Source: Halobacteriales archaeon QS_6_71_20 (GTDB taxonomy: Archaea; Halobacteriota; Halobacteria; Halobacteriales; Haloferacaceae). Taken from it: a DNA stretch of 64,000 nucleotides. The notes below the pieces were generated by a model. That model saw only the letters and a program-made list of their open reading frames with translations, made no database searches and was not told where the DNA came from. A program made the translations under genes and the position numbers. Positions within the stretch are counted from its first letter, which is position 1; each line of letters starts with the position of its first letter. Shown here piece by piece: positions 1 through 64,000 of the stretch. Where the stretch lies: the NCBI GenBank assembly GCA_003020945.1, contig PXRU01000017.1, positions 62,001 to 126,000 on the forward strand, written 5' to 3'.

Positions 1-1
1 C

Positions 2-766
2 GCCGACCACAACCGCGCGCGCCGCCCCGTCCAACGGACCCGGCTTTCGAAGACGTGGTGTCTCACGCAGTTCCCGACCGAGGGGCGCGCCCAGCTGGCC
101 GGCATGAGCACCGAGGAGTACGAGAACTTCGTGTACGACGCGGTGAGCCTCGACTGGGAGGCACAACACGAGTTCCAACAGCAGCTCGTGGAGCGGCTGA
201 ACGACGCCGAGGAGGTGCGGATCCGCTCGGGCGAGGAGACGGACGTGACGATGTCGATCGCCGGCAACACGGCGCTCAACGACGACGGGAGGGCGAACCT
301 CCCCGGCGGCGAGGTGTTCACCGCGCCGGTGAGAGACAGCGTCGAGGGCGAGGTCCACTTCGACCTCCCGCTGTACCGCCAGGGGCGCGAGATCGAGGAC
401 GTGCGCCTCACCTTCGAGGAGGGGCGCGTCGTCGACTTCTCCGCCGAACGCAACGAGGCGGTGCTTTCGGGCGTGTTCGACACCGACGCGAGCGCCCGCT
501 ACCTCGGCGAGCTCGGCATCGGCATGAACCGCGCCATCGACCGCTTCAGCTACAACATGCTGTTCGACGAGAAGATGGGCGACACCGTCCACATGGCCGT
601 CGGGTCGGCGTACCCCGAGACGGTCGGCGAGGGCAACGAGGTCAACGAGTCCGCCGAGCACGTCGACATGATCGTGGACATGAGCGAGGACTCCGTCATC
701 GAACTGGACGGCGAGGTCGTCCAGCGGGACGGAACGTTCATCTTCGAGGACCGCGAGGCCGAGTGA
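2..766 (+). CDS. M29-family metallo-aminopeptidase, 5' end outside window
   Basis: Cytosolic dinuclear-metal aminopeptidase that removes N-terminal residues from peptides. The open frame runs unbroken from base 2, and the residues before the internal Met at 104 (TQFPTEGRAQLAGMS) read as family sequence, so the true start lies upstream. 254 residues are visible of the roughly 370 usual for the family. The metal-binding motifs are all present in order: GEVFTAP (Glu ligand), RYLGELGIG (Glu ligand), KMGDTVHMAVG (His ligand) and ESAEHVDMIVD (His and Asp ligands). Placement of the ligands follows family knowledge. Two hairpins follow the stop. Family identity is secure; the exact peptide preference is not readable from the sequence. 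Confidence 0.9.
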   Translation, partial: ADHNRARRPVQRTRLSKTWCLTQFPTEGRAQLAGMSTEEYENFVYDAVSLDWEAQHEFQQQLVERLNDAEEVRIRSGEETDVTMSIAGNTALNDDGRANLPGGEVFTAPVRDSVEGEVHFDLPLYRQGREIEDVRLTFEEGRVVDFSAERNEAVLSGVFDTDASARYLGELGIGMNRAIDRFSYNMLFDEKMGDTVHMAVGSAYPETVGEGNEVNESAEHVDMIVDMSEDSVIELDGEVVQRDGTFIFEDREAE

Positions 767-798
767 GCGAAGCGAACGAGGCCTCGAATCAACGGCGT

Positions 799-848
799 TC
801 GAAAATCGCCGCGCGATTTTCGAGCTCACGAGACCAGCGGTCTCGTGA
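799..848. repeat. Two adjacent perfect 10-bp hairpins downstream of the aminopeptidase
   Basis: Stem 1 pairs 799-808 with 814-823 around a 5-base loop. Stem 2 pairs 826-835 (TCACGAGACC) with 839-848 around AGC. They sit 32 bases after the aminopeptidase stop codon and could be a 3'-end or processing structure; no T-run follows. The rest of the gap from 767 to 1085 shows no convincing gene. The longer open frames across it are arginine-rich shadow frames. Confidence 0.5.
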
Positions 849-1085
849 ACGGCGAGGTCTCCGGGCCGAGCCGCCTACAGAACTGCCGAGGCGAGCGCGG
901 CGATCCGGGGCCTCGCCGTCGCACCGCCGAACACGCGTCCCGCGGCGACCCGTCCGCGACGACCGGACCAGGACGGCGTCGAACGCCGGGCAGGGGTGTC
1001 GCCCGTCGGACGCCACTCGATAAGCTATTCGTAACGGACGTGCATGTACAAATACCTTTCTCTCGCCCCCTCGGTCCCGGGATTT

Positions 1086-1265
1086 ATGAGTGTGTGGTCG
1101 CGTCACATGGACGTGCCCAAGGTGAACTGTCCCGACTGCGGCCGTCAGATCGGAATGCACGAACTCGAGGCGAAAACGACGGCGCAGTCCGGCGGCTTCT
1201 CGACCCGGTACCGTTGCCCGTTCTGTCAGACGGACATGGACGACGTAACCGAACGAATGGCCTGA
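1086..1265 (+). CDS. Small zinc-ribbon protein (59 aa)
   Basis: Haloarchaeal zinc-finger miniprotein of unknown function. Two paired-cysteine knuckles are visible, CPDC and, about 30 residues later, CPFC, as in four-cysteine zinc ribbons. The end is DDVTERMA. The start is uncertain. ATG 1086 gives MSVWSRHMDVPKVNC, while ATG 1107 gives MDVPKVNC and would lie about 25 bases after the A/T-rich GATTTATG, which suits a leaderless transcript. The gene converges on lrp. Similar miniproteins are abundant in haloarchaea; no specific target can be inferred. Confidence 0.7.
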   Translation: MSVWSRHMDVPKVNCPDCGRQIGMHELEAKTTAQSGGFSTRYRCPFCQTDMDDVTERMA

Positions 1266-1328
1266 CGTCGGCGGCCGGCGACGCTCCCTTTCACGGTCTC
1301 GGTCGATGACTCCCTCGCGACCGGCTCC

Positions 1329-1787
1329 TCACTCCTCGACGTCGAGATCGAACTGTGCGTTCTCGACGACGGCGTTGAGCACCACCGAGGTGTTCGTCTC
1401 GCGGATGTCCTCGTCGGCGAGCAGCCCCTTGATCCCCTCGTTCATCCGGTCCGTGTCGCGGAACTTCCCGACGGCGATCACGTCGTAGTCGCCCGTCACC
1501 TCGTACACGGACACCATCTGCTTCTGGTCGCGCAGGCGGTCGACGATCTCCGGCAGCGCGCTCCCCTCGACCTTGAGTTGGACGACCGCGGTCACGTCGT
1601 AACCGAGTTTTCCGTAGTCCACACGGGGGGTGTACCCCTCGATGACGCCCTCGTCCTCCAGGTCCCGGAGGTGGTTCGAGACGGTCGTCACCGACACGTC
1701 CAGGTCCTCGCCCAGCGACCGGAGGCTGGCGCGACCGTTCCCCAGCAGCGCGTTGACGAGCTTGGCGTCGAGGTTTTCGTACGTCAT
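1329..1787 (-). CDS. lrp: Lrp/AsnC-family transcriptional regulator next to glnA
   Basis: 152-residue feast/famine regulator. The N-terminal helix-turn-helix is at about residues 20-50 ([19 protein letters not shown]) and is followed by the RAM ligand/oligomerisation domain ([31 protein letters not shown]). The start ATG at 1787 begins [11 protein letters not shown]. The open frame extends further upstream, but that extension crosses the promoter and is not family-like. It is divergent from glnA across about 126 bp, an arrangement known in haloarchaea, where Lrp acts on glutamine synthetase expression. That regulatory role is inferred here from context. Confidence 0.92.
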
Positions 1788-1913
1788 TACACCCGACCAC
1801 GCCCTCCTGCCATTAGAATTTGACGGATGTCCAGTGCAGTGGGACCGAAGAGGAAATTGCACCGACCATCAACTCCTATATATCGGGAGTGTATGAAAGC
1901 AAACGTCCACAAC
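1788..1913. promoter_or_regulatory. Divergent lrp/glnA promoter region
   Basis: On the + strand a TATA element CTATATATC (about 1876-1884) lies roughly 30 bases before the glnA ATG at 1914. On the - strand an A/T-rich AAATTCTAAT (about 1809-1818) lies about 25-30 bases before the lrp ATG at 1787. Both transcripts would have very short leaders. The space between the two TATA boxes is the expected place for Lrp binding; no operator was resolved by eye. Confidence 0.6.
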
Positions 1914-3296
1914 ATGACGGACGACAACACCGCGACGGACGGCGGGCTCAGCGCCGTCGAACAGGACGTGCTCGACCGGATCGAGGAGAAGGGGATCGAC
2001 TTCCTGCGGCTCCAGTTCACGGACATCCTGGGGACGGTGAAGAACGTCTCCGTGCCGGCCTCGCAGGCCGAGAAGGCGTTCTCCGAGGGGATCTACTTCG
2101 ACGGCTCCTCGATCAATGGCTTCGTCCGCATCCAGGAGTCGGACATGCGGCTCAAGCCCGACCCGGAGACGTTCTCGGTGCTCCCGTGGCGAACCCGCGA
2201 GGAGAGCGGCAGCGGCGGCGCCGCCCGCCTCATCTGTGACGTCATCAACACCTCGACGGGCGAGCCGTTCGAGGGCGACCCCCGTCGCGTGCTCAAAGGG
2301 GCGATCGACCGCGCCGCCGACATGGGGTACGAGGTCAACGCCGCCCCCGAGCCGGAGTTCTTCCTGTTCGAGGAGGACGAGGACGGACGGGCGACCACGA
2401 GGACGAACGACGCCGGCGGCTACTTCGACCTCGCGCCGAAGGACCTCGCCAGCGACGTGCGCCGCGACATCATCTACGGCCTGGAGGAGATGGGCTTCGA
2501 GATCGAGGCCTCCCACCACGAGGTCGCCGAGGGCCAACACGAGATCAACTTCGAGTACGACGACGCCCTCTCGACGGCCGACAACGTCGGCACGTTCCGG
2601 ACGGTCGTGCGCGCGATCGCCGCCCAACACGACCTTCACGCGACGTTCATGCCCAAGCCCATCCCGCGGATCAACGGCTCTGGGATGCACACGCACCTCT
2701 CGCTGTTCACCCAGGACGGCGAGAACGCGTTCCACGACGGCGACGACGAGTTCGACCTCTCGGAGACGGCCAAGCAGTTCACCGCCGGCATCCTCGAGCA
2801 CGCGCCGGCGATCTCGGCCGTGACGAACCCGACGGTGAACAGCTACAAGCGGCTCGTCCCCGGCTACGAGGCGCCCGTCTACGTGGCGTGGTCCGACCGG
2901 AACCGCTCGGCGCTCATCCGGAAGCCGGCCGCGCGCGTGCCCGCCGCCTCGCGGATCGAGGCCCGCTTCCCCGACCCGTCGTGTAACCCGTACCTCGCGT
3001 TCGCGGCGCTCATCCACGCCGGCCTCGACGGCATCGAGCGCGGGCTGGAGTGTGACGACCCGGTGCGCGAGAACATCTACGAGTTCGACGAGCAGAAGCG
3101 CGAGGAGTACGGCATCACCACGCTGCCGTCGAACCTCGGCGAGGCCGTCGCCGAGCTGGAGGAGGACGAGGTCGTGCAGGACGCGCTCGGCGAGCACATC
3201 ACCGAGAAGTTCGTCGAGGCGAAGTCGACCGAGTACGACGAGTTCCGGGTCGACGTCTCCGACTGGGAGCTGGACCGCTACCTCGAAACGTTCTGA
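1914..3296 (+). CDS. glnA: Glutamine synthetase, type I
   Basis: ATP-dependent ligation of ammonia to glutamate, the main ammonium-assimilating step; a cytosolic dodecamer in this family. 460 residues, close to the usual length. Family motifs run in order: [90 protein letters not shown] and [20 protein letters not shown]. The C-terminal region lacks a recognisable NLYDLPPEE adenylylation site, as expected for the GSI-alpha group. ATG 1914 is preferred because the TATA box at about 1877 lies too close to ATG 1893. lrp is divergent upstream. Confidence 0.95.
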
Positions 3297-3476
3297 TCCG
3301 GCGCCCGGGCGGCCCGCCCGCTCAGCGATCCCTTCTCCCGATTCGTCGCCGTGTTTGACGCCGTCGGTCGTCCGGCGCCGGTACCGGTTCCTGTACCGGT
3401 CACGGAGGTACGAGGAGAAAGGTGTGGGGCGACCTCCACGCCGAGCAAAGCGGCTCCGAGTCTCCGCCCAGTTCGG

Positions 3477-3564
3477 GTGAATAGGAGTACCGGCTGGTTG
3501 GCGCAGCCAGTAGTCTACAGGGGAACAAGGCGAGCGCCTCGGGCCTGACCCCGAGACGGTTCAC
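3477..3564 (+). mobile_element. Possible relic of an IS200/IS605-type (TnpB/IS1341) right end
   Basis: Within the 3297-3663 gap an open frame from 3477 reads VNRSTGWLAQPVVYRGTRR. From memory this resembles the extreme C-terminus of haloarchaeal IS1341-type TnpB proteins (NxSTGxLAQP). It is followed by a C/G hairpin at about 3537-3556 (CCTCGGG, loop CCTGA, CCCCGAG) and GGTTCAC, like the 3' end of such elements where the guide RNA scaffold sits. No upstream TnpB body is present, so at most this is a decayed end. The rest of the gap shows no gene. Confidence 0.3.
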
Positions 3565-3663
3565 CTGTACGACCTCTCCTGCGGATTCCGACCGCGGACA
3601 GAGGTGGTAGACCGCAAACGCTGATATCCCAACCTCGGGATCACTCCGATTTCAGGCGGGATA

Positions 3664-4836
3664 TCAACGATGACGAGCGACTGCGAGTGCGGCCACAGCC
3701 ACGAGCGCGATCAACGCCGCGATCGGGCCGAACCCCGGAGTGTTCACATCCGTCGTTTCCTGGCCGCCGTCACTGCCATCAGTCTCCGAGCCACCCGAGT
3801 CGTCGCCGTCCTCGGACATCGTGATCTCCCGCGTGGAGAACTGGTTGACCGCGACGAGCACGTCGGCGCTCGCTTGGGCGCTCGACTGCTGGTCCACGAG
3901 GAACTTCGAGCTGTCGCTTCCGATCGCGCCTTCGAGGTCGCTGTAGGACGACGCTTCTGCGGCCGCTTCACCGTCGACCGTCACCTGGAGGTCCTCGGCG
4001 GAACTGATCGCCTGTTCCGAGACGGACGTGATGATGATCTTTCCTTGGTCCTGAGAGCGGTTAGCGGTCATCCGCACCGTCCCCTCGCTCTGTTGGGTCA
4101 CTTCGACGGTCGTGTCCTCGCTGTACTGGACGACATCCGCCGCGAACTCACTCCCTTGTTCGCTCGACTCCATCACGTACACCTCGGCGGCCGCCTGCCC
4201 GTCGGAGATGAGCTGTTCCTCCTGCTCGTCCTCCTCGGTGCGTCCTTCGGAGTAGGAGCGGAACACGAGCTTGTCGTCACTTTCCAAGTCCGCCGAGACG
4301 TTCCCCTGTTCGTTGACGGTGACTTCGCCATCGCCGACGACGATGAACGTCCCTTGGGTTCCGTCGTCACTGCTCACGACCACGCGTTGGTCGCCCTCGT
4401 TCTCGGCCTGTGACGAACTGGAGACGTTGACGGTTACGTACTGCGAGTCACCACCCGAACGGACGGTGAGGATCCCCCGTGAGTTGTCGTGGGCCTCCAT
4501 AGTCGCCCCGTTCTCGGCGGTTACTGTCGCACTGACCTCGGTTTGGGAGTCGAGCGATAGTGCTGCACCGGTAATGTCAGTGACCGCCGACAGTCCGGCA
4601 CCTGCTTGAACACTGCCTTGGTTCTCTGCGGTACTCTGAGATTGGACTTTCACCGACTGGAAGACGGTGTTCCCGTTTACGGAATAATTGACGATCGCGT
4701 CGTTGGTCGTTTCGAACTCGACGTATGAGCCGGCGTAGGCTTCACCTTGCTGTGCTGCTGCGGCGGCCGTTCCGATCGGAACAGCACTACTCACGATGAG
4801 GAGCAAGACCACAAGTACGGTACGAGTTGGCGCCAT
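3664..4836 (-). CDS. Secreted PGF-CTERM surface protein of unknown function
   Basis: 390 residues. The N-terminal Sec signal peptide has a hydrophobic core (RTVLVVLLLIVSSAVPIG) and a probable cleavage site after TAAAAA. The C-terminus carries an acidic Ser/Gly linker, then TPGFGPIAALIAL and a basic end, which is the PGF-CTERM signal processed by archaeosortase A with lipid anchoring. The mature part is beta-rich, full of Ser, Gln and acidic residues, has several N-glycosylation sequons (NYS, NVS, NRS) and almost no cysteine or other catalytic signature. An upstream ATG at 4866 (MRQRTACFVL) is an alternative start and lies about 31 bases after TTACGTACG. The region 4867-5111 is otherwise empty. 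The role is unknown. Confidence 0.85.
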   Translation of the reverse strand: MAPTRTVLVVLLLIVSSAVPIGTAAAAAQQGEAYAGSYVEFETTNDAIVNYSVNGNTVFQSVKVQSQSTAENQGSVQAGAGLSAVTDITGAALSLDSQTEVSATVTAENGATMEAHDNSRGILTVRSGGDSQYVTVNVSSSSQAENEGDQRVVVSSDDGTQGTFIVVGDGEVTVNEQGNVSADLESDDKLVFRSYSEGRTEEDEQEEQLISDGQAAAEVYVMESSEQGSEFAADVVQYSEDTTVEVTQQSEGTVRMTANRSQDQGKIIITSVSEQAISSAEDLQVTVDGEAAAEASSYSDLEGAIGSDSSKFLVDQQSSAQASADVLVAVNQFSTREITMSEDGDDSGGSETDGSDGGQETTDVNTPGFGPIAALIALVAVAALAVARHR

Positions 4837-5111
4837 CAATACGAAGCAAGCGGTACGCTGTCGCATATTCTTTCTGGCTGCTGTCAGACGTACGTAAGAC
4901 GAGATCGCATCACTCGACGCACCGACACAATACGACGCCCTGGTCGAAGCGAAAGACGTCTTCGACCGCCTCGTCGGGGCGAATCCCCACGCTGCTCCGT
5001 GTTCGATACCGGCTCTCGGCCGGTCGTCGGCTCCCGTGCCAGTCACCGGCTCCTTCACCGATCGCCGGCTCCGGCACCGATCGACGGTTCGTGTGGCGCT
5101 CCGCGAGCCGG

Positions 5112-6113
5112 TCAGCCCGTCCGGTCGGCGGTCGGTTCGGCGTCGCGCTCCGTCGACTCCGCCTCGCTGATGAGGTCGGAGACGGTGTCCGCCTCGCTCT
5201 CGCCGTCGCTCCCGTCGTCTCCGAGGGTGCCGTCCTCGCGGGTCCGGCCCGCGACGGTCGGCCACCCCACGACGAGCGCGACGCCGGCGAACGACAGCGG
5301 CACGACCGTGAGCAGCCGGAACGGCGTCGTGTCGGGGACGACGCCGAACACGTACGGCAGGCCGGCGCTCGCGACGAGGTACGCCGCGCCGAACGGCGCG
5401 GCGACGGCGGCGGCGCCGACGACCGCGCCGACCGCTCCGACCCGGGCGGACTCGGTGCCGCGGAACCGCCAGACGGCGTAGCCGCCGAACCCGCCCCCGG
5501 CGACGATACCCGCCTCCAGCACCTCGACGGCGTGTCCGCCCGCGGCCGCGACCGCCGCGGCGACGACGCCGAGCCCGCCCGCGAGGAAGAACGCGCGGTC
5601 CGGGTGCGGGCGGAAGCCCGAGCGGGCGACTCGCTGGAACAGCAGGAGGCCGCCGAGGCCGACGGCGACGCCGACGATCACGTCGGCGACGTAGTGGACG
5701 CCGAGCACGACTCGCGTGAGCGCAACGAGGGCGACAACAGCTCCGGCAACGCGCAGCCGGGTGCGGCGCCGCCCCACGTCGAGGAACGTCGCGAGGCCGC
5801 CGTACACCATCGTCGAGCCGATCGCGTGGCCGGAGGGGAAGCCGAAGCCGTCGCCGGTGGCGGCGTCGACGTACGCGCCGCCGAGGGCCCCGGGGAGCCA
5901 CGCCGGAACGACCGCCTCGCCGGCGCCGGGCGGCCGGGGGAACGCGAACAGGCTCTTGAGTCCGACCGTCACCGCGAGCGCGCCGAGGCCGACGGCGACC
6001 AGCGTGGCGCCGACCCGCCGCGGGTTGGCGGCCAGCCGGTCGTCACCAGCGGCTCGGGGAGCGCGAACATCGACCCGGTGACGACGCCGTGTGTGGACAC
6101 GGGTGCGGCTCAC
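5112..6113 (-). CDS. PAP2-superfamily membrane phosphatase with an abnormal N-terminus
   Basis: Integral-membrane acid phosphatase of the PAP2 type, probably hydrolysing a lipid or isoprenoid phosphate. The three catalytic motifs are intact: KSLFAFPRP, FPSGHAIGST and TRVVLGVHYVADVIVG. Hydrophobic helices follow, then an acidic cytosolic tail. Used start: GTG 6113, overlapping the TGA of the upstream gene (GTGA). However, the first 25-30 residues are Arg-rich and unlike the family. A different frame from GTG 6100 gives VSTHGVVTGSMFALPEPLV, which is what these proteins normally begin with. The N-terminal helix region therefore appears deleted, with a frame change near 6050. Confidence 0.75.
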   Translation of the reverse strand: MSRTRVHTRRRHRVDVRAPRAAGDDRLAANPRRVGATLVAVGLGALAVTVGLKSLFAFPRPPGAGEAVVPAWLPGALGGAYVDAATGDGFGFPSGHAIGSTMVYGGLATFLDVGRRRTRLRVAGAVVALVALTRVVLGVHYVADVIVGVAVGLGGLLLFQRVARSGFRPHPDRAFFLAGGLGVVAAAVAAAGGHAVEVLEAGIVAGGGFGGYAVWRFRGTESARVGAVGAVVGAAAVAAPFGAAYLVASAGLPYVFGVVPDTTPFRLLTVVPLSFAGVALVVGWPTVAGRTREDGTLGDDGSDGESEADTVSDLISEAESTERDAEPTADRTG

Positions 6114-6520
6114 CGCCGTTCCCGGACGGCGTCGAGCGCCCGTCCCGGTACCTCGATCGCGTTCAGTCCGACCCCCACGAGCACGAACAGCGTGTACAGC
6201 CCCAGCGTCGAGAGGAACAGCACGAGCATCGCGGCGATGGCGATCAGCCCTTCGAGGAAGTAGAACGCCCCCAGGACCATCACCGTGCCGTACAGCAACA
6301 CCAGATACGGACCCCAGCCGCGCGCGTGGCCGCGCCGCATCCGGGCGCGGACGTACCGCTTCAGCTCCGCCTCCAGCGCGGGCTTCTCGACCGTCCGGTC
6401 GTCGACGGCGTCGAGGTCGGCCCGCAGCTCCGCCACGCGTCCGGCCAGCTCCTCGATGTCGGGGGCGGGACGGCCGTCGTCCTCGCGCCCGGCGTCCGTG
6501 TCGGCGGTCTCGCCGCTCAT
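6110..6520 (-). CDS. Two-helix membrane protein with cytosolic coiled region
   Basis: 136 residues, function unknown. An acidic N-terminus is followed by a predicted helix, EELAGRVAELRADLDAVDDR. Two hydrophobic segments come next (YLVLLYGTVMVLGAFYFL and IAIAAMLVLFLSTLGLYTL) and then a basic C-terminus, RALDAVRERR. The start codon overlaps the stop of the YihY remnant upstream (ATGA at 6517-6520), and the end overlaps the PAP2 start. The three genes therefore form one translationally coupled operon. Confidence 0.75.
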   Translation of the reverse strand: MSGETADTDAGREDDGRPAPDIEELAGRVAELRADLDAVDDRTVEKPALEAELKRYVRARMRRGHARGWGPYLVLLYGTVMVLGAFYFLEGLIAIAAMLVLFLSTLGLYTLFVLVGVGLNAIEVPGRALDAVRERR

Positions 6521-6932
6521 TCGTCCCCCCGCACGCGCGTCCGGCCCTTTACGCTGCCGGTCTCCCCCGTCGGCGACCCGGCGGCCGTCGCGCCGAAGTA
6601 GAGGAACGTCACCAGCACGATGACCCCCCGAGCGTGCCGTACACCGCCGAATCGCCGCCGCCCTGAGGCCCGACGCGCGCCTGGAACCCCACCTGCAGCA
6701 GCGTCCAGCTGACGCCGGCGGCGACAGCGGCGTCCGCCGGCCGCCGACCGCCGAGGCTGCCGGCGACGACGAGCGCCGACACCGCCGCGGGGAGCAGCGA
6801 GACGAACGCGTAGCGCGTCACTCCGGCCGCGAGAAACGTCACGTCGCCGTCGCTCGTCCGACGACCGACGCCGCGGGCGACCGCGATCGCGCGGCGGAGC
6901 GCGCCGTCGGTCGGTTCTCGTTCGGTATGCAC
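6517..6932 (-). pseudogene. YihY/BrkB-family membrane protein, internally deleted and frameshifted
   Basis: The N-terminal part (TSDGDVTFLAAGVTRYAFVSLLP) and a C-terminal part (VSWTLLQVGFQARVG, SAVYGTLGG) match the two ends of YihY proteins, but the central 150 or so residues are missing. The frame then closes at SSCW. Adding one base to the six-C run at 6624-6629 restores VIVLVTFLYFGATAAG and a reading that ends in TGA at 6517-6519, overlapping the next ATG exactly as an intact operon gene would. The internal loss is real in this sequence; the homopolymer shift could be a base-calling error. An intact paralogue lies just upstream at 7056-7976. Confidence 0.7.
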
Positions 6933-7055
6933 GCCGTGTGGTACACGTGAGCGCGAGAAAAGCGCACGGATGGCTCCCCTACCGGTGGAACGTCGGGTCG
7001 TGAGCGTGCGCGCGACCGGCCCGTTACGCTCAGCCCCGGTCGGTTCGGACCGAAC

Positions 7056-7976
7056 TCAGTCCCGGTCGGCCAGCACCGCGTTCGTCGCGGCGCCGACGAT
7101 CAGGAGGAGGTTCGCCGCGTAGAACCACGTGACGACCACGATCAGCCCCCCGAGCACGCCGTAGATCCCGACCCCGCCGGAGCCGGCCGCGAACGCACCC
7201 AGGACGGCGCCGGCGACGGTCCAGCCGCCCGCGGCCACCAGCGTCCCGGGGAGCACCTCCGTCCGCGACACCTCCGCGGCGGGGATCGAGTAGAAGAGGG
7301 GGAACAGCGCGACCGCGGCGAACACGAACATCGTCACGGGGACGGCGACGCGGACGAGCGACTCGTTGGCGTACAGCGACAGCGCGCCGGCGGCGACCAC
7401 GACCGCCGAGACCCCCAGGCCGCCGACGCCGAACGCGAACAGCGCGTCGCGTGCGCCCCCGAACGGATGTCGCTCCCCGCCGGCGTACACCGTCGAGAAC
7501 GCGCGGTCGAGCCCGAGGAACAGCTGGACGACCGAGAAACAGGCCAGCGCGGCCGCGACGACGACGATCCCGCCGCGTCGCGTCACGTCCGCCAGCGTCC
7601 GGTAGACGAACACCCGGCCCCTGGGGGTGAGCAGGTCGCCGGCGGCGATGACGGCCTCGGTGGCGATCGCGTCGCCCCCCAACTCCGTCGCGACCGCGAA
7701 CCCCAGCACCACGACCGGGAGCGCCGCGACGATGCTCGAGTACGCGAGGCTGCCGGCGATGAACGTCGCGTCCGCGCGCCACGCCAGCCGGACGATCGCG
7801 ACCGCGACGGGGAGGCGGCCGCCGCGGAGCCGGTCGCCGCCGGCCCCGTCGCCGGCCACCCCGTCGTCGGCCGCCTCTTCGTCGGCTCGCCGGTCGCTCG
7901 ACACGCCGGCCGTTTCTCCGTCGCGGCTTAAGAGACCGCCGGTCACCCGGGCGATCTCGGGGCTCAGTCGGCGCAC
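7056..7976 (-). CDS. YihY/BrkB-family (ribonuclease BN-like) membrane protein
   Basis: 306 residues with about six membrane helices. An acidic cytosolic N-terminus of about 55 residues precedes the conserved start of the fold (ADATFIAGSLAYSSIVAALP). Other family stretches are GDLLTPRGRVFVYRTL, LGLDRAFSTVY and GIYGVLGGLIVVVTWFYAAN. Members were once called RNase BN, but they are membrane proteins of unknown function, possibly transporters. It lies upstream of, and in the same direction as, the decayed paralogue, suggesting a former tandem duplication. The exact start is uncertain within the acidic leader. Confidence 0.85.
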   Translation of the reverse strand: MRRLSPEIARVTGGLLSRDGETAGVSSDRRADEEAADDGVAGDGAGGDRLRGGRLPVAVAIVRLAWRADATFIAGSLAYSSIVAALPVVVLGFAVATELGGDAIATEAVIAAGDLLTPRGRVFVYRTLADVTRRGGIVVVAAALACFSVVQLFLGLDRAFSTVYAGGERHPFGGARDALFAFGVGGLGVSAVVVAAGALSLYANESLVRVAVPVTMFVFAAVALFPLFYSIPAAEVSRTEVLPGTLVAAGGWTVAGAVLGAFAAGSGGVGIYGVLGGLIVVVTWFYAANLLLIVGAATNAVLADRD

Positions 7977-8043
7977 GCGCGGCTCGGCCGTCCATGTATC
8001 GCTCGCCCGCGGTCGGTCGGGTCGCGTGCCGCGACCGCCCCGG

Positions 8044-9177
8044 TCACTCCAGCCCGGCGGTCGCCTCGCGCATCTCCGCGACCGTCGCCTCGGACTTGAA
8101 CGCCGTCCCCGAGTAGTGGGCCCGGGAGGCCGCGAAGCCGGCCGCCCGCAGCGCGTCGACGAACTCGTCCATCCCGACGGCGGGACGGCCCCACTGCTTG
8201 CAGAGCCGGTGCTGGTCGTAGTGGGCGGGCGTGTCCAGTTCCGTCGCGACCGTCGACAGCAGCGCCCGGGCGCGCCGCGCCTCGCCCATGTCGTCGGTCA
8301 CGGCGGCCTCGACGGTCGCGGCGAACTCGGGGTCGGCGACGCGGCCCAGCCACAGCGGCCCCGCGGTGACGACCCTGGCGGAGCCGCAGTGCCGGCAGGC
8401 GTCGGGCGCGTCGGGGTGTCGCCCGAACTCGTGGTCGCGTTCGAGGCAGTCCTGGCAGTGGTGGAGGAACCCCAGTTCGTCGAGCGTCGCGTTGGCCGCG
8501 GTCGCGTTCGCCTCCAGTTCGAGGTAGGTCCGCGCGTAGTGGCGGGAGACGTGCGAGCAGACCGGCGTCGCCGCCTTGTCGCGGGCGGCCGCCCGGCGGA
8601 CGAGCGCGGAGATCAGCACGCGCAGCCCCGTCTCGGGGTGATACTCGGTGTTGCGCGGCACCGCGTCGTACCGGCGGACGCCCGACTCGAAGTGGGCGCC
8701 ACACAGCGGCGCGGTGTCGGTCGCGGTGACACACAGCAGGTTCCGGGTGCCCGCGACGGCGGCGTCGGCGAACGGCATCGGCGAGCCGTACGGGTCGACG
8801 TCCACCACGTCGAAGAAGCCCTCGTGCAGCAGCGCGTTCGCGTCGCGCTCGACCGCCTCGCCGCCGTAGGGCGCGAGGTTGCGCCCGGCCAGCGCGACGG
8901 CGTCGGCGTCGACGTCGGCTGCGGTCGCCTCGTACCCCTCGGCGGCCGCTCGCGCGGCGCGGACGCCGGAGGCGGCCATCGCGTCGAGGTATGTCTCCGC
9001 CCGGGGCTCGCGGTCGGCGTACGCCCGCAGCGTCGCGACCGTGACGTCGCGGTTCAGCTCCATCTCGGGGTTGTAGAACACCTCGTCGGCGCGGCCCTCG
9101 CTCGCGCCGTCGCGCGCCCCCTCGACCTCGACGGTGACGCCGCCCTCGGTGACCTCCATCTCGGTTCGACGTGGCAT
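8044..9177 (-). CDS. trm1: tRNA (guanine(26)-N(2))-dimethyltransferase
   Basis: SAM-dependent enzyme that dimethylates G26 of tRNA. 377 residues, the usual archaeal Trm1 length. The start [20 protein letters not shown] at 9177 is chosen because sequence further upstream is Arg-rich shadow and lies over the neighbour's promoter. Motifs: [12 protein letters not shown] near the N-terminus, then the methyltransferase core ([34 protein letters not shown] with the catalytic DPYGSP). A zinc-binding region follows ([14 protein letters not shown] ... CRHCGSARV). Divergent from the SWIM-like gene with 62 bp between starts. Confidence 0.95.
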
Positions 9178-9239
9178 GCGGGCGGGATTAAACCGCGCGG
9201 TCCGAAGCGTTTTGCCGCGGCCACCGCAACGGGCGCGAC

Positions 9240-9737
9240 GTGACCCACGGCCAGGGCGACGGCGTCGACGACGCCGCCCCGACTGCACCCGACGCTCCCG
9301 CGTCCGGCGGGGACGGGACCGACGCGGACGCTGACGCCGACGGGAACGCGGACGCCGACGGACGCGCCCTCGACCCGGCCGCCCTCGCCGATCTGGCGGC
9401 CGAGGACTGGCGCGCCGCGCTGGCGGCCGCCGGCGAACTGGAGCCGGCGATCGCCCGCGAGATCATCGACACGCACGGCGACCGCGGCCGGCGCGCCATC
9501 GAGGCGGTGTCGGAGGGCCGGGTGAAGGCGTACCGCGACTTCACCGTCGTCGTCGGCCACCGCGCCGAACACGTCGTCGAGGGCGGGGGCTGTGACTGTC
9601 AGGACGCCGCCTACAACCTCGACCCGGCGGACCCGCAGCAGCGCTGCTGGCACGCGCTCGCCGTCGACGTCGCCGAGCGCGTCGGCCGCGTCGACGACCA
9701 CGACATGTGGTACTCCGAGGTCCGGGAGTTCCTGTAG
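9240..9737 (+). CDS. SWIM zinc-finger-like protein
   Basis: 165 residues from GTG 9240. The N-terminal ~45 residues are low-complexity Asp/Ala/Gly ([14 protein letters not shown]). The core contains [20 protein letters not shown] and ends in a CxC(x)nCxH pattern, [21 protein letters not shown], fitting a SWIM-type zinc finger that could bind DNA or protein. No other domain is visible. Divergent from trm1. The true start could be further in, past the low-complexity segment. The 286 bp after the stop shows no gene. Confidence 0.75.
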
Positions 9738-10023
9738 CCGGCCGCCGGCGCGACCCCCGAGACCTCAAGTACGATCCCGCCACCACGGTCGCCGATGCGG
9801 TGAGTTCGACGGCACGCCGGGACGCGGGAGCGCGGTCCGACGGCGTGTCGACACCCTCCACCGGGGACGCCGCGAGCGGGACCGCCTGTCAGCCAGCTTT
9901 GCGAGCGACCGCGCCGCCGGTCGGCTAGACCATCGTCGGAATCCACCCGTCGCCGGGACCGAACCCTCGCCGAGACCGCCCCATCGCCGGGGTCGACATG
10001 TGGCCGCGAGGCGGGGCCGCCGG

Positions 10024-10707
10024 TCACTCGAACGCGGCCGTCTCGGCCGTCAGCCCGTAGTAGACGGCCGGCGCGAGCGCAAGCGTCACGGCCGACAGCA
10101 CCGCCGCGGCCGTCGTTTGTCCCCCCAGCAGCGTCGCGAACAGGAGCGCGACGCCGAGGACGACGCCGGCACCGACCGCGCCCAGACGGGCGTCCTCGGT
10201 CGCACGGAAGCCGGCGCTGCGGGCCGCGAGCGCGCCGGTCAGCCACACCACCAGCGCCGCGGCCGCGCCGAACGGCGTTCCGACGAGCAGCCCCGCGAGC
10301 AGTAGCGCCGCCCCGGCGACGCCGGCGCCGGCCAGCGACAGCCGGCCGTCCGGGAGTCGCGCGGCGCGGCCGTAGCCGAGCGCGTACGCCCACGCCGGCG
10401 CGGCGACCAGCAGCCCCAGGAACGCTCCACGGAGCACGACCCCCGGGAGAGCGGCGTCGGCGACGACCGCGTCCGCGAACGGGACGGCGCCGAGGAGGCC
10501 GCCCGCGACGGCGACGGCCCGCGGCGGCAGCACCGTCGTCGGGTCGTCGTCGTGATACACCGCGTACACGGCGAACGGGTACGACAGCCCGGCGCCCGTG
10601 AGCAGCGAGCGCGACACGTCGCCGGTCGCCCACAGCGCGAAGCCGCCGATCGGGACCGCGAGCAGGAGGCCGGTGACGAGCGCGAGCTCCGGGGCGCGAC
10701 GGTTCAC
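10024..10707 (-). CDS. Polytopic membrane protein of unknown function
   Basis: 227 residues with about seven hydrophobic segments, very rich in Ala, Gly, Leu and Val. The GTG start at 10707 (VNRRAPELALVTGLLL) places a short basic stretch before the first helix; the frame upstream of it runs through the intergenic region and is Arg-rich. A conserved-looking non-membrane loop is YAVYHDDDPTTVLPPRA. No transporter or enzyme signature was recognised. Divergent from the TRAM gene, with about 137 bp between starts. Confidence 0.75.
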   Translation of the reverse strand: MNRRAPELALVTGLLLAVPIGGFALWATGDVSRSLLTGAGLSYPFAVYAVYHDDDPTTVLPPRAVAVAGGLLGAVPFADAVVADAALPGVVLRGAFLGLLVAAPAWAYALGYGRAARLPDGRLSLAGAGVAGAALLLAGLLVGTPFGAAAALVVWLTGALAARSAGFRATEDARLGAVGAGVVLGVALLFATLLGGQTTAAAVLSAVTLALAPAVYYGLTAETAAFE

Positions 10708-10844
10708 GCCCGGAGTACGAGTGCGCCGACGAAAAGCCCCCTGACAGCGGGACGGCGGCGCCGACCGGCGGGCGCGAGCGGGACGCTCGGCGACTGAGGG
10801 CGACAGACGGAAGCGTTTAGACCGTGCCGGCGGTACCTGTCCGC

Positions 10845-11291
10845 ATGGCGGACTGTCCACTCGCGGATGACTGCCCCCGGTTCTCCGAGCGGATCCAGGG
10901 CATGGGCTGTCAGCACTACGGCAACCGCGGCGGCGCCGAGTGGTGCAACGACTACGACATGCCCGTCTCGGACCTGAAACAACAGCCCGTGAAGCCCGGC
11001 GAGGAGGTCACCGTCGAGGTCGACGACATCCACGAGAGCGGCGCCGGCGTCGGCCGCACCGACGACGGCTTCATCGTGATGGTCGACGGCCTGCTCCCCC
11101 CCGCCCGCGCGGTCGTCCGCATCGACCGGGTGAAACAGAACCACGCGAAGGCGAACCGCGTCGTCGAGCGGCTCTCCCTCGAGAAGGAGGGCGAGGAGGC
11201 GCCCGACGGGGAGACCGAGGAGATCGACGACGCGACGGAGGCGACGCGCGGCGAGCGCCTCGGCTCCCGCGACAACTTCTGGGGCGGGTAG
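10845..11291 (+). CDS. TRAM-domain protein with N-terminal Cys cluster
   Basis: 148 residues. The start ATG 10845 (MADCPLADDCPRF) is chosen over 10824. The N-terminus has Cys4, Cys10, Cys22, His24 and Cys34, a probable metal site. Residues about 48-108 form a TRAM beta-barrel (EVTVEVDDIHESGAGVGRT; GFIVMVDGLLPPARAVVRI), the RNA-binding module also found in MiaB and RumA. The C-terminus is acidic and ends GSRDNFWGG. Small TRAM proteins are common in archaea and are thought to act as RNA chaperones; that role is inference. Confidence 0.85.
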   Translation: MADCPLADDCPRFSERIQGMGCQHYGNRGGAEWCNDYDMPVSDLKQQPVKPGEEVTVEVDDIHESGAGVGRTDDGFIVMVDGLLPPARAVVRIDRVKQNHAKANRVVERLSLEKEGEEAPDGETEEIDDATEATRGERLGSRDNFWGG

Positions 11292-11365
11292 GATCGACCG
11301 ACGGGCGGCGCCGCGGACGGACAGTCCGGACATGCTTTTTACTCGTTCGGGTTCGAGTCGCTTCC

Positions 11366-11845
11366 ATGTCGAACGAGGCGGACGCCGACGCGGTCGACGC
11401 CGACGAGCTGCTCGACCGGGCCGGCTTCGACGCCGACCGGAGCGTGCTCACCCGTCGGCAGGCGGAGGTGTTGGCGCTGCGCGAACGGGACGTCAGGCAG
11501 GCCGACATCGCCGACATGCTGGGAACCTCGCGGGCGAACGTCTCGAGCGTCGAGTCGTCGGCCCGCGACAACGTCGTGAAGTCCCGCGAGACGATCGCGT
11601 TCGCGGAGGCGCTGTCGGCGCCGGTGCGGATCGAGATCGCCGCCGGCACCGACCTGTACGACGTGCCCGACCGCGTGTACGACGCCTGTGACGACGCGGA
11701 GGTGAAGGTGAACCACACCGCGCCCGACCTGATGAAGCTCGTGAGCGACGACGCCGGCGACGCCGTCCAGGGACGGGAGGTCGTCGCGCCGATCCTCGTC
11801 GGCATCACCGGCACCGGCGCCGTCCGGGTCAGGCGCTCGGAGTAG
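11366..11845 (+). CDS. Tfx-family DNA-binding regulator
   Basis: 159 residues. The N-terminal helix-turn-helix is LTRRQAEVLALRERDVRQAD followed by IADMLGTSRANVSSVESSAR, characteristic of Tfx. A C-terminal domain follows (AAGTDLYDVPDRVYDACDD, LVGITGTGAVRVRRSE). In methanogens Tfx binds the formylmethanofuran dehydrogenase promoter; haloarchaea lack that pathway in its methanogenic form, so the target here is unknown. A TATA-like CTTTTTACT at about 11334-11342 lies about 25 bases before the ATG, indicating a nearly leaderless transcript. Confidence 0.88.
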   Translation: MSNEADADAVDADELLDRAGFDADRSVLTRRQAEVLALRERDVRQADIADMLGTSRANVSSVESSARDNVVKSRETIAFAEALSAPVRIEIAAGTDLYDVPDRVYDACDDAEVKVNHTAPDLMKLVSDDAGDAVQGREVVAPILVGITGTGAVRVRRSE

Positions 11846-11915
11846 CCCGCCAGCGGGCGAGGCACCGTCTGCCGGCTGTGCCGGCTTTTTATGTTCATCC
11901 GTCGAACGCCGCGGT

Positions 11916-12698
11916 ATGGATCTGCGACTCGACGGGAACACGGCGCTGGTGACGGCGAGTTCGAGCGGTCTCGGCTTCGCGTCGGCGGCGTCGCTGGCGG
12001 CCGAGGGAGCGAACGTGGTGGTCTGCGGGCGGACGCCCGACCGCCTCGCGGAGGCGGAGGCGGCGCTGGCCGACGAGCCGGGCGGGGCGCTCGCAGTCGA
12101 GGCGGACGTGACCGACCCCGACGACGTGGCGGCGCTCGTGGACGCGACCGTCGAGGAGTTCGGCGGGCTCGACCACGTCGTCACGAGCGCCGGCGGCGTC
12201 CCCCCGGGCGCGTTCGACGACACGACCGACGAGCAGTGGCGCGGCGCCTTCGACACGCTCGTGATGAGCGCCGTCCGGACGCTCCGGGCGGCGCGTCCCC
12301 ATCTGACCGACAGCGACGCGGGGACGGCGACGTGTATCACCTCCACGTCCGTCCGCGAGGCGATCGACGGACTCGTGCTCTCCAACGCGGTCCGCCGGAC
12401 GGTGATCGGGCTCGTGAAGACCGTCTCGCGGGAGTGGGCGCCCGACGTGCGCGCGAACGCCGTGCTGCCGGGCGCACACGAGACGGCCCGCATCGAGGAG
12501 CTCGTGGAGGCGGCCCTGGAGCGCGGCGAGTACGACAGCTACGACGAGGGCGTCGCCGACTGGGCCGGCGACATCCCGCTGGACCGTATCGGCGACCCCC
12601 GGGAGTTGGGCGACGTGGTCGCGTTCCTCTCCTCGGAGCGCGCGTCGTTCGTTAACGGCGCGGCGCTGCCCGTCGACGGCGGGCGCCTGCGCTCCTGA
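11916..12698 (+). CDS. SDR-family oxidoreductase lacking the usual catalytic Tyr and Lys
   Basis: 260-residue classical-length short-chain dehydrogenase. The Rossmann motif TASSSGLG is at about residues 13-20 (usual TGxxxGxG), with DVTDPDD (adenine-binding Asp) and TSAGG (usual NAG). Where YxxxK is expected, the sequence is LSNAVRRTVIGL; by alignment in my head Tyr becomes Ser and Lys becomes Arg. The C-terminal FVNGAALPVDGGRL is typical of the FabG-like group. A TATA box (CTTTTTATG, about 11885-11893) lies about 25 bases before the ATG. It may be a non-canonical or catalytically altered SDR; substrate unknown. Confidence 0.85.
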   Translation: MDLRLDGNTALVTASSSGLGFASAASLAAEGANVVVCGRTPDRLAEAEAALADEPGGALAVEADVTDPDDVAALVDATVEEFGGLDHVVTSAGGVPPGAFDDTTDEQWRGAFDTLVMSAVRTLRAARPHLTDSDAGTATCITSTSVREAIDGLVLSNAVRRTVIGLVKTVSREWAPDVRANAVLPGAHETARIEELVEAALERGEYDSYDEGVADWAGDIPLDRIGDPRELGDVVAFLSSERASFVNGAALPVDGGRLRS

Positions 12699-12725
12699 GC
12701 CGTCGTCGGATCCGGGTATCCGACC

Positions 12726-13814
12726 TCAGAACTCGCCGCGCTCCCGCAGCCGGTCGACCGTCTCGCGGACGCGCTGAGCCTCGTCCTTCGGCACGACGAG
12801 CACGCGGTCGCCGTAGGCGACGACGCACAGCCCGTCCACGCCGACCAGCGAGACGTGCGTCCTGTCGCCGGCGACGACGTTGTCCGCGGCGTCGACGGCC
12901 AGCGTCTCGGCGCCGTCGGCGGCGACGTTGCCGTCGGCGTCCGGGTCGAGCACGCGGTCGAGCGCGTCCCACGCGCCCAGGTCGTCCCACGCGAACGTCG
13001 CCGGGACGACCGCCGCGTTCTCCGCGCCCTCCATCACGGCGTAGTCGATGCTGACCGGGTCGACGGCGGCGAACCCGGCTTCCGGCTCCGGCTCGGGGTC
13101 GTCGAGCGCGTCGACGAGGGGGCCGAGCGCCGTGTCGCGCGCCTCCGCGAACAGCACCGCGGGCGTCCACGCGAAGATCCCCGCGTTCCAGTAGTAGCCC
13201 GCCTCGACGTACGCCGCGGCGGCCTCGGCGTCCGGCTTCTCGTGGAACGCGGCGAGTTCATGGTACGAATCGCCGCCGGCGTCGCTGTCGTTACAGTGGT
13301 CGCTGTCACCGTCGTCGCCATCGTCGCCGGCGGTCCGCGCCGCCCCCGGCTCGATGTAGCCGTACCCGGTCGCCGGCCGGGTCGGCTCGACACCGAAGGC
13401 GACGAGCCGCTCCGTGTCGGCGGCGACGCGCGCGCCGCGGGCCATCGTCGCCTCGAACGCGTCCGCGCCGGGGACGCGGTGGTCGGCGGGGAGGACGACC
13501 ACGACCGGGTCGCCGTCGACGACGTCGCGGGCGCGGCGGGTGGCGTAGAGGACCGCCGGACCGGTGTCCTTCCCGGCGGGCTCGACCACGACCTCGGCGT
13601 CGGGCGCGTGGTCGGGCACCTCGTCGGCGAACTCGGGGCGGGTGGCGATCAGCGTCGCGTCCGCGAAGCCGGTCCGGGCGGCCGTGCGGGCGAGGAGGCT
13701 GTCGTCGCCGGGACCGAGCGCGAGGAACTGCTTGGGTCGGTCGCTCCGGGAGGCGGGGTACAGCCGCGAGCCGGTGCCGCCCGCGAGGATCACGGCGACT
13801 ACGGGTCGGTCCAT
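12726..13814 (-). CDS. Mannose-1-phosphate guanylyltransferase
   Basis: Makes GDP-mannose from GTP and mannose-1-phosphate for glycan synthesis. 362 residues. The nucleotidyltransferase signature is near the N-terminus (VILAGGTGSRLYP, RPKQFLAL), followed by VVVLPADHRVP, VAFGVEPTRPATGYGYIE, HEKPDAEAAAAYV, YYWNAGIFAW and FAWDDLGAWDAL. The C-terminal left-handed helix portion is short, without the phosphomannose isomerase domain of bifunctional enzymes. An acidic insertion of about 22 residues (GDDGDDGDSDHCND) interrupts the middle. It converges on the SDR gene. It could supply the GT2/GtrA genes at 47-48.5 kb. Confidence 0.9.
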   Translation of the reverse strand: MDRPVVAVILAGGTGSRLYPASRSDRPKQFLALGPGDDSLLARTAARTGFADATLIATRPEFADEVPDHAPDAEVVVEPAGKDTGPAVLYATRRARDVVDGDPVVVVLPADHRVPGADAFEATMARGARVAADTERLVAFGVEPTRPATGYGYIEPGAARTAGDDGDDGDSDHCNDSDAGGDSYHELAAFHEKPDAEAAAAYVEAGYYWNAGIFAWTPAVLFAEARDTALGPLVDALDDPEPEPEAGFAAVDPVSIDYAVMEGAENAAVVPATFAWDDLGAWDALDRVLDPDADGNVAADGAETLAVDAADNVVAGDRTHVSLVGVDGLCVVAYGDRVLVVPKDEAQRVRETVDRLRERGEF

Positions 13815-13957
13815 TGTCGTCGTGTGGATCGGACGGCTGATAAGGGGACGGGGACCGCTCCGCCGTCGTCGCGGGCCCGACCGGTAGCTCTCCGCTGAGC
13901 GGCTCGGCCCGAGGATCTCGCCGCCGTTTGCCGAGGGCTCCCTTCGGTCGCCCTCGC

Positions 13958-14257
13958 TTACCACGTCTGCACGCGTCCCTCTCGAACGTCCTCGGCGCAC
14001 CCCTCGCAGTCCGGATGCCCCTCGTCGAAACACGCCGGCTCCCCGTCGGCGTTCACCGCGACGGCGCGCTTCTCGGCGTGGCGGCGACAGACGACCCGAC
14101 CGCGGTCCTCGTCGTCGGTGGGGAGGCCGAACTCCGCGGCGTGGTTCTCCCCCCACTCGCGACCCTCCTCGTAGGCGCGCTTGCTGCGCGCGTACTCCCG
14201 GCCGGCCTTGCGCGCCTGCTGCCGGATCACGCGCCGGAATCTGTCGCCCAGTCCCAT
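13958..14257 (-). CDS. Small conserved haloarchaeal protein with a Cys cluster
   Basis: 99 residues, function unknown. The start ATG 14257 gives MGLGDRFRRVIRQQARKAGR, a basic amphipathic helix. The middle is acidic, and the C-terminal half has C-RRHAEKR and then ACFDEGHPDCEGCAEDVREG, a likely metal-binding or disulfide set of four cysteines with histidines. Upstream sequence in the same frame shows no family-like features. Divergent from the RPA operon. Confidence 0.75.
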   Translation of the reverse strand: MGLGDRFRRVIRQQARKAGREYARSKRAYEEGREWGENHAAEFGLPTDDEDRGRVVCRRHAEKRAVAVNADGEPACFDEGHPDCEGCAEDVREGRVQTW

Positions 14258-14433
14258 GTCGACCCCTGCGTCCGCCCGAAGTATCAGTCCGTTGCCCGCG
14301 TCCGCCGCAGCCTGCCGCAGCACGCTCCGCCCGCTCGGATCCTTGATCCCGAGATCCGGCGTCTCGGACGCCGCCGCGTCGTTTCGTCGTTCCGGGCGCC
14401 GTCTGGGAGTTCCACTTCCGATCCGGTCACGGA

Positions 14434-14502
14434 ATACTAAATAGCGTCGAGCACCAACGATCGTACGCCTCCCACCGAAACAAACTCGGAGGCAGGAGAA
14501 CC
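14434..14502 (+). promoter_or_regulatory. RPA operon promoter and ribosome-binding site
   Basis: An A/T-rich ATACTAAATAG (about 14435-14445) stands out in GC-rich sequence, about 60 bases before the ATG at 14503. That leaves a leader of some 30-35 bases. GGAGG at about 14490, followed by a second purine run (GGAGA), is a plausible Shine-Dalgarno site. A leader with an SD is unusual here, where most genes look leaderless. Confidence 0.5.
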
Positions 14503-15450
14503 ATGGCAGACCTGCAATCCCACGCGGACGAGATACACGAGCAGTTCTCAGACCACTTGGACCTCACAGTCGAGGAGATCGAGGAGCGCCTCGCCTCGCT
14601 GGTGAACGAGTACAGCGTCCCCGTCGACGAGGCGCGCCGGAGCGTCGTCAACTCCTACCTCGACGAGGCGGGGCTGGAGCGCGACGAGCTCGGCGCCGGC
14701 GGGAGCGAGGAAGCGCTCGTCGGCGACATCGACGAGGACGAGCAGTGGGTCGATCTTCAGGTGAAGGTGGCCGACCTGTGGGACCCCAACCACGACTCCA
14801 TCGCGCAGGTGGGCCTGCTCGGCGACGAGTCCGGCACGATCAAGTTCGTCTCCTTCTCGACCAGCGAGCTGGAGACGCTGGAGGAGGGACAAAGCTACGC
14901 GCTCTCGAACGTCGTCACCGACGAGTACCAGGGCGACTACTCGGTGAAGCTCAACCGGACGACCACGATCACCGAACTCGACGAGGAGGTCGAGGTCGGC
15001 GACGACTCGGACGAGGTCGAGGGCGCGCTGGTGGACATCCAGTCTGGCTCGGGCCTCATCAAGCGCTGTCCCGAGGACGACTGCACGCGCGTGCTCCAGA
15101 ACGGCCGCTGCAACGAGCACGGCCAGGCCGACGGCGAGTTCGACCTCCGGATCAAGGCGGTGCTCGACGACGGCGACGCCGTCCAGGAGGTCATCTTCAA
15201 TCAAGAGGCCACCGCCGAACTCACCGGCATCGGGCTCGCGGAGGCCAAGGAGATGGCCCAGGACGCGCTCGACACGACCGTCGTGGGCGAGGAGATGCGC
15301 GACCGGGTCGTCGGTCGCTACTACCGCGTGCGCGGCCCGACGCTGGGCCGGTACGTGCTCGCCGACGACTTCGAGGAACTGTCCGGCGCCGCCGACGGCG
15401 ACGACGCCGTCAACGCCGAATCGCTGCTGATCCGCGCGAGGTCCCTGTAA
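14503..15450 (+). CDS. rpa3: Replication protein A (single-stranded DNA-binding, RPA3 type)
   Basis: Single-stranded DNA-binding protein for replication and repair. 315 residues. An N-terminal helical segment (residues about 1-60) precedes OB folds: one at about 70-160 (WVDLQVKVADLWDPNHDSIA; GTIKFVSFSTSELETLEEG) and a second at about 165-300 that carries a zinc finger, CPEDDCTRVLQNGRCNEHG. Length and the short OB array match the haloarchaeal RPA3 class rather than the longer RPA1. The stop overlaps the start of the next gene (TAATG), the known pairing of rpa with an RPA-associated protein. Confidence 0.88.
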   Translation: MADLQSHADEIHEQFSDHLDLTVEEIEERLASLVNEYSVPVDEARRSVVNSYLDEAGLERDELGAGGSEEALVGDIDEDEQWVDLQVKVADLWDPNHDSIAQVGLLGDESGTIKFVSFSTSELETLEEGQSYALSNVVTDEYQGDYSVKLNRTTTITELDEEVEVGDDSDEVEGALVDIQSGSGLIKRCPEDDCTRVLQNGRCNEHGQADGEFDLRIKAVLDDGDAVQEVIFNQEATAELTGIGLAEAKEMAQDALDTTVVGEEMRDRVVGRYYRVRGPTLGRYVLADDFEELSGAADGDDAVNAESLLIRARSL

Positions 15451-16049
15451 TGAGCCAGTCAGTTCCCACCCGAGAGGTCGCACGCCGCGTGTTCGCGGCC
15501 GAGTACAACGACGCCAGCTACACGTTCAAGGAGTCGGAGGACGAGCGAGCGCCGCTGTACCTGCTGCTCCCGACGGGCGAGCGCGCGAACCGCGTGTTCG
15601 TCGTCGGCACCCTCACCGAGAAGGAGGACGTCGGCGAGGACAGCGAGTACTGGCGCGGCCGCATCGTCGACCCGACGGGGACGTTCTTCACCTACGCCGG
15701 GCAGTACCAGCCGGAGGCCGCAAGCGCCCTCCGCGAGCTGGAGCCGCCCGCGTACGTCGCCGTCGTCGGCAAGCCGCGCACCTACGAGACGGACGACGGC
15801 AGCGTCAACGTCTCCGTGCGGCCGGAGTCGATCGCCACTGTCGACGCCGCGACCCGAGACCGCTGGGTCACCGAGACGGCCGCGCGGACGCTCGACCGGA
15901 TCGAGGCGTTCGACGACGAGGGCAACGAGTACGCCCGCATGGCCCGCGACCGGTACGACCTGCCGGTCGAGGAGCACCGCGACGCCGCCGTCGCGGCGCT
16001 GCGCTCGCTCGACGACGCCGACGAACTCGAGGACGAGGCGCCGGCGTAA
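15450..16049 (+). CDS. rpap3: RPA-associated protein (COG3390 type)
   Basis: 199-residue partner of RPA; in haloarchaea these proteins are co-transcribed with rpa3 and bind it. An OB-like core is seen in ERANRVFVVGTLTEKEDVG, YWRGRIVDPTGTFFTYAGQY and AYVAVVGKPRTYETDD. The C-terminal part is helical (ARTLDRIEAFDDEGNEYAR). Overlapping start and stop codons show tight translational coupling. Its exact biochemical task is not visible. The 198 bases after the stop hold no gene I can support. Confidence 0.85.
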   Translation: MSQSVPTREVARRVFAAEYNDASYTFKESEDERAPLYLLLPTGERANRVFVVGTLTEKEDVGEDSEYWRGRIVDPTGTFFTYAGQYQPEAASALRELEPPAYVAVVGKPRTYETDDGSVNVSVRPESIATVDAATRDRWVTETAARTLDRIEAFDDEGNEYARMARDRYDLPVEEHRDAAVAALRSLDDADELEDEAPA

Positions 16050-16247
16050 CCCGGTCGCGGCGCCCCGGCCCGACCGGCCCTGCCGTCGCCAACTCTGTCG
16101 CCACCGGCCCCGCCGTCGCCGGCCCCACCGCCCCTGTTCCGTCGGCGTCGTCTCTCGTGGCTTCCCGTCCGGCTCCCGCCGACGCGGGGCGAGGCCGCGT
16201 GAGCGTCTGACGAACCGTTAAGTGGCGCCGCGAGCGACCGTGTGGCA

Positions 16248-16655
16248 ATGGGGAGCAAGAACAAGACGGTCTCCTTCCGCGTCAACGAGGACGCCTTCGA
16301 GGCCCTGCGGGAGATCGCCGACGAGCGCGACCTGTCGCTGTCGGCGGTGTTCCGCGACTACGTCGACACCCTCGTCGCCCACGACGGACAGGTGGAGGTC
16401 GTGCCCGAGAGCCGGGTCGAGGCGGCCGACGACGAGTCGTTCCCGCCGACCGTCGAGGTGCCCAAGAGCTTCGTCCGCGAGCACGAGCGCCTCGAACTGG
16501 AGGCCGAACACCTCCGCGAGCAGCTCGACGAGTACAAGGCGTACGTCACGTTCCTCCAGGACAAGCTGGAGGCGTCCGACGACGCCGAGGACGTCGTGCT
16601 CCTCGAGGAGCTCGACGACGACCGCGAGGACGACGAGCCGTACCAGCTGGGTTAG
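16248..16655 (+). CDS. Ribbon-helix-helix protein with coiled-coil tail
   Basis: 135 residues. An Arc/MetJ-type ribbon-helix-helix is at the N-terminus (KTVSFRVNEDAFEALREIAD; LSLSAVFRDYVDTL), so it probably binds DNA as a dimer. A linker with a Pro segment (SFPPTVEVPKSF) leads to a coiled coil at about residues 80-118 (LELEAEHLREQLDEYKAYV), then an acidic end. ATG 16248 is chosen; a GTG lies two codons earlier. Its stop overlaps the convergent HalOD1 gene by four bases. Haloarchaeal cell-division regulators have a similar build, but I cannot assign it to them. Confidence 0.8.
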   Translation: MGSKNKTVSFRVNEDAFEALREIADERDLSLSAVFRDYVDTLVAHDGQVEVVPESRVEAADDESFPPTVEVPKSFVREHERLELEAEHLREQLDEYKAYVTFLQDKLEASDDAEDVVLLEELDDDREDDEPYQLG

Positions 16656-16960
16656 TCACGAGGGGTCGCCGCTCGCTCCTCCGCCTCGACGGCGACGGCG
16701 CCCGTTTCGTCGACCCTCACCAGGACCGTGGTCCCGCAGTACACGAACTCGACCGTCAGCTCCGACGACGCGTGAGCGACCAGCGCGTCGAGCGCGTCCG
16801 CGTCGACGGCGTCGTACAGCTGTGCCCCCAAGTCGGCGGGGTCGCTTCCTTCGGCGGCCGCGACGCGCTCGAGGACGCGCTCGCTCGCGGGACGGTCGGC
16901 GTCCGTTCGGGAGCGGATCGGCTGTCGGATCATGGATCGACTGTCGTCGCGATTCGACAT
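16652..16960 (-). CDS. HalOD1 output-domain protein
   Basis: 102 residues. After a short basic leader it consists of one haloarchaeal output domain (ERVLERVAAAEGSDPADLGA, LYDAVDADALDALVAH, LTVEFVYCGTTVLVRVDETG), a module often fused to response regulators or sensors but also found alone, as here. Start ATG 16960 is preferred: TTAATCTG on the minus strand lies about 30 bases upstream. ATG 16966 and 16933 are alternatives. It converges on the ribbon-helix-helix gene with overlapping stops. Confidence 0.8.
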   Translation of the reverse strand: MSNRDDSRSMIRQPIRSRTDADRPASERVLERVAAAEGSDPADLGAQLYDAVDADALDALVAHASSELTVEFVYCGTTVLVRVDETGAVAVEAEERAATPRD

Positions 16961-17135
16961 GAACACCGCCCGTCGCGAACCGCGATCAACCCAGATTAAC
17001 GCGAGTTCGACGGTTACGCGGGCATTAGAGGCCGACTACCGCGTCCGGCTCCGACACGTCGACCCCGACCGCGGCCCCGTCCACCGGGAGCCGTCCGGGT
17101 CCGGCCGACGAGCGACGACGTGACGGGTCCTTAGA

Positions 17136-17591
17136 CTATCGCGCCAGCGCGTCGCGGGCCCGTCGCGCCCTCTCTCTCGCCTCTTCGTCGCCCTCGACGG
17201 CCGCGAGCGACTCCGTCGCCTCCAGCGTCCGCACCGCCGAATCGAGGAACGAGAGCACGTCGCCGGGGTAGGCGTACAGCATGTAGTCGTCGCCCATCAC
17301 GTCGACGATGGCGTCGGGACCGAGTCCCTGGGCGCGCAGCTCCAGCAGGTAGCGGACGAACTTCCGCTCGGGGTGGCCGCAGTACGGCGCGTCGTCACAG
17401 CCGCAGTCGAGGAAGTCCTCGGCGAACTCCAGCACCCGCTCCCGGGTGGTCTCGTCGAGGTCCGCGAGGCCGTCGCCGCTGAAGACCAGATCCAGCGTCG
17501 CGCCCTTGAACGCCCCCTTCGGAATGCTGGCGTCGAGCTGTGAGGCGATCTGCCGGTGGTTCTTCAGGTAGATCTTGTCCGTAATGGCCAC
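17136..17591 (-). CDS. Conserved haloarchaeal protein of unknown function with Cys cluster
   Basis: 151 residues from GTG 17591 (VAITDKIYLKNHRQIASQLD). Conserved-looking stretches are IPKGAFKGATLDLVFSGDG, FLDCGCDDAPYCGHPERKF and DVMGDDYMLYAYPGDVLSF. The C-C-C-H cluster could bind metal. The C-terminus is helical and charged (EEARERARRARDALAR). The open frame extends well past 17591 but without family-like sequence. No function is assigned. Confidence 0.75.
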   Translation of the reverse strand: MAITDKIYLKNHRQIASQLDASIPKGAFKGATLDLVFSGDGLADLDETTRERVLEFAEDFLDCGCDDAPYCGHPERKFVRYLLELRAQGLGPDAIVDVMGDDYMLYAYPGDVLSFLDSAVRTLEATESLAAVEGDEEARERARRARDALAR

Positions 17592-17973
17592 TGCTGGCGT
17601 CCGGTAGGCGATCGGGCGAGAAAAGCGCGACGGTCGGGGCGGCCCGCCCCCCGACGACCTTCGACTTGCGGACGGGGTGCTGACAGCCCGTGGCGAGCAG
17701 CAGCGCCGTCCCCGCGAAGACGACCCCCGAGGCGGCGTCGTCCCACCGATATCTGTCTCCCACCGACTGTTCCACACAGGACCGAGCAACGAACCGATCG
17801 GCGCCGGACCTCCCGGCCGCGTGTGGCTCCGCCGGTGCCCCCGGTCGTTCGAGCCGCGTGCCCACCCTCCTCATCCTGATCATTAGTCCCGCTTCCGTGC
17901 GTGGGTCTCGCACCCAGACGGACCGGCGGAGTCGTAACGTATTTGAGTCACACCGGATTACCTCCGGATGCGT
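17592..17973. other. Gene-free stretch before tRNA-His
   Basis: No supportable gene. One minus-strand frame contains a lone hydrophobic segment (AASGVVFAGTALLLATG, about 17690-17740) that could be debris of a small membrane protein, but it has no convincing start or conserved context. An A/T-rich AACGTATTTGAG at about 17937-17948, about 30 bases before the tRNA, is the likely tRNA promoter. Confidence 0.4.
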
Positions 17974-18047
17974 GTCCGGGTTGGGGTAGTGGACTATCCT
18001 TCAGCCTTGTGGAGGCTGAGACGCGGGTTCAATTCTCGCACCTGGAC
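17974..18047 (+). tRNA. tRNA-His (GTG)
   Basis: The acceptor stem pairs TCCGGGT (17975-17981) with ACCTGGA (18040-18046). The extra G at position -1 (17974) opposite the discriminator C (18047) is diagnostic for histidine. The anticodon stem is CAGCC/GGCTG around loop TTGTGGA, giving anticodon GTG. The T-arm GCGGG-TTCAATT-CTCGC is intact. CCA is not encoded (CTT follows). Confidence 0.95.
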
Positions 18048-18130
18048 CTTCCTGCCGTGACCGACCGTGGACGGCCGGCGGTCCGCCGATCGGCGCGTCC
18101 GACCGAGTGAAGCGAGCGGTCGGTCGCCGC

Positions 18131-19318
18131 TCAGACGCCCCGACCGCCGACGTCCGGGAGCCGGCCGGAGTCGCCGCCGAGCCCGAGCGACTCCCGGCCG
18201 CCGCGCTTGATGACGTCGAACGCGGTCATCAGGTCGGTCCGGGAGACGAGTCCGACGAGCTCGTCGTCGGCGTCGACGACGGCGAGCCGGCCGACGTCCC
18301 GCTTCTGCATCGTTTCCAGCGCAACGAGCGCGTCGTCGTCGGCTGCGACGCTGACGACGTCCGACGCCATCACGTCGGAGACGGTGTAGGCGTCCCGCTC
18401 CACGTCGGAGACGCCCTGCGCGTCCTCAAGCGTCACCATCCCGACGAGTCGCCCCCTGTTCATCACGGGGTAGCCCGTGTGGCGCTCGCGGAACATCCGC
18501 TCCATCAGCGTCGAGACGCTATCGCGCGGCGCGACGGTGTGGAGCCGCTCGCGGGGGGTCATGACGTCGGCGACGGTGACGTCCTGGAAGGCGGCCCGCA
18601 TCACGGTCTGCTGGGCCTCGCTGGAGGCGGCGATGTAGACGAAGAACGCCAGTCCGACGGTGAGCCAGTTGCCGCCGAACAGGCCGACCAGTCCCAGGAG
18701 GAACGCGAATACCTTCCCCACCTCGGCGGCGATCCGGGTCGCCCGCGCGTGCGGGCGCTTGCGGGCAAGCAGCGCGCGCAGCACCCGGCCGCCGTCCATC
18801 GGGAAGCCGGGGAGCATGTTGAACGCCGCAAGCACCAGGTTCATCAGCGCGAGGTAGCCGACGACGAACGCGACGGTGGCCGGGAGCCGGACGCCGACGA
18901 GGACGCCGTACGCGACGACGCCGAGCGCGACCGACACGACCGGTCCCATGACCGCGATGGCGAACTCCTGTCTCCAGTCCTCGGGCATCTCCTCGAACTG
19001 GGCGACGCCGCCGAACAGCCACAGCGTGATCGCCTCGATCCGGTGGCCGTAGCGCATCGCCGTCAGCGAGTGGCCGAACTCGTGGAACAGCACGGAGACG
19101 AACAGCCCGAGCGCGGCGGCGGTGCCGAGCACCCAGGGGAGCGTCCCGGCGGTGAGCGCGTCAGCCGGGATGGCGACGCCGAACACGTCGGCGACGACGC
19201 CGGAGAACTCCCCGACCTGGCTCCCGATCAGGTACGCGAACAGCGGCAGCACAAGGAGAAACGTCCAGTTCAACTGGACCGGGATGCCGGCGACCCGACC
19301 GATCCTGATTCCTCGCAT
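18131..19318 (-). CDS. Site-2-protease-type (M50) membrane metalloprotease with CBS domains
   Basis: 395-residue intramembrane zinc protease. Membrane helices occupy about residues 15-225. The zinc motif HEFGH is at residues 79-83, and the third ligand region NMLPGFPMDGGRVLR follows about 100 residues later. The C-terminal third holds two CBS domains (VADVMTPRERLHTVAPRDSV; VSDVMASDVVSVAADDDALV), which bind adenosyl ligands and may gate activity. Such S2P homologues cleave membrane-anchored regulators; no substrate is evident nearby. ATG 19318 begins MRGIRIGRVAGIPVQLNWTF, the family N-terminus. Confidence 0.93.
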   Translation of the reverse strand: MRGIRIGRVAGIPVQLNWTFLLVLPLFAYLIGSQVGEFSGVVADVFGVAIPADALTAGTLPWVLGTAAALGLFVSVLFHEFGHSLTAMRYGHRIEAITLWLFGGVAQFEEMPEDWRQEFAIAVMGPVVSVALGVVAYGVLVGVRLPATVAFVVGYLALMNLVLAAFNMLPGFPMDGGRVLRALLARKRPHARATRIAAEVGKVFAFLLGLVGLFGGNWLTVGLAFFVYIAASSEAQQTVMRAAFQDVTVADVMTPRERLHTVAPRDSVSTLMERMFRERHTGYPVMNRGRLVGMVTLEDAQGVSDVERDAYTVSDVMASDVVSVAADDDALVALETMQKRDVGRLAVVDADDELVGLVSRTDLMTAFDVIKRGGRESLGLGGDSGRLPDVGGRGV

Positions 19319-19391
19319 GGTCGGCGGTACTCGCCGCCGCTGTATAAACGGGCCGCCGGAAGTTATGTCGGACGGGCCCAATCCCCGGTGT

Positions 19392-19805
19392 ATGAGCGAC
19401 ACCGAGACGCCGGAGGCGCGGACGGACCCGTCGCCGGTCGTGAAGCACGCCGCAGCGGTCGAGAGCACGGCGGTCGACGCGGGCGAGGGGATGTCGAGGG
19501 CCGTCCTCCTCGACGACGCCGACGGCGCGCCGAACTTCGCGATGCGGCGGTTCACCCTCGCGCCCGGCGCGACTGTGCCGGGACACACCAACGAGGTCGA
19601 ACACGAGCAGTACGTGCTCTCGGGGGAGTATACCGTCACCTTCGGGCGCGAGGGCGACGCCGAGCGACACCGCGTCTCCGCCGGGTCGACGATGCTTATC
19701 CCCGCGGGCGTGGTCCACTCCTACCACAACGACGGCGACGAGGAGGCGGCGTTCATCTGTGTCGTCCCCCACGGCGACGACACGATCCGGGTCCTGGACG
19801 AGTAG
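19392..19805 (+). CDS. Single-domain cupin protein
   Basis: 137 residues with both cupin motifs: motif 1 PGHTNEVEHEQYVLSGEYTV (metal-ligand His and Glu) and motif 2 LIPAGVVHSYHNDGDEEAA (His ligand). It is probably a small metal-dependent enzyme or sugar/ligand-binding protein; the substrate cannot be told. Start ATG 19392 gives MSDTETPEARTD. Divergent from the site-2 protease with 73 bases between starts. Confidence 0.88.
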   Translation: MSDTETPEARTDPSPVVKHAAAVESTAVDAGEGMSRAVLLDDADGAPNFAMRRFTLAPGATVPGHTNEVEHEQYVLSGEYTVTFGREGDAERHRVSAGSTMLIPAGVVHSYHNDGDEEAAFICVVPHGDDTIRVLDE

Positions 19806-20295
19806 CCGGACAGCGACCGGCGGACGGACGACGGATGGGCGGATCCGACGGTGGCGCGTGCCGGCACGGCTCCGATCACGCGAGCGATACGAGGCCGAGC
19901 GCAGTAGGGTCTCGATGCGAACGGCGAGCGGGGCGCGGGCGACCGAAGGGAGACCGCGAGGTGAACGGGAAGCGTAGCGACCCGTGAACGTAGTGAGCCG
20001 TGAGCGCAGCGAGTGTGATCTCACGGGACCGGAGGTCTCGGGTAGTCCGCGCCGGACACGCGCGAGGGACGAACGACCGAGCGACGGCGAGGGAGCGAGT
20101 CGGCTGGGGAGGCTTACGCGGTCGTTCGCTCCTCCGTAGCCGTGATAACAGTATCAGCCACCAGCCCCACGACGACAGCACCAGCCACGACGACACCACC
20201 GGCGACAACTACATCGGAACCCACGACACCGACCCACACACGGAAGCCGAACCGCTGAAATACTGCATTCCCCTACCTCCCACAACCCGATCACC
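19806..20295. other. Gene-free stretch with short repeats before the helicase
   Basis: About 490 bases without a supportable gene. It is rich in short degenerate repeats of the type GTGAACG(T/G)AGTGAGC / GTGAGCGCAGCGAG (about 19960-20015) and a CACGGGACC...GGTCTCGGG pair (about 20022-20042), the kind of simple sequence common between haloarchaeal genes. No tRNA, IS end or promoter was clear, apart from an A/T-rich CTGAAATACTGC about 40 bases before the helicase GTG. Confidence 0.4.
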
Positions 20296-21351
20296 GTGTC
20301 CGAGCAACTCCCGCGGGTCGACACCCTGTTCCTCCACGAGCGCGACGACGACTTCACCGTCGTCGTGAAGGGCGGCGACGAGCCGCGCCAGCCCGACCAG
20401 TTCGTCGACCTGGCGCGCTCCGCCCGGCGCATCCGCATCTCCGAGCAGACGCACACCGGCGACCGCGACCGCCTGCAGGCGATGCTGTCGGCGTACCAGC
20501 TCGACGCCAAGCAGGTGCGCACCTGCCGCTACTGTGCCGACGCCGGGCGCTACTCCCCGGTCACCTCCGACACCGCGGTGAAAGCCGACCGCGACGACAT
20601 CTGCCCCGACTGCGCGAAACGGGAGCTGGAGCGGGAGCTCTCCTACAAGGGGCAGTTCACCGGCAGCGCCCGGGAGCGCCTGGAGGACCTGCTGTTCGAG
20701 GTGCAGGACCTGGAGCGGATCACGAACCTCCTGGAGGGGAACCTCGACCCCGATCTCACGAAGTTCGACACGATCTCCGCGACGACCGACGAGGTGGACC
20801 CCGTCCGGACGGACGAGCTGACCCTCCATCCCGCGCTCCAAGAGCGGGTCGAGGGGCGCTTCGACGAGCTGCTCCCGGTCCAGAGTCTCTCGGCGCGCAA
20901 CGGGCTGTTCGACGGCGACGACCAGCTCGTGGTGAGCGCGACGGCGACCGGCAAGACGCTGGTCGGCGAGCTGGCGGGCGTGAACCGCGCGCTCAACGGC
21001 GAGGGGAAGCTCCTGTTTCTCGTCCCGTTGGTGGCGCTTGCCAACCAGAAACACGAGGACTTCGAGGAGCGCTACGGCGACGTGCTCGACGTGACCATCC
21101 GCGTGGGCGCCTCCCGGATCAACGACGACGGCAACCGGTTCGACCCGGACGCCGACGTGATCGTCGGCACCTACGAGGGGATCGACCACGGGCTCCGCAC
21201 GGGCAAGGACATGGGCGAGATCGGCACGGTCGTTATCGACGAGATCCACACCCTGAAGGAGGAGGGGCGGGGCCACCGCCTCGACGGGACGATCTCCCGG
21301 CTGAAACACTACACCGAGGAGCGCGGCTCGCCCGCCCAGTGGGTGTACCTG

Positions 21352-21450
21352 TCGGCGACCGCCCGCCCCAGCGGCGTCGGCGACAGCCCGTCGATGAACT
21401 CCCACTCCAGCAGCTTCCCGACCGCGTGGGTGGTCGGCACCTCGCCGATC
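21352..21450 (+). repeat. 99-bp inverted repeat, left copy (foreign strand inside helicase gene)
   Basis: Bases 21352-21450 are the exact reverse complement of 21981-22079. The left copy is out of place: it encodes ARPSGVGDSPSMNSHSSSF, which has no helicase character, while its minus strand encodes IGEVPTTHAVGKLLEWEF, true helicase C-terminal sequence. 99 bp is 33 codons, so the frame is kept. Confidence 0.97.
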
Positions 21451-21980
21451 TTCGACTCGACGTCCTCGAAGGGGTATCGGGGCCAGACGATCGTCTTCAC
21501 CAACTCCCGCCGCCGGTGCCACGAGATCTCCCGGAAGCTGGAGTACGACTCCGCGCCGTACCACGCGGGCCTCGACTACCGCCAGCGCAAGCGCGTCGAG
21601 CGGGAGTTCGGCGACCAGGACCTGGCGGCGGTCGTCACCACCGCCGCGCTCGCGGCCGGCGTCGACTTCCCCGCCTCGCAGGTGATCTTCGACACGCTCG
21701 CGATGGGGATCGAGTGGCTCTCGGTCCAGGAGTTCGAGCAGATGCTCGGGCGCGCGGGCCGCCCCGACTACCACGACGAGGGGACGGTGTACGTCCTCGT
21801 CGAGCCGGACGCCAGCTACCACTCCTCGATGGAGGGGACCGAGGACGAGACGGCGTTCAGGCTCCTGAAAGGGGAAATGGAGGACGTGACGACGGTGTAC
21901 GACACCGCCTCGGCGGCCGAGGAGACGCTCGCGAACGTCGTCGTCGCCGGCAAAAGCGCGAAGGCGCTCAACGATCGCAT

Positions 21981-22079
21981 GATCGGCGAGGTGCCGACCA
22001 CCCACGCGGTCGGGAAGCTGCTGGAGTGGGAGTTCATCGACGGGCTGTCGCCGACGCCGCTGGGGCGGGCGGTCGCCGA
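21981..22079 (+). repeat. 99-bp inverted repeat, right copy (native helicase sequence)
   Basis: The native copy encodes IGEVPTTHAVGKLLEWEF and IDGLSPTPLGRAVA on the + strand. It ends at GGTCGCCGA (22071-22079), exactly where the gene's 3' sequence is lost and the frame changes. 530 bases separate the two copies. Confidence 0.97.
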
Positions 22080-22133
22080 ACGAGATCGTCGCGGACATGG
22101 AGATTGCGGACAACGAGGAGCTGTAGCGCGGCG

Positions 22134-22895
22134 CTATCGCGACGGGAGCGCGTCCGTCCCGAGCGCGTCGGCCGTCCCGGTCGCGGTCCCCTCTCCGGTT
22201 CCGACGCCCTCCACGACGGGAACGTCGGCGGACCACCGGCCGGACCCCCAGTCGAGTCCGACCGTCGCGGCCTCACCGTCGCCGACGTTCCGGACGTCGA
22301 CCTCGACGGTTGCGATCGCGGTCGCGCCGTCGGCGACCTCATCGGGCGAGACGGTCGGCTCGCCCACCTCGAACACCGGCGGCGCGTTCAGGCGGTCGAT
22401 CACATCGGCCGGAAGCGCTCCGAGCGTCTCGCCGTCAAACGACAGCCGGCTGCTGTCGTGCGTGGTGTCCTTCGACGCCGCGAACGCCACGTCGGTCGTC
22501 GACGCCTCCCACGGGACCGGCTGACGCGAGGCGAACGGGGCTTCCTCGCCGTTCAGTTCGAGTCCGAACCGATCCCTGGCTTCTCGGTCGGAACGCGACG
22601 TGGTCAGGCTGACGACGACGTACCGAATCCCCGGTCGCCGGTGAACGTGCGGGTGGACTCTCGCCAGCGGGTAGATCACGAAGTCGGCGACCGATACCGA
22701 CTCGACGGACACGGGGGCGTCGGCTCCGGACCCGGTCATCGTCGCGGTGGACGTGTCCGGGTCGCTCGTCGGCGACTCCGTTCGGTTCCCGGCCCCGGGA
22801 CCATCGTCGGCGACACAGCCTGCCGTCGATCCGAGAGCCGGCAGACTTCCCAGGGCAGCGATCTGCCGTCTTCGGGACGTGGAGGGCGATCTCAC
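22134..22895 (-). CDS. Probable lipoprotein of unknown function
   Basis: 253 residues. The N-terminus has an Arg-rich segment and lipobox-like end (SRRRQIAALGSLPALGSTAGC), consistent with a TAT-exported, lipid-anchored haloarchaeal protein, although the hydrophobic stretch is short. An acidic Ser/Thr linker (PTSDPDTSTATMTG) is followed by a beta-rich domain (FEVGEPTVSPDEVADGATAI, ATVEVDVRNVGDGEAATVGL) that resembles a CARDB/Ig-like fold. It is convergent with the helicase gene, whose shifted frame overlaps it antisense. No operon partners. Confidence 0.7.
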   Translation of the reverse strand: MRSPSTSRRRQIAALGSLPALGSTAGCVADDGPGAGNRTESPTSDPDTSTATMTGSGADAPVSVESVSVADFVIYPLARVHPHVHRRPGIRYVVVSLTTSRSDREARDRFGLELNGEEAPFASRQPVPWEASTTDVAFAASKDTTHDSSRLSFDGETLGALPADVIDRLNAPPVFEVGEPTVSPDEVADGATAIATVEVDVRNVGDGEAATVGLDWGSGRWSADVPVVEGVGTGEGTATGTADALGTDALPSR

Positions 22896-22903
22896 CGGAA
22901 CAG

Positions 22904-23197
22904 GTGTCGGCTCGTGGAGTATGTGCTTTGTGTCGACGCTGTCTCGATCTCCGTCCCACGCTCCCTTTCACGGCCTCCGGCGTCGCACTCGCCGTGCTCG
23001 CGCCCGAGGTGTTGTTCGTCGCCGCGTCGGTCCTCGCGGCACCCGTGAGGCCCGTCGACTGTCGGACGAACCTGTTCGTTTACGCTCCCGGCGGCTACCG
23101 CTTTACCGACTGCGTGCAAGTGGGCGCGCCGCTGCAGGCGACCTTCGCGGCCGTGACGACGCTCGGCATCCCCGTGGTCTTCGGCCTCGGGCTGTGA
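22904..23197 (+). CDS. Possible small membrane protein
   Basis: 97 residues from GTG 22904, weakly supported. Two hydrophobic segments (ASGVALAVLAPEVLFVAASV and LQATFAAVTTLGIPVVFGLG) flank a loop with two cysteines (VDCRTNLFVYAPGGYRFTDC). This is a plausible small membrane hairpin of the sort often seen in haloarchaea. The N-terminal 20 residues look non-coding, so the true start may lie within. It sits upstream of tRNA-Pro. Confidence 0.4.
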   Translation: MSARGVCALCRRCLDLRPTLPFTASGVALAVLAPEVLFVAASVLAAPVRPVDCRTNLFVYAPGGYRFTDCVQVGAPLQATFAAVTTLGIPVVFGLGL

Positions 23198-23288
23198 GAT
23201 AGGCGGGTCGGGGACGGTATTGATCGCGGTGGAAGGGGGTACGGACGAACGGAACGGTTTAGTCGATCGACGGGAGTGGTATCGACAC

Positions 23289-23361
23289 GGGACCGTGGGG
23301 TAGCTTGGTAACCTCTGAGCCTTGGGTGCTCAAGCCCCTAGTTCAAATCTGGGCGGTCCCA
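23289..23361 (+). tRNA. tRNA-Pro (TGG)
   Basis: The acceptor stem pairs GGGACCG (23289-23295) with CGGTCCC (23354-23360), discriminator A. The anticodon stem TGAGC/GCTCA surrounds loop CTTGGGT, anticodon TGG. The T-loop TTCAAAT is intact. CCA is not encoded (TTC follows). tRNA 3' ends are common integration sites, and the next gene is of lower G+C than its surroundings. Confidence 0.95.
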
Positions 23362-23412
23362 TTCGGTTCGGCCTCGCCTCGAACTCATATACGATAGCGA
23401 ACCAACCGGCGT

Positions 23413-24234
23413 ATGCGTTCGTTAGACGAGCTGCCGAGTCATCGAAAGAGAGATTACACCGAAGCCGTTGTCGTCGCGGAGTTGGCACGCCGTGAAATAC
23501 CGGTCCTCCGACCGGTGAACGACAACGAGCGGTACGACCTCGCGATCAGTTCGGGCGATCAGTGTTACTCGATTCAAGTGAAAACTGCCGCATACGAGGG
23601 AGACGGAGTTACGATACGTGGCGTCTCACAGCACACGAACGGAAGCGGAAACGTGTACAAGCGGTACGAGGATGACGTGGACTTCTTTATCGGATACTGT
23701 CACGAACTGGAGTCGATGTACCTACTACCCGAATCGGACATCGGGTCGAGAATATTCCTGCGAACCGAGGCCGCAGAGCAAAACGATCGGACCACGAACT
23801 GGGCCGAACAGTACGAGTTCGACAACAACTGGCCGCCCGAGACGATGTCGATCCCCCGGCAGGATGGCCGCCGAGTGATCAATACCCTCGAAGCCGCTGG
23901 GATCGGAATCCACGAACCAACCACAGATCGTCCGTACGACCTGCTTGCCGAATCACCGGACGGGGGACACTACCGAACCGTGATCACTCCCGGCTATCTG
24001 ATCGACGGACGGATCAGGTTCGATGGCAAGGGGAACGTCGTTCCGGGCCCTACTGAAACCGACCTCGTCCTCGTTCATTGTGACGAACTCGACACGCTCT
24101 ATCTCGTCCGACGCGACGAGTACGACGTGACGATCTCGTTTCGCGTCGATGAACCCGAAAAGCGAGACAGCCGGATCAATTGGGCCGAAGACTACGAGTT
24201 CGACGAGCGTTGGCCCGACGACGTCACGGAGTAG
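23413..24234 (+). CDS. PD-(D/E)XK-type endonuclease-like protein with duplicated domain
   Basis: 273 residues. The N-terminal half (about 1-150) fits the group I intron/holliday-junction-like PD-(D/E)XK fold: RDYTEAVVVAELARREIPV (helix with acidic residue), ERYDLAIS (catalytic Asp) and YSIQVKTAAYEG (QxK). The C-terminal half (about 155-273) repeats the layout (INTLEAAGIGIHEPTTDRPY, DLLAE, HYRTVITPGY) with the same ending (RINWAEDYEFDERWP versus TTNWAEQYEFDNNWP) but without the QxK lysine. So the protein is one active-looking and one degenerate copy. Its visibly lower G+C and position after tRNA-Pro suggest transfer. It could be a defence or mobile-element nuclease; the target is unknown. Confidence 0.75.
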   Translation: MRSLDELPSHRKRDYTEAVVVAELARREIPVLRPVNDNERYDLAISSGDQCYSIQVKTAAYEGDGVTIRGVSQHTNGSGNVYKRYEDDVDFFIGYCHELESMYLLPESDIGSRIFLRTEAAEQNDRTTNWAEQYEFDNNWPPETMSIPRQDGRRVINTLEAAGIGIHEPTTDRPYDLLAESPDGGHYRTVITPGYLIDGRIRFDGKGNVVPGPTETDLVLVHCDELDTLYLVRRDEYDVTISFRVDEPEKRDSRINWAEDYEFDERWPDDVTE

Positions 24235-24302
24235 CTTCCGCGGCGAACCACTTCCGCTCGGAGGCGACAGTTCTTACCTGATGAGGCGACTACCCACACC
24301 CA

Positions 24303-26417
24303 ATGAGCCAGGCCGCCGAGGGACAGGACGTCGACGCCTTCCTCAGCTTCTATCGGACGTACTACAGCGACGAGATCGCGCGCCTCGCCCAGAACTACCC
24401 GAAGGAGCGCCGCTCGCTGTACGTCGAGTACGACGACCTGTACACGTACGACGCCGACCTCGCCGAGCGCTACCTCAACCGTCCGGGCGAGATGCAGGAG
24501 GTCGCCGAGGAGGCCCTCCGGACGTACGACCTCCCGGTCGACATCTCGCTGGGGCAGGCGCACGTCCGCCTCCGCACCCTCCCGCGCGAGAACACGATCG
24601 ACATCCGGGCGGTCCGCGTCAGCGACGACCACATCGGCTCGCTGGTCGCGGTCCAGGGGATCGTCCGGAAGGCGACCGACGTGCGCCCGAAGATCGTCGA
24701 GGCGGCGTTCGAGTGCCAGCGCTGCGGGACGATGACGTACATCCCGCAGAACGACTCCGGCTTCCAGGAGCCCCACGAGTGCCAGGGCTGCGAGCGACAG
24801 GGGCCGTTCCGCGTCAACAACAACGAGTCGAAGTTCATCGACTCCCAGCAGCTCCGCGTTCAGGAGTCGCCGGAGGGACTGCGCGGCGGCGAGACGCCCC
24901 AGAGCATCGACGTGAACCTGGAGGACGACGTCTGCGGGCAGGTGACCCCCGGGGACCACGTCACCGTCGTCGGCCGGCTGGAGATGGAGCAGGTGACCAG
25001 CGGCCAGGAGAAGACGACCGTCTTCGACCCGTACATGGAGGGCGTCTCGGTCGTCATCGAGGACGAGGAGTTCGAGGACATGGACATCACGGAGGCGGAC
25101 AAACGCGAGATCATCGAGCTGTCGGACGACCCCGACCTCTACGAGAAGATGATCGCGTCGGTCGCGCCCGCGATCTACGGCTACGACCAGGAGAAGCTCT
25201 CGATGATCCTCCAGCTGTTCTCCGGCGTCACCAAACATCTCCCCGACGGCTCGCGGATCCGCGGCGACCTTCACATGCTATTGATAGGGGATCCGGGAAC
25301 TGGAAAGTCCCAGCTACTGTCATACATCCAACAGATCGCGCCGCGCTCGGTGTACACCTCCGGGAAGGGCTCCTCGGCGGCGGGCCTCACCGCGGCGGCG
25401 GTTCGCGACGACTTCGGCGATGGCCAGCAGTGGACGCTCGAGGCGGGTGCACTGGTGCTGGCCGACAAGGGGATCGCGGCCGTCGACGAACTAGATAAGA
25501 TGGATAGCAGCGACCGGTCGGCGATGCACGAGGGGCTCGAACAGCAGAAGATCAGCGTCTCGAAGGCCGGGATCAACGCGACGCTGAAGGCGCGCTGCTC
25601 GCTTTTGGGGGCGGCCAACCCCAAGTACGGTCGCTTCGACCAGTACGAGCCGATCGGCGAGCAGATCGACCTAGAGCCCGCGCTCATCTCCCGGTTCGAT
25701 CTCATCTTCACCGTCACCGACAGCCCCGACCCCGAACACGACGCGCGCCTCGCGGACCACATCCTGACGACGAACTACGCGGGCGAGCTGAACACCCAGC
25801 GCGAGGAGGTCGCCACCTCGGAGTTCAGCCAGCAGGAGGTCGACAACGTGACCCGGGAGGTCGCGCCGGCCATCGAGCCGGACCTCCTGCGGAAGTACAT
25901 CGCCCACGCCAAGCGGAGCTGTTTCCCGACGATGACCGACGAGGCGAAGGAGTCGATCCGGGAGTTCTACGTCGACCTCCGGTCGAAGGGGGCAGACGAG
26001 GACGCGCCCGTCCCCGTGACCGCCCGGAAGCTGGAGGCGCTGGTGCGGCTCTCGGAGGCGAGCGCCCGCGTGCGCCTCTCGGACACCGTCGAGCCCTCCG
26101 ACGCCGACCGCGCCATCGAGATCGTCCGCTCGTGTCTGCAGGACATCGGCGTCGACCCCGAGACGGGGGAGTTCGACGCCGACGTCGTCGAGACGGGCCA
26201 GAGCAAGACCCAGCGCGACCGGATCAAGGGGATCAAGGACCTCATCCAGACGATCGCCCAGGAGTACGACGACGAACCCGGCGCGCCGGTGGACACGATC
26301 CTCGAGCGGGCCGACGAGGCCGGGATGGACGCCGAGAAGGCCGAAAAGCAGCTGGAGAAGCTTCGCACTCGCGGCGAGATCTACGAGCCGCAACAGGGCT
26401 ACGTGCGGACGACGTAG
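24303..26417 (+). CDS. mcm: MCM replicative DNA helicase
   Basis: Hexameric 3'-5' replicative helicase. 704 residues, no intein. The N-terminal domain has an OB fold and zinc finger (CQRCGTMTYIPQNDSGF ... CQGC). AAA+ core: Walker A GDPGTGKSQLLSYI, Walker B ALVLADKGIAAVDELDKM, sensor/arginine finger SRFDLIF. A C-terminal winged helix is at about residues 620-704 (LIQTIAQEYDDEPGAPVDTI; EKQLEKLRTRGEIYEP). The stop is immediately followed by the ATG of the next gene, so the downstream unknown gene is likely co-transcribed. Confidence 0.97.
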   Translation: MSQAAEGQDVDAFLSFYRTYYSDEIARLAQNYPKERRSLYVEYDDLYTYDADLAERYLNRPGEMQEVAEEALRTYDLPVDISLGQAHVRLRTLPRENTIDIRAVRVSDDHIGSLVAVQGIVRKATDVRPKIVEAAFECQRCGTMTYIPQNDSGFQEPHECQGCERQGPFRVNNNESKFIDSQQLRVQESPEGLRGGETPQSIDVNLEDDVCGQVTPGDHVTVVGRLEMEQVTSGQEKTTVFDPYMEGVSVVIEDEEFEDMDITEADKREIIELSDDPDLYEKMIASVAPAIYGYDQEKLSMILQLFSGVTKHLPDGSRIRGDLHMLLIGDPGTGKSQLLSYIQQIAPRSVYTSGKGSSAAGLTAAAVRDDFGDGQQWTLEAGALVLADKGIAAVDELDKMDSSDRSAMHEGLEQQKISVSKAGINATLKARCSLLGAANPKYGRFDQYEPIGEQIDLEPALISRFDLIFTVTDSPDPEHDARLADHILTTNYAGELNTQREEVATSEFSQQEVDNVTREVAPAIEPDLLRKYIAHAKRSCFPTMTDEAKESIREFYVDLRSKGADEDAPVPVTARKLEALVRLSEASARVRLSDTVEPSDADRAIEIVRSCLQDIGVDPETGEFDADVVETGQSKTQRDRIKGIKDLIQTIAQEYDDEPGAPVDTILERADEAGMDAEKAEKQLEKLRTRGEIYEPQQGYVRTT

Positions 26418-26753
26418 ATGGACCGCATCTCCGCCCTTCGGAACGTCGAGGACGCGGTCCGCGCGTTCGAGGAGGGCGAGGCCGACCTCGCGGAGACGGA
26501 GCGACGCGTCCGAACTGTCCTGCGGACGTACGCTACGGAGTTCGACCGTGACGACCGCCGCGCGTTCCGCGTCGTTGCGGGCCCGGCGGAGGGACGGGTA
26601 CTCGTCGCCGGCTCCCCTACGGAGGCGCGCGAGCGCGCCGTGGCGCTGGCCCGCGGCGACGCCGTCGCCGACGCCGACGCCGAGGGGGCCGGGGCCCCCG
26701 ACGGGGAGGTCGCCGACGTCTCCCCGGAGGACGTGACGGTCGAACCGCTGTAG
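26418..26753 (+). CDS. Conserved haloarchaeal protein coupled to mcm
   Basis: 111 residues, function unknown. Its ATG abuts the mcm stop (TAGATG). The N-terminal half is helical and charged (VEDAVRAFEEGEADLAETER; RVRTVLRTYATEFDRDDRRA). The middle has a short hydrophobic beta segment (FRVVAGPAEGRVLVAG), and the C-terminus is acidic. Its coupling suggests an accessory role in replication or simply co-expression; this is inference only. Confidence 0.75.
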   Translation: MDRISALRNVEDAVRAFEEGEADLAETERRVRTVLRTYATEFDRDDRRAFRVVAGPAEGRVLVAGSPTEARERAVALARGDAVADADAEGAGAPDGEVADVSPEDVTVEPL

Positions 26754-26814
26754 CCCGCGCCCGAATTTTGTTCGGCCTCGATACGTTTATATTCAATACC
26801 GATCCAGTGAGTGT

Positions 26815-27153
26815 ATGTTGCTGATCGCGACGTACTCGCGCGAGGCCCGAACGACGCTCCGGAACGTCTGCCGGAGCCACGAGGACAGCGTCGTCCGCCG
26901 GTTCGGGCGGGCGGCGCTGCTCGCGGAGACGGAGTGGGCCGCCTTCCTCGCATGTCGGCTCCGCGCGAAACACGGCGCGGACGTCCAGGTGGAGCGCACT
27001 CGGCCGTTCAACGAGTTCGCGGCCGTGCGGCCGGCGGTGCGGGAGGCGGCCGCCGCCTACGAGGAGCGCGACGCCCGGAGCACGCCGTACGAGAAGTTCG
27101 CGGCCGGCGCGGAGTATCCGGACCCGGCCGCCATGCGCGACGTCGAGCTGTGA
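26815..27153 (+). CDS. Conserved haloarchaeal protein in the mcm neighbourhood
   Basis: 112 residues, function unknown. MLLIATYSREARTTLRNVCR at the N-terminus and RRFGRAALLAETEWAAFLA look like a compact alpha/beta fold; the C-terminal stretch is ARSTPYEKFAAGAEYPDPA. A TATA box (CGTTTATATT, about 26784-26793) lies about 25 bases before the ATG, so it has its own leaderless promoter. Its stop overlaps the GTG of the next gene. Confidence 0.78.
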   Translation: MLLIATYSREARTTLRNVCRSHEDSVVRRFGRAALLAETEWAAFLACRLRAKHGADVQVERTRPFNEFAAVRPAVREAAAAYEERDARSTPYEKFAAGAEYPDPAAMRDVEL

Positions 27154-28085
27154 GGCTCCGTCTCGACGGCGGGACGTACCGCGGGCGGGCGGTCGACCTC
27201 CGCGGCTACGTCGCCTCGCCGGCGGCGGCGCTGGACGCGCTTGAGGGCGACAGCGCCGGGGCGGGGCCGCTGGCGACGGTGACGCCGGAGACGCCGCCGC
27301 TGGCGACGGCGCTGGCGGCGGCGGCGCGGAGCCGCGGCCACGACCACCCGGCCGACGAGGCGCGCCGGCAGCTCCGCTCCGAGCTCTCGCGGGCGGAGGC
27401 GGCGGTCGCGGACGCCGAGGACGCGACGGCGGCGCTGACGGCGGCGCGTCGCCGGGCGGCCGAGGCGGGCGACAACGTGGAGCGACTCCGCGAGCGCGTG
27501 GCGACGCTTCGCGGGCGGCTCCAGGCGACCCGCGGCGGTCAGGCTCACGCCTCCGACGCCGAGACCTCGGCGGCCGCCGACGCCGACCACTCCCGCGACG
27601 CCGACGCCGATGCCGATGTCGACGCGGACGGCCGGAGGCGGGGCGGCTCCGAGAAGGAGCTCGAATCGACGTTCGCGTCGGCGACGCGGGCGCTGACGGA
27701 GGCGGAGACGGAGCGCGCCGCCGCCGAACAGGCGCTGGCCCGCGCCCGACGGCGCGCGCGGGCCGAACGCGACGCCAGACAGCGGCGACTCCGCCTCCGA
27801 GACGCGCTCGCCAACCGCCGACGGGAGGCGCGGGCGGCGCTCGCGCGGGCGGTGTACCCCGCGTTCGCCGACGCGCTCGCGGCGGTTCCCGGCGACGCCG
27901 ACCCGGGCGCGGAGCCGGCCGAGTTCGCAGGCGACCCCGTCGCGGGGCAGCTGGCGGCCGTCCGTCTCGCCGAGCGGGCGGAGCCGGTCGTCGTCGCCGT
28001 CGACCGGTTCGACGGGGTCGCCGAGGCGACGCGGCGACTCAACGCGCCGGTCGTGCTCGTCGGCGGCGGGCGCGACGGCGCGTGA
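27150..28085 (+). CDS. Coiled-coil protein of unknown function
   Basis: 311 residues from GTG 27150, overlapping the preceding stop by four bases (GTGA). A short N-terminal beta region (VRLRLDGGTYRGRAVDL) is followed by a long Ala/Arg/Glu coiled coil at about 65-235. That coil is interrupted by an acidic low-complexity insert (DADADADVDADG). A C-terminal globular part (VAVDRFDGVAEATRRLNAPV) resembles a nucleotide-binding or ribosomal L7Ae-like edge. The coiled-coil architecture suggests a structural or scaffold role; no family function known to me. Confidence 0.75.
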   Translation: MRLRLDGGTYRGRAVDLRGYVASPAAALDALEGDSAGAGPLATVTPETPPLATALAAAARSRGHDHPADEARRQLRSELSRAEAAVADAEDATAALTAARRRAAEAGDNVERLRERVATLRGRLQATRGGQAHASDAETSAAADADHSRDADADADVDADGRRRGGSEKELESTFASATRALTEAETERAAAEQALARARRRARAERDARQRRLRLRDALANRRREARAALARAVYPAFADALAAVPGDADPGAEPAEFAGDPVAGQLAAVRLAERAEPVVVAVDRFDGVAEATRRLNAPVVLVGGGRDGA

Positions 28086-28159
28086 GGTCGCGCGGCGAGA
28101 GGCCGGGCGGGGGTCGACCGGGACCGAGGTTTATCGCCGATGACGGCACCACGCCCCCC

Positions 28160-28945
28160 ATGCCGGTCACGATCGACGCGACGGCGACGACCGTCGGGGC
28201 GGCGACGCTCGTCACCGTCCGCGTGCACAACGACGAACCGGTCGCGCGGCGCGTCCGCCTAGCGAACCGTCTCGACGGCGCGGTACTCCCGCCCAGACGT
28301 CACGGCCTGCCGGAGCCGGGCTGGTCGGCCGACGGCTACGTCGGAACGATCCCCGCCGAGGGGACGGTCGGGCTCGGCTACGCCTGCCAGTCGGCGTCGG
28401 ACCCGGACGACAGCGACCGCCCGGTCGAACTGGTCGACGTCTCCGACCCCGACGACGCCGACCCGGCGCCGCTCGACCGCGCCCGTTCGACGCTCCCCGA
28501 CGCGCGTCCGCCGTCGGCCGTCGTCGGCGCGGCTCCCCCCGCAGAGGTCGAGTCCGCCGATCCGGTCGCGACCGGAGCGGACGACGGAGCGACCGGGTTC
28601 GACTCCGACGAGCACTGCGACGACGCCGACCGATCCGAGGCGTCGACCGCCGACGCGACTCAGCCGGCGGCGACCTCCGACGCGGAGCAGGCGGTCGTTC
28701 CGTCGGCCGTCGCCGACTACCTCGCGGACGTGGAGGGGCGCGTGACCGACGCGGAGACGTTCGCCGAGGGCTCGCTCGCGGACGCGACGGCGCTGCTGGA
28801 GGCGGGCATCGACCCCGAGGCGGTCGAGCGGACCGTCGCGGCCGATGCGGCGGCGCTGGCGCGGCTCCGCGAGCGCGCGGCGACGCTCGCGGCGCGCGCG
28901 GCGGCCGTCGAGGTACCGACCGAGACGATGGAGCGGCTGGCGTGA
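28160..28945 (+). CDS. Conserved haloarchaeal protein upstream of a MinD-like ATPase
   Basis: 261 residues. The N-terminal ~90 residues form a beta-rich domain (VTIDATATTVGAATLVTVRV; VRLANRLDGAVLPPRRHGLP). A long acidic disordered linker follows, then a C-terminal helical segment (YLADVEGRVTDAETFAEGSL ... ERLA). Start ATG 28160 is about 27 bases after a TATA-like GGTTTATC. The stop overlaps the GTG of the ParA/MinD gene, so the two are coupled and may act together. Function unknown. Confidence 0.75.
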   Translation: MPVTIDATATTVGAATLVTVRVHNDEPVARRVRLANRLDGAVLPPRRHGLPEPGWSADGYVGTIPAEGTVGLGYACQSASDPDDSDRPVELVDVSDPDDADPAPLDRARSTLPDARPPSAVVGAAPPAEVESADPVATGADDGATGFDSDEHCDDADRSEASTADATQPAATSDAEQAVVPSAVADYLADVEGRVTDAETFAEGSLADATALLEAGIDPEAVERTVAADAAALARLRERAATLAARAAAVEVPTETMERLA

Positions 28946-29604
28946 TCCTCGCGGTCGCGGGCGGGAAGGGCGGCGTCGGGAAGTCGACGCTGGCGTACGA
29001 GCTGGGCGCCGCGCTGGACGCGCTCGTCGTCGACGGCGACCTCGCGATGGCCGACCTGCCGGGTGGGGGCGGGCGGGGACCGGACCTCCACGACGTGCTC
29101 GCCGGGCGGGCCGACCCCGCGGAGGCGGTCAGACCGGGGCCCGTCGACCTGCTCCCCTGCGGGCGGTCGCTGGCGGGCGCGCGGGTCGCGGACGTCCGTC
29201 GGCTCCAGGAGGCGGTCGCCGTTCCCGGCTACGACCACGTCGTGATCGACTCCCCGGCGGGGCTGCGGGTCGACGCGGGCGCGCCCCTGGCCGCGGCGGA
29301 GGCGTGCGTGCTCGTCGCGTCGTCGACGCGGTGGGCGCTCGCGGACGCGATGGCGGCCCGCGAGCTGGCCCGGACGCTCGAGTGCGGGCTCGCGACCGTC
29401 GCGCTCAACCGCGTGGTCGACCGCCCGCCGACGCGCGCGGTCGGGCGGGCGCTGGGCGCCCCCGCGACGGCGGTGCCGGCGGACCCGCGTCTCGCCCGGA
29501 CGCTGGAGACGGGGACGCCGGTCGCGGCGTCGGCGCCGGAGTCGGCGCCGGCGCGCGCCGTCGACGCGCTCGCGGACGCGGTCCGTCGGTGTTCGGTGGC
29601 CTGA
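28942..29604 (+). CDS. MinD/ParA-type ATPase
   Basis: 220 residues, deviant Walker A ATPase: AVAGGKGGVGKSTLAYELG at the N-terminus with both signature lysines, switch region VVDGDLAMADLP and HVVIDSPAGLRVDAG (Walker B-like). It has no clear membrane-targeting helix at the C-terminus. MinD/ParA proteins position cargo on membranes or nucleoid; the partner is not evident, but the coupled upstream gene is the best candidate. GTG start, four-base overlap. Confidence 0.88.
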   Translation: MILAVAGGKGGVGKSTLAYELGAALDALVVDGDLAMADLPGGGGRGPDLHDVLAGRADPAEAVRPGPVDLLPCGRSLAGARVADVRRLQEAVAVPGYDHVVIDSPAGLRVDAGAPLAAAEACVLVASSTRWALADAMAARELARTLECGLATVALNRVVDRPPTRAVGRALGAPATAVPADPRLARTLETGTPVAASAPESAPARAVDALADAVRRCSVA

Positions 29605-29616
29605 CTCCCGGGCCGG

Positions 29617-30477
29617 TCACTCGTCCCGCAGCTCCACGTACGTTGACCGGAGCGTCACCGGCGTCACGTCGGCGACGTCGGCGGCGGCCGCCTGCGTGCA
29701 GTCGACTCCCTCATCGCGCGCGGCGGCGTACAGACACGCGGCGGCGACGCCGCTCGGGTTCCGCCCGTTCGTGAGCCCGCGCTCGGCGGCGGTCTCCACG
29801 TAGTCGCGTGCGGCGCGCTCGACGGACGTGTCGAGGCCCAGCTCGGTGGCGAACCGGGGGAGGTACTCGGCGGGGTCGATGGGGCCGACCGGGAGTCCGA
29901 GCTCGCGGTTCATGGCGTCGAAGGCGGCGCGCAGCTCGTCGGCGTCGGCTTTCGCGTCGGCGACGAGCTCCTCGCGGGTGCGCGCGACGCCCCCGACGCG
30001 ACAGGCGACGTACACGGTCGCGGCGGCGAACCCCTCCAGCGACCGGCCCCGCAGGAGGTCGGCGTCCTGGGCTGACTCGAACAGCGTACAGGCCCGGTCG
30101 CGCAGCGAGTCCGGGAGCTCCGCCGCCGAGACGAGCCGCCTGATCTCGGTGAAGCCGTACACGCGGTTGCGGTCCCGCTTACTGGAGATCCGCGCGCGGG
30201 TGTGCTGTCGGCGCATCCGCGCCCACTGGCGGCGCTTGCGTCCCTTCACCCGGGTGTGGCCGATCTCCGTCGAGAGCCCCCGGTCGTGGCGCGAGCGGGT
30301 CAGCGGCGCGCCCGTCCGCCGGGGGTCGCGGTCGTCGTCGGCGAAGCTGCGCCACTCCGGGCCGCGGTCGATCCGGTCCTCGCTCACGACGAGTCCGCAC
30401 TCGCCACACACCGTCTCGTCGCCGTCCGTGCGCAGTCGTCCCTCGCACTCCGGACACAGGGTCGTGGTCGTCGCCAT
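29617..30477 (-). CDS. tfb: Transcription initiation factor TFB
   Basis: 286 residues. The N-terminal zinc ribbon (CPECEGRLRTDGDETVCGEC) is followed by a B-reader/linker (GPEWRSFADDDRDPRRTGAP, WARMRRQHTRAR), then two cyclin-like repeats (GFAAATVYVACRVGGVARTR; GVAAACLYAAARDEGVDCTQ) that contact TBP and BRE. Haloarchaea carry several TFBs with partly separate regulons; this one, shorter than the usual ~320, may be a specialised paralogue. It faces the unknown gene at 30645 across a region holding a palindrome. Confidence 0.93.
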   Translation of the reverse strand: MATTTTLCPECEGRLRTDGDETVCGECGLVVSEDRIDRGPEWRSFADDDRDPRRTGAPLTRSRHDRGLSTEIGHTRVKGRKRRQWARMRRQHTRARISSKRDRNRVYGFTEIRRLVSAAELPDSLRDRACTLFESAQDADLLRGRSLEGFAAATVYVACRVGGVARTREELVADAKADADELRAAFDAMNRELGLPVGPIDPAEYLPRFATELGLDTSVERAARDYVETAAERGLTNGRNPSGVAAACLYAAARDEGVDCTQAAAADVADVTPVTLRSTYVELRDE

Positions 30478-30551
30478 ACTCGAACGTCGGTCCCGAACCC
30501 ATACTTAGGTGTGGGTGGATCCGGGCAGGCGGACCGCTCCGAACGCCCTCG

Positions 30552-30574
30552 AACGTACCGATAACCGGTACGTT
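30552..30574. promoter_or_regulatory. Palindrome between divergent tfb and downstream gene
   Basis: AACGTACC (30552-30559) and GGTACGTT (30567-30574) form a perfect 8-bp inverted repeat with a 7-base spacer. It lies about 75 bases from each divergent start codon. An A/T-rich GTAGGTTTATG follows at about 30610-30620, 25-30 bases before ATG 30645. It is a candidate operator for autoregulation of tfb or the divergent gene; binding is not shown. Confidence 0.4.
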
Positions 30575-30644
30575 ACATCCTGAAGTCAGGTTATCTCAGA
30601 AATATGCGCCGTAGGTTTATGTCGGATCGGCGGCGAGACCACGT

Positions 30645-31160
30645 ATGACGCTCTCGGAGATCGCCGCGGGGATCGAGGTGACCGCGAGCCAGGAGGAGCG
30701 CGGGGTCGCGACCGTCGACGACACCGACGGCGACCTCGCGACCCGGTTCGCGCCCCACGCCGACGCGCTGCCGTGCACGCCCGCGGCGGCGGCGGTGGTC
30801 GTCGAGAGCCACGCCCGCGGGGGCAGCGTCGGCGACAGCGCCCGCGAGGCCGGCGTCGCCCCGATGACGGCGGCGAAGGCGCTCCACCGCTGTGGGGTCG
30901 ACGGCGTCTCGCCGCTGGGCCCGACTGCCCGACAAGTGGTCCGTGACTGGCTGGCCGGCGGACTCTCCCGGGCGGACGCGCTGGAGCTGACCGGCGGCGA
31001 CGAGGCCGCGTTCGCGCTCGCGGGGTACGTCGAGTCCCACGAGCCGGTCCCGGAGCTGGCGGACGCGACCCGCGGCGCGCTAGAGGACAGTGGGAACGCG
31101 AGCGTCGCCAAGCGGGACGCCCTCGACGGGACGATGAGCTCCGTCTCGGACCTACGCTGA
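30645..31160 (+). CDS. Conserved haloarchaeal protein, probable helix-turn-helix
   Basis: 171 residues, function unknown. The central part, VVVESHARGGSVGDSAREAG then VAPMTAAKALHRCGVDGV, looks like a homeodomain-like helix-turn-helix. A second helical repeat, LAGGLSRADALELTGGDEAA, resembles another. A TATA-like GGTTTATG about 28 bases before the ATG suggests a leaderless transcript. Divergent from tfb. Possibly DNA-binding; no target known. Confidence 0.72.
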   Translation: MTLSEIAAGIEVTASQEERGVATVDDTDGDLATRFAPHADALPCTPAAAAVVVESHARGGSVGDSAREAGVAPMTAAKALHRCGVDGVSPLGPTARQVVRDWLAGGLSRADALELTGGDEAAFALAGYVESHEPVPELADATRGALEDSGNASVAKRDALDGTMSSVSDLR

Positions 31161-31259
31161 CGGCGGTCGGCACGTCCGACGCGACGGTCCCCGGGAATCG
31201 ACGTGGAGAGGTCCGTCCCGGGCGAGGGGTCAGACGTCGTCCGCCCGTCGGCGGCCCGC

Positions 31260-32036
31260 CTACTCCCCGGCGTCGCCGCGCTCGCGGACGCGCCCGACGC
31301 CGGCCCGGACGCGTTCGACGACGCCGTCGGTCTCGAACTCGACGGCCAGTTCCGTCCCGACCAGCGTCCCCGCGGCGTCGACGACCGCCTCGGCGAACCG
31401 GTCGTCGCCGAGGCAGGCGGGGGCGTCCGTCAGCCGGGGCGGCCCCGACGGGACGACCGCGTCCGCGTCGAGACCGTCGCCCGTCGCGCCCACGGCCACC
31501 GTCAGCGGGTCCGTGTCGGGCGCGTCGACGTCGCGGAGCGCGTCCAGCTGCCTGTGTACGCCGTCGACGCCGTGGTCGGTGTCCGGCGCGACCAGCGCCA
31601 CCCGGTCGACGGCGTGTACCGCGGCGACGGCCTGGTTGGCCGCGATCGGCGGCGCGTCGACGAGCACGTGGTCGAACTCCCGCCCCGCCTCGGCGACGCG
31701 CTCCTCGAACGCCCGGGCCGGCTCGGCGGCCTTCGCCCGGGCGACCCGCTCGAACGGGGCGCGGGCCGGAGCGAGCGCGACGCGCCCCCCGACCGGGAGG
31801 TCGAGGCCGTACAGCCCGTCGGCCAGCGGGCGCTCGGGATCGAGACACAGCGCGGTCACGTCGGGATCGATCCGGCCGTCGACGAGTTCGCTCAGCCCCT
31901 GCGTGGCGTAGGCGGCGTCGAGTACGGCGACGTCGCGGCCGGCGCGCGCGAGCGCGGCGGCACACTCCACGGCGGTGCGGGTCGTGCCGGCGCCGCCGAC
32001 GGCGCCGACCAGCGCCAGCGTCTCGGTGTCGTCCAT
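31260..32036 (-). CDS. ParA/MinD-like ATPase homologue with altered Walker A
   Basis: 258 residues. The fold is recognisable (VGAVGGAGTTRTAVECAAAL; DVAVLDAAYATQGLSELVDG; FDHVLVDAPPIAANQAV; RVALVAPDTDHGVDGVHRQL). However, the KGGxGKT motif reads VGGAGTTRT, lacking both the signature and P-loop lysines, so ATP hydrolysis is doubtful. It faces away from the unknown gene at 30645 and has its own promoter (AACTATTTGTC on the minus strand, about 25 bases before ATG 32036). A regulatory or sensing role is possible; function unknown. Confidence 0.8.
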   Translation of the reverse strand: MDDTETLALVGAVGGAGTTRTAVECAAALARAGRDVAVLDAAYATQGLSELVDGRIDPDVTALCLDPERPLADGLYGLDLPVGGRVALAPARAPFERVARAKAAEPARAFEERVAEAGREFDHVLVDAPPIAANQAVAAVHAVDRVALVAPDTDHGVDGVHRQLDALRDVDAPDTDPLTVAVGATGDGLDADAVVPSGPPRLTDAPACLGDDRFAEAVVDAAGTLVGTELAVEFETDGVVERVRAGVGRVRERGDAGE

Positions 32037-32116
32037 ACGCCGAGTCCGTCCACATCCGACAAATAGTTTCGTGGTCTCGTCACCGAAACCAGCGGTCGCC
32101 GTGACCGGGATCGAGT

Positions 32117-32539
32117 CTACTCGCCCGCGATCTCGTCCGCGAGCGCGTCGAGTTCGTCGTCGCTCACGTCGGGGCGGGAGCCGGCGGCGACGTGGATCGG
32201 CCCGCCGCCGTCGTCGGCGAACCGCGGGATGACGTGGACGTGTACGTGGGGCACCTCCCGGCCCGCCTCGGGACCGTCGTTGACGCCGATCGTGTGGGCG
32301 TCGGCGTCGACGGCCGCCTCGATCCGCGGCGCGAGCTCGTGAACCAGCTCGAAGACGGCGCCCGACTCCGCGGCCGATAGCTCCGCGAGGCGTCCGCGGT
32401 GTGCCCGCGGGACCACCAGCGTGTGGCCGGGCGCCATCGGGTTCGTGTCGAGGAACGCGATCGCGTCGTCGGTCTCGGCGACGATCCGGCCGGGGATGTC
32501 GCCCGCGATGATCGAGCAGAAGACGCAGTCGTCGCTCAT
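32117..32539 (-). CDS. HIT-family nucleotide hydrolase/transferase
   Basis: 140 residues. The histidine triad is HVHVHVIPRF near the C-terminus; zinc ligands are in CVFCSIIAGDIPGRIVAE at the N-terminus, and AFLDTNPMAPGHTLVVPRAH is the family core. HIT proteins of the Hint/HinT type hydrolyse aminoacyl- or acyl-adenylates. ATG 32539 gives MSDDCVFCSIIAGD, the standard start. The 146 bases before the uracil glycosylase stop show no gene. Confidence 0.93.
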   Translation of the reverse strand: MSDDCVFCSIIAGDIPGRIVAETDDAIAFLDTNPMAPGHTLVVPRAHRGRLAELSAAESGAVFELVHELAPRIEAAVDADAHTIGVNDGPEAGREVPHVHVHVIPRFADDGGGPIHVAAGSRPDVSDDELDALADEIAGE

Positions 32540-32685
32540 GTCCGCCCGTTCCCGGGGCGAGGGCTTGAACGTGAGGGTGGTCGTCGGGGTCGCCGCGACC
32601 GCGGCCGCGACGGCGTTCGCCGCGGGTCTCCGTGGACGTGTGACCGCCGCGGGGACGTGCCGCCCGCCGCGACACCCGCCGCCGC

Positions 32686-33354
32686 TCACGGCAACTCCGC
32701 CGCGATCCGATCGCGGTACTCGGCCTCGCTCAGGTCGAGCCGCGAGAGCCATACCTCCCGGTAGCTCGGGTGGAGGATCGGCAGGCACGTCACCCCGAGG
32801 GTCGGACAGTCCACCGGCTCGCAGACCCCGTCGAGGAAGCCGTCGAGCTCGATCCCCTCGAACGCGAGCAGCGTCGCCGTCGCGTGTTTCCCGGTCGTGA
32901 CGGCGACCGCGGGGTCGACCGCGGTCAGCTCCGCCCGAAGGTGGCCGCGGCAGTTCGCCAGCTCCTCGTCGGTGGGGTCGCGGTTCCCCTCCGGGTGGCA
33001 CTTCACCGCGTTCGTGTAGACGCAGTCGTCGCCGTAGCCCAGATCGGCCATGAGCCGTCGGACCCGCCGCCCGGAGTGTCGGGAGGTGTACGCGCAGCCG
33101 GTGTGGTTGCCGCCGCGCCAGACGTCGGCCGCGGGGTCGCCCGCGCCGGGGGCCTCCCCGACCACCAGCACGCTCGCGTCGGGCGGGCCGTTCCCCCACG
33201 AGATGCGCGTCCGCGACTCGACGAGCGCGGGACACCGCGTGCACCCTTCCTCGAGAACCAGGCGGTCGTCCGGGTCGGGGTGGTCGACGTCGGGACGGCC
33301 GACGCCGTCGTCGGCGTCGTCCCCGCCGCCCCCGTCGCGGTCGTCACCGGTCAC
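32686..33354 (-). CDS. Uracil-DNA glycosylase, Fe-S cluster type
   Basis: Base-excision repair enzyme removing uracil from DNA. 222 residues from GTG 33354. Cluster-type cysteines: CTRCPALVESRTRI at about residue 37, plus the later TNAVKCHPEGNRDP and NCRGHL. Active-site motif I VLVVGEAPGAGDPAADV and motif II ILHPSYREVW fit the family 4/5 group. The acidic N-terminal 30 residues are a haloarchaeal addition. It is two bases from the upstream membrane-protein stop, so they are probably co-transcribed. Confidence 0.9.
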   Translation of the reverse strand: MTGDDRDGGGGDDADDGVGRPDVDHPDPDDRLVLEEGCTRCPALVESRTRISWGNGPPDASVLVVGEAPGAGDPAADVWRGGNHTGCAYTSRHSGRRVRRLMADLGYGDDCVYTNAVKCHPEGNRDPTDEELANCRGHLRAELTAVDPAVAVTTGKHATATLLAFEGIELDGFLDGVCEPVDCPTLGVTCLPILHPSYREVWLSRLDLSEAEYRDRIAAELP

Positions 33355-33356
33355 GC

Positions 33357-33587
33357 CTACTCCGTCAGCGGGAGCGCGACGTCGAGGACGAACGCCGAGA
33401 GGAACACCCTGACGGCCGCGAGCAGTCCCAGGTCGGCCAGCGGCGCGCGCTCCCACGCCGGGAGGGTCCTTCCGGCCGCCGCGGCGACCCCCTCCACGGC
33501 GAGCGCGAGGAGGAACACCGCGACGCGGGCGAACACCGCGCGCTCGGTCGGTGTCGGGTAGTCGATGTCTCCGTACCTGCCGGACAT
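33357..33587 (-). CDS. Small membrane protein upstream of the glycosylase
   Basis: 76 residues. MSGRYGDIDYPTPTERAVF is followed by two hydrophobic segments (ARVAVFLLALAVEGVAAAAG; LGLLAAVRVFLSAFVLDVAL). Function unknown; the short coupling to the uracil-DNA glycosylase is probably positional. Start ATG 33587. Confidence 0.68.
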   Translation of the reverse strand: MSGRYGDIDYPTPTERAVFARVAVFLLALAVEGVAAAAGRTLPAWERAPLADLGLLAAVRVFLSAFVLDVALPLTE

Positions 33588-33668
33588 ACGTTCGAATACC
33601 GATCGATCCCGGTTGGCCCTTTCGATCCGATTGAACGAGCTCTCTGGATCGGGGTTCGCCGTCGGAGC

Positions 33669-33911
33669 ATGACGGGGCTGTTCGACACCGCATGGGTCGT
33701 CGCCGAGTACCTCGCCGTCGCGCTCGCGTCGGTCGCGCCGACCGGCGTCGGCGTCCGCTTCGAGCGGGCGGCGGCCGCGGCGGTCGCCACCGCGCCCGAG
33801 ACGGCGGCCGTCGACTTCGTGATCGGCGTGCTGGCGCTGTTCTGGGGGCTGTATTTCGTCGGCTACCGACGGGTGCTCCCCCGGACGCGCCGACCGGTCG
33901 AGGCGCGGTAA
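33669..33911 (+). CDS. Small two-helix membrane protein
   Basis: 80 residues with two hydrophobic segments (WVVAEYLAVALASVAPTG and AVDFVIGVLALFWGLYFVGY) and a basic C-terminus (RRVLPRTRRPVEAR), so the tail is cytosolic. Divergent from the other small membrane protein across about 80 bp. No family function recognised. The coding-like codon bias and clean end support it moderately. Confidence 0.6.
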   Translation: MTGLFDTAWVVAEYLAVALASVAPTGVGVRFERAAAAAVATAPETAAVDFVIGVLALFWGLYFVGYRRVLPRTRRPVEAR

Positions 33912-34104
33912 CGGGACGCCCCGGTTCGGTCGGCCGCGCCGGGCATTGTCGGCCACGGCTCCTTCGCGACGATCAGCGCGCCCGAGACGCCGCCCTCGGC
34001 GGGCTCGACGGTCCGGCGACGGCGACGCGTCCGACGCCGTTCCCCGCACGCCCCGTTCCGACGGGTCGACCGGACGGCTTCGACGCGATCGGGAAGCGCG
34101 TGGG

Positions 34105-35655
34105 CTACCGATAGAGGTCGAACCGCCGGAACGTGGCCCCGAGCAGGACCGCGACCGGGATGATCTCCAGCCGACCGACCCACATATTGACGATCAGCAT
34201 CGCCTTCGCGGCGTCGGGCATCCCCGGTCCGGTGATCCCGCTGTCCAGGCCGACGTTGCTCTGGGCGCTCATCACGTCGAAGATCACGTACTCCAGCGGA
34301 TACCCCGGTCCGAGGACGCGCAACAGGACGGCGATGCCGATCATGAGGAACGTGATCCAGAGGACGAACACGACCGTCGCCTCGGTGTACTCGCGCTGGA
34401 CCTGCTCCTGGTCGAGCTTGCGGTCCCCGATGCGGAGGTACCGCACCGCGCTGTCCGGCTGGAACACGTCCTGTATCTGCCAGACGGTCCCCCTGATGAG
34501 CGTCGCCACCCGGATCAGCTTGAGCCCGCTCACCGTCGACCCCGCCGCCGCGCCGGTGAGCATCCCCAGACACATCAGCAGCGTCGCGCCCGTGCTCCAG
34601 ACGCGTTCGGTCCCGCCGCCGACCGCCACGCTCCCGAACCCGGTGTTCGACGTCGCGGAGACGAACTGGAACAGGCTCGACCGGAACGTCTCCTCGACCG
34701 TGGCGTACTGCCCGTTCGCGTACAGGAGACCGGCGAGCGCGAGCGACCCGGCGGTGAACCAGATGAACACCCACCGCGTCTGCAGGTCGGTGTAGAGGTT
34801 CCGGATCTCTCCCTTGAAGATGAGGTAGTGGATCGGGAACGCGATGCTGCCCGCGACCATGATCGGCACCGTCGCGTACTCGATCAGCGGGCTGTCGTAG
34901 TGGCCGATGGACTCGGCGTGGACGGAGAACCCGCCGGTCGCGATCCCCGTCATCCCGTGGTTGATCGCGTCCCACAGCGGCATTCCGGTGAGGAGATACA
35001 GGAGGATCGACCCGAGGGTGAGGCCGACGAAGATCCTCCAGATCTCCCGCACGGTCGTCACGATGCTCGGGTGGATCCGCTCGGAGCGCGCCTCGCTCTC
35101 GTACAGCGTGTACGACCCGCCGCCGCCGCCCCGGCTGAGGATCGCCACCGTGAGCACGATCACGCCGACGCCGCCGATCCACTCGATGAACGACCGCCAC
35201 CAGTGGAGCGCGCGCGGCAGTTCCTCCTCCACGGCGGCCATCGTGAGTCCCGTCCCCGTGAAGCCGCTCATGCTCTCGAACACCGCATCGAGCGGGTTGA
35301 GGAAGACCGCCGTCGTCGTGTCCATCGGGGGCGTGTTCGCCCACGCCGGGAACGGGTCGACCTGGATCGTCCACGCGATGAGGAGGAAGGGAAGCCCGCC
35401 GAGCACGCCGACCAGCGCCCACGCGGTCGCCGCCGTGACCATCGCGTCGCGCTTGGCCGGCGGGCCGGCGTCCCGGTACCGTCGGGCCAGCCCGGTCCCG
35501 ACCCCGGCCGTGACGAGCGCCGACACGACGAACGCGGGGACCGTGTAGAACTCCCCGTTGACGGCGGCCACGCCGATCGAGATCACCAGCATCAGCGAGA
35601 CGGCCTGCACGATGCGCCCCGCGTCGCGCCCGACCGCGTCCGTGTTCACCCTCAT
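34105..35655 (-). CDS. trkH: TrkH-family potassium uptake channel
   Basis: 516-residue K+ translocating subunit. The four pore-loop repeats with selectivity glycine are visible: MSGFTGTGLT, GIATGGFSVH, SATSNTGFGS and SAQSNVGLDS. Surrounding hydrophobic helices match the 2TM-P-2TM repeat plan. It lies 43 bases downstream of trkA in the same direction, giving a trkA-trkH operon; TrkA regulates gating by NAD(H) or ATP/ADP. Potassium uptake is central to the salt-in strategy of haloarchaea. Confidence 0.96.
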   Translation of the reverse strand: MRVNTDAVGRDAGRIVQAVSLMLVISIGVAAVNGEFYTVPAFVVSALVTAGVGTGLARRYRDAGPPAKRDAMVTAATAWALVGVLGGLPFLLIAWTIQVDPFPAWANTPPMDTTTAVFLNPLDAVFESMSGFTGTGLTMAAVEEELPRALHWWRSFIEWIGGVGVIVLTVAILSRGGGGGSYTLYESEARSERIHPSIVTTVREIWRIFVGLTLGSILLYLLTGMPLWDAINHGMTGIATGGFSVHAESIGHYDSPLIEYATVPIMVAGSIAFPIHYLIFKGEIRNLYTDLQTRWVFIWFTAGSLALAGLLYANGQYATVEETFRSSLFQFVSATSNTGFGSVAVGGGTERVWSTGATLLMCLGMLTGAAAGSTVSGLKLIRVATLIRGTVWQIQDVFQPDSAVRYLRIGDRKLDQEQVQREYTEATVVFVLWITFLMIGIAVLLRVLGPGYPLEYVIFDVMSAQSNVGLDSGITGPGMPDAAKAMLIVNMWVGRLEIIPVAVLLGATFRRFDLYR

Positions 35656-35698
35656 CGGTCGCGCTCGCCGTCGGCGTCGGTGGGTTCCGCCCGCCCGT

Positions 35699-36409
35699 TC
35701 ACAGTTCCACTCCGTCCGTGGCGTCGTCCTCGTGGTCGCGATAGTGGCCGAAGACGTCCGTCACCTCCGGCGTCGCGCCGGTTCCGGAGTAGACGGTCAG
35801 GAGGTCCCCAGCCTCGATGCGGGTGTTCCCGCGGGGCGTGACCGGCGACTCCGTCCCCTCCCGCTCGACCGCGACTACGAGGGTGTTCTCGTCGAGCAGC
35901 CCCTCCTGGTCCGCCTCGACGAGCGTCATGCCGGCGATAGGCGCGTCGTCGCCGACCACGATCTCGAACACCTCGGCAACGTCGCCGACCCGCATGTAGT
36001 CGACGACCGAGGGTCGGTCGACCGACCGGAACAGCGACTCGGCGATGAGCCGCTGGGGGTTCTCCATCGTGCTGACGCCGATCTGGCGAAACAGGTTCAT
36101 GTGCTCGGGGTTGTGGACGACCGAGACGACCGCGGGGATGTCGACCTCCGTCGCCAGCAGCGAGATCATCACGTTCGTCGCGTCCCGTTCGGTCGTCGTG
36201 ATGATCGCGTCGGCGCGCTCCGCGTCGGCGTCGAGCAGCGTCTGTTTGACCGTCGCGTCCGCGTTGAGCACCAGACAGTCGAACTCGCTTGCGACCTCGT
36301 CGGCCCGTCCGGCGTCCCGTTCGACGACGACGACCTCGTATCCGGCCTCCGTCGCGATCTCGATCAGTGGCGTCCCGATATCGCCTGCTCCGACGATGAT
36401 GACGTACAT
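35699..36409 (-). CDS. trkA: TrkA-family NAD-binding regulator of potassium uptake
   Basis: 236 residues: an RCK_N Rossmann domain (MYVIIVGAGDIGTPLIEIAT; ATEAGYEVVVVERDAGRADE) and an RCK_C domain at about 140-225 (FEIVVGDDAPIAGMTLVEAD; IEAGDLLTVYSGTGATPEV). It is peripheral on the inner membrane face, binds the TrkH channel and gates it. One RCK_N/RCK_C pair, the short form. First gene of the trkA-trkH operon, ATG 36409. Confidence 0.95.
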   Translation of the reverse strand: MYVIIVGAGDIGTPLIEIATEAGYEVVVVERDAGRADEVASEFDCLVLNADATVKQTLLDADAERADAIITTTERDATNVMISLLATEVDIPAVVSVVHNPEHMNLFRQIGVSTMENPQRLIAESLFRSVDRPSVVDYMRVGDVAEVFEIVVGDDAPIAGMTLVEADQEGLLDENTLVVAVEREGTESPVTPRGNTRIEAGDLLTVYSGTGATPEVTDVFGHYRDHEDDATDGVEL

Positions 36410-36641
36410 GAGTGGGTGGTTCAGGTTGCTGTCGTTCGCTCGTCCGATCCGTGCGTGCGTTCGGTCACGGCCGTCGTTCCGCCGGCCCGGTGGTAAACCT
36501 TGGTGAGACGGCTCGCGGGCACCCCCCCTTCCGGCGTCGGCGTCCCGCCGCGGTGTTCTCCGTTCGCGGCGTCGGTGTCGTTCCCCTCCCGGCGTCGCGA
36601 CGCTACGCTTCACGCCCGGCGACCGTCTCCGCGACCCGTCG

Positions 36642-37493
36642 CTACAGCGCCCGGGCCACCAGCGGGGCCACCGAGACGGCGCTCTCGGCGCGCTCGACGG
36701 TGTCGGTGGCGACGACGCGCTCGACGCCCGCGGCCGCGAGCCTCGTCCGGGCGCTGCCCGCGAGCACCCCGTGGACGCAGGCGGCGTACACGTCGCCGGC
36801 GTCGCGCTCGCGCAGCGCGGCGACCGCTTCGCTCATCGTCGACCCGGTGGCGACGATGTCGTCGACGATCACGACGTCGCGGCCCTCGACGACGGCGTCG
36901 CCGGGCGTGACCGTCACCGCGCCGGTGTCGTAGTCGCGCTCCTTCTCGAAGAAGTCGGCCTCGCCGCCGCCGTAGGCGTCGCGGGCGGCGACCGAAAGCG
37001 CCTCGGCGGACTCGTCGGGCGCGAGAAACAGCGGGTCGACCAGTCCGTCGGGGAGCGGCTCCGAGAGCAGCGAGGCGGCGCCGACCACCTCGACGGGGAC
37101 GTCGAAGAAGTCCGCGACGCCGGGCTCGTGGGGCGACACGAGCACGACGCGGTCGGCGCCCGTGGAGACGGCGCGTGCCGTTGCCCGCGCGGAGACGGGC
37201 TGGCCCGCCTCGAACGCCCGGTCCTGACGGGCGTATCCCATGTACGGAAGGACGGTCGTCACCGTCTCGGCGCCGGCCTCGCGGACGGCGTCCTGGAGCT
37301 GGAGCAGCTCGACGAACGCCTCGTCGGAGGTCGTGGCCGCGACGACGACGGCCTCCTCCCCGGCGAAGCCGGGGACGGCCGCCCGCGCCTCCCCGTCGGG
37401 GAACCGGTGGAACTCCGGCGTGGCGAGGGGGCGACCGGTCTCGTCGGCGAGCGCGGCGGCGAGCGCCTGCGAGGCGGATCCGGGTACGATCAC
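36642..37493 (-). CDS. prs: Ribose-phosphate pyrophosphokinase (PRPP synthetase)
   Basis: Makes PRPP from ribose-5-phosphate and ATP for nucleotide, histidine and tryptophan synthesis. 283 residues. GTG start at 37493 (VIVPGSASQALAAAL). Motifs: YMGYARQDRAFEAGQPVSAR (ATP/flexible loop), RVVLVSPHEPGVADFF and the PRPP-binding loop DVVIVDDIVATGSTMSEAV. The length and lack of a bacterial ADP allosteric region fit the archaeal class. The beta-propeller gene lies 106 bases upstream in the same direction. Confidence 0.95.
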   Translation of the reverse strand: MIVPGSASQALAAALADETGRPLATPEFHRFPDGEARAAVPGFAGEEAVVVAATTSDEAFVELLQLQDAVREAGAETVTTVLPYMGYARQDRAFEAGQPVSARATARAVSTGADRVVLVSPHEPGVADFFDVPVEVVGAASLLSEPLPDGLVDPLFLAPDESAEALSVAARDAYGGGEADFFEKERDYDTGAVTVTPGDAVVEGRDVVIVDDIVATGSTMSEAVAALRERDAGDVYAACVHGVLAGSARTRLAAAGVERVVATDTVERAESAVSVAPLVARAL

Positions 37494-37599
37494 ACGCGAC
37501 CCTCCCGTGCGCGGACACAAACCGGTTCCTACTCGGGCGACGCGTGCGCCGGCGTCGCACCGTCCCGCGGCGGCGCCGGGCCCGTCGACCCGATCCGTC

Positions 37600-38547
37600 T
37601 CACTCGCCCGCGGGCCCGGTCCCGTCCCCGCTCCCGCCGGGGACCGCCACGCTCCGCACGTCCGGGACTCCGAGGGTCCGCCCGCGCCACCCGCCGTCGG
37701 CGTGCACGCGCGCCTCGCCCCCCCCGGTGACGGCGACGAGATGCCGTCCCGCGACCGCGCAGTCGACGACCCCGGGCTCGTCGTGGCGGACCCACTCGGT
37801 CGCGGTCGCCCCGGACCGCTCGAACAGCGCCGCGCCCGTCGCGGCGACCGCGCGCTCGCCGTCGGCGTCGGCGGCGACACAGCGGAACGCGTCCCCGTCC
37901 TCGTCGTCGCCTCCGCCCTCGACGCGTCCCTCGTCGCCGTCGCCGCCGTCGGCGTCGAGGTCGCGCATCCAGCCGTTGCCGAGCGTGTACACCGCCTCGC
38001 CCGTCGCCGCCAGCGGCACCCCCCGGGCGCTCACGTCGCGGGCGCCGTCGAGGCCGGCGTACTCCAGCGCCCCGTCGCGGAGCCGATGGACGCCGTCGGC
38101 GGCGGCGACCAGCCGCCCGTCGATCCGGCGCGGCTCCGGCACCCGTCCGACCGCGGTCCACGCCGACGAGGGATCGCCTTCCCCGGCTCCGTCCGCTCCC
38201 GCCTCGCCGTCCGCGGGCGCGCTCCCGGCGTCGGCGTCGCCCGCGAGCCGGGAGACGGTGCCGTCGGGCGCGGCCGCGAGCACGTCGTCGCCGGCCAGCC
38301 CCACCGCCACGGCCGGGCCGTGGCCCGTCGGGGCGAACTCGCCCACGAGCACGTCCTCGTCGGTCGCGACCGCGACGGCGTCGCCGCGGGCGGCCACGTC
38401 GCGGGCGCCACACCGATGCTCGACCCCGAACTCGCCGACGATATCGCCCGACAGCGAGACGGCGACCACGCCCATCGGGGAGGCGACGAGCGCCCGGACC
38501 ACGTCGTCGCGCGTCGTGAACACGCGCTTCTCGGCGACGGTTGGCAC
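37600..38547 (-). CDS. Beta-propeller-like conserved haloarchaeal protein (HVO_0234 type)
   Basis: 315 residues. Repeated blade-like stretches (ALVASPMGVVAVSLSGDIVG; AVAVATDEDVLVGEFAPTG; DDVLAAAPDGTVSRLAGDAD; RLVAAADGVHRLRDGALEYA) and regular short beta strands suggest a propeller. Two acidic insertions break the blades (DAGSAPADGEAGADGAGEGD; DGGDGDEGRVEGGGDDEDGD). The assignment to the HVO_0234-type family is from memory and from the shared neighbourhood with prs and trk genes. No enzymatic residues recognised. Confidence 0.65.
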   Translation of the reverse strand: MPTVAEKRVFTTRDDVVRALVASPMGVVAVSLSGDIVGEFGVEHRCGARDVAARGDAVAVATDEDVLVGEFAPTGHGPAVAVGLAGDDVLAAAPDGTVSRLAGDADAGSAPADGEAGADGAGEGDPSSAWTAVGRVPEPRRIDGRLVAAADGVHRLRDGALEYAGLDGARDVSARGVPLAATGEAVYTLGNGWMRDLDADGGDGDEGRVEGGGDDEDGDAFRCVAADADGERAVAATGAALFERSGATATEWVRHDEPGVVDCAVAGRHLVAVTGGGEARVHADGGWRGRTLGVPDVRSVAVPGGSGDGTGPAGE

Positions 38548-38657
38548 GTCCGGGGGTGCGGCTGCGGGGCGAATAAGCCCCGCGGAGGCGTCGCGGTGGC
38601 CTGTCGCGCTCCCGCCGAAGTATAAGCATAAGCCGGTGGCCGGGCACAGTCCGACTC

Positions 38658-39980
38658 ATGGAGCCGAACGACGGACCCGAACCGAAGCGGCGCGACGTAC
38701 TGAGACTGTCCGGGACCGCGGGCCTCGCGGGGTTGGCGGGCCTGGCCGGCTGTAGCACGACCGACTCCGGGACGACCGAGACCGCCACCGAGACGTCGAG
38801 CGGCGACGACGGCGACGGGGGGACGACCGCCGACGACGGGGACACCGAGGACAGCGGGGAGGCCGGGCCCTACACCATCGGCATGGTCGACTCGCTGACG
38901 GGGTCGCTGTCGGCGTTCGGTCAGCGCAACCAGCGCGGGAAGGACCTCGCGCTCGCGGACGTGAACGAGGTCGGCATCGGCGGGCGCGAGCTGGAGATCG
39001 TCGTCGAGGACTCCGAGAGCCAGTCGCAGGCGGGCGTCTCGGCCGCACAGAAGCTCGTCAACCAGGACGGCGTGCCGTCGCTCATCGGCGCGGTCGGCTC
39101 GGGCGTGTCGCTGGCCATCTACGAGTCGGTGACCCAGGGGACCGACACGGTCCAGTTGAGCCAGAACTCGACGAGCCCGGACCTGACGGAGTTCCCGGGC
39201 CTGCTCCGGATGTCGCCGACGGGGGGCACGCAGTCGACGGCGCTTGCACGCATCATCGAGGAGGACGGCTACGACTCGGTCGCGCTCGCGTGGGTGAACA
39301 ACGACTACGGGCAGGGACTGGCGGAGACGTTCCGCGAGGAGTGGGGCGGGGAGATCGCCTACGACCAGCCCCACGACCAGGGGCAGTCGTCGTACTCCTC
39401 GACGGTGTCGGGGATGGCCGACTCCGGCGCGGACGCGTGGCTGTTCATCACCTACCAGCCGGAGTTCACCGCGATGGCCCAGGAGGCGTACTCCAACGGC
39501 TACGAGGCGCAGTTCTACGGCGCCGACTCCGTCCAGGGGTCGGACGTGCTGGCCGACACGCCCGAGGGGAGCCTCGACGGCATGACGATCGTCACCCCGT
39601 CGGCGGCGATCGACCAGGACAACTACCGGAGCTTCGCCTCCGAGTTCGAGTCCGAGCACGGCGACACGCCGACCTCGTGGTCGGCGTTCGCCTACGACTG
39701 CGTGGTCACGGCGGCGCTGTCGATCGCGACCGCGGACGAGTTCACCGGCGCGGCGTTACAGGAGACCGTCCGCGAGGTGACCCGTCCGGAGGGCGAGGCG
39801 GTGTTCACCTTCGCGGAGGCGATGGACGTGCTCGGCGACGACGGCGACGCCTCGGACATCGACTACCAGGGCGTCTCCGGCCCGATCGACTTCGACGAGA
39901 ACGGCGACCCGGTCGGCTTCCTGCAGATCCTCACCGTGGAGGACCACGAGTACGTCTCCTCGGGCACGATCGAAGGGTAA
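38658..39980 (+). CDS. Branched-chain amino-acid-type ABC transporter, substrate-binding lipoprotein
   Basis: 440 residues. Signal KRRDVLRLSGTAGLAGLAGL followed by AGC lipobox, then an acidic Ser/Thr/Asp linker. The periplasmic-binding-fold body is of the LivK/Leu-Ile-Val type (YTIGMVDSLTGSLSAFGQRN; GVPSLIGAVGSGVSLAIYES; VALAWVNNDYGQGLAETF; AWLFITYQPEFTAMAQEAY). It heads the operon with 7 bases to the first permease. Ligand may be branched-chain amino acids or another small organic molecule; this family is often misnamed. A TATA-like AAGTATAAGC lies about 30 bases before ATG 38658. Confidence 0.93.
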   Translation: MEPNDGPEPKRRDVLRLSGTAGLAGLAGLAGCSTTDSGTTETATETSSGDDGDGGTTADDGDTEDSGEAGPYTIGMVDSLTGSLSAFGQRNQRGKDLALADVNEVGIGGRELEIVVEDSESQSQAGVSAAQKLVNQDGVPSLIGAVGSGVSLAIYESVTQGTDTVQLSQNSTSPDLTEFPGLLRMSPTGGTQSTALARIIEEDGYDSVALAWVNNDYGQGLAETFREEWGGEIAYDQPHDQGQSSYSSTVSGMADSGADAWLFITYQPEFTAMAQEAYSNGYEAQFYGADSVQGSDVLADTPEGSLDGMTIVTPSAAIDQDNYRSFASEFESEHGDTPTSWSAFAYDCVVTAALSIATADEFTGAALQETVREVTRPEGEAVFTFAEAMDVLGDDGDASDIDYQGVSGPIDFDENGDPVGFLQILTVEDHEYVSSGTIEG

Positions 39981-39987
39981 GCCCCCG

Positions 39988-40935
39988 ATGTCGGTTCTCG
40001 AACACCTGGCGAACGGGCTCGTGTTCGGCAGCATCATCGTGCTCGCGAGCATCGGCCTGTCGCTCGTGTACAGCATCGCCGGCTTCGCCAACTTCGCCCA
40101 CGGCGACACGATGACCGTCGGCGCCTACACCGCCCTGGTGACGTTCGGCTTCGTCGGCACGCTCGGGGCCGAGGTGCTCGGGCTCCCGCTGGGCTTCTTC
40201 CTCGCGCTGGTCGTCGGCGTCGCCGTCGCCGCGGTCGTCGCGGTGGCGACCCACCTCCTCGTGTACGAGCCGCTGGAGGTGGACTCGATCGGCCTGCTCA
40301 TCACGTCGATCGGGGTGGCGTTCGTCTACCGGGGGGTCATTCAGCTGGGCTTCGGGACCGACTTCACGGAGTTCCGGATCCCGCTGTTGCGGCCGATCGA
40401 GGCGCTGGTCCCGTACGGGATCCGGATGACGCGCCACGACGTGGCGATCGTCGCCAGCGCGGTCGTGCTGGTCGCGGGACTGCACGCCCTGCTGCAGTAC
40501 ACCGACCTCGGGCGGAAGATGCGCGCGACCGCGGACAACCCCTCGCTGGCGCGCGTCTCCGGCATCCGGACCGACCGGATCGAGATCTGGACGTGGGTCA
40601 TCGGCGCGGGGCTGGCGGCCGCAGGTGGCGTCTTTCTCGGCCTGTACAACAACGTCTCGCCGCGGATGGGGTTCGACATCCTGCTGGTCGTGTTCGCGGC
40701 CGTCATCCTCGGCGGGATCGGCTCCGTCTACGGCGCGATGGCTGGCGGCCTCCTCATCGGGGTGATCAACCAGCTGACGCCGGTCCTTCCGCGGCTCGGT
40801 CGGGAGTTCCCGCTCGTCCCGGAGGGCTTCGGGATCCCGATCGGCGTCGAGTACGCCAACGCCGTCGTCTTCCTCATCATGGTCGCCGTGCTGCTCGTGC
40901 GGCCGTCCGGCATCGCCGGGGAGGAGGCGACGTGA
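39988..40935 (+). CDS. livH: Liv-type ABC transporter permease (LivH)
   Basis: 315 residues, about eight membrane helices. Typical features: LANGLVFGSIIVLASIGLSL at the N-terminus, IAGFANFAHGDTMTVGAYTA and MRATADNPSLARVSGIRTDR (cytosolic loop contacting the ATPase), GIGSVYGAMAGGLLIGVINQ and the C-terminal VLLVRPSGIAGEEAT. Its stop overlaps the GTG of livM. Forms a heterodimeric channel with LivM. Confidence 0.93.
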   Translation: MSVLEHLANGLVFGSIIVLASIGLSLVYSIAGFANFAHGDTMTVGAYTALVTFGFVGTLGAEVLGLPLGFFLALVVGVAVAAVVAVATHLLVYEPLEVDSIGLLITSIGVAFVYRGVIQLGFGTDFTEFRIPLLRPIEALVPYGIRMTRHDVAIVASAVVLVAGLHALLQYTDLGRKMRATADNPSLARVSGIRTDRIEIWTWVIGAGLAAAGGVFLGLYNNVSPRMGFDILLVVFAAVILGGIGSVYGAMAGGLLIGVINQLTPVLPRLGREFPLVPEGFGIPIGVEYANAVVFLIMVAVLLVRPSGIAGEEAT

Positions 40936-42323
40936 GCGTCGCGGACGGGGTCCGCGGGCGGGTCGCGGCGCTCACTCGCGCGGAACGGGGCGTCGTCGGC
41001 TTCGTCGTCCTGCTGACCGGGGTGCTGCTGTTCGGTCTCGTCACCGGCGGGCTCGCGCCGACGTACTTCCTGTATCTCGTCGGCCTCGTCGGGATGTACG
41101 TCCTGCTGTCGTTCGGGCTGAACGCGCAGTGGGGGTACGCCGGGCTGATCAACTTCTCGGTCGCGGCGTTCTTCGGCATCGGCGCGTACGGCACGGCGCT
41201 GCTGACCGCCGGCAACTCGCCGATCGGCGTCGAGGGGGCGCGGCTGTTCGGCGTCGTCCCGCTCACCGTCGTCGGCCTGCTGGCCGCGGTCGCGCTCGCG
41301 GCCGTCGTCGCCGTCGCCGTCGGGGTCCCGACGCTGCGCCTGCGCGCGGACTACCTCGCGATCGCGTCGCTCGGGCTCGCGGAGGTCGTCCGCCTGCTGT
41401 TCCTGAACCAGCGCGACGTGACCAACGGGAGCGCCGGGCTGCGCGGCCTGCCCGGGTTCTTCGAGGGCTGGCCCGTGCTGGGGACGCTCCCGCGGACGCT
41501 GCCCGGTATCCGGGTCCACGAGGTGGCGGTTCCGGGACTCGACTCCGCGCGGCTGCTCGGCTTCACGCTCGGGGTGTCGTTCTGGCGGGCGCTGTTGAAC
41601 GTCGCGTTCGTGGTCGCGATGGTCGGGGCCGTGTACGCGGTGTTGCGCCGCGTCCACCGCTCGCCGTGGGGGCGCGTGCTCGCGACGATCCGCTCGGACG
41701 AGGAGCTCGCGGAGGCGCTGGGGAAGGACACCTACGCGTTCAAGATGCAGTCGTTCGTGCTCGGGAGCGTGATCATGGCGCTTGCGGGCGTGTTCTACGC
41801 GCACCTGAACCTGTTCGTCAGCCCGGGGGACCTGGCGCCGATCAACACGTTCTACGTGTGGATCGCGGTGATCCTCGGCGGGAGCGGCTCGAACCGCGGG
41901 GCGATCTTCGGCGGCTTCGTCGTCATCGCCATCCGCGAGGGGACCCGCTTCCTCGGGGCGGTGCTGCCGGCGTCGCCCCCGGTGGACCTCCCGCTCGTGA
42001 CGGCCGTGTACGCGACGGTCGTGGACAACTTCGCGTCGACGCGGCTGCTCGCGGTCGGCCTGCTGATCGTCGTCGCGATGCGGTTCCGCCCGGAGGGTGT
42101 GCTCCCGCCTCAGCGCGAGCTCATCCGGCCGGCGTCGGTCGCCGCCTCGGACGGGCCGGGCGAGACGAACCCCCGCGAGACGGTCACGGAGGACGCCGCC
42201 GCCGGAGCACACGGGACCGGTGCCGATCCCGTCGGCTCCGGCGACTCCGACCCCGGCCACGGCGACTCCGAGGCCGACGCCGACGACCCCGCGGTGCGCG
42301 ACGGGGGTGAGGCCGATGAGTGA
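40932..42323 (+). CDS. livM: Liv-type ABC transporter permease (LivM)
   Basis: 463 residues from GTG 40932, overlapping livH by four bases. Permease core of about 380 residues (FGLNAQWGYAGLINFSVAAF; VPTLRLRADYLAIASLGLAE; GRVLATIRSDEELAEALGKD; FYVWIAVILGGSGSNRGAIF) ends with AMRFRPEGVLPPQREL. An acidic, Gly/Asp-rich tail of about 70 residues follows (DSDPGHGDSEADADDPAVRD), not needed for transport in relatives and of unknown role. Overlaps livG by eight bases. Confidence 0.92.
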   Translation: MSVADGVRGRVAALTRAERGVVGFVVLLTGVLLFGLVTGGLAPTYFLYLVGLVGMYVLLSFGLNAQWGYAGLINFSVAAFFGIGAYGTALLTAGNSPIGVEGARLFGVVPLTVVGLLAAVALAAVVAVAVGVPTLRLRADYLAIASLGLAEVVRLLFLNQRDVTNGSAGLRGLPGFFEGWPVLGTLPRTLPGIRVHEVAVPGLDSARLLGFTLGVSFWRALLNVAFVVAMVGAVYAVLRRVHRSPWGRVLATIRSDEELAEALGKDTYAFKMQSFVLGSVIMALAGVFYAHLNLFVSPGDLAPINTFYVWIAVILGGSGSNRGAIFGGFVVIAIREGTRFLGAVLPASPPVDLPLVTAVYATVVDNFASTRLLAVGLLIVVAMRFRPEGVLPPQRELIRPASVAASDGPGETNPRETVTEDAAAGAHGTGADPVGSGDSDPGHGDSEADADDPAVRDGGEADE

Positions 42324-43137
42324 ACGCGGGGTGCGACCCGCGCTCACCGACGGCCCGAACCTCGACAAGGAGGACGCCGTGTTGCGCGTCGACGGGCTTC
42401 ACAAGACGTTCGGCGGGCTCGTCGCGACCGACGACGCCTCCTTCGCCGTCGAGCGGGGGAGCATCACGGGCCTGATCGGGCCCAACGGCGCGGGCAAGTC
42501 GACGATCTTCGACCTCGTCTCCGGCTTCTACGAGCCCGACGCCGGGAGCGTCGCCGTCGACGGCGTGGACGTGACCGACGCCGAGCCCCACGAGGTCGCC
42601 GACGCGGGGCTGATCCGGACGTTCCAGACCCCCCGTAGGCTGGAGGGGATGACCGTCCGCGAGGCGATGCTCGTCGGGCCGCGACGGCAGCCCGGCGAGT
42701 CGTTCCTGAAGCTGTTCACGAGCCCCGACGAGGTCGAGGCCGCCGAGACCCGCAACGTCGAGGACGCCCAGCGGATGCTGGAGCGGTTCGAGATCGACCA
42801 CCTCGCCACGCAGCCGGCGACCGCCCTCTCGGGCGGCCAGCTGAAGCTCGTCGAGCTCGCGCGGGCGATGCTCGCCGAGCCGGAACTGCTCTTACTCGAC
42901 GAGCCGGTCGCGGGGGTGAACCCGACGCTCGCGAACGAGCTGCGCGACCACATCGCCCGCCTCAACGAGGAGGGCGTGACGCTGTGTATCATCGAACACG
43001 ACATGGAGTTCGTCATGAGCCTCGCCGACCCGATCGTCGTACTCGACCGGGGGAGCGTCCTCGTCGAGGGGACGCCCGAGGCGGTCAGGGACGACGACCG
43101 CGTCGTCGACGCGTACCTCGGGGGACCGGGCGAATGA
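42316..43137 (+). CDS. livG: Liv-type ABC transporter ATPase (LivG)
   Basis: 273 residues. Walker A GLIGPNGAGKSTIFDLV, LIRTFQTPRRLEGMTVREA (Q-loop), signature ATALSGGQLKLVELARAM, Walker B LLLLDEPVAGVNP and switch His IIEHDMEFVM. GKST and LSGGQ are intact. The first of two ATPases that power LivH/LivM. Overlaps livM upstream and livF downstream (ATGA). Confidence 0.95.
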   Translation: MSERGVRPALTDGPNLDKEDAVLRVDGLHKTFGGLVATDDASFAVERGSITGLIGPNGAGKSTIFDLVSGFYEPDAGSVAVDGVDVTDAEPHEVADAGLIRTFQTPRRLEGMTVREAMLVGPRRQPGESFLKLFTSPDEVEAAETRNVEDAQRMLERFEIDHLATQPATALSGGQLKLVELARAMLAEPELLLLDEPVAGVNPTLANELRDHIARLNEEGVTLCIIEHDMEFVMSLADPIVVLDRGSVLVEGTPEAVRDDDRVVDAYLGGPGE

Positions 43138-43913
43138 GCGACCGCGAACCCCCGTCGGCGACCGATGCCGCCGACGACGGGAGCGGAGGCGACGCCGCCG
43201 ACGCGGCGGACGCCGTCCTCTCGGTGGAGCACGTCGACGGCGGCTACGGCGACGTCCAGGTGCTCGACGACCTCTCGCTGTCGCTGTCGGCCGGGGAGAT
43301 CGCGTGTCTCATCGGCCCGAACGGCGCCGGCAAGTCGACGGTGCTGAAGACGGTGTTCGGGCTGTTGACGCCGTGGTCCGGCCGCGTGCGCTACCGCGGC
43401 GACGACATCGGCGGCACGGCTCCGGAGGAGATCGTCCGCGAGGGGATCGGCTACGTCCCCCAGACGGAGAACGTGTTCGGGAGCCTCACGATCGAGGAGA
43501 ACCTCCGGATGGGCGGGGTCGCCCGCGACGACGACCTCGGACCGGTGATCGACGGGCTGTACGACCGGTTCCCGGTCCTGACGGAGAAGCGCGACGCGAA
43601 AGCCCGCACCCTCTCCGGCGGCCAACGGCAGGTGCTGGCGTTCGCCCGCGCGCTCGTGATGGAGCCGGACGTGCTGCTGATCGACGAGCCGTCCGCGGGG
43701 CTCGCGCCGAACACGGCCGACGAGGTGTTCGACGACGTGCTCGCGGTCAACGAGCTCGGAACGGCGATCCTGATGGTCGAGCAGAACGCCCGCAAGGGGC
43801 TGTCCGTCTCCGATTCGGGCTACGTGCTCGACCAGGGGAGCGTCGCCTTCGCCGGCGAGGCCGACGGGCTGCTCGACGACCCGGAGGTGTCGCGGCTGTA
43901 CCTCGGCGGATAG
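43134..43913 (+). CDS. livF: Liv-type ABC transporter ATPase (LivF)
   Basis: 259 residues. An Asp/Ala-rich N-terminal extension of about 28 residues is followed by the ATPase: Walker A CLIGPNGAGKSTVLKTVFGL, YVPQTENVFGSLTIEENLRM (Q-loop), signature TLSGGQRQVLAFARAL, Walker B VLLIDEPSAGLAP and MVEQNARKGLS (Q replaces the switch His, normal for LivF). Last gene of the five-gene operon. Confidence 0.95.
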   Translation: MSDREPPSATDAADDGSGGDAADAADAVLSVEHVDGGYGDVQVLDDLSLSLSAGEIACLIGPNGAGKSTVLKTVFGLLTPWSGRVRYRGDDIGGTAPEEIVREGIGYVPQTENVFGSLTIEENLRMGGVARDDDLGPVIDGLYDRFPVLTEKRDAKARTLSGGQRQVLAFARALVMEPDVLLIDEPSAGLAPNTADEVFDDVLAVNELGTAILMVEQNARKGLSVSDSGYVLDQGSVAFAGEADGLLDDPEVSRLYLGG

Positions 43914-44002
43914 CCGTCGAGCCGTCCGCCGTCGGCGTCATCGCCCCGCCGCCGTCGGGCGCCATCGAAACCCTTAGTGTATGAACCCGCCAATCCGGGC
44001 AC

Positions 44003-44269
44003 ATGAGGAAGCTCATCGTCCACGGCGACCCCGGGGTCCGCAAGGACGGGATCATCGACTACGACGGCGAGGAGCTGCAGGTCTTCGCCGTCCAGCGACA
44101 GGGGGAGTTCCACGGCCCCGACGAGCCGCAGCTGTGGTGTACCGTCGGCACCGAGGACGAGCGCGAGGCGTTCGACCGGCGGACGTACGTCCCCCACTGG
44201 CTGGAGGTCGACACCGTCGAGGCGGCGGCGCTTGACGTCGTGAAGGAGGGCGGCGACCTCACGGTCTGA
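44003..44269 (+). CDS. Small conserved haloarchaeal protein (HAH_0734 type)
   Basis: 88 residues, function unknown. Compact alpha/beta sequence: MRKLIVHGDPGVRKDGIIDY, ELQVFAVQRQGEFHGPDEPQ and TYVPHWLEVDTVEAAALDVV. A short A/T-rich CCTTAGTGTATGAA lies about 25-30 bases before the ATG. The family name is from memory. Converges on the DUF2298 gene with 17 bases between ends. Confidence 0.72.
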   Translation: MRKLIVHGDPGVRKDGIIDYDGEELQVFAVQRQGEFHGPDEPQLWCTVGTEDEREAFDRRTYVPHWLEVDTVEAAALDVVKEGGDLTV

Positions 44270-44286
44270 CCGGCACGACCGACCGC

Positions 44287-46568
44287 TCAGTTCTCCTCGT
44301 CTCGGAGCCGTGAGGCCGGCGGGAGCTCCGACTCCGTCACCCGGTACACCGTCACGGTCGGCGTCGACGCCGCGTCAATCCGCTCGACGCCGTCGATCGA
44401 CGCGAAGTCGATCGGGCCGGACGAGCCGTAGCGCTCGCGCTCGGCGGGGCCGACCCAGACGTAGCGCACGTCGTGCTCGCGCAGCACCTCGACCGCGGCC
44501 GCCCGCGAGGTGTACGCGTCGTCGACCTGCCGTACCCGCGAGAAGTAGGCGTCCGGGCCGCGGTAGCCGACCTCGTGGTGCCAGCCGGCGACGGTCGGCA
44601 GTCCGGTCAGGCTGGCGGCGGGGCTGGCATCCCAGCGGTACATCCGCGGCGAGTGGCCGCGGGGGTTCTCGGCCCCGGGATACACCCCGGTCGCGGGCGC
44701 CGACAGCAGCGCTGGCTGACCCTCGCGGGCGTCGAGCCACTCGATCGGCCGCCGTTCGTCGGAGTGGAACGTCCCGACGAAGTGGGTGCCGTCGAGCGTC
44801 GGCTCGTCGGGGTACCGCCCGTCGACGTGCGCCGGCAGGGCGAAGGCGGCGTACATCCCCGTCGACGCGAGCAGCAGCGAGACGAACACCGCCGACGCGA
44901 CGTCGCGGGTGCCCGCGCTCGGCCACAGCGCCGCGGCGTCGGGCCGCGGCGGCGCCCGCAACAGCCCGCCGAGGACGACCCCCGCGGCCGCGGCCCACAG
45001 CGGCCACACCTGGGCGTACGTCTTGAACACGGTGTTCATCCGCCCCGGCCCGGCCTGCTCGTTCAGGAACACCAGCTCGACCAGCAGCGCGAGGCCGGCG
45101 CCGCCGACGACCAGCACCGTCTCGAAGCCGGCGCGGTCGGTCCGCAGCGCCACCCAGCCGGCGACGAGCAGCAGCCCGAACGGCGCGAGCGCGGGGAGGC
45201 CGACGGCGACGGCGGCGACCCCGAGCGCGACGGCGCCGCCGAGGACGGGCAGGGGCCGCTCGCGCCCGACCGCGCCGAACAGCCCCGCGAGGAACGTCGC
45301 CACGAACGCCCCGTGGACGAGCAGCAGCTCCCCAAGCGACGAGCGCATCCCGACGGGGAGGACGGCGAGGGAGCGCTCGCTTCCGCCGCCGCCGACCGCG
45401 CCGACCAGGAACGGCGCGGCGACCAGCAGCGCGAGCGCGCCCGCGCCGGCAACGAGCCCCGCCGCGCGGCGGGGGCGGCCGCGAGCCCCAGCCACGCCAG
45501 CCCGAGGACGCTCGGGAAGCTCCAGGTGTCGACGACCGCCTGGAAGCCGCCGACGAGCGGCATCGCCGCGAACAGGAGCAGCCGTCGACGACGGGGCTCG
45601 CCGCCGGGGGTCCGGTAGAGGGCGAACGAAAGCGCCGCCGCCAGCAGGAGGAACGGGGTCATCGTCATGTGGGCGTGCAGGTCGCCGTTGAGCCACGCGA
45701 ACAGGGGGAACTCGTTGATCGTCCCCGAGATCACGCGGCTGGCGGTCCAGTAGGAGAACTCCTCGGCGGCGACGGCCGGGTCGACCCCGAGCGCGCTCGC
45801 CAGGGACGCGCGGCTGTCCGGCGGGAGCGCGCGGAGGAGGACCCACCCGGCGGTGTGGAGGTTCGCCGCCACCCCGACGAGAGCCGCCGCAAGCAGCGCG
45901 GCCGTCCGCCGGGAGCGACCCCGACTGACGGCGACCGACCCGGCGAGGTCGTAGACGGCGGTCACGAGCATCCCGAAGAAGCCCGCGAGCGCGAGGTTGT
46001 AGCCGAACCGGGCGGGCGTGGCCGTCAGCGTCGACAGCAGCGCCGCGAGGAGGTGGCCGCCGTAGTAGTAGCGGACCGACTCCCCGGCGAACCACATGTC
46101 CTCCGGCGGGAGCGCCCCCGTCCGCAGCAGCGACTTGAGGAGGCCGTAATCGAGGAACTTCTCCCCGCCGCCGGGGCTGACGGCGGGGTCGAACGCCCGG
46201 ACCGCCACGACGAACAGGAAGGCGACGGCGAAGACGGCGGCGGTCTCGGCGAGGACGGTCCGGTCGGGGAGGCGCTCGACGGCGCCGTCGGCGACCCGGA
46301 CGTCGCCCCCGCGGAGGGCGTCGCGGTCGAGGAGGGCGACGGCCGCGAGCGCGAGCAGGAGGAGGCAGCCGGCCGCGAGCGCGACGGGACCGAACGCGAC
46401 GCGGCCCACCCAGAACCCGGCGACTCCGAGCGTCAGCGCCGAGACCGGGAGGGCGAGACCGGCACCGCGGGTGGCCGAGCGGGGGAACAGCCGGGCCGCA
46501 AGCGGGACGCCGACGGCCCCCAGCGCGAGGAGGGCGACGAGCCAGCGGGCGACGAGACCGTACTCCAT
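44287..46568 (-). pseudogene. DUF2298 multispanning membrane protein, apparent single frameshift
   Basis: The sequence from ATG 46568 to near 45465 and from there to 44287 lies in two frames that together make one DUF2298 (YYY-type) protein of about 760 residues. Frame 1 has AFDPAVSPGGGEKFLDYGLL, VRYYYGGHLLAALLSTL, NLHTAGWVLLRAL and ISGTINEFPLFAWLNGDLHA; frame 2 has MNTVFKTYAQVWPLWAAAA and WHHEVGYRGPDAYF. The shift falls in GC-rich GCCGCGCGGCGGGGCTCG, where one base appears missing. It may be a sequencing error or a true mutation. The family is a predicted glycosyltransferase-like membrane protein; neighbours here (GT2, GtrA) support a glycan role. Confidence 0.85.
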
Positions 46569-46690
46569 CGGTCGTGAGGGGTCGCCGGCGCGGTAAGTCG
46601 CTTTCCCTCCCGCGAGGCCGCGGTCGCCCGGCCGTCTCCGGGTCGCGGCGTGACGCAACGACTAAGGCTCGACCGCCCCGGATCGGACCC

Positions 46691-46969
46691 GTGTCACACG
46701 ACGAGGCGGGTGCCGAGCCCCGCGCCGCGGACGACGACGCGAACGGCGCCGACGGGACGCCGGCGACGCCCGGACCGCGCGGCGACCGCCGGCTGGTGTT
46801 CGCGGGCGGGCTCGGACTCATCGCCGCGCTGCTGGGCTATCTCGCGGTGCGGGGGCTGGTCGCGGCCGGCACGCTGCCCGGCCGGGTCGAGGTGCTCGCG
46901 CTCCCGGTGTTCGGGCTGCTCGGCGTCACCGGGTTCGTGCTGTTCGTCGCCTCGTTCGTCGCCGAGTAG
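46691..46969 (+). CDS. Small two-helix membrane protein
   Basis: 92 residues from GTG 46691. A polar acidic N-terminus (~30 residues) is followed by RRLVFAGGLGLIAALLGYLA and a second helix, VLALPVFGLLGVTGFVLFVA, close to the C-terminal end SFVAE. Divergent from the DUF2298 gene; function unknown. Similar short proteins of the DUF7315-like kind occur in haloarchaea, but I cannot confirm the family. Confidence 0.7.
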   Translation: MSHDEAGAEPRAADDDANGADGTPATPGPRGDRRLVFAGGLGLIAALLGYLAVRGLVAAGTLPGRVEVLALPVFGLLGVTGFVLFVASFVAE

Positions 46970-47183
46970 CCGCCCGCCGCGGCATCACCCCGTCCGTGCG
47001 GCGTCACCGTCGTCCGGGCGGGGCCGCCAGTTACCCGAGCGGAGCCGTCCGTCGCCGACGCGGCGTCGCCCTCGCCGGGGTGAGGCCGCCGATCTCCGTA
47101 AACTTGACCGCGTGGGCGCTCCGCCACGCCGCACGGTACTCGGTTTCACACCGCTTTTAGGCGGCCACGCGGAATCGGGGGGT

Positions 47184-48002
47184 ATGCAGCCGACCGTCGG
47201 CGTCGTCGTCCCCGCATACCGCCCGGACCCGGGGCGGCTCCGGGCGTACCTCCGCGCCCTCCGCGAGACGGTCGACCCCGACGAGCTCCGCGTCGAACTC
47301 GACCGCCCGGGCGAGGCCCGCGGGTCGGCGACGGAGCCGGCGGCGCCGGAGCTTCCCGAGGGCGTCGACTGTAACGTCGTCCGCCGTCGCCGCGGGAAGG
47401 GCGCGGCCGTCACCGCCGGCTTCGAGGCGCTGTCGACGGACGTGTACGCCTTCGCCGACGCCGACGGGGCGACGCCCGCGCGGTCGCTCGCGGACGTGCT
47501 CGCGCCGGTGGTCGACGACGGGGCGGACCTCGCGACGGGGTCGCGCCGCCACCCCGACGCCGACGTGCGCTCCCACCAGACGTTCGCGCGGCGCTTTCTC
47601 GGCGACGGCTTCGCGTGGGCCGCCCGGCGCCTGCTCGATGCGGAACTGTACGACTACCAGTGCGGCGCGAAGGCGCTGTCGGCGGAGGCGTGGGCGGGCG
47701 TCCGCGACCACCTGTACGAGCCGGGGTTCGCGTGGGACATCGAACTGGTCGCCGTCGCCGGCGCCCTCGGCTACCGTATCGCCGAGGTGCCCGTCACCTG
47801 GAAGGACCAGCCCGGCTCCACCGTCTCCCCGGTGGGCGACACGCTCGACATGGGGCGGGGGCTGCTCGTTGCGCGTCATCGCGCGCGGCTCATCCGCGAC
47901 GACCGGCTCCACCGCCTGCTCGACCGCGAGGAGGCCGTCGCGCTCGTGAACCGCCGCGACGGCGGACCCCGCCCCGGACCGGCCGACGGTGACCCGCGAT
48001 GA
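47184..48002 (+). CDS. Family 2 glycosyltransferase (dolichol-phosphate-sugar synthase-like)
   Basis: 272 residues. GT-A fold: VGVVVPAYRPDPGRLRAYLR at the N-terminus, VRRRRGKGAAVTAGFEALS, the metal-binding FADADGATPARS (DxD), LATGSRRHPDA and ELYDYQCGAKALSAEAW ... FAWDIELVAVAGALGYRIAE, all typical of DPM/ALG5-like enzymes that load a sugar onto a polyprenyl phosphate. The stop overlaps the ATG of GtrA, its usual membrane partner. A long leader region before ATG 47184 shows no gene. Confidence 0.93.
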   Translation: MQPTVGVVVPAYRPDPGRLRAYLRALRETVDPDELRVELDRPGEARGSATEPAAPELPEGVDCNVVRRRRGKGAAVTAGFEALSTDVYAFADADGATPARSLADVLAPVVDDGADLATGSRRHPDADVRSHQTFARRFLGDGFAWAARRLLDAELYDYQCGAKALSAEAWAGVRDHLYEPGFAWDIELVAVAGALGYRIAEVPVTWKDQPGSTVSPVGDTLDMGRGLLVARHRARLIRDDRLHRLLDREEAVALVNRRDGGPRPGPADGDPR

Positions 48003-48565
48003 ACGGCGACATCGGAACGGACGCCGACGTCGAGGTGGGCACGGGACCGGACGCAGACGCCAGTGTGGAGACGGACGCCGGTACGGAGGCGGACACCGAT
48101 GCGGAGGCGGACGCCGACGCAGGGACGGGGGTGGCCGCGCTCCTCTCGGGGGTGCGGATCGGGCAGTTCGTCTCCGTCGGCGCGGCGGGCGCGTCGCTGG
48201 AGACGGCTCTCGTCGCGCTGCTCACGACGGCGGCGGCGGCGCCGCCGCTGGCCGCCAAGGCCGTCGGCGCCGAGGCGTCGATCTCGCTGATGTTCCTGCT
48301 GAACGACCGCTACACGTTCGGGACGGAGGGCGCAGTCGGCGCCGTCGCGCTCGCCCGCCGGTGGGCGCGCTCGCATCTGGTCCGGGTCGGCGGGCTGGCC
48401 GTCGCGTTCGCGACGCTGTGGCTCCTCACCGCCCGGACCGACGTGACGCTCGCGGTCGGCGGCCGCGACCTGTGGCCCACCGTCGCCAACCTGATCGGGA
48501 TCGGCATCGGGCTCTCGCTCAACTACGTCGCCGAGAGCGTGTTCACCTGGCGCGTGCTGGAGTGA
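47999..48565 (+). CDS. GtrA-family membrane protein
   Basis: 188 residues. The first ~44 residues are a low-complexity acidic Asp/Ala/Glu/Thr segment (TDADVEVGTGPDADASVETD), then four membrane helices with family motifs (IGQFVSVGAAGASLETALVA; LMFLLNDRYTFG; NLIGIGIGLSLNYVAESVFT; WRVLE). GtrA proteins translocate or assist transfer of lipid-linked sugars. Four-base overlap with the glycosyltransferase shows a dedicated pair. Confidence 0.9.
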   Translation: MNGDIGTDADVEVGTGPDADASVETDAGTEADTDAEADADAGTGVAALLSGVRIGQFVSVGAAGASLETALVALLTTAAAAPPLAAKAVGAEASISLMFLLNDRYTFGTEGAVGAVALARRWARSHLVRVGGLAVAFATLWLLTARTDVTLAVGGRDLWPTVANLIGIGIGLSLNYVAESVFTWRVLE

Positions 48566-48639
48566 CGTGGCCGAAAACCGCACACGGCGGCGGGATCGGA
48601 AACACAACCCTTACAAGCGACGGTTGTGTTCGTTGTAGT

Positions 48640-48714
48640 AGCGGGATGGGATAGCCAGGAGATTCCGCCGGGCTCATAACCCGGAGATCGGTAGTTCAAA
48701 TCTACCTCCCGCTA
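48640..48714 (+). tRNA. Initiator tRNA-Met (CAT)
   Basis: The acceptor stem AGCGGGA (48640-48646) pairs with TCCCGCT (48707-48713), and the first pair A-T is typical of archaeal initiators. The anticodon stem CCGGG/CCCGG holds the GGG/CCC block characteristic of initiators. The loop CTCATAA gives anticodon CAT. The T-arm is GGTAG-TTCAAAT-CTACC. No CCA encoded. An A/T-rich CCCTTACAAG is about 30 bases upstream. Confidence 0.96.
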
Positions 48715-48836
48715 CTCCTTCGAGACCGATCCGGTCCCGCCCGAGACGTGTCACCGCACGTCCGACTCCCCGCTCCGCTCGTCCTAGCTCGATCGACCGA
48801 TAGGGTTTTTATATCCGCTCGCTAACGGGCGTGAGT

Positions 48837-49286
48837 ATGGCCGACAGCGACGAGGTGGTCTCGTTCGATGTCGCGGCTGCGAGGGCAGAGATCGAGGCCG
48901 CCCTCGAAGGCGACGCTCTCCACGTCGTCGCCCCGTTCACGCCCGACGAGTACGAGGTCGTCCACTGTGACGAGCTGACGCGGTCGTTCTACGCCGACGA
49001 CGCGGAGATGACCGATCACTTCGATATGGTCCACCGGTACGCCGGGATCGACTTCTCGGAGATCGGACTGTTCGTCGACGACCTGTTCCCGGTCGGCGGG
49101 GGCGTCGAGTACATCGCCACCGGGATGGAGCACCTTACCGTCGTCCGTCTGTACGTCGACCGCGAGGGACTGTTGCTCACGCTCGACGCCGACGCCGACG
49201 TGACGGCGGCCGTCGAGGCCGTCCGCGACGCGATCGACTCCGACCTGGGCGCGACTGGAGGCGTACCCTCCGCCTCCGACCGCTGA
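48837..49286 (+). CDS. Conserved haloarchaeal protein, possible sensory or regulatory
   Basis: 149 residues, function unknown. An acidic start is followed by an alpha/beta sequence (LHVVAPFTPDEYEVVHCDEL; MVHRYAGIDFSEIGLFVDDL; LTVVRLYVDREGLLLTLDAD). A strong TATA (TTTTTTATATCC, about 48805-48816) lies about 20-25 bases before ATG 48837, so transcription is almost leaderless; this also favours 48837 over GTG 48831. Stands alone. Confidence 0.75.
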   Translation: MADSDEVVSFDVAAARAEIEAALEGDALHVVAPFTPDEYEVVHCDELTRSFYADDAEMTDHFDMVHRYAGIDFSEIGLFVDDLFPVGGGVEYIATGMEHLTVVRLYVDREGLLLTLDADADVTAAVEAVRDAIDSDLGATGGVPSASDR

Positions 49287-49340
49287 GCGGACGGTATCGG
49301 TCCTCGGAGAGCGCCGGTATCCGTCCTCTGACGCTCGATA

Positions 49341-49412
49341 CGGCCGTATTATAATAAATCCCAACACTCGGAGGTTCAACGCTCTTCCGTGGTCGTTGTG
49401 GATCGATCACTC
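49341..49412 (+). promoter_or_regulatory. Promoter of the NMT1/SsuA-type ABC operon
   Basis: An unusually A/T-rich GTATTATAATAAATC (about 49346-49360) stands about 55-65 bases before ATG 49413, leaving a leader of about 30-35 bases. GGAGG at about 49371 is too far from the ATG to act as its Shine-Dalgarno. This is the main promoter for the four-gene operon. Confidence 0.6.
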
Positions 49413-50513
49413 ATGTCATTAGATGACACGGGCGGAGGCGTCTCTCGGCGAGACTACATCGCGAGCGCTGGCGCGGCGGCCGGGTTGGGGTTCATCGCGG
49501 GGTGTGCCGACGGCGGCGGCGCCGACGGCGGCGGCGGAGCGACGACGAAGCCGCCGACCTCCTCCGGCTCCGGCGGGATGTACGAGGCGGAAGTGACGGT
49601 CACCCACTGGCCGATCCTCATGTACGCGCCGCCGTACCAGGCGGCGATGGAGAACGGCTACTTCGAGGAGGAGGGGATCCGACTGACCAACGTCGTCGGC
49701 AGCAGCGGCGGCGGGACGACCGTCCGGAACGTCGTCACCGGCGGCCTCCCGTTCGGAGAAGTCTCGACGCCGGGAGCGGTCAACGCCTACTACGCGGGTG
49801 CGCCCTTGAGTATCGTCGCCGGAACGACGAACTCGCCGGGGACGATCAACTGGGTGTCGCCCGCGGGCTCGGACATCACAGACATCACAGATCTGGCCGG
49901 TAAGAAAGTCGGCTACACTAGCGCCGGGTCGGTGACGCAGAACACGTCCGCGCTGGCGGTACGGCGAGCCGACGGGATCGCCGTCGACGAGGTGGAGTTC
50001 CAGGCGATGGGTGGACTCAGCGAGGGACTCACGGCCGTCGGCGAGGGCTCGATCGATGTCGCTGCCCATCTGGACCCGGTCTTTTCCAGTCACCAGCAGG
50101 ACGACCGCTGGCAGGTCGCGTTCTGGGCGAAAGACTACATCGAGACGTTCCAACAGACCAGCGTCATCACCGGCCCCGATGTGAAAGAGGAGAACCCCGA
50201 GGCGGTCGAGGGGTTCCTCAAGGCGCGCGCCCGCGGCGTCGAGTTCGTGCGCGAGAACCCGGACGAGGCCGCCGAGATCTTCGCCTCGCACAACGACGGC
50301 TACGACCCCGACGTGATGGGTGCGGCTATCGAGAACGTCGAGCCGGACCGGTACTACACGACCAACGGGTTCAGCATCCCCGGACTCGAACTGGTCGAAA
50401 CGGGCATGAAGAACATCGATCTGATCGATCGCGCGATCGAGTGGTCGGAGATCGTCGATCAGTCGTTTCTGCCCGAGGAGAAACGGGTCGACGTCGGAAA
50501 GGCGGAGCAGTAG
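49413..50513 (+). CDS. ABC transporter substrate-binding lipoprotein, NMT1/SsuA-like
   Basis: 366 residues from ATG 49413. TAT signal SRRDYIASAGAAAGLGFIAG and lipobox AGC, then a Gly-rich linker. The body is of the SsuA/THI5-like fold (VTHWPILMYAPPYQAAMENG; GLPFGEVSTPGAVNAYYAGA; DLAGKKVGYTSAGSVTQNTS; FLKARARGVEFVRENPDEAA). Such proteins bind sulfonates, nitrate, pyrimidine precursors or aromatic acids; the ligand here is unknown. It heads an operon with ATPase and two permeases, and a putative regulator and two enzymes lie downstream on the other strand. Confidence 0.9.
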   Translation: MSLDDTGGGVSRRDYIASAGAAAGLGFIAGCADGGGADGGGGATTKPPTSSGSGGMYEAEVTVTHWPILMYAPPYQAAMENGYFEEEGIRLTNVVGSSGGGTTVRNVVTGGLPFGEVSTPGAVNAYYAGAPLSIVAGTTNSPGTINWVSPAGSDITDITDLAGKKVGYTSAGSVTQNTSALAVRRADGIAVDEVEFQAMGGLSEGLTAVGEGSIDVAAHLDPVFSSHQQDDRWQVAFWAKDYIETFQQTSVITGPDVKEENPEAVEGFLKARARGVEFVRENPDEAAEIFASHNDGYDPDVMGAAIENVEPDRYYTTNGFSIPGLELVETGMKNIDLIDRAIEWSEIVDQSFLPEEKRVDVGKAEQ

Positions 50514-50522
50514 CTCCCGGCC

Positions 50523-51344
50523 ATGCTCGAACTACGGAACCTCTCGAAGACGTACGGCCTCGGCGACGACCGCACGAGCACCATCGTCGCGCTCGATGGG
50601 ATCGATCTCACGGTCGAGGAGGGGGAGTTCGTGTCGATCATCGGTCCGACCGGCTGCGGCAAGAGCACGCTCTTCGAGGTGATCGGCGGGCTCACCGACG
50701 CGACCGAGGGCCGGGTCGACATCGACGGCGACAGGGTCGACGGCCCCGACGAGCGCATCGGCATGGTGTTTCAGGACCATAGCACCTTCCCGTGGCTGTC
50801 GGTTATCGAGAACGTGGCGTTCGGCCTGCGGATGAACGGCGTCTCGAAGGCCGAACGGCGCGAGCGTGCCCACGAGATGATCGACCTCGTGGGCCTGAGC
50901 GGATTCGAGGACGCCAGCCCCACGGAACTGTCGGGCGGGATGAACCAGCGGGTCGCGATCGCGCGGACGCTGGTGATGGACCCCGACATCATCCTGATGG
51001 ACGAGCCGTTCGGGGCGCTCGACGAGCAGACCCGCCTCATCATCGGCAACGAACTGCTGCGGATCTGGCGGGAGACGGGAGCGACGATCCTGTTCGTGAC
51101 CCACAACATCAACGAGGCGGTGCAGTTATCCGACCGCATCGCGGTGATGAGTGCCCGTCCCGGTCGGTTCAAGACGATCGTCGACAACGACATTCCGCGC
51201 CCCCGCGACGACGATACGATGTCGACCGAGGCGTTCAACGATCTCGTCCAGCGGCTGTGGACCGAGCTGAAATCGGAGTCGCGCAAGGGGATGGAGCAAC
51301 AGGAGGGCCGAACCGTCACCGCCGGCAGCGAGGCCGACTCATGA
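50523..51344 (+). CDS. ABC transporter ATPase, SsuB/NrtD-like
   Basis: 273 residues. Walker A SIIGPTGCGKSTLFEVI, Q-loop GMVFQDHSTFPWLSVIENVA, signature ELSGGMNQRVAIARTL, Walker B IILMDEPFGALDEQTR and switch His FVTHNINEAVQLSDRI. All catalytic motifs are present; the signature has SGGM instead of SGGQ, as in some relatives. Nine bases after the binding-protein stop, overlapping the first permease by four. Confidence 0.95.
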   Translation: MLELRNLSKTYGLGDDRTSTIVALDGIDLTVEEGEFVSIIGPTGCGKSTLFEVIGGLTDATEGRVDIDGDRVDGPDERIGMVFQDHSTFPWLSVIENVAFGLRMNGVSKAERRERAHEMIDLVGLSGFEDASPTELSGGMNQRVAIARTLVMDPDIILMDEPFGALDEQTRLIIGNELLRIWRETGATILFVTHNINEAVQLSDRIAVMSARPGRFKTIVDNDIPRPRDDDTMSTEAFNDLVQRLWTELKSESRKGMEQQEGRTVTAGSEADS

Positions 51345-52135
51345 GCGAGGGCACTCTCGACGGGGCGACGGCGGGGCTATCGCGAACGACGAAGGTCCGG
51401 GCGGTACAGGCGGCCGTGCTCGTCTCCCTCGTCGTGTCCGTCGAGGTGGGCCCTCGGACCGGTGTCGTCGGCCGGACGACGCTCATCCCCCTGTCCGTAA
51501 TGGTCGAGGAGCTGCTCGGTCTGTTGGGCTCGGGGCAGTTGACCCCACACATCGTCCAGACGTTCGCGGCGGTGTTCGGAGCGTTCGCACTCGCGGTCGT
51601 TACCGGGGTGCCCGCGGGAATCGTGTTGTGGCGGGTGGACACGCTGAAACAGGTGCTCGACCCGTACCTGCTGATCTACTACGCCGTCCCGTTCTTCGCG
51701 TTCTATCCGCTGCTCATCTCGATCCTCGGACTGGGGATCGCGCCGATCCTCGCGATATCGTGGGGGTTCAGCGTCGTGATCGTCGTCACGAACACCGCGT
51801 CCGGACTCGCGCAGATCCCCGAGGCGTACACCGCCGCGGGACGCGACATGAACCTCAGCCGGTGGCAGATGCTGCGGTACGTGTACCTCCCGGCGTCGGT
51901 GCCGTACGTATTCACCGGACTGAAACTCGGCTTCGTCTACGCGCTCATCGGGACGATCGCGAGCGAGTTCATTCTCGCCGAGAGCGGCCTCGGCTGGCTC
52001 ATCTCGTACAACTACAACAACTTCGACGTTCCCGGGATGTACGCCGCGATGCTTCTGGTTATCTCGCTTGCGCTGGCGGTGAACACCGTACTCGCGCGCG
52101 TCGAGTCGCGCCTCTACCAGAGGGCCGTCGCATGA
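51341..52135 (+). CDS. ABC transporter permease, SsuC-like (first of two)
   Basis: 264 residues with about six helices. The EAA-like loop AYTAAGRDMNLSRWQMLRYV then LPASVPYVFTGLKLGFVYAL is the site contacted by the ATPase. Also YAVPFFAFYPLLISILGLGI and IASEFILAESGLGWLISYN. Not identical to the second permease, so a heterodimeric channel is likely. Starts with ATGA overlap; ends overlapping the next gene. Confidence 0.92.
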   Translation: MSEGTLDGATAGLSRTTKVRAVQAAVLVSLVVSVEVGPRTGVVGRTTLIPLSVMVEELLGLLGSGQLTPHIVQTFAAVFGAFALAVVTGVPAGIVLWRVDTLKQVLDPYLLIYYAVPFFAFYPLLISILGLGIAPILAISWGFSVVIVVTNTASGLAQIPEAYTAAGRDMNLSRWQMLRYVYLPASVPYVFTGLKLGFVYALIGTIASEFILAESGLGWLISYNYNNFDVPGMYAAMLLVISLALAVNTVLARVESRLYQRAVA

Positions 52136-52929
52136 GCGTCCGGGCCGCCGTCGTTCGCCGGATGGACGGAATCGACAGCGTTCGGGTCGGTCAGTTCCTC
52201 GTGCCGGTCGGCGTCCTCGTCGTCTGGCAGGCGCTCGTAGGCGTCACGAGCGGAGTCGCCTTCGCCGGGCCGGCGGCGACGTTCTCGGCACTCGTCGGGG
52301 GAATCGAAGCCGGGTGGCTCGCCACCGGGCTCCGACGAACCATGACGGAGCTCGTCGTCGCATACGTCCTCGCCGTGGTCGCGGGCCTCTGGATCGGTGT
52401 CGCGTTGGGCAGCAGCGACTTCTGGTCGGACGTGTTCGAACCGATCCTGATCGGGACGTACTCGATCCCCAAGGTGACACTGTTCCCGATGTTCCTGTTC
52501 GTCTTCCAGCTGGGAATGGACTCGAAGATCGCCTTCGGATGGTTTCACGGGGTGTTCCCCGTCGCCATCCTCACGATGAGCGCGATGACGACGGTCAGTG
52601 ACGAGCACCTGAAGGTCGCGCGCTCGCTGCGACTGTCGCGCTGGCAGACGTTCAGAGAGGTGATCGTCCCCTCGATCCTCCCGGGGCTCGTTATCGGGTT
52701 GCGGTTGGGGTTCAACCTCACCTTCCTCGGGATCGTTCTGGGGGAGATGTTCGCCGCCCGCGAGGGGCTCGGCTACACGCTCGTCGAGTTCATCGCTGGC
52801 GGTCAGATCGACCGGATCATGGCTATCATCGTCGTGTTGGTGGCCGTCGCGGCCGTCGTGAACGTCGGCTTCTTCGCGTTGGAATCGCGCCTGGGAGCGC
52901 GCGAACGCACTGCCGACATCAGGATGTGA
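52132..52929 (+). CDS. ABC transporter permease, SsuC-like (second of two)
   Basis: 265 residues. VGQFLVPVGVLVVWQALVG in the first helix, IGTYSIPKVTLFPMFLFVF, EAA-like loop VARSLRLSRWQTFREVIVPS then ILPGLVIGLRLGFNLTFLGI, GEMFAAREGLGYTLVEFIAG. Last gene of the operon, four-base overlap upstream. Its stop is 55 bases from the convergent regulator's end. Confidence 0.92.
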   Translation: MSVRAAVVRRMDGIDSVRVGQFLVPVGVLVVWQALVGVTSGVAFAGPAATFSALVGGIEAGWLATGLRRTMTELVVAYVLAVVAGLWIGVALGSSDFWSDVFEPILIGTYSIPKVTLFPMFLFVFQLGMDSKIAFGWFHGVFPVAILTMSAMTTVSDEHLKVARSLRLSRWQTFREVIVPSILPGLVIGLRLGFNLTFLGIVLGEMFAAREGLGYTLVEFIAGGQIDRIMAIIVVLVAVAAVVNVGFFALESRLGARERTADIRM

Positions 52930-52984
52930 TCGGGACTGGCGGGGGCGAGACCGTCCGTGTTCGCCTGCCGGCCGCGCTCCCCGG

Positions 52985-53632
52985 CTACGACCACGCCAAC
53001 GAGGGGCGACGGCCCTCCGCCGTCTCGTTCACCTCCAGGGCGTCGCGGAGCAGGCGCTCCTCCGCCTTGCGGAGGTGTTCGAGACAGGTCGCGCGGCTGA
53101 TGTCCAGCTGCTCGGCCAGCTCGTCGCTGTCCATCCGACGGGGCCACTCGAAGTAGCCGCCACGCAGCGCCGCCTCGATCACCTCTCGCTGCCGGTCGGT
53201 CAGCTGCGGCTCCGAACGCCCGATCCGGGTGAGCTTCCGAAGCGTCACCGTCCCGATCTCACGGAAGTCCTCGACGATCGACTTGAGATCCTCCCGTTCG
53301 AAGAACAGCACCGTGTAGACGCGCTCGCCGGCGGCGATCCGACTGCGCCGTCGGAGGATCCCGTGATTGCCGTACACAGCATCGTAGCCGCCGCAGGACT
53401 CCTTCGTCACCGCGATCGCGCTATCGTCGAGACGGACGTGCTGCTCCACCTGTTCGCTCCCGTCGAGCACCTGCTCGTACTCTTCGAGGCGACCCTCCGC
53501 GTGGAGCACGAACGTCACCTTGTGGTCGTGGAGCTCCTCGAAATCGACCTTGAGCGGCTCGTCGGCACGTTCGGCCAGCGTCGAGAGCACACACGACTTC
53601 TGCTGCCGGAGGTGAAGCTGTGCTTCGTACAT
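52985..53632 (-). CDS. Bacterio-opsin-activator-type HTH regulator
   Basis: 215 residues. The N-terminal part (MYEAQLHLRQQKSCVLSTLA; KVTFVLHAEGRLEEYEQVLD) is an input domain. The C-terminal HTH_10 module is LTDRQREVIEAALRGGYFEW, DELAEQLDISRATCLEHLRK and AEERLLRDALEVNE, the standard Bat/HTH_10 arrangement. It is convergent with the ABC operon, lies upstream in the direction of neither enzyme, and is the only regulator in the cluster. Control of the transporter and enzyme genes is inference. Confidence 0.88.
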   Translation of the reverse strand: MYEAQLHLRQQKSCVLSTLAERADEPLKVDFEELHDHKVTFVLHAEGRLEEYEQVLDGSEQVEQHVRLDDSAIAVTKESCGGYDAVYGNHGILRRRSRIAAGERVYTVLFFEREDLKSIVEDFREIGTVTLRKLTRIGRSEPQLTDRQREVIEAALRGGYFEWPRRMDSDELAEQLDISRATCLEHLRKAEERLLRDALEVNETAEGRRPSLAWS

Positions 53633-53720
53633 TGTGATCGACTGTCGCAGTTGTCCGTTCTGTCGTGTCGTCGGGCATAAACGTGCCGCCGAGGCGGCAC
53701 CCGCCGCCCTCGCCCTCGGG

Positions 53721-54824
53721 TCACTCCGCTCGCGATTCGGCGAGGTCAATCGCTGCCTCCGCGTCGACCGGACCACGCTCCGCGAGCGCGTCCAGCAGCC
53801 CCGACACACGTTCGTCGGTCGGCTCGACGCCCGCCCGCTCGAGCAGCGCGCGCGCGCCGCCGCGACCGGTCCCCTCGCCGAACAGCAGGCGTCGCCCCCC
53901 GCCGAAGTCTGCGGGCGCGAACGGCTCGAACGTCGCCGGCTCGCGCACCATCGCCGCGGTGTGGATCCCCGACTCGTGTTCGGTCACCTCCCGTCCGAGC
54001 ACCGCTTTCCGGGGCTCGACGGACTCGTCGAGCTCGTCGAGGACCGCCGTACACGCGGGGATCACCCGCTCGGTGTCGACCCCGAACTCCACGCCGAGGT
54101 CGGTCGTGCCGGCGACGACCACCTCCTCCAGAGCGGCGTTCCCCGCGCGCTCGCCCAGCGAGGCGACGCTCACGTCGATCCGGCCGACGCCGTGATCGCA
54201 GGCGGCGAGCGCGTTCGCGGTCGCGACGCCGAGGTCGTCGTGGAAGTGGACGCCCGCCCGCGAGAGGTCGACCGACGCCCCGAGCGCCGACAGCAACTCG
54301 TGGACCGTGTGTGGTGTTCGCGCCCCGACGGTGTCCGCCAGCGACACCGTCGGCACGTCCGGAACCCGCTCGAACGCCTCGATGAGCGCCGAGGGCTCGG
54401 TCCGGAAGGCGTCAACGAGCGTCACGTGCGGGGTCGCACCGCCGTCGCGGACGCGTTCGACGGCGGCGACGAGCATCTCGAACGCGGTCTCTCGGGACTC
54501 GTCCAACACGTGACCCAATTGGAGGTCGGACACCGGCACCATCACCTCGATCACGTCCGCCTCCGCCGTCAGCGCGGCGTCCACGTCGCCGGCGACGGCT
54601 CGTGCGAGCGCAACGATCCGGGCCTTCACGTCGGCGTCGCACGCGAGCCGGCGGACCGTCTCACGATCGGACTCGCCGGTGACGGGGAAGCCGGCCTGTA
54701 TCAGTTCGACGCCGAGGTCGTCGAGCGCGCGACCGGCGGCGACCCGCTGTTCGATCCCGTACGACCGCCCGGGCATCTGGTCCCCCTCGCGCAGCGTCAC
54801 GTCACACAGTGTCGGCGTCGCCAT
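53721..54824 (-). CDS. Homocitrate/isopropylmalate synthase-like (DRE-TIM) enzyme
   Basis: 367 residues. TIM-barrel Claisen-condensing enzyme of the LeuA/NifV/CimA family. N-terminal signature DVTLREGDQMPGRSYGIEQR, ELIQAGFPVTGESD, the metal-binding HFHDDLGVATANALAA and SVASLGERAGNAALEEVVVA, then HESGIHTAAM. It lacks the C-terminal LeuA regulatory domain (short form, like homocitrate synthase). The acceptor keto acid cannot be read from the sequence. It is one base from the CoA-transferase gene (transcribed first), so the two probably act in one pathway on an acyl-CoA substrate. Confidence 0.88.
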   Translation of the reverse strand: MATPTLCDVTLREGDQMPGRSYGIEQRVAAGRALDDLGVELIQAGFPVTGESDRETVRRLACDADVKARIVALARAVAGDVDAALTAEADVIEVMVPVSDLQLGHVLDESRETAFEMLVAAVERVRDGGATPHVTLVDAFRTEPSALIEAFERVPDVPTVSLADTVGARTPHTVHELLSALGASVDLSRAGVHFHDDLGVATANALAACDHGVGRIDVSVASLGERAGNAALEEVVVAGTTDLGVEFGVDTERVIPACTAVLDELDESVEPRKAVLGREVTEHESGIHTAAMVREPATFEPFAPADFGGGRRLLFGEGTGRGGARALLERAGVEPTDERVSGLLDALAERGPVDAEAAIDLAESRAE

Positions 54825-54825
54825 C

Positions 54826-56040
54826 TCAGATCACCCCATCGTCGACGAGCGCCTCGTAGGTGGCCGCGTCCAGCCCCAGTTCCTCGCGGAACACCGCCTC
54901 GTTGTGCTCGCCGTGACCGGGACCGGCGCGCTCGATGGCGCCGGGCGTGCGCGAGAACTTCGGGACGGGGGCGACCGTCCGTAGCTCCCCGAGGTCCGGG
55001 TCGGTGACGGTGACGATGTCGTCGCGGGCGCGATACTGCTCGTCCTCGTAGATGTCGGCGATGTCGTACACCGGACCGACGATCGCGTCGTTGGCCTCCA
55101 TGACCTCGATGGCATCGGCGGTGGCGCGCTCGCGGGTCCACGACTCGATGATCTCATCGAGCGCCTCCGCGTGCTCCACGCGGGCGTCGTTGTCGAGGAA
55201 CCGGGCGTCGTCGACGAGATCCGGCCGGTCGATCGCCTCGGCGACGTTCTCGAAGGTCCGCCGGGAGGAGGCGGACACGGCGAGGTAACCGTCGGCGGTT
55301 TCATAGACGTTGCGTGGGGCGGCGCTGGGGTGACGGTTGCCGGTGCGCTCGGGGACCCGGTCCAGGCGGTCGTACGCCTCCACGTCGCCGACGAACAGCC
55401 GGAACAGCGGCTCGTACAGGCTCACGTCGATAACCTGGCCCTCGCCGCTTCCGCCGCGGCCGACGTCGCGCTCGAAGATCGCGAACATCGCCGCCTGCAC
55501 GGCGAACTGCGCGGCGGTGATGTCCGCGAGGCTGATCGGCGGCAGGAGCGGCTCGCTGTCCGGGAACCCGTTCACCGAGGCCCACCCGGAGATCCCCTCC
55601 GCGATGGTGCCGAAGCCCGGCTTCTCCGCGCGCGGGCCGGTCTGACCGTAGCCCGACAGGCGAACCACCACGAGCTCCTCGTTCTCCTCGCGCAGGCGCT
55701 CGGGTCCGATCCCCCACCCTTCGAGGGTGCCGGGGCGGAAGTTCTCGAGGAACAGGTCCGCGTCCTCGACCAGATCACACAGCAGCGCGCTCCCCGCCTC
55801 GGTGCTCAGATCGAGCGTGATACACCGCTTGTTCCGGCCGAGCGACTTCCACCACAGCGAGCTGTCGCCGTCGAACGGCGGCCACTCGCGGATCGGATCG
55901 GGGTGCTCTGGGTGTTCGACCATCACCACGTCCGCGCCGAAGTCACCCAGCTGGTTGGTTGCGAAGCCGCCGCTTATCATTCCCGAACAGTCGACGACGC
56001 GTAACCCGTCGAGCGGGCCGTCTCGGTGTCGTGCAGTCAT
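54826..56040 (-). CDS. Class III (CaiB/BaiF-type) CoA transferase
   Basis: 404 residues. Family stretches: GLRVVDCSGMISGGFATNQL, FGADVVMVEHPEHPDPIREW, SLWWKSLGRNKRCITLDLST, ADLFLENFRPGTLEGWGIGP and VIDVSLYEPLFRLFVGDVEA. The nucleophilic Asp of formyl-CoA transferase seems to fall in the SLYEP stretch, where a Glu stands; my alignment is by eye and may be off. Transfers CoA between carboxylic acids. First gene of the pair with the DRE-TIM synthase. Substrate unknown. Confidence 0.9.
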   Translation of the reverse strand: MTARHRDGPLDGLRVVDCSGMISGGFATNQLGDFGADVVMVEHPEHPDPIREWPPFDGDSSLWWKSLGRNKRCITLDLSTEAGSALLCDLVEDADLFLENFRPGTLEGWGIGPERLREENEELVVVRLSGYGQTGPRAEKPGFGTIAEGISGWASVNGFPDSEPLLPPISLADITAAQFAVQAAMFAIFERDVGRGGSGEGQVIDVSLYEPLFRLFVGDVEAYDRLDRVPERTGNRHPSAAPRNVYETADGYLAVSASSRRTFENVAEAIDRPDLVDDARFLDNDARVEHAEALDEIIESWTRERATADAIEVMEANDAIVGPVYDIADIYEDEQYRARDDIVTVTDPDLGELRTVAPVPKFSRTPGAIERAGPGHGEHNEAVFREELGLDAATYEALVDDGVI

Positions 56041-56174
56041 AGATTCGATAACTCGGTGACGCAGGAGACGGCACTTAAAAGGCCCGCCGTCGGAAAGAGC
56101 GTTGTTCCATCGCTCGTCGGCTCTTTATCAGTCTCCGACGGGCGCGGTGGCGTCGCCCGGCGACGCGACGCCGA

Positions 56175-56600
56175 TCAGGAGCCGGTGAAGTCGATCCGGC
56201 TGCCGCCGCCTTCGTCCGTGTCAGCGCCGCTGGGGCCGAGATGCTCGAAGGCGTACTCCTCGTCGTCGAGGTACACGCCGCCGTCGGCGACGGTCACGTC
56301 CACCTCCTCCATCATCGACCCCTCACAGGGACCGAAGTCGCAGTAGCCGGTGTCGAGTTGGAACGTCGCGCCGTGTCTCCGACACCACACCTCGCCGTTC
56401 GTGACGCGGGCGCCCTCGCCCGTGTCGAGTCGGACGTCCGTCCAGTGCCGGCAGTAGTTCCGGTAGGCGACGACCGTCCCGTCGGACAGCTGCGTCAGGA
56501 ACGCCTCGCCCAGCGCTCCCTCGTCGTCGCGGACGGTGAAAAGCAGCGTCTCCCCCTCGGGGACGTCCTCGACGTCGGCGACGCGCTCTGACTCGTCCAT
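56175..56600 (-). CDS. Rieske-type [2Fe-2S] ferredoxin-like protein
   Basis: 141 residues. Rieske ligands: YCRHWTDVRLD and WCRRHGATFQLDTGYCDFG, each supplying Cys and His (CxH and CxxH). The acidic C-terminal tail is ADTDEGGGSRIDFTGS. Such small soluble proteins serve as electron donors to oxygenases or as NirD-like partners; the partner is not evident. Lies between the CoA transferase and pabC, same strand; a separate promoter is likely. Confidence 0.88.
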   Translation of the reverse strand: MDESERVADVEDVPEGETLLFTVRDDEGALGEAFLTQLSDGTVVAYRNYCRHWTDVRLDTGEGARVTNGEVWCRRHGATFQLDTGYCDFGPCEGSMMEEVDVTVADGGVYLDDEEYAFEHLGPSGADTDEGGGSRIDFTGS

Positions 56601-56634
56601 ACCGGGGACAGCGGCCGCACGCTTGTATGCCTCC

Positions 56635-57648
56635 CTATTCCGGCGACGTGTCGGCGTCTCCGACCCCGTCGCCGGCGGCGCTCCCGCCATCGTGGCCGTC
56701 ACGGCTCCCGTCGTTGTCGCCGTCACGGCCCCCGCCGCCGTAACACTCGGCCTCGACGCGCTCGTCGTAGAGCCGCGAGAGCAGCGTCGTCACCGGTCCG
56801 CCTCCGACCTCGACGCCGTCGTACGTCCCGACCGGACGTAGCTCCCGGATCGAGGAGGCGAGGAACGCCTCGTCGGCGTCGCGCACGTCGTCGGGGGTGT
56901 ACGTCCCCTCCTCGACCGGGAACCCCTCCTCGCGGGCGATGTCGAGCACTTCCGCCCGCGTGACGCCCGGGAGGACGGGGCCGGACAGCGACGGGGTGCG
57001 GATGGCGTCGTCGGCGACGAGAAACAGGTTCGCGGTCGAGCACTCGGCGACGTGTCCCTCGTCGTCGAGCAGCACCGCCTCGTCGGCGCCCGTCACCCGC
57101 GTCTCGGCGCGGGCGAGGACGTTGTTGAGGTAGTTGTGCGTCTTCGCGTCGGCGGGGATCGCCCGGTCGGGCACCGGTCGGACGGACACCGTCTGCAGCG
57201 TCGCGGGACCCTCCCACGTCGACTCGCCGCCGCGGTCGGGGCGGCCGCCGCGGGGGAGCGGCGCCACGACGACGACGACGGTCGGCTCCGTCTCCGCCGG
57301 CGACGGCGGCGCGAACCCGGCCGTCTCCCCGCGCGTGACCGACAGCCGAACGGCGGCGTCGGCCAGGTCGTTCGCCCGGAGCGTGTCGCGCACCCGCGCC
57401 TCGAGGTCCAGCGACGACAGCCCGAGGTCGTCGGCCGGCATCCCGAGCGCTTCGAGCGAGCCGAACAGGCGGTCGACGTGGGCGTCCCACCGCCAGAGCT
57501 CGCCGCCGTACGCCCGCACCGTCTCGAAGGCGGCGTCGCCGTACCGGAACCCCCGGTCCGTCACCGACACCGAGGCCTCCTCCGCGGGAACGATCTCGCC
57601 GTCGACGTGATAACGACGGTCGCCGTCGCCGTCGGGGTCCTCACGCAT
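56635..57648 (-). CDS. pabC: Class IV aminotransferase, aminodeoxychorismate lyase-like (PabC)
   Basis: 337 residues, PLP enzyme. VSVTDRGFRYGDAAFETVRA near the N-terminus, the PLP lysine in IPADAKTHNYLNNVLAR, EAVLLDDEGHVAECSTANLF and VLPGVTRAEVLDIAREEGFP. An unusual Gly/Asp-rich tail of about 40 residues follows (GDNDGSRDGHDGGSAAGDGV). In haloarchaea this gene is the last of pabB-pabA-pabC, making p-aminobenzoate. The upstream 57641-57889 frame looks like the scar of the two missing genes and overlaps pabC by eight bases. It could also act as a branched-chain aminotransferase. Confidence 0.85.
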   Translation of the reverse strand: MREDPDGDGDRRYHVDGEIVPAEEASVSVTDRGFRYGDAAFETVRAYGGELWRWDAHVDRLFGSLEALGMPADDLGLSSLDLEARVRDTLRANDLADAAVRLSVTRGETAGFAPPSPAETEPTVVVVVAPLPRGGRPDRGGESTWEGPATLQTVSVRPVPDRAIPADAKTHNYLNNVLARAETRVTGADEAVLLDDEGHVAECSTANLFLVADDAIRTPSLSGPVLPGVTRAEVLDIAREEGFPVEEGTYTPDDVRDADEAFLASSIRELRPVGTYDGVEVGGGPVTTLLSRLYDERVEAECYGGGGRDGDNDGSRDGHDGGSAAGDGVGDADTSPE

Positions 57649-57889
57649 CCGTCACCACCCCGCGGTCGTCGTCGGTCCACGCCGTCTCCGCGGGCGTCGG
57701 GGGGAGCGCGTCGCGCTCGATACACAGCGAGCGGTAGCGTCCGACAGAGACGCGGTCCGGGAGGTCGGCGAACCCGCCCGTCCGTAGTCGGGGGAGGCCG
57801 CGGTCGTCGACGGCGGCCCGACGCTCGACGGAGATCCGGGCGTCGGCCGCGAGCCGGCGGAACGACTCGCGTGACGTGATCGTTTCCAT
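57641..57889 (-). pseudogene. Scar of deleted pabB and pabA (fused fragments)
   Basis: 82-residue frame. METITSRESFRRLAADARI matches my memory of a PabB N-terminus and AAVDDRGLPRLR an internal PabB segment. GGFADLPDRVSVGRYRSL followed by CIERDALPPTPAETAWTDDD and RGVV matches the C-terminal part of PabA/TrpG glutaminases (VGRYHSL, TAWTDD, RGVV) but lacks the His-Pro-Glu end. So pieces of two genes normally totalling about 2 kb are joined in 249 bp. The stop overlaps the pabC start. The product should be non-functional. Confidence 0.6.
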
Positions 57890-57976
57890 GCGGAGCCGTT
57901 CGTCGGCAGGGAGAAAGCGGGTTCGGTTCGGCGACTATGACCTTCGGCTCGGCGGCTACGACCTTTGACCCGGTAG

Positions 57977-58738
57977 CTACGACTCGAACTCGCGCGCGCG
58001 GTCGACCCAGCGGTTCACCCGCTTCTCGGAGACGGTCGTCCGCTCGGCGACGTCGGCGACGTCGGCGTCGACGAGGTCCGCGACCGTCTCGATCCCGATC
58101 TCCCCCAGGCGCTCGGCGTAGGCGGGGCCGATCCCCTTGATCTCGTCGACGGGGACGCCGTCGTCGTCGGCCGTTTCCCCGTTGGCCGTCTCCTCGTCAG
58201 TCATCTCTTCGTCGGCCGTCTCCTCGTCGGCCGGTTCGAGGTCGTCCACGTCCGTCGTGACGTCCCCGGACTCCGGGCCGGCGGCCTCGGCCGGCTCGGC
58301 GGCCGCCGCCGGCTCCTCGCTCGCCTCGGCCTCGTCGACCATCGACTCCGTCGAGGCGGCGGCGTCCGTCCCCGCGGCGGCGGCGTCGTCCTCGTCAGCC
58401 GCCGGCTCGCGCTCGGTCTCCCCCGTCCCGGCGTCCGACTCGTCGTCGGAGCCGTCCTCGAACGCCTCCGTTCCGTGGGTGCCGGTCGCCTCCGCCGGCT
58501 CCGCCGCCCCCTCGTGGTCCGCGTCGACGACCGACCCGGTGGAGCCGGCGGCGTCCGTCCCCCCGGCGGCCGACTCCTCTGCCCCGTCCGGCCCGTCAGT
58601 CCCCTTGACCGCGGCCTCGGTCTCCGCGTCGGGCTCCGTCCGCTCCCGTTCGACGGTCACGGAGGCGTCGCCCCCCCTGCTATCCTCGTCTGTGCGCCCG
58701 ATCCCCAACAGGCGCTTGACCGCTCCGAGTAATCCCAT
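57977..58738 (-). CDS. Acidic protein with C-terminal helix-hairpin-helix
   Basis: 253 residues. A short basic N-terminus (MGLLGAVKRLLGIGRTDEDS) precedes about 165 residues of low-complexity Glu/Asp/Ala/Thr linker. The last ~60 residues hold a helix-hairpin-helix (VPVDEIKGIGPAYAERLGEI; ETVADLVDADVADVAERTTV; RVNRWVDRAREFES) of the type that binds DNA nonspecifically. Function unknown; such proteins are common in haloarchaea. Codon and residue bias match the chromosome. It lies upstream of the pab scar and downstream of aroE, same strand. Confidence 0.8.
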   Translation of the reverse strand: MGLLGAVKRLLGIGRTDEDSRGGDASVTVERERTEPDAETEAAVKGTDGPDGAEESAAGGTDAAGSTGSVVDADHEGAAEPAEATGTHGTEAFEDGSDDESDAGTGETEREPAADEDDAAAAGTDAAASTESMVDEAEASEEPAAAAEPAEAAGPESGDVTTDVDDLEPADEETADEEMTDEETANGETADDDGVPVDEIKGIGPAYAERLGEIGIETVADLVDADVADVAERTTVSEKRVNRWVDRAREFES

Positions 58739-58821
58739 GCCGTCGGACCCCACGCCGTCGGCTTTTAAAAAACCAACGGCGGGCGGCGGGAAAACCCCGC
58801 GAGCGCCGCCGAGCGCCGGCG

Positions 58822-59658
58822 TCACTCCAGCGCGGCCCGGAGCGCGTCGTTCATCGCGTCCACCGGGGCGTCCGCGCCGGTCCACCGCTCGAACGCCTCG
58901 ACACCCTGGAACAGCAGCATCCACGCCCCGTCCACCGTGGTCGCGCCCGCGGCGCGGGCGTCGCGGAGCAGCCGGGTCTCCAGCGGGGCGTACACCGCGT
59001 CAAGCACCGCGAGGTCGGCGTGGAGCAGGCCGGCGGGGACCGGCGTCTCGTCGGTCTCCATCCCGACGGTCGTCGCGTTCACCAGCAGGTCCGCGTCCGG
59101 CACCCGCCCGGCGAGGCTGTCGAGCCCGCCCGCGGTGACGGTGCCGATGTCGGCGGTCGGGTCCGCGGGCGCCTCCCGCACCGCCGCCGCCAGCTCCTCG
59201 GCGCGCTCGGCGGTCCGGTTGGCGACGTGGAGGGACGCGGCCCCCTCGGCGAGCGCGAACGCCGCGGCCCGCCCCGCCCCCCCGGCGCCGACGACGACCG
59301 CGTCGGCCCCCTCGCGCGCGACGCCGTGGTAGTCGAACGCCCGCCGGACGCCCACGACGTCGGTGTTGTACCCCCGCGGGGGGTCCGTCGAACAGTCGAC
59401 GGTGTTCACCGCCCCCACCGCCGCCGCGAGGTCGGCCGGCTCGACGGCCGCCAGCACGTCCCGCTTGAACGGCACCGTCACGTTCACGCCGGCGACGCCG
59501 AGCGTCGACGCCGCCTCGATCGCCGCCGCGCCCGCGTCGGCGTCCGGCTCGAAGGTGACGTAGCGCGCGTCGATCCCGAGCGCGTCGTACGCCGCCTCGT
59601 GCATCGGCGGCGACAGCGAGTGCCCTACCGGGTTCCCGACGAGTCCGTACACGTCCAT
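58822..59658 (-). CDS. aroE: Shikimate dehydrogenase
   Basis: NADP-dependent reduction of 3-dehydroshikimate in the aromatic amino acid pathway. 278 residues from ATG 59658 ([20 protein letters not shown]), chosen over an upstream in-frame ATG because it begins at the family N-terminus. Motifs: [18 protein letters not shown] (catalytic Lys), [11 protein letters not shown] (catalytic Asp), [33 protein letters not shown] and [14 protein letters not shown]. pabC nearby also draws on chorismate. Confidence 0.95.
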
Positions 59659-59805
59659 GTCTCCGGCCCCGCGGTCGGGAGACATAAATCACGCCACCTC
59701 CGGCGGCGAGCGCGGGGGGTCGCTCGCGTCCCCGGCGGCGTCGACCGTTCCGGCGCCGCGTAACGAAACGCAAGAATAAGGGGGACCCCCGGGAACCTGG
59801 CGACA

Positions 59806-61131
59806 ATGAGTTCGCGCCTTCGCCACCCCCTCGCGGCGCTGTTCGGGGGTGTCCTGCTGACGCTCCCGTGGATCGTGTCGTGGGCGACCGGGCTGAACGA
59901 GGGGTTCTCGACGCTGACCACCGTCGCGGTGAGCGGGGTGGCGGTGCTCGGCGCCTCGTTCCTGCTGGCGTGGGGCGCCGAGACCGCCGAGAAGGACGTG
60001 CCGCGGGCGTTCGCCATCGCCGTGCTGGCGGTGCTTGCGGTCGCGCCGGAGTACGCCGTCGACGCGTTGTACGCCTGGCAGGCGGGACAGGGCGACCCCG
60101 CCGCCGGCAACCTCGCGGTGGCGAACATGACCGGCGCGAACCGGATCCTCATCGGCATCGGCTGGTCGGGGATCGCGCTGTTCTCGGTGTACCAGGCGTA
60201 CATCGGGGGGACCGACCCCAACGTCGTCGACGGGGAGGGGCGCCTCGGCGACTACGTCTCGCTCGACCGCAGCATCGCCCTGGAGATCGCCTTCCTGTTC
60301 CTGGCGACCGTCTACGCCTTCCTCGTCCCGCTCGGCGGCGGGATCGGCGCCGTCGACACGCTGTTTCTCGTCGGCCTCTACCTCGCGTACATCCTCGTCG
60401 TCGTCCGCGGCGACGTGGAGGAGGTGGAAGAACAGGTCGGCGTGCCCGCCTACTTCCACGCGAAGTCGCGCTCGGTACGGGTCCCGGTCGTGCTCGCGCT
60501 GTTCGCCTACTCCGGGCTGTTGATCTTCACCGCCGTCGAGCCGTTCGCGCACGGGCTGGAGGAGCTGGGCCTCCAGCTCGGCATCCCCGAGTTCTTCATG
60601 ATCCAGTGGATCGCGCCGCTGGCCAGCGAGAGCCCCGAGCTGATCGTCACGGCGTACCTCGTGAACAAGGCGCGCTCGACGGCGGCGTTCAACGCGCTCA
60701 TCTCCTCGAAGCTGAACCAGTGGACGCTGCTCATCGGGACGCTCGTGGTCGTGTACAGCATCTCGCTGGGGGGCTACGGCGTGCTGGAGTTCGACCAGAA
60801 GCAGGCCGCCGAGATCTGGATCACGGCCGCACAGAGCTTCTTCGCGCTGGCGATCCTGCTCGACTTCGAGATATCCGTGCGGGAGTCGCTGGCGCTGCTC
60901 GTGCTGTTCCTCTCGCAGGTGATCACCGAGTTCTACTTTATCCGGGCGTTCCCTGAGGCACTGGCCGAGGAGTACTCGATCCTCCTGCTGTACGGCTACA
61001 CGGTCGTTTACGTCCTCCTGACGCTCGGCCTGCTCGTCTCCCGATGGGACGAACTGCGCGAGGTCGTCGCCCTCACCGGCGACACCGTCCGCGACGCCGT
61101 CGGCGGCGACGCCGAACAGCCGGCGGACTGA
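59806..61131 (+). CDS. Sodium/calcium-exchanger (CaCA)-family membrane antiporter
   Basis: 441 residues, about eleven helices. Two inverted alpha-repeats: AVLAVAPEYAVDALYAW and PLASESPELIVTAYLVNKAR followed by STAAFNALISSKLNQWTLLI, carrying the acidic ion-binding residues (PEY, SPE). A cytosolic loop at about residues 205-225 (DVEEVEEQVGVPAYFHAKSR). The ion pair (Ca/Na or K/H) cannot be settled from sequence. Divergent from aroE with 147 bases between starts; A/T-poor promoter region. Confidence 0.92.
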   Translation: MSSRLRHPLAALFGGVLLTLPWIVSWATGLNEGFSTLTTVAVSGVAVLGASFLLAWGAETAEKDVPRAFAIAVLAVLAVAPEYAVDALYAWQAGQGDPAAGNLAVANMTGANRILIGIGWSGIALFSVYQAYIGGTDPNVVDGEGRLGDYVSLDRSIALEIAFLFLATVYAFLVPLGGGIGAVDTLFLVGLYLAYILVVVRGDVEEVEEQVGVPAYFHAKSRSVRVPVVLALFAYSGLLIFTAVEPFAHGLEELGLQLGIPEFFMIQWIAPLASESPELIVTAYLVNKARSTAAFNALISSKLNQWTLLIGTLVVVYSISLGGYGVLEFDQKQAAEIWITAAQSFFALAILLDFEISVRESLALLVLFLSQVITEFYFIRAFPEALAEEYSILLLYGYTVVYVLLTLGLLVSRWDELREVVALTGDTVRDAVGGDAEQPAD

Positions 61132-61203
61132 GCCGGCCGGGGCGCGGCTGCCCCGGATCCGAGACCGACGCGTATTCCAGTCCCAGCCCGCTACACCCCG
61201 CCA

Positions 61204-62748
61204 GTGATCGGCATCGTCGCCTCCCGGGCGGACCGCGCGTCGACGCACGTCGCCGAGCGGCTGCTCGAGCTCGCGGACTGGACCGAACGGACCGACGCCG
61301 ACCGCGACGACGCCGACGGCGGCGGGACCCACCACGTCCTCGACCGCGCCGGCGAGCGTCTCGAACTCCGCTCGTTCGACGGGCTCCACATCCGTCTCGA
61401 CGACCCGGCGCCCGCCTTCTCCGAGCGCCCCGACGTCCTCGTGTTCGTCTCCCGCCACTCCGGCGACACCGGGCCGCTCCTGACGTGTCACTTCACGGGC
61501 AACTTCGGCGACGCCGAGTACGGCGGCGCGGACGGCTCGTTCGCGCCGGCGTGCCCGGGCGTCCAGCGCGCGCTCGTCGCCGGCTTCGACGAGCACGCGC
61601 CCGAGGGGTACGGAGTCGCCGTCGAGGGCACCCATCACGGCCCGACCGAGCTCTCCGTCCCCGGCGTGTTCGCCGAGCTCGGCAGCGGCGACGAGCAGTG
61701 GGACGACCCCGCGGGCGCCGCGGCGGTCGCCCGGTCGGTGCTGGAGCTGCCGGACCGAGACGCGACCGTCGCCGTCGGCGACCCCGACCGGCCGCGCCAC
61801 CTCGTGGGCTTTGGCGGCGGCCACTACGCCCCACGGTTCGAGCGGGTGATCCGCGAGACGGCCTGGGGCGTCGGCCACGTCGGCATGGACTGGCAGCTGG
61901 AGGAGCTGGGCCACCCGGCGGAACACGCGGACGTGCTGGAGGCGGCGATCCGCGCGAGCGACGCCGAGTTCGCGCTCGTGGAGGGGGAGTACCCGGCGCT
62001 CCGGGACGCGCTCGCGGCCCGGGACGTCCGCGTCGTGAGCGAGACGTGGGTGCGCGCGGTCGACGACCGGCCGCTGTCGCTCGTCGCGGCGCTTTCGACC
62101 GACCTCGCGCCGGTCGAGGACGGACTCCGCTTCGGCGACCGGGCGGCCGCCGTCCCCGGAGACACTCCCCCGGCCGACGGCTACCGCGTCGTCGACCTCC
62201 CGGCGGAACTGCTCGCGGCGGCGCAGGGGGTCGACGCCGACGCCGCCCGCGCGGCCGTCGAGCGTCGCGCCGTCGCGTTCGAGACCGAGCAGGCCGGCTC
62301 GCGGCCGGCCGGGCGGGCCGCGCTCCCGACCGACGACGTGACGACCTCGGGCGACGGAACCGCCGGCGGCGACGCCACCACGGCCGATGCAGATTCCGCC
62401 GACGGCGATACTACCGCCGCCGACACCGGTACGGATGTCGCTGCCGTCGATACGGATGCCGCCGACGCCGATGCGGATGCCGCCGACGGCGACGGGCCGG
62501 CCCCGTACGACGCTCTCGTCGCCGATCTGGCGGCGGTGCTGCGGGAGTCGTACGACGAGGTCGTCCGCGAGGGCGACGCCGTGGTCGCGCGCGTCGAGTC
62601 GTTCGACCCGTCGCTGGCGGCGACGCTGGGCGTCCCCGAGGGGCCGAAGTTCGGCGCGCTGTCGTCGGGCGAGCCGGTGGAGGTGCGCGGGGAGACGATC
62701 CGGCCGGAGACGGTCAGCAGCGAGCGCGAGGAGCAGTTTCCGGTCTGA
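61204..62748 (+). CDS. dtdA: D-aminoacyl-tRNA deacylase, archaeal type
   Basis: Hydrolyses D-aminoacyl-tRNA to prevent D-amino acid incorporation. 514 residues from GTG 61204 (VIGIVASRADRASTHVAERL). Family motifs: PDVLVFVSRHSGDTGPLLTC, CHFTGNFGDAEYGG, YGVAVEGTHHGPTELSVPGV and VGFGGGHYAPRFERVIRETA. A ~55-residue acidic insert of Asp/Ala/Thr (DADSADGDTTAADTGTD; about 370-425) separates a C-terminal region (FGALSSGEPVEVRGETI) and makes it longer than the usual ~450. Adjacent to ftsZ1, a recurring haloarchaeal order. Confidence 0.9.
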   Translation: MIGIVASRADRASTHVAERLLELADWTERTDADRDDADGGGTHHVLDRAGERLELRSFDGLHIRLDDPAPAFSERPDVLVFVSRHSGDTGPLLTCHFTGNFGDAEYGGADGSFAPACPGVQRALVAGFDEHAPEGYGVAVEGTHHGPTELSVPGVFAELGSGDEQWDDPAGAAAVARSVLELPDRDATVAVGDPDRPRHLVGFGGGHYAPRFERVIRETAWGVGHVGMDWQLEELGHPAEHADVLEAAIRASDAEFALVEGEYPALRDALAARDVRVVSETWVRAVDDRPLSLVAALSTDLAPVEDGLRFGDRAAAVPGDTPPADGYRVVDLPAELLAAAQGVDADAARAAVERRAVAFETEQAGSRPAGRAALPTDDVTTSGDGTAGGDATTADADSADGDTTAADTGTDVAAVDTDAADADADAADGDGPAPYDALVADLAAVLRESYDEVVREGDAVVARVESFDPSLAATLGVPEGPKFGALSSGEPVEVRGETIRPETVSSEREEQFPV

Positions 62749-62851
62749 CACGATCGGCGGCGGGCGCGGACCGACGGCGGCGCCGTCCCTCGGTCGAACC
62801 CCTCAGACGCCGGCGAACCGGCGTCTGACGGGCGCACGACACGAGGGGGAA

Positions 62852-62889
62852 GGATAATAACTCTCCATGGGCAACGGAGGTCCATACAT
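62852..62889 (+). promoter_or_regulatory. ftsZ1 promoter and Shine-Dalgarno
   Basis: GGATAATAAC (about 62852-62861) is the best TATA candidate, about 30 bases before the ATG. GGAGG at 62876-62880, nine bases before ATG 62890, is a well-placed ribosome-binding site, unlike most genes in the window. Confidence 0.55.
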
Positions 62890-64000
62890 ATGGACTCCAT
62901 CGTCGAGGACGCGATCAACGAGGCCGAGGAGGACGGGGGGGAGCCGGCCGACGACGGCGTTCCCGCCGACTCCGGCGCCGCCGACGCCCCGGACGCCGAC
63001 TCCGACGGGTCCGACGGGGACGCGCCCCGCTCGGGGAAGATGACCGACGAGCAGCTACAGGACGTCCTGAAGGACCTCCAGACGAACATCACCGTGGTCG
63101 GCTGCGGCGGCGCCGGGGGGAACACGGTGAACCGGATGCACGAGGAGGGGATCCGCGGGGCGACGCTCGTCGCCGCCAACACCGACGTCCAGCACCTCGT
63201 CAACATCGAGGCGGACACGAAGATCCTGATGGGTCAGGAGAAGACGCAGGGCCGCGGCGCGGGCTCGCTCCCGCAGGTCGGTGAGGAGGCGGCCATCGAG
63301 TCCCAAAGCGAGATCCGCGAGTCGCTCGACGGCTCCGACATGGTGTTCGTCACCGCCGGCCTCGGCGGCGGCACCGGCACCGGCTCGGCGCCCGTCGTCG
63401 CGAAGGCGGCCCGCGAGATCGGCGCGCTCACCATCGCCATCGTCACCACCCCCTTCACCGCGGAGGGCGAGGTGCGCCGGACGAACGCCGAGGCGGGGCT
63501 GGAGCGCCTCCGCGACGTGGCCGACACCGTGATCGTCGTCCCCAACGACCGCCTGCTCGACGCCGTCGGGAAGCTCCCCGTCCGCCAGGCGTTCAAGATC
63601 TCCGACGAGGTGCTCATGCGCTCGGTGAAGGGGATCACCGAGCTCATCACCAAGCCCGGCCTGGTCAACCTCGACTTCGCCGACGTCCGCACGGTCATGG
63701 AGAAGGGCGGCGTCGCGATGATCGGCCTCGGGGAGTCCGACTCCGACACGAAGGCCCAGGAGTCCGTCCAGTCGGCGCTGCGGTCGCCGCTGCTCGACGT
63801 CGACATCTCCGGCGCCAACTCCGCGCTGGTGAACGTCACCGGCGGCTCCGACATGTCGATCGAGGAGGCGGAGGGCGTCGTCGAGGAGATCTACGACCGG
63901 ATCGACCCCGACGCGCGGATCATCTGGGGCACCTCCATCGACGAGGAGCTCGAGGGGCAGATGCGCACGATGATCGTCGTCACCGGCGTCGACTCCCCGC
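62890..64000 (+). CDS. ftsZ1: Cell division protein FtsZ1, 3' end outside window
   Basis: Tubulin-like GTPase of the division ring. 370 residues visible, truncated by the window end. N-terminal acidic leader [14 protein letters not shown] typical of FtsZ1 rather than FtsZ2. GTPase: [23 protein letters not shown], tubulin signature [29 protein letters not shown] and T7 loop [15 protein letters not shown]. Then [20 protein letters not shown] and [16 protein letters not shown]. In haloarchaea FtsZ1 builds a scaffold for division with FtsZ2 and SepF. Preceded by dtdA. Confidence 0.97.

Follow-up and report, generated by a model that had tools for sequence, protein, structure and literature searches.

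The draft genome analysed here carries an exact inverted repeat within a gene for a DEAD/DEAH-box helicase-like protein, and the question raised by this locus is whether the second copy was written into the chromosome of a living cell or only into the assembly. The window, that is, the whole stretch of 64 kb that was analysed, corresponds to bases 62001-126000 of contig 17 in a draft of 2,647,290 bases and 32 contigs, to which the genomes of Halobaculum are the nearest. Judging from the comparisons given below, the left arm of this repeat is very probably a fold-back (inverted chimera) artefact and not a chromosomal structure.

The repeat and the lesions of the helicase gene

The two arms (Table 1) are reverse complements over 99 nt (99/99 identical) with 530 nt between them, as described in the first-pass annotation. 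This is far beyond chance: with the threshold for exact inverted matches set at 20 nt, the 64-kb window yields just two more pairs, each of 20 nt, whose partners lie 11.7 and 54.7 kb apart. Orthologues of the helicase (E < 1e-70) were found in 37 of 39 relatives, the two genomes lacking one being drafts with a completeness of 78% and 59%. The assembled reading frame, 20296-22524, stays open to 22524, and a TAG at 22124-22126 ends the conserved C-terminal codons in a frame other than that of the assembled ORF.

Table 1. Coordinates of the helicase locus in the window and of the other inverted repeats in the sampled part of the draft
Feature	Position	Strand	Remarks
DEAD/DEAH-box helicase-like gene as assembled	20296..22126	+	Pfam DEAD and Helicase_C; alignment with nine relatives
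90 bp missing (30 codons, in frame)	20366..20367	.	against 9/9 aligned relatives
Left arm, inverted 99-bp copy	21352..21450	+	first 9 bases TCGGCGACC also native there
Core between the arms, 530 bp	21451..21980	+	native helicase sequence, normal orientation
Right arm, native helicase C-terminal sequence	21981..22079	+	collinear with 9/9 relatives
65 bp missing, frame-shifting	22079..22080	.	against 9/9 relatives; abuts the right arm on its outer side
Conserved last helicase codons	22080..22126	+	out of frame with the preceding part (alignment)
Contig 11 inverted repeat	L135:15240-15472		two 99-bp arms, exact reverse complements, separated by 35 N
Contig 1 inverted repeat, unmarked (no N)	L155:2238-2406 (contig 1, 82238-82406)		arms of 70 bp
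Start of contig 17 (the window's own contig)	L177:1-59		inverted 59-bp copy from base 1
Start of contig 27	L148:1-51		inverted 51-bp copy from base 1
Contig 1 inverted repeat, 45 bp	L279:11604-11648 / 13912-13956		exact arms of 45 bp

The helicase was aligned with nine relatives from nine genomes (L039-L043, L012, L014, L016 and L020), a subset of a larger fetched set, which was the check recommended in the annotation; it revealed the left copy as foreign and, in addition, two further losses in the gene that the annotation does not mention. The core is, like the right arm, collinear with the nine relatives, in agreement with the reading of the right copy as native, and it occurs at one place in its own genome according to an own-genome search. 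The left copy is indeed out of place, because after the TCGGCGACC of the SAT codons, which is native at this site in the relatives, the remaining 90 bp stand where all nine have 144 bp of different sequence. A different sequence had thus been rightly expected there, its length having been put at about 50 residues. Also as annotated, a short inverted match at the SAT codons, 9 bp in length (TCGGCGACC at 21352-21360 against GGTCGCCGA at 22071-22079), contains the outer left junction; at the inner junction, 21450/21451, no homology was found. The change from 144 to 90 bp keeps the frame, both lengths being multiples of three. The left arm does read through 33 codons with no stop, but this is unremarkable at this base composition (probability of no stop of about 0.56), and the in-frame readthrough was consequently rejected as a sign of selection.

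The 90-bp loss upstream of the arms was found independently against all five congeners in a frameshift scan of the window, which returned seven clusters seen by at least three of the five congeners, those seen by all five being 20367, 21396-21451 and 45415-45480. With each of three congeners as the subject instead, the scan returned one, one and four clusters that at least three of four supported. The lesion at 22079 was missed by the scan and found in the alignment; the 65 bp lost there put the conserved C-terminus of the helicase into another frame.

Between the window and the nine relatives, the intact parts of the helicase differ by 0.05-0.14 at codon position 1, 0.04-0.10 at position 2 and 0.22-0.33 at position 3; the corresponding values for five pairs of relatives are 0.03-0.05, 0.02-0.04 and 0.18-0.27, so that the first two positions have changed slightly more in the window gene than among the pairs. 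Given the excess of differences at third positions, purifying selection is still visible in these intact parts, and an old pseudogene is disfavoured (0.22-0.33 at position 3 against 0.04-0.14 at positions 1 and 2).

Inverted copies elsewhere in the draft genome

The draft was sampled over about 1.73 Mb (65%), including all 64 contig ends, and six exact inverted repeats of at least 40 bp were found within the sampled stretches. Three of the six sit at a contig start or an N gap, which is very unlikely by chance according to a hand estimate, as the 100 bp beside ends and gaps make up only about 0.5% of the sample. The process is not a general one in this draft, since the other 62 of the 64 contig ends and 11 of the 12 distinct N gaps that were examined have no such long inverted copy.

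In contig 11, the arms on the two sides of the N gap have the same length as those of the window, the copy to the left of the gap being collinear in all six relatives compared and the right copy matching in inverted orientation only. In the longer of the two repeats of contig 1, the end of one gene passes through the inverted match CGACCCCGAACTG into the beginning of the following gene, copied in inverted orientation. At this place, all nine relatives carry a promoter-like block (a label given here) containing CCTTAGTAC as well as a start codon, and the copy replaces the stop, the promoter-like block and the start codon between two genes that are conserved in 9/9 relatives. Its anatomy is the same as that of the window, with an inverted match at the left junction, the inverted copy next to it and no N.

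The copies with which contigs 17 and 27 open have their source sequence 0.2-0.5 kb inward, and in both contigs the collinear match is lost or of low identity in the first bases in the five relatives compared for each. At the start of contig 17, all five match the interior at 88-92% identity, and in one pairwise view the sequences agree poorly up to about base 60 and are nearly identical beyond it. At the start of contig 27, the match begins at base 41 in four of the five relatives and at base 56 in the other.

Two sets of controls, 332,005 bases from five congeners and 618,952 bases from 80 haloarchaeal loci, contained no exact inverted repeats of at least 40 bp; their longest had 30-32 bp, two of these being self-palindromes. 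Set against this zero count in 0.95 Mb, the six repeats found in about 1.73 Mb of the draft amount to only a modest excess (a Poisson value of about 0.04, estimated by hand), and these controls, with few contig ends and with 80 loci of about 8 kb each, represent contig interiors only. The argument for an artefact rests on the positions of the repeats.

Origin of the inverted copy

Here it is proposed that three short stretches of the helicase (90, about 144 and 65 bp) had low coverage or were not resolved. The piece at 21451-22079 would have had unresolved stretches on both sides, with its right end stopping at 22079, and at the left break the assembler would have been given the nearby end of this downstream piece as an inverted copy, to which the upstream piece could be joined via the 9-bp match TCGGCGACC. 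The break at 22079, like the other breaks, would have been closed silently, with no N, and the 65-bp loss would begin exactly at the end of the arm because the copied piece held no data beyond 22079. Such a course presumably involved coverage dropouts, chimeric reads or a graph error, and the length of 99 bp shared by two places suggests the word (k-mer) length of the assembly or the read length. The chimera may have originated in whole-genome amplification, in library preparation or in the assembler.

The artefact, which the annotation had itself named as the alternative, is in all likelihood the correct reading on the sequence comparisons. It is favoured by the start of the 65-bp loss at the end of the arm (22079/22080), which under the other readings would be a coincidence, and by the copy across the 35-N gap of contig 11 with its identical arm length of 99. 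It is also favoured by the inverted copies with which contigs 17 and 27 begin at base 1, where the match to relatives is poor, and by the case in contig 1, where with the same anatomy a conserved promoter-like block and start codon are lost. The controls without exact inverted repeats of at least 40 bp argue in the same direction, as does the presence of three lesions in a helicase that is nevertheless widely orthologous and under purifying selection in its intact parts. An artefact of this type should be a nearly or fully identical inverted copy of sequence from within a few kb, with short complementarity at the junction; the copy in the window is identical at 99/99 positions, lies 530 bp from its source and has the 9-bp match, and similar copies recur at breaks in coverage (2/64 contig starts or ends and 1/12 distinct N gaps), with one more inside contig 1. 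The inner junction without homology and the slightly raised change at codon positions 1 and 2 relative to the five congener pairs count against the artefact, as do the many contig ends and N gaps that lack such a copy and the modest size of the excess over the controls.

Inverted chimeras with deletions and short complementarity, as the main class of chimeras in amplification, further favour this origin. According to Lasken and Stockwell (2007; PMC1855051), inverted chimeras with intervening deletions account for 85% of 475 chimeras in one amplification study, and complementarity was found in 93.5% of inverted cases under 10 kb. The chimeras of multiple displacement amplification described there share the short complementarity at the junction, of 9 bp in the window. 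Unlike them, the window returns to the original strand at a second junction and has lost sequence separately at the end of the arm, features for which an assembly step is needed beyond a possible amplification chimera. Similarly, the hairpin library artefacts described by Star et al. (2014; PMC3946424) are interrupted palindromes, formed by single-strand fold-back in library preparation; those artefacts, however, occur within single reads of historic DNA, whereas the arms of the window are 99 bp long and 530 bp apart. A search for literature on inverted repeats of assemblies at contig ends found nothing relevant.

The annotation had suggested template switching through a short inverted homology. 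In such an event in vivo, a fork or break end would have paused at the SAT codons, switched strand near 22079, run backwards for about 90-99 bases and then returned, the gene later decaying with two deletions. Short-range template switching is a described class of mutation in which, as in the window, an inverted copy of nearby sequence is entered via a short inverted match, and both the 9-bp inverted match exactly at the outer junction and the preserved frame of the left site (144 to 90 bp) agree with it. However, similar copies recur at contig ends and an N gap, and the loss in the window abuts the arm, neither of which is expected from such mutations. The 65-bp loss would require that a second event struck the very same base, the gene, which has orthologues in 37/39 relatives, carries two other lesions, and the third-position excess in the intact parts speaks against an old pseudogene. 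Entry and exit are not set in otherwise unchanged sequence either, 65 bp being gone beyond the template arm and 90 bp elsewhere. With two further lesions, one of them shifting the frame at the end of the arm, and with similar copies elsewhere in the draft, an in vivo template-switch product in a working gene is not supported, and the template switch is considered improbable. The same slight chance is given to its more specific form, a recent switch in a living Halobaculum cell that would have replaced 48 conserved codons in a core helicase by 30 codons copied in inverted orientation from its C-terminal region, in a lineage prone to fold-backs. If real, the locus would show cleanly how a template switch can rewrite a conserved helicase.

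Exact repeats longer than the word length of an assembly break contigs, and real inverted repeats can break assemblies in this way at the repeat ends. A real inverted repeat could therefore be the cause of the ends and gaps and not the reverse. This is very improbable here, because one copy replaces or interrupts conserved sequence in the window, contig 11 and contig 1, and relatives match the copies that open contigs 17 and 27 weakly or not at all. Moreover, arms of 51 and 59 bp start contigs at base 1, while arms of 70 and 99 bp broke no contig.

A phase-variable element, in which the identical 99-bp arms recombine across their 530-bp spacing and flip the core to turn the helicase off and on, is scarcely credible and was rejected: the left-arm sequence is absent from 9/9 aligned relatives, the syntenic stretches of all five nearby congeners have no inverted repeat of at least 30 bp, and the assembled gene is frame-shifted already. 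Inversion of the core, which the annotation had thought possible, was not observed in the own-genome search, where the core was found once, in a single assembled sequence. A mobile element was rejected as well: neither direct repeats nor element genes were found at the arms, and exact direct repeats anywhere in the window reach 22 bp at most.

With the fold-back artefact as the preferred reading, the locus serves as a caution: in draft genomes, an exact inverted repeat within a conserved gene can be an error that is unmarked by N and carries hidden losses beside it. Surveying contig ends and gaps for inverted copies offers an inexpensive means of recognizing it.

Other sites in the window and the draft

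In the window, an assembled gene has an unmarked loss at 45458-45459, of about 94-154 bp and with a frame shift against 5/5 congeners, in a stretch whose length varies among the congeners. A one-base frame shift was seen at 39973 against three of the five congeners. In contig 18, an exact direct repeat of 100 bp (L141:8803-8902 / 9535-9634), with copies 732 bp apart, is possibly a related error; three of ten congeners had any match, none of them covering the repeat usefully. The MCM gene of the window has, at 25305-25308, a point where some congeners carry 0.5 to 2 kb extra, possibly an intein that is absent in the window.
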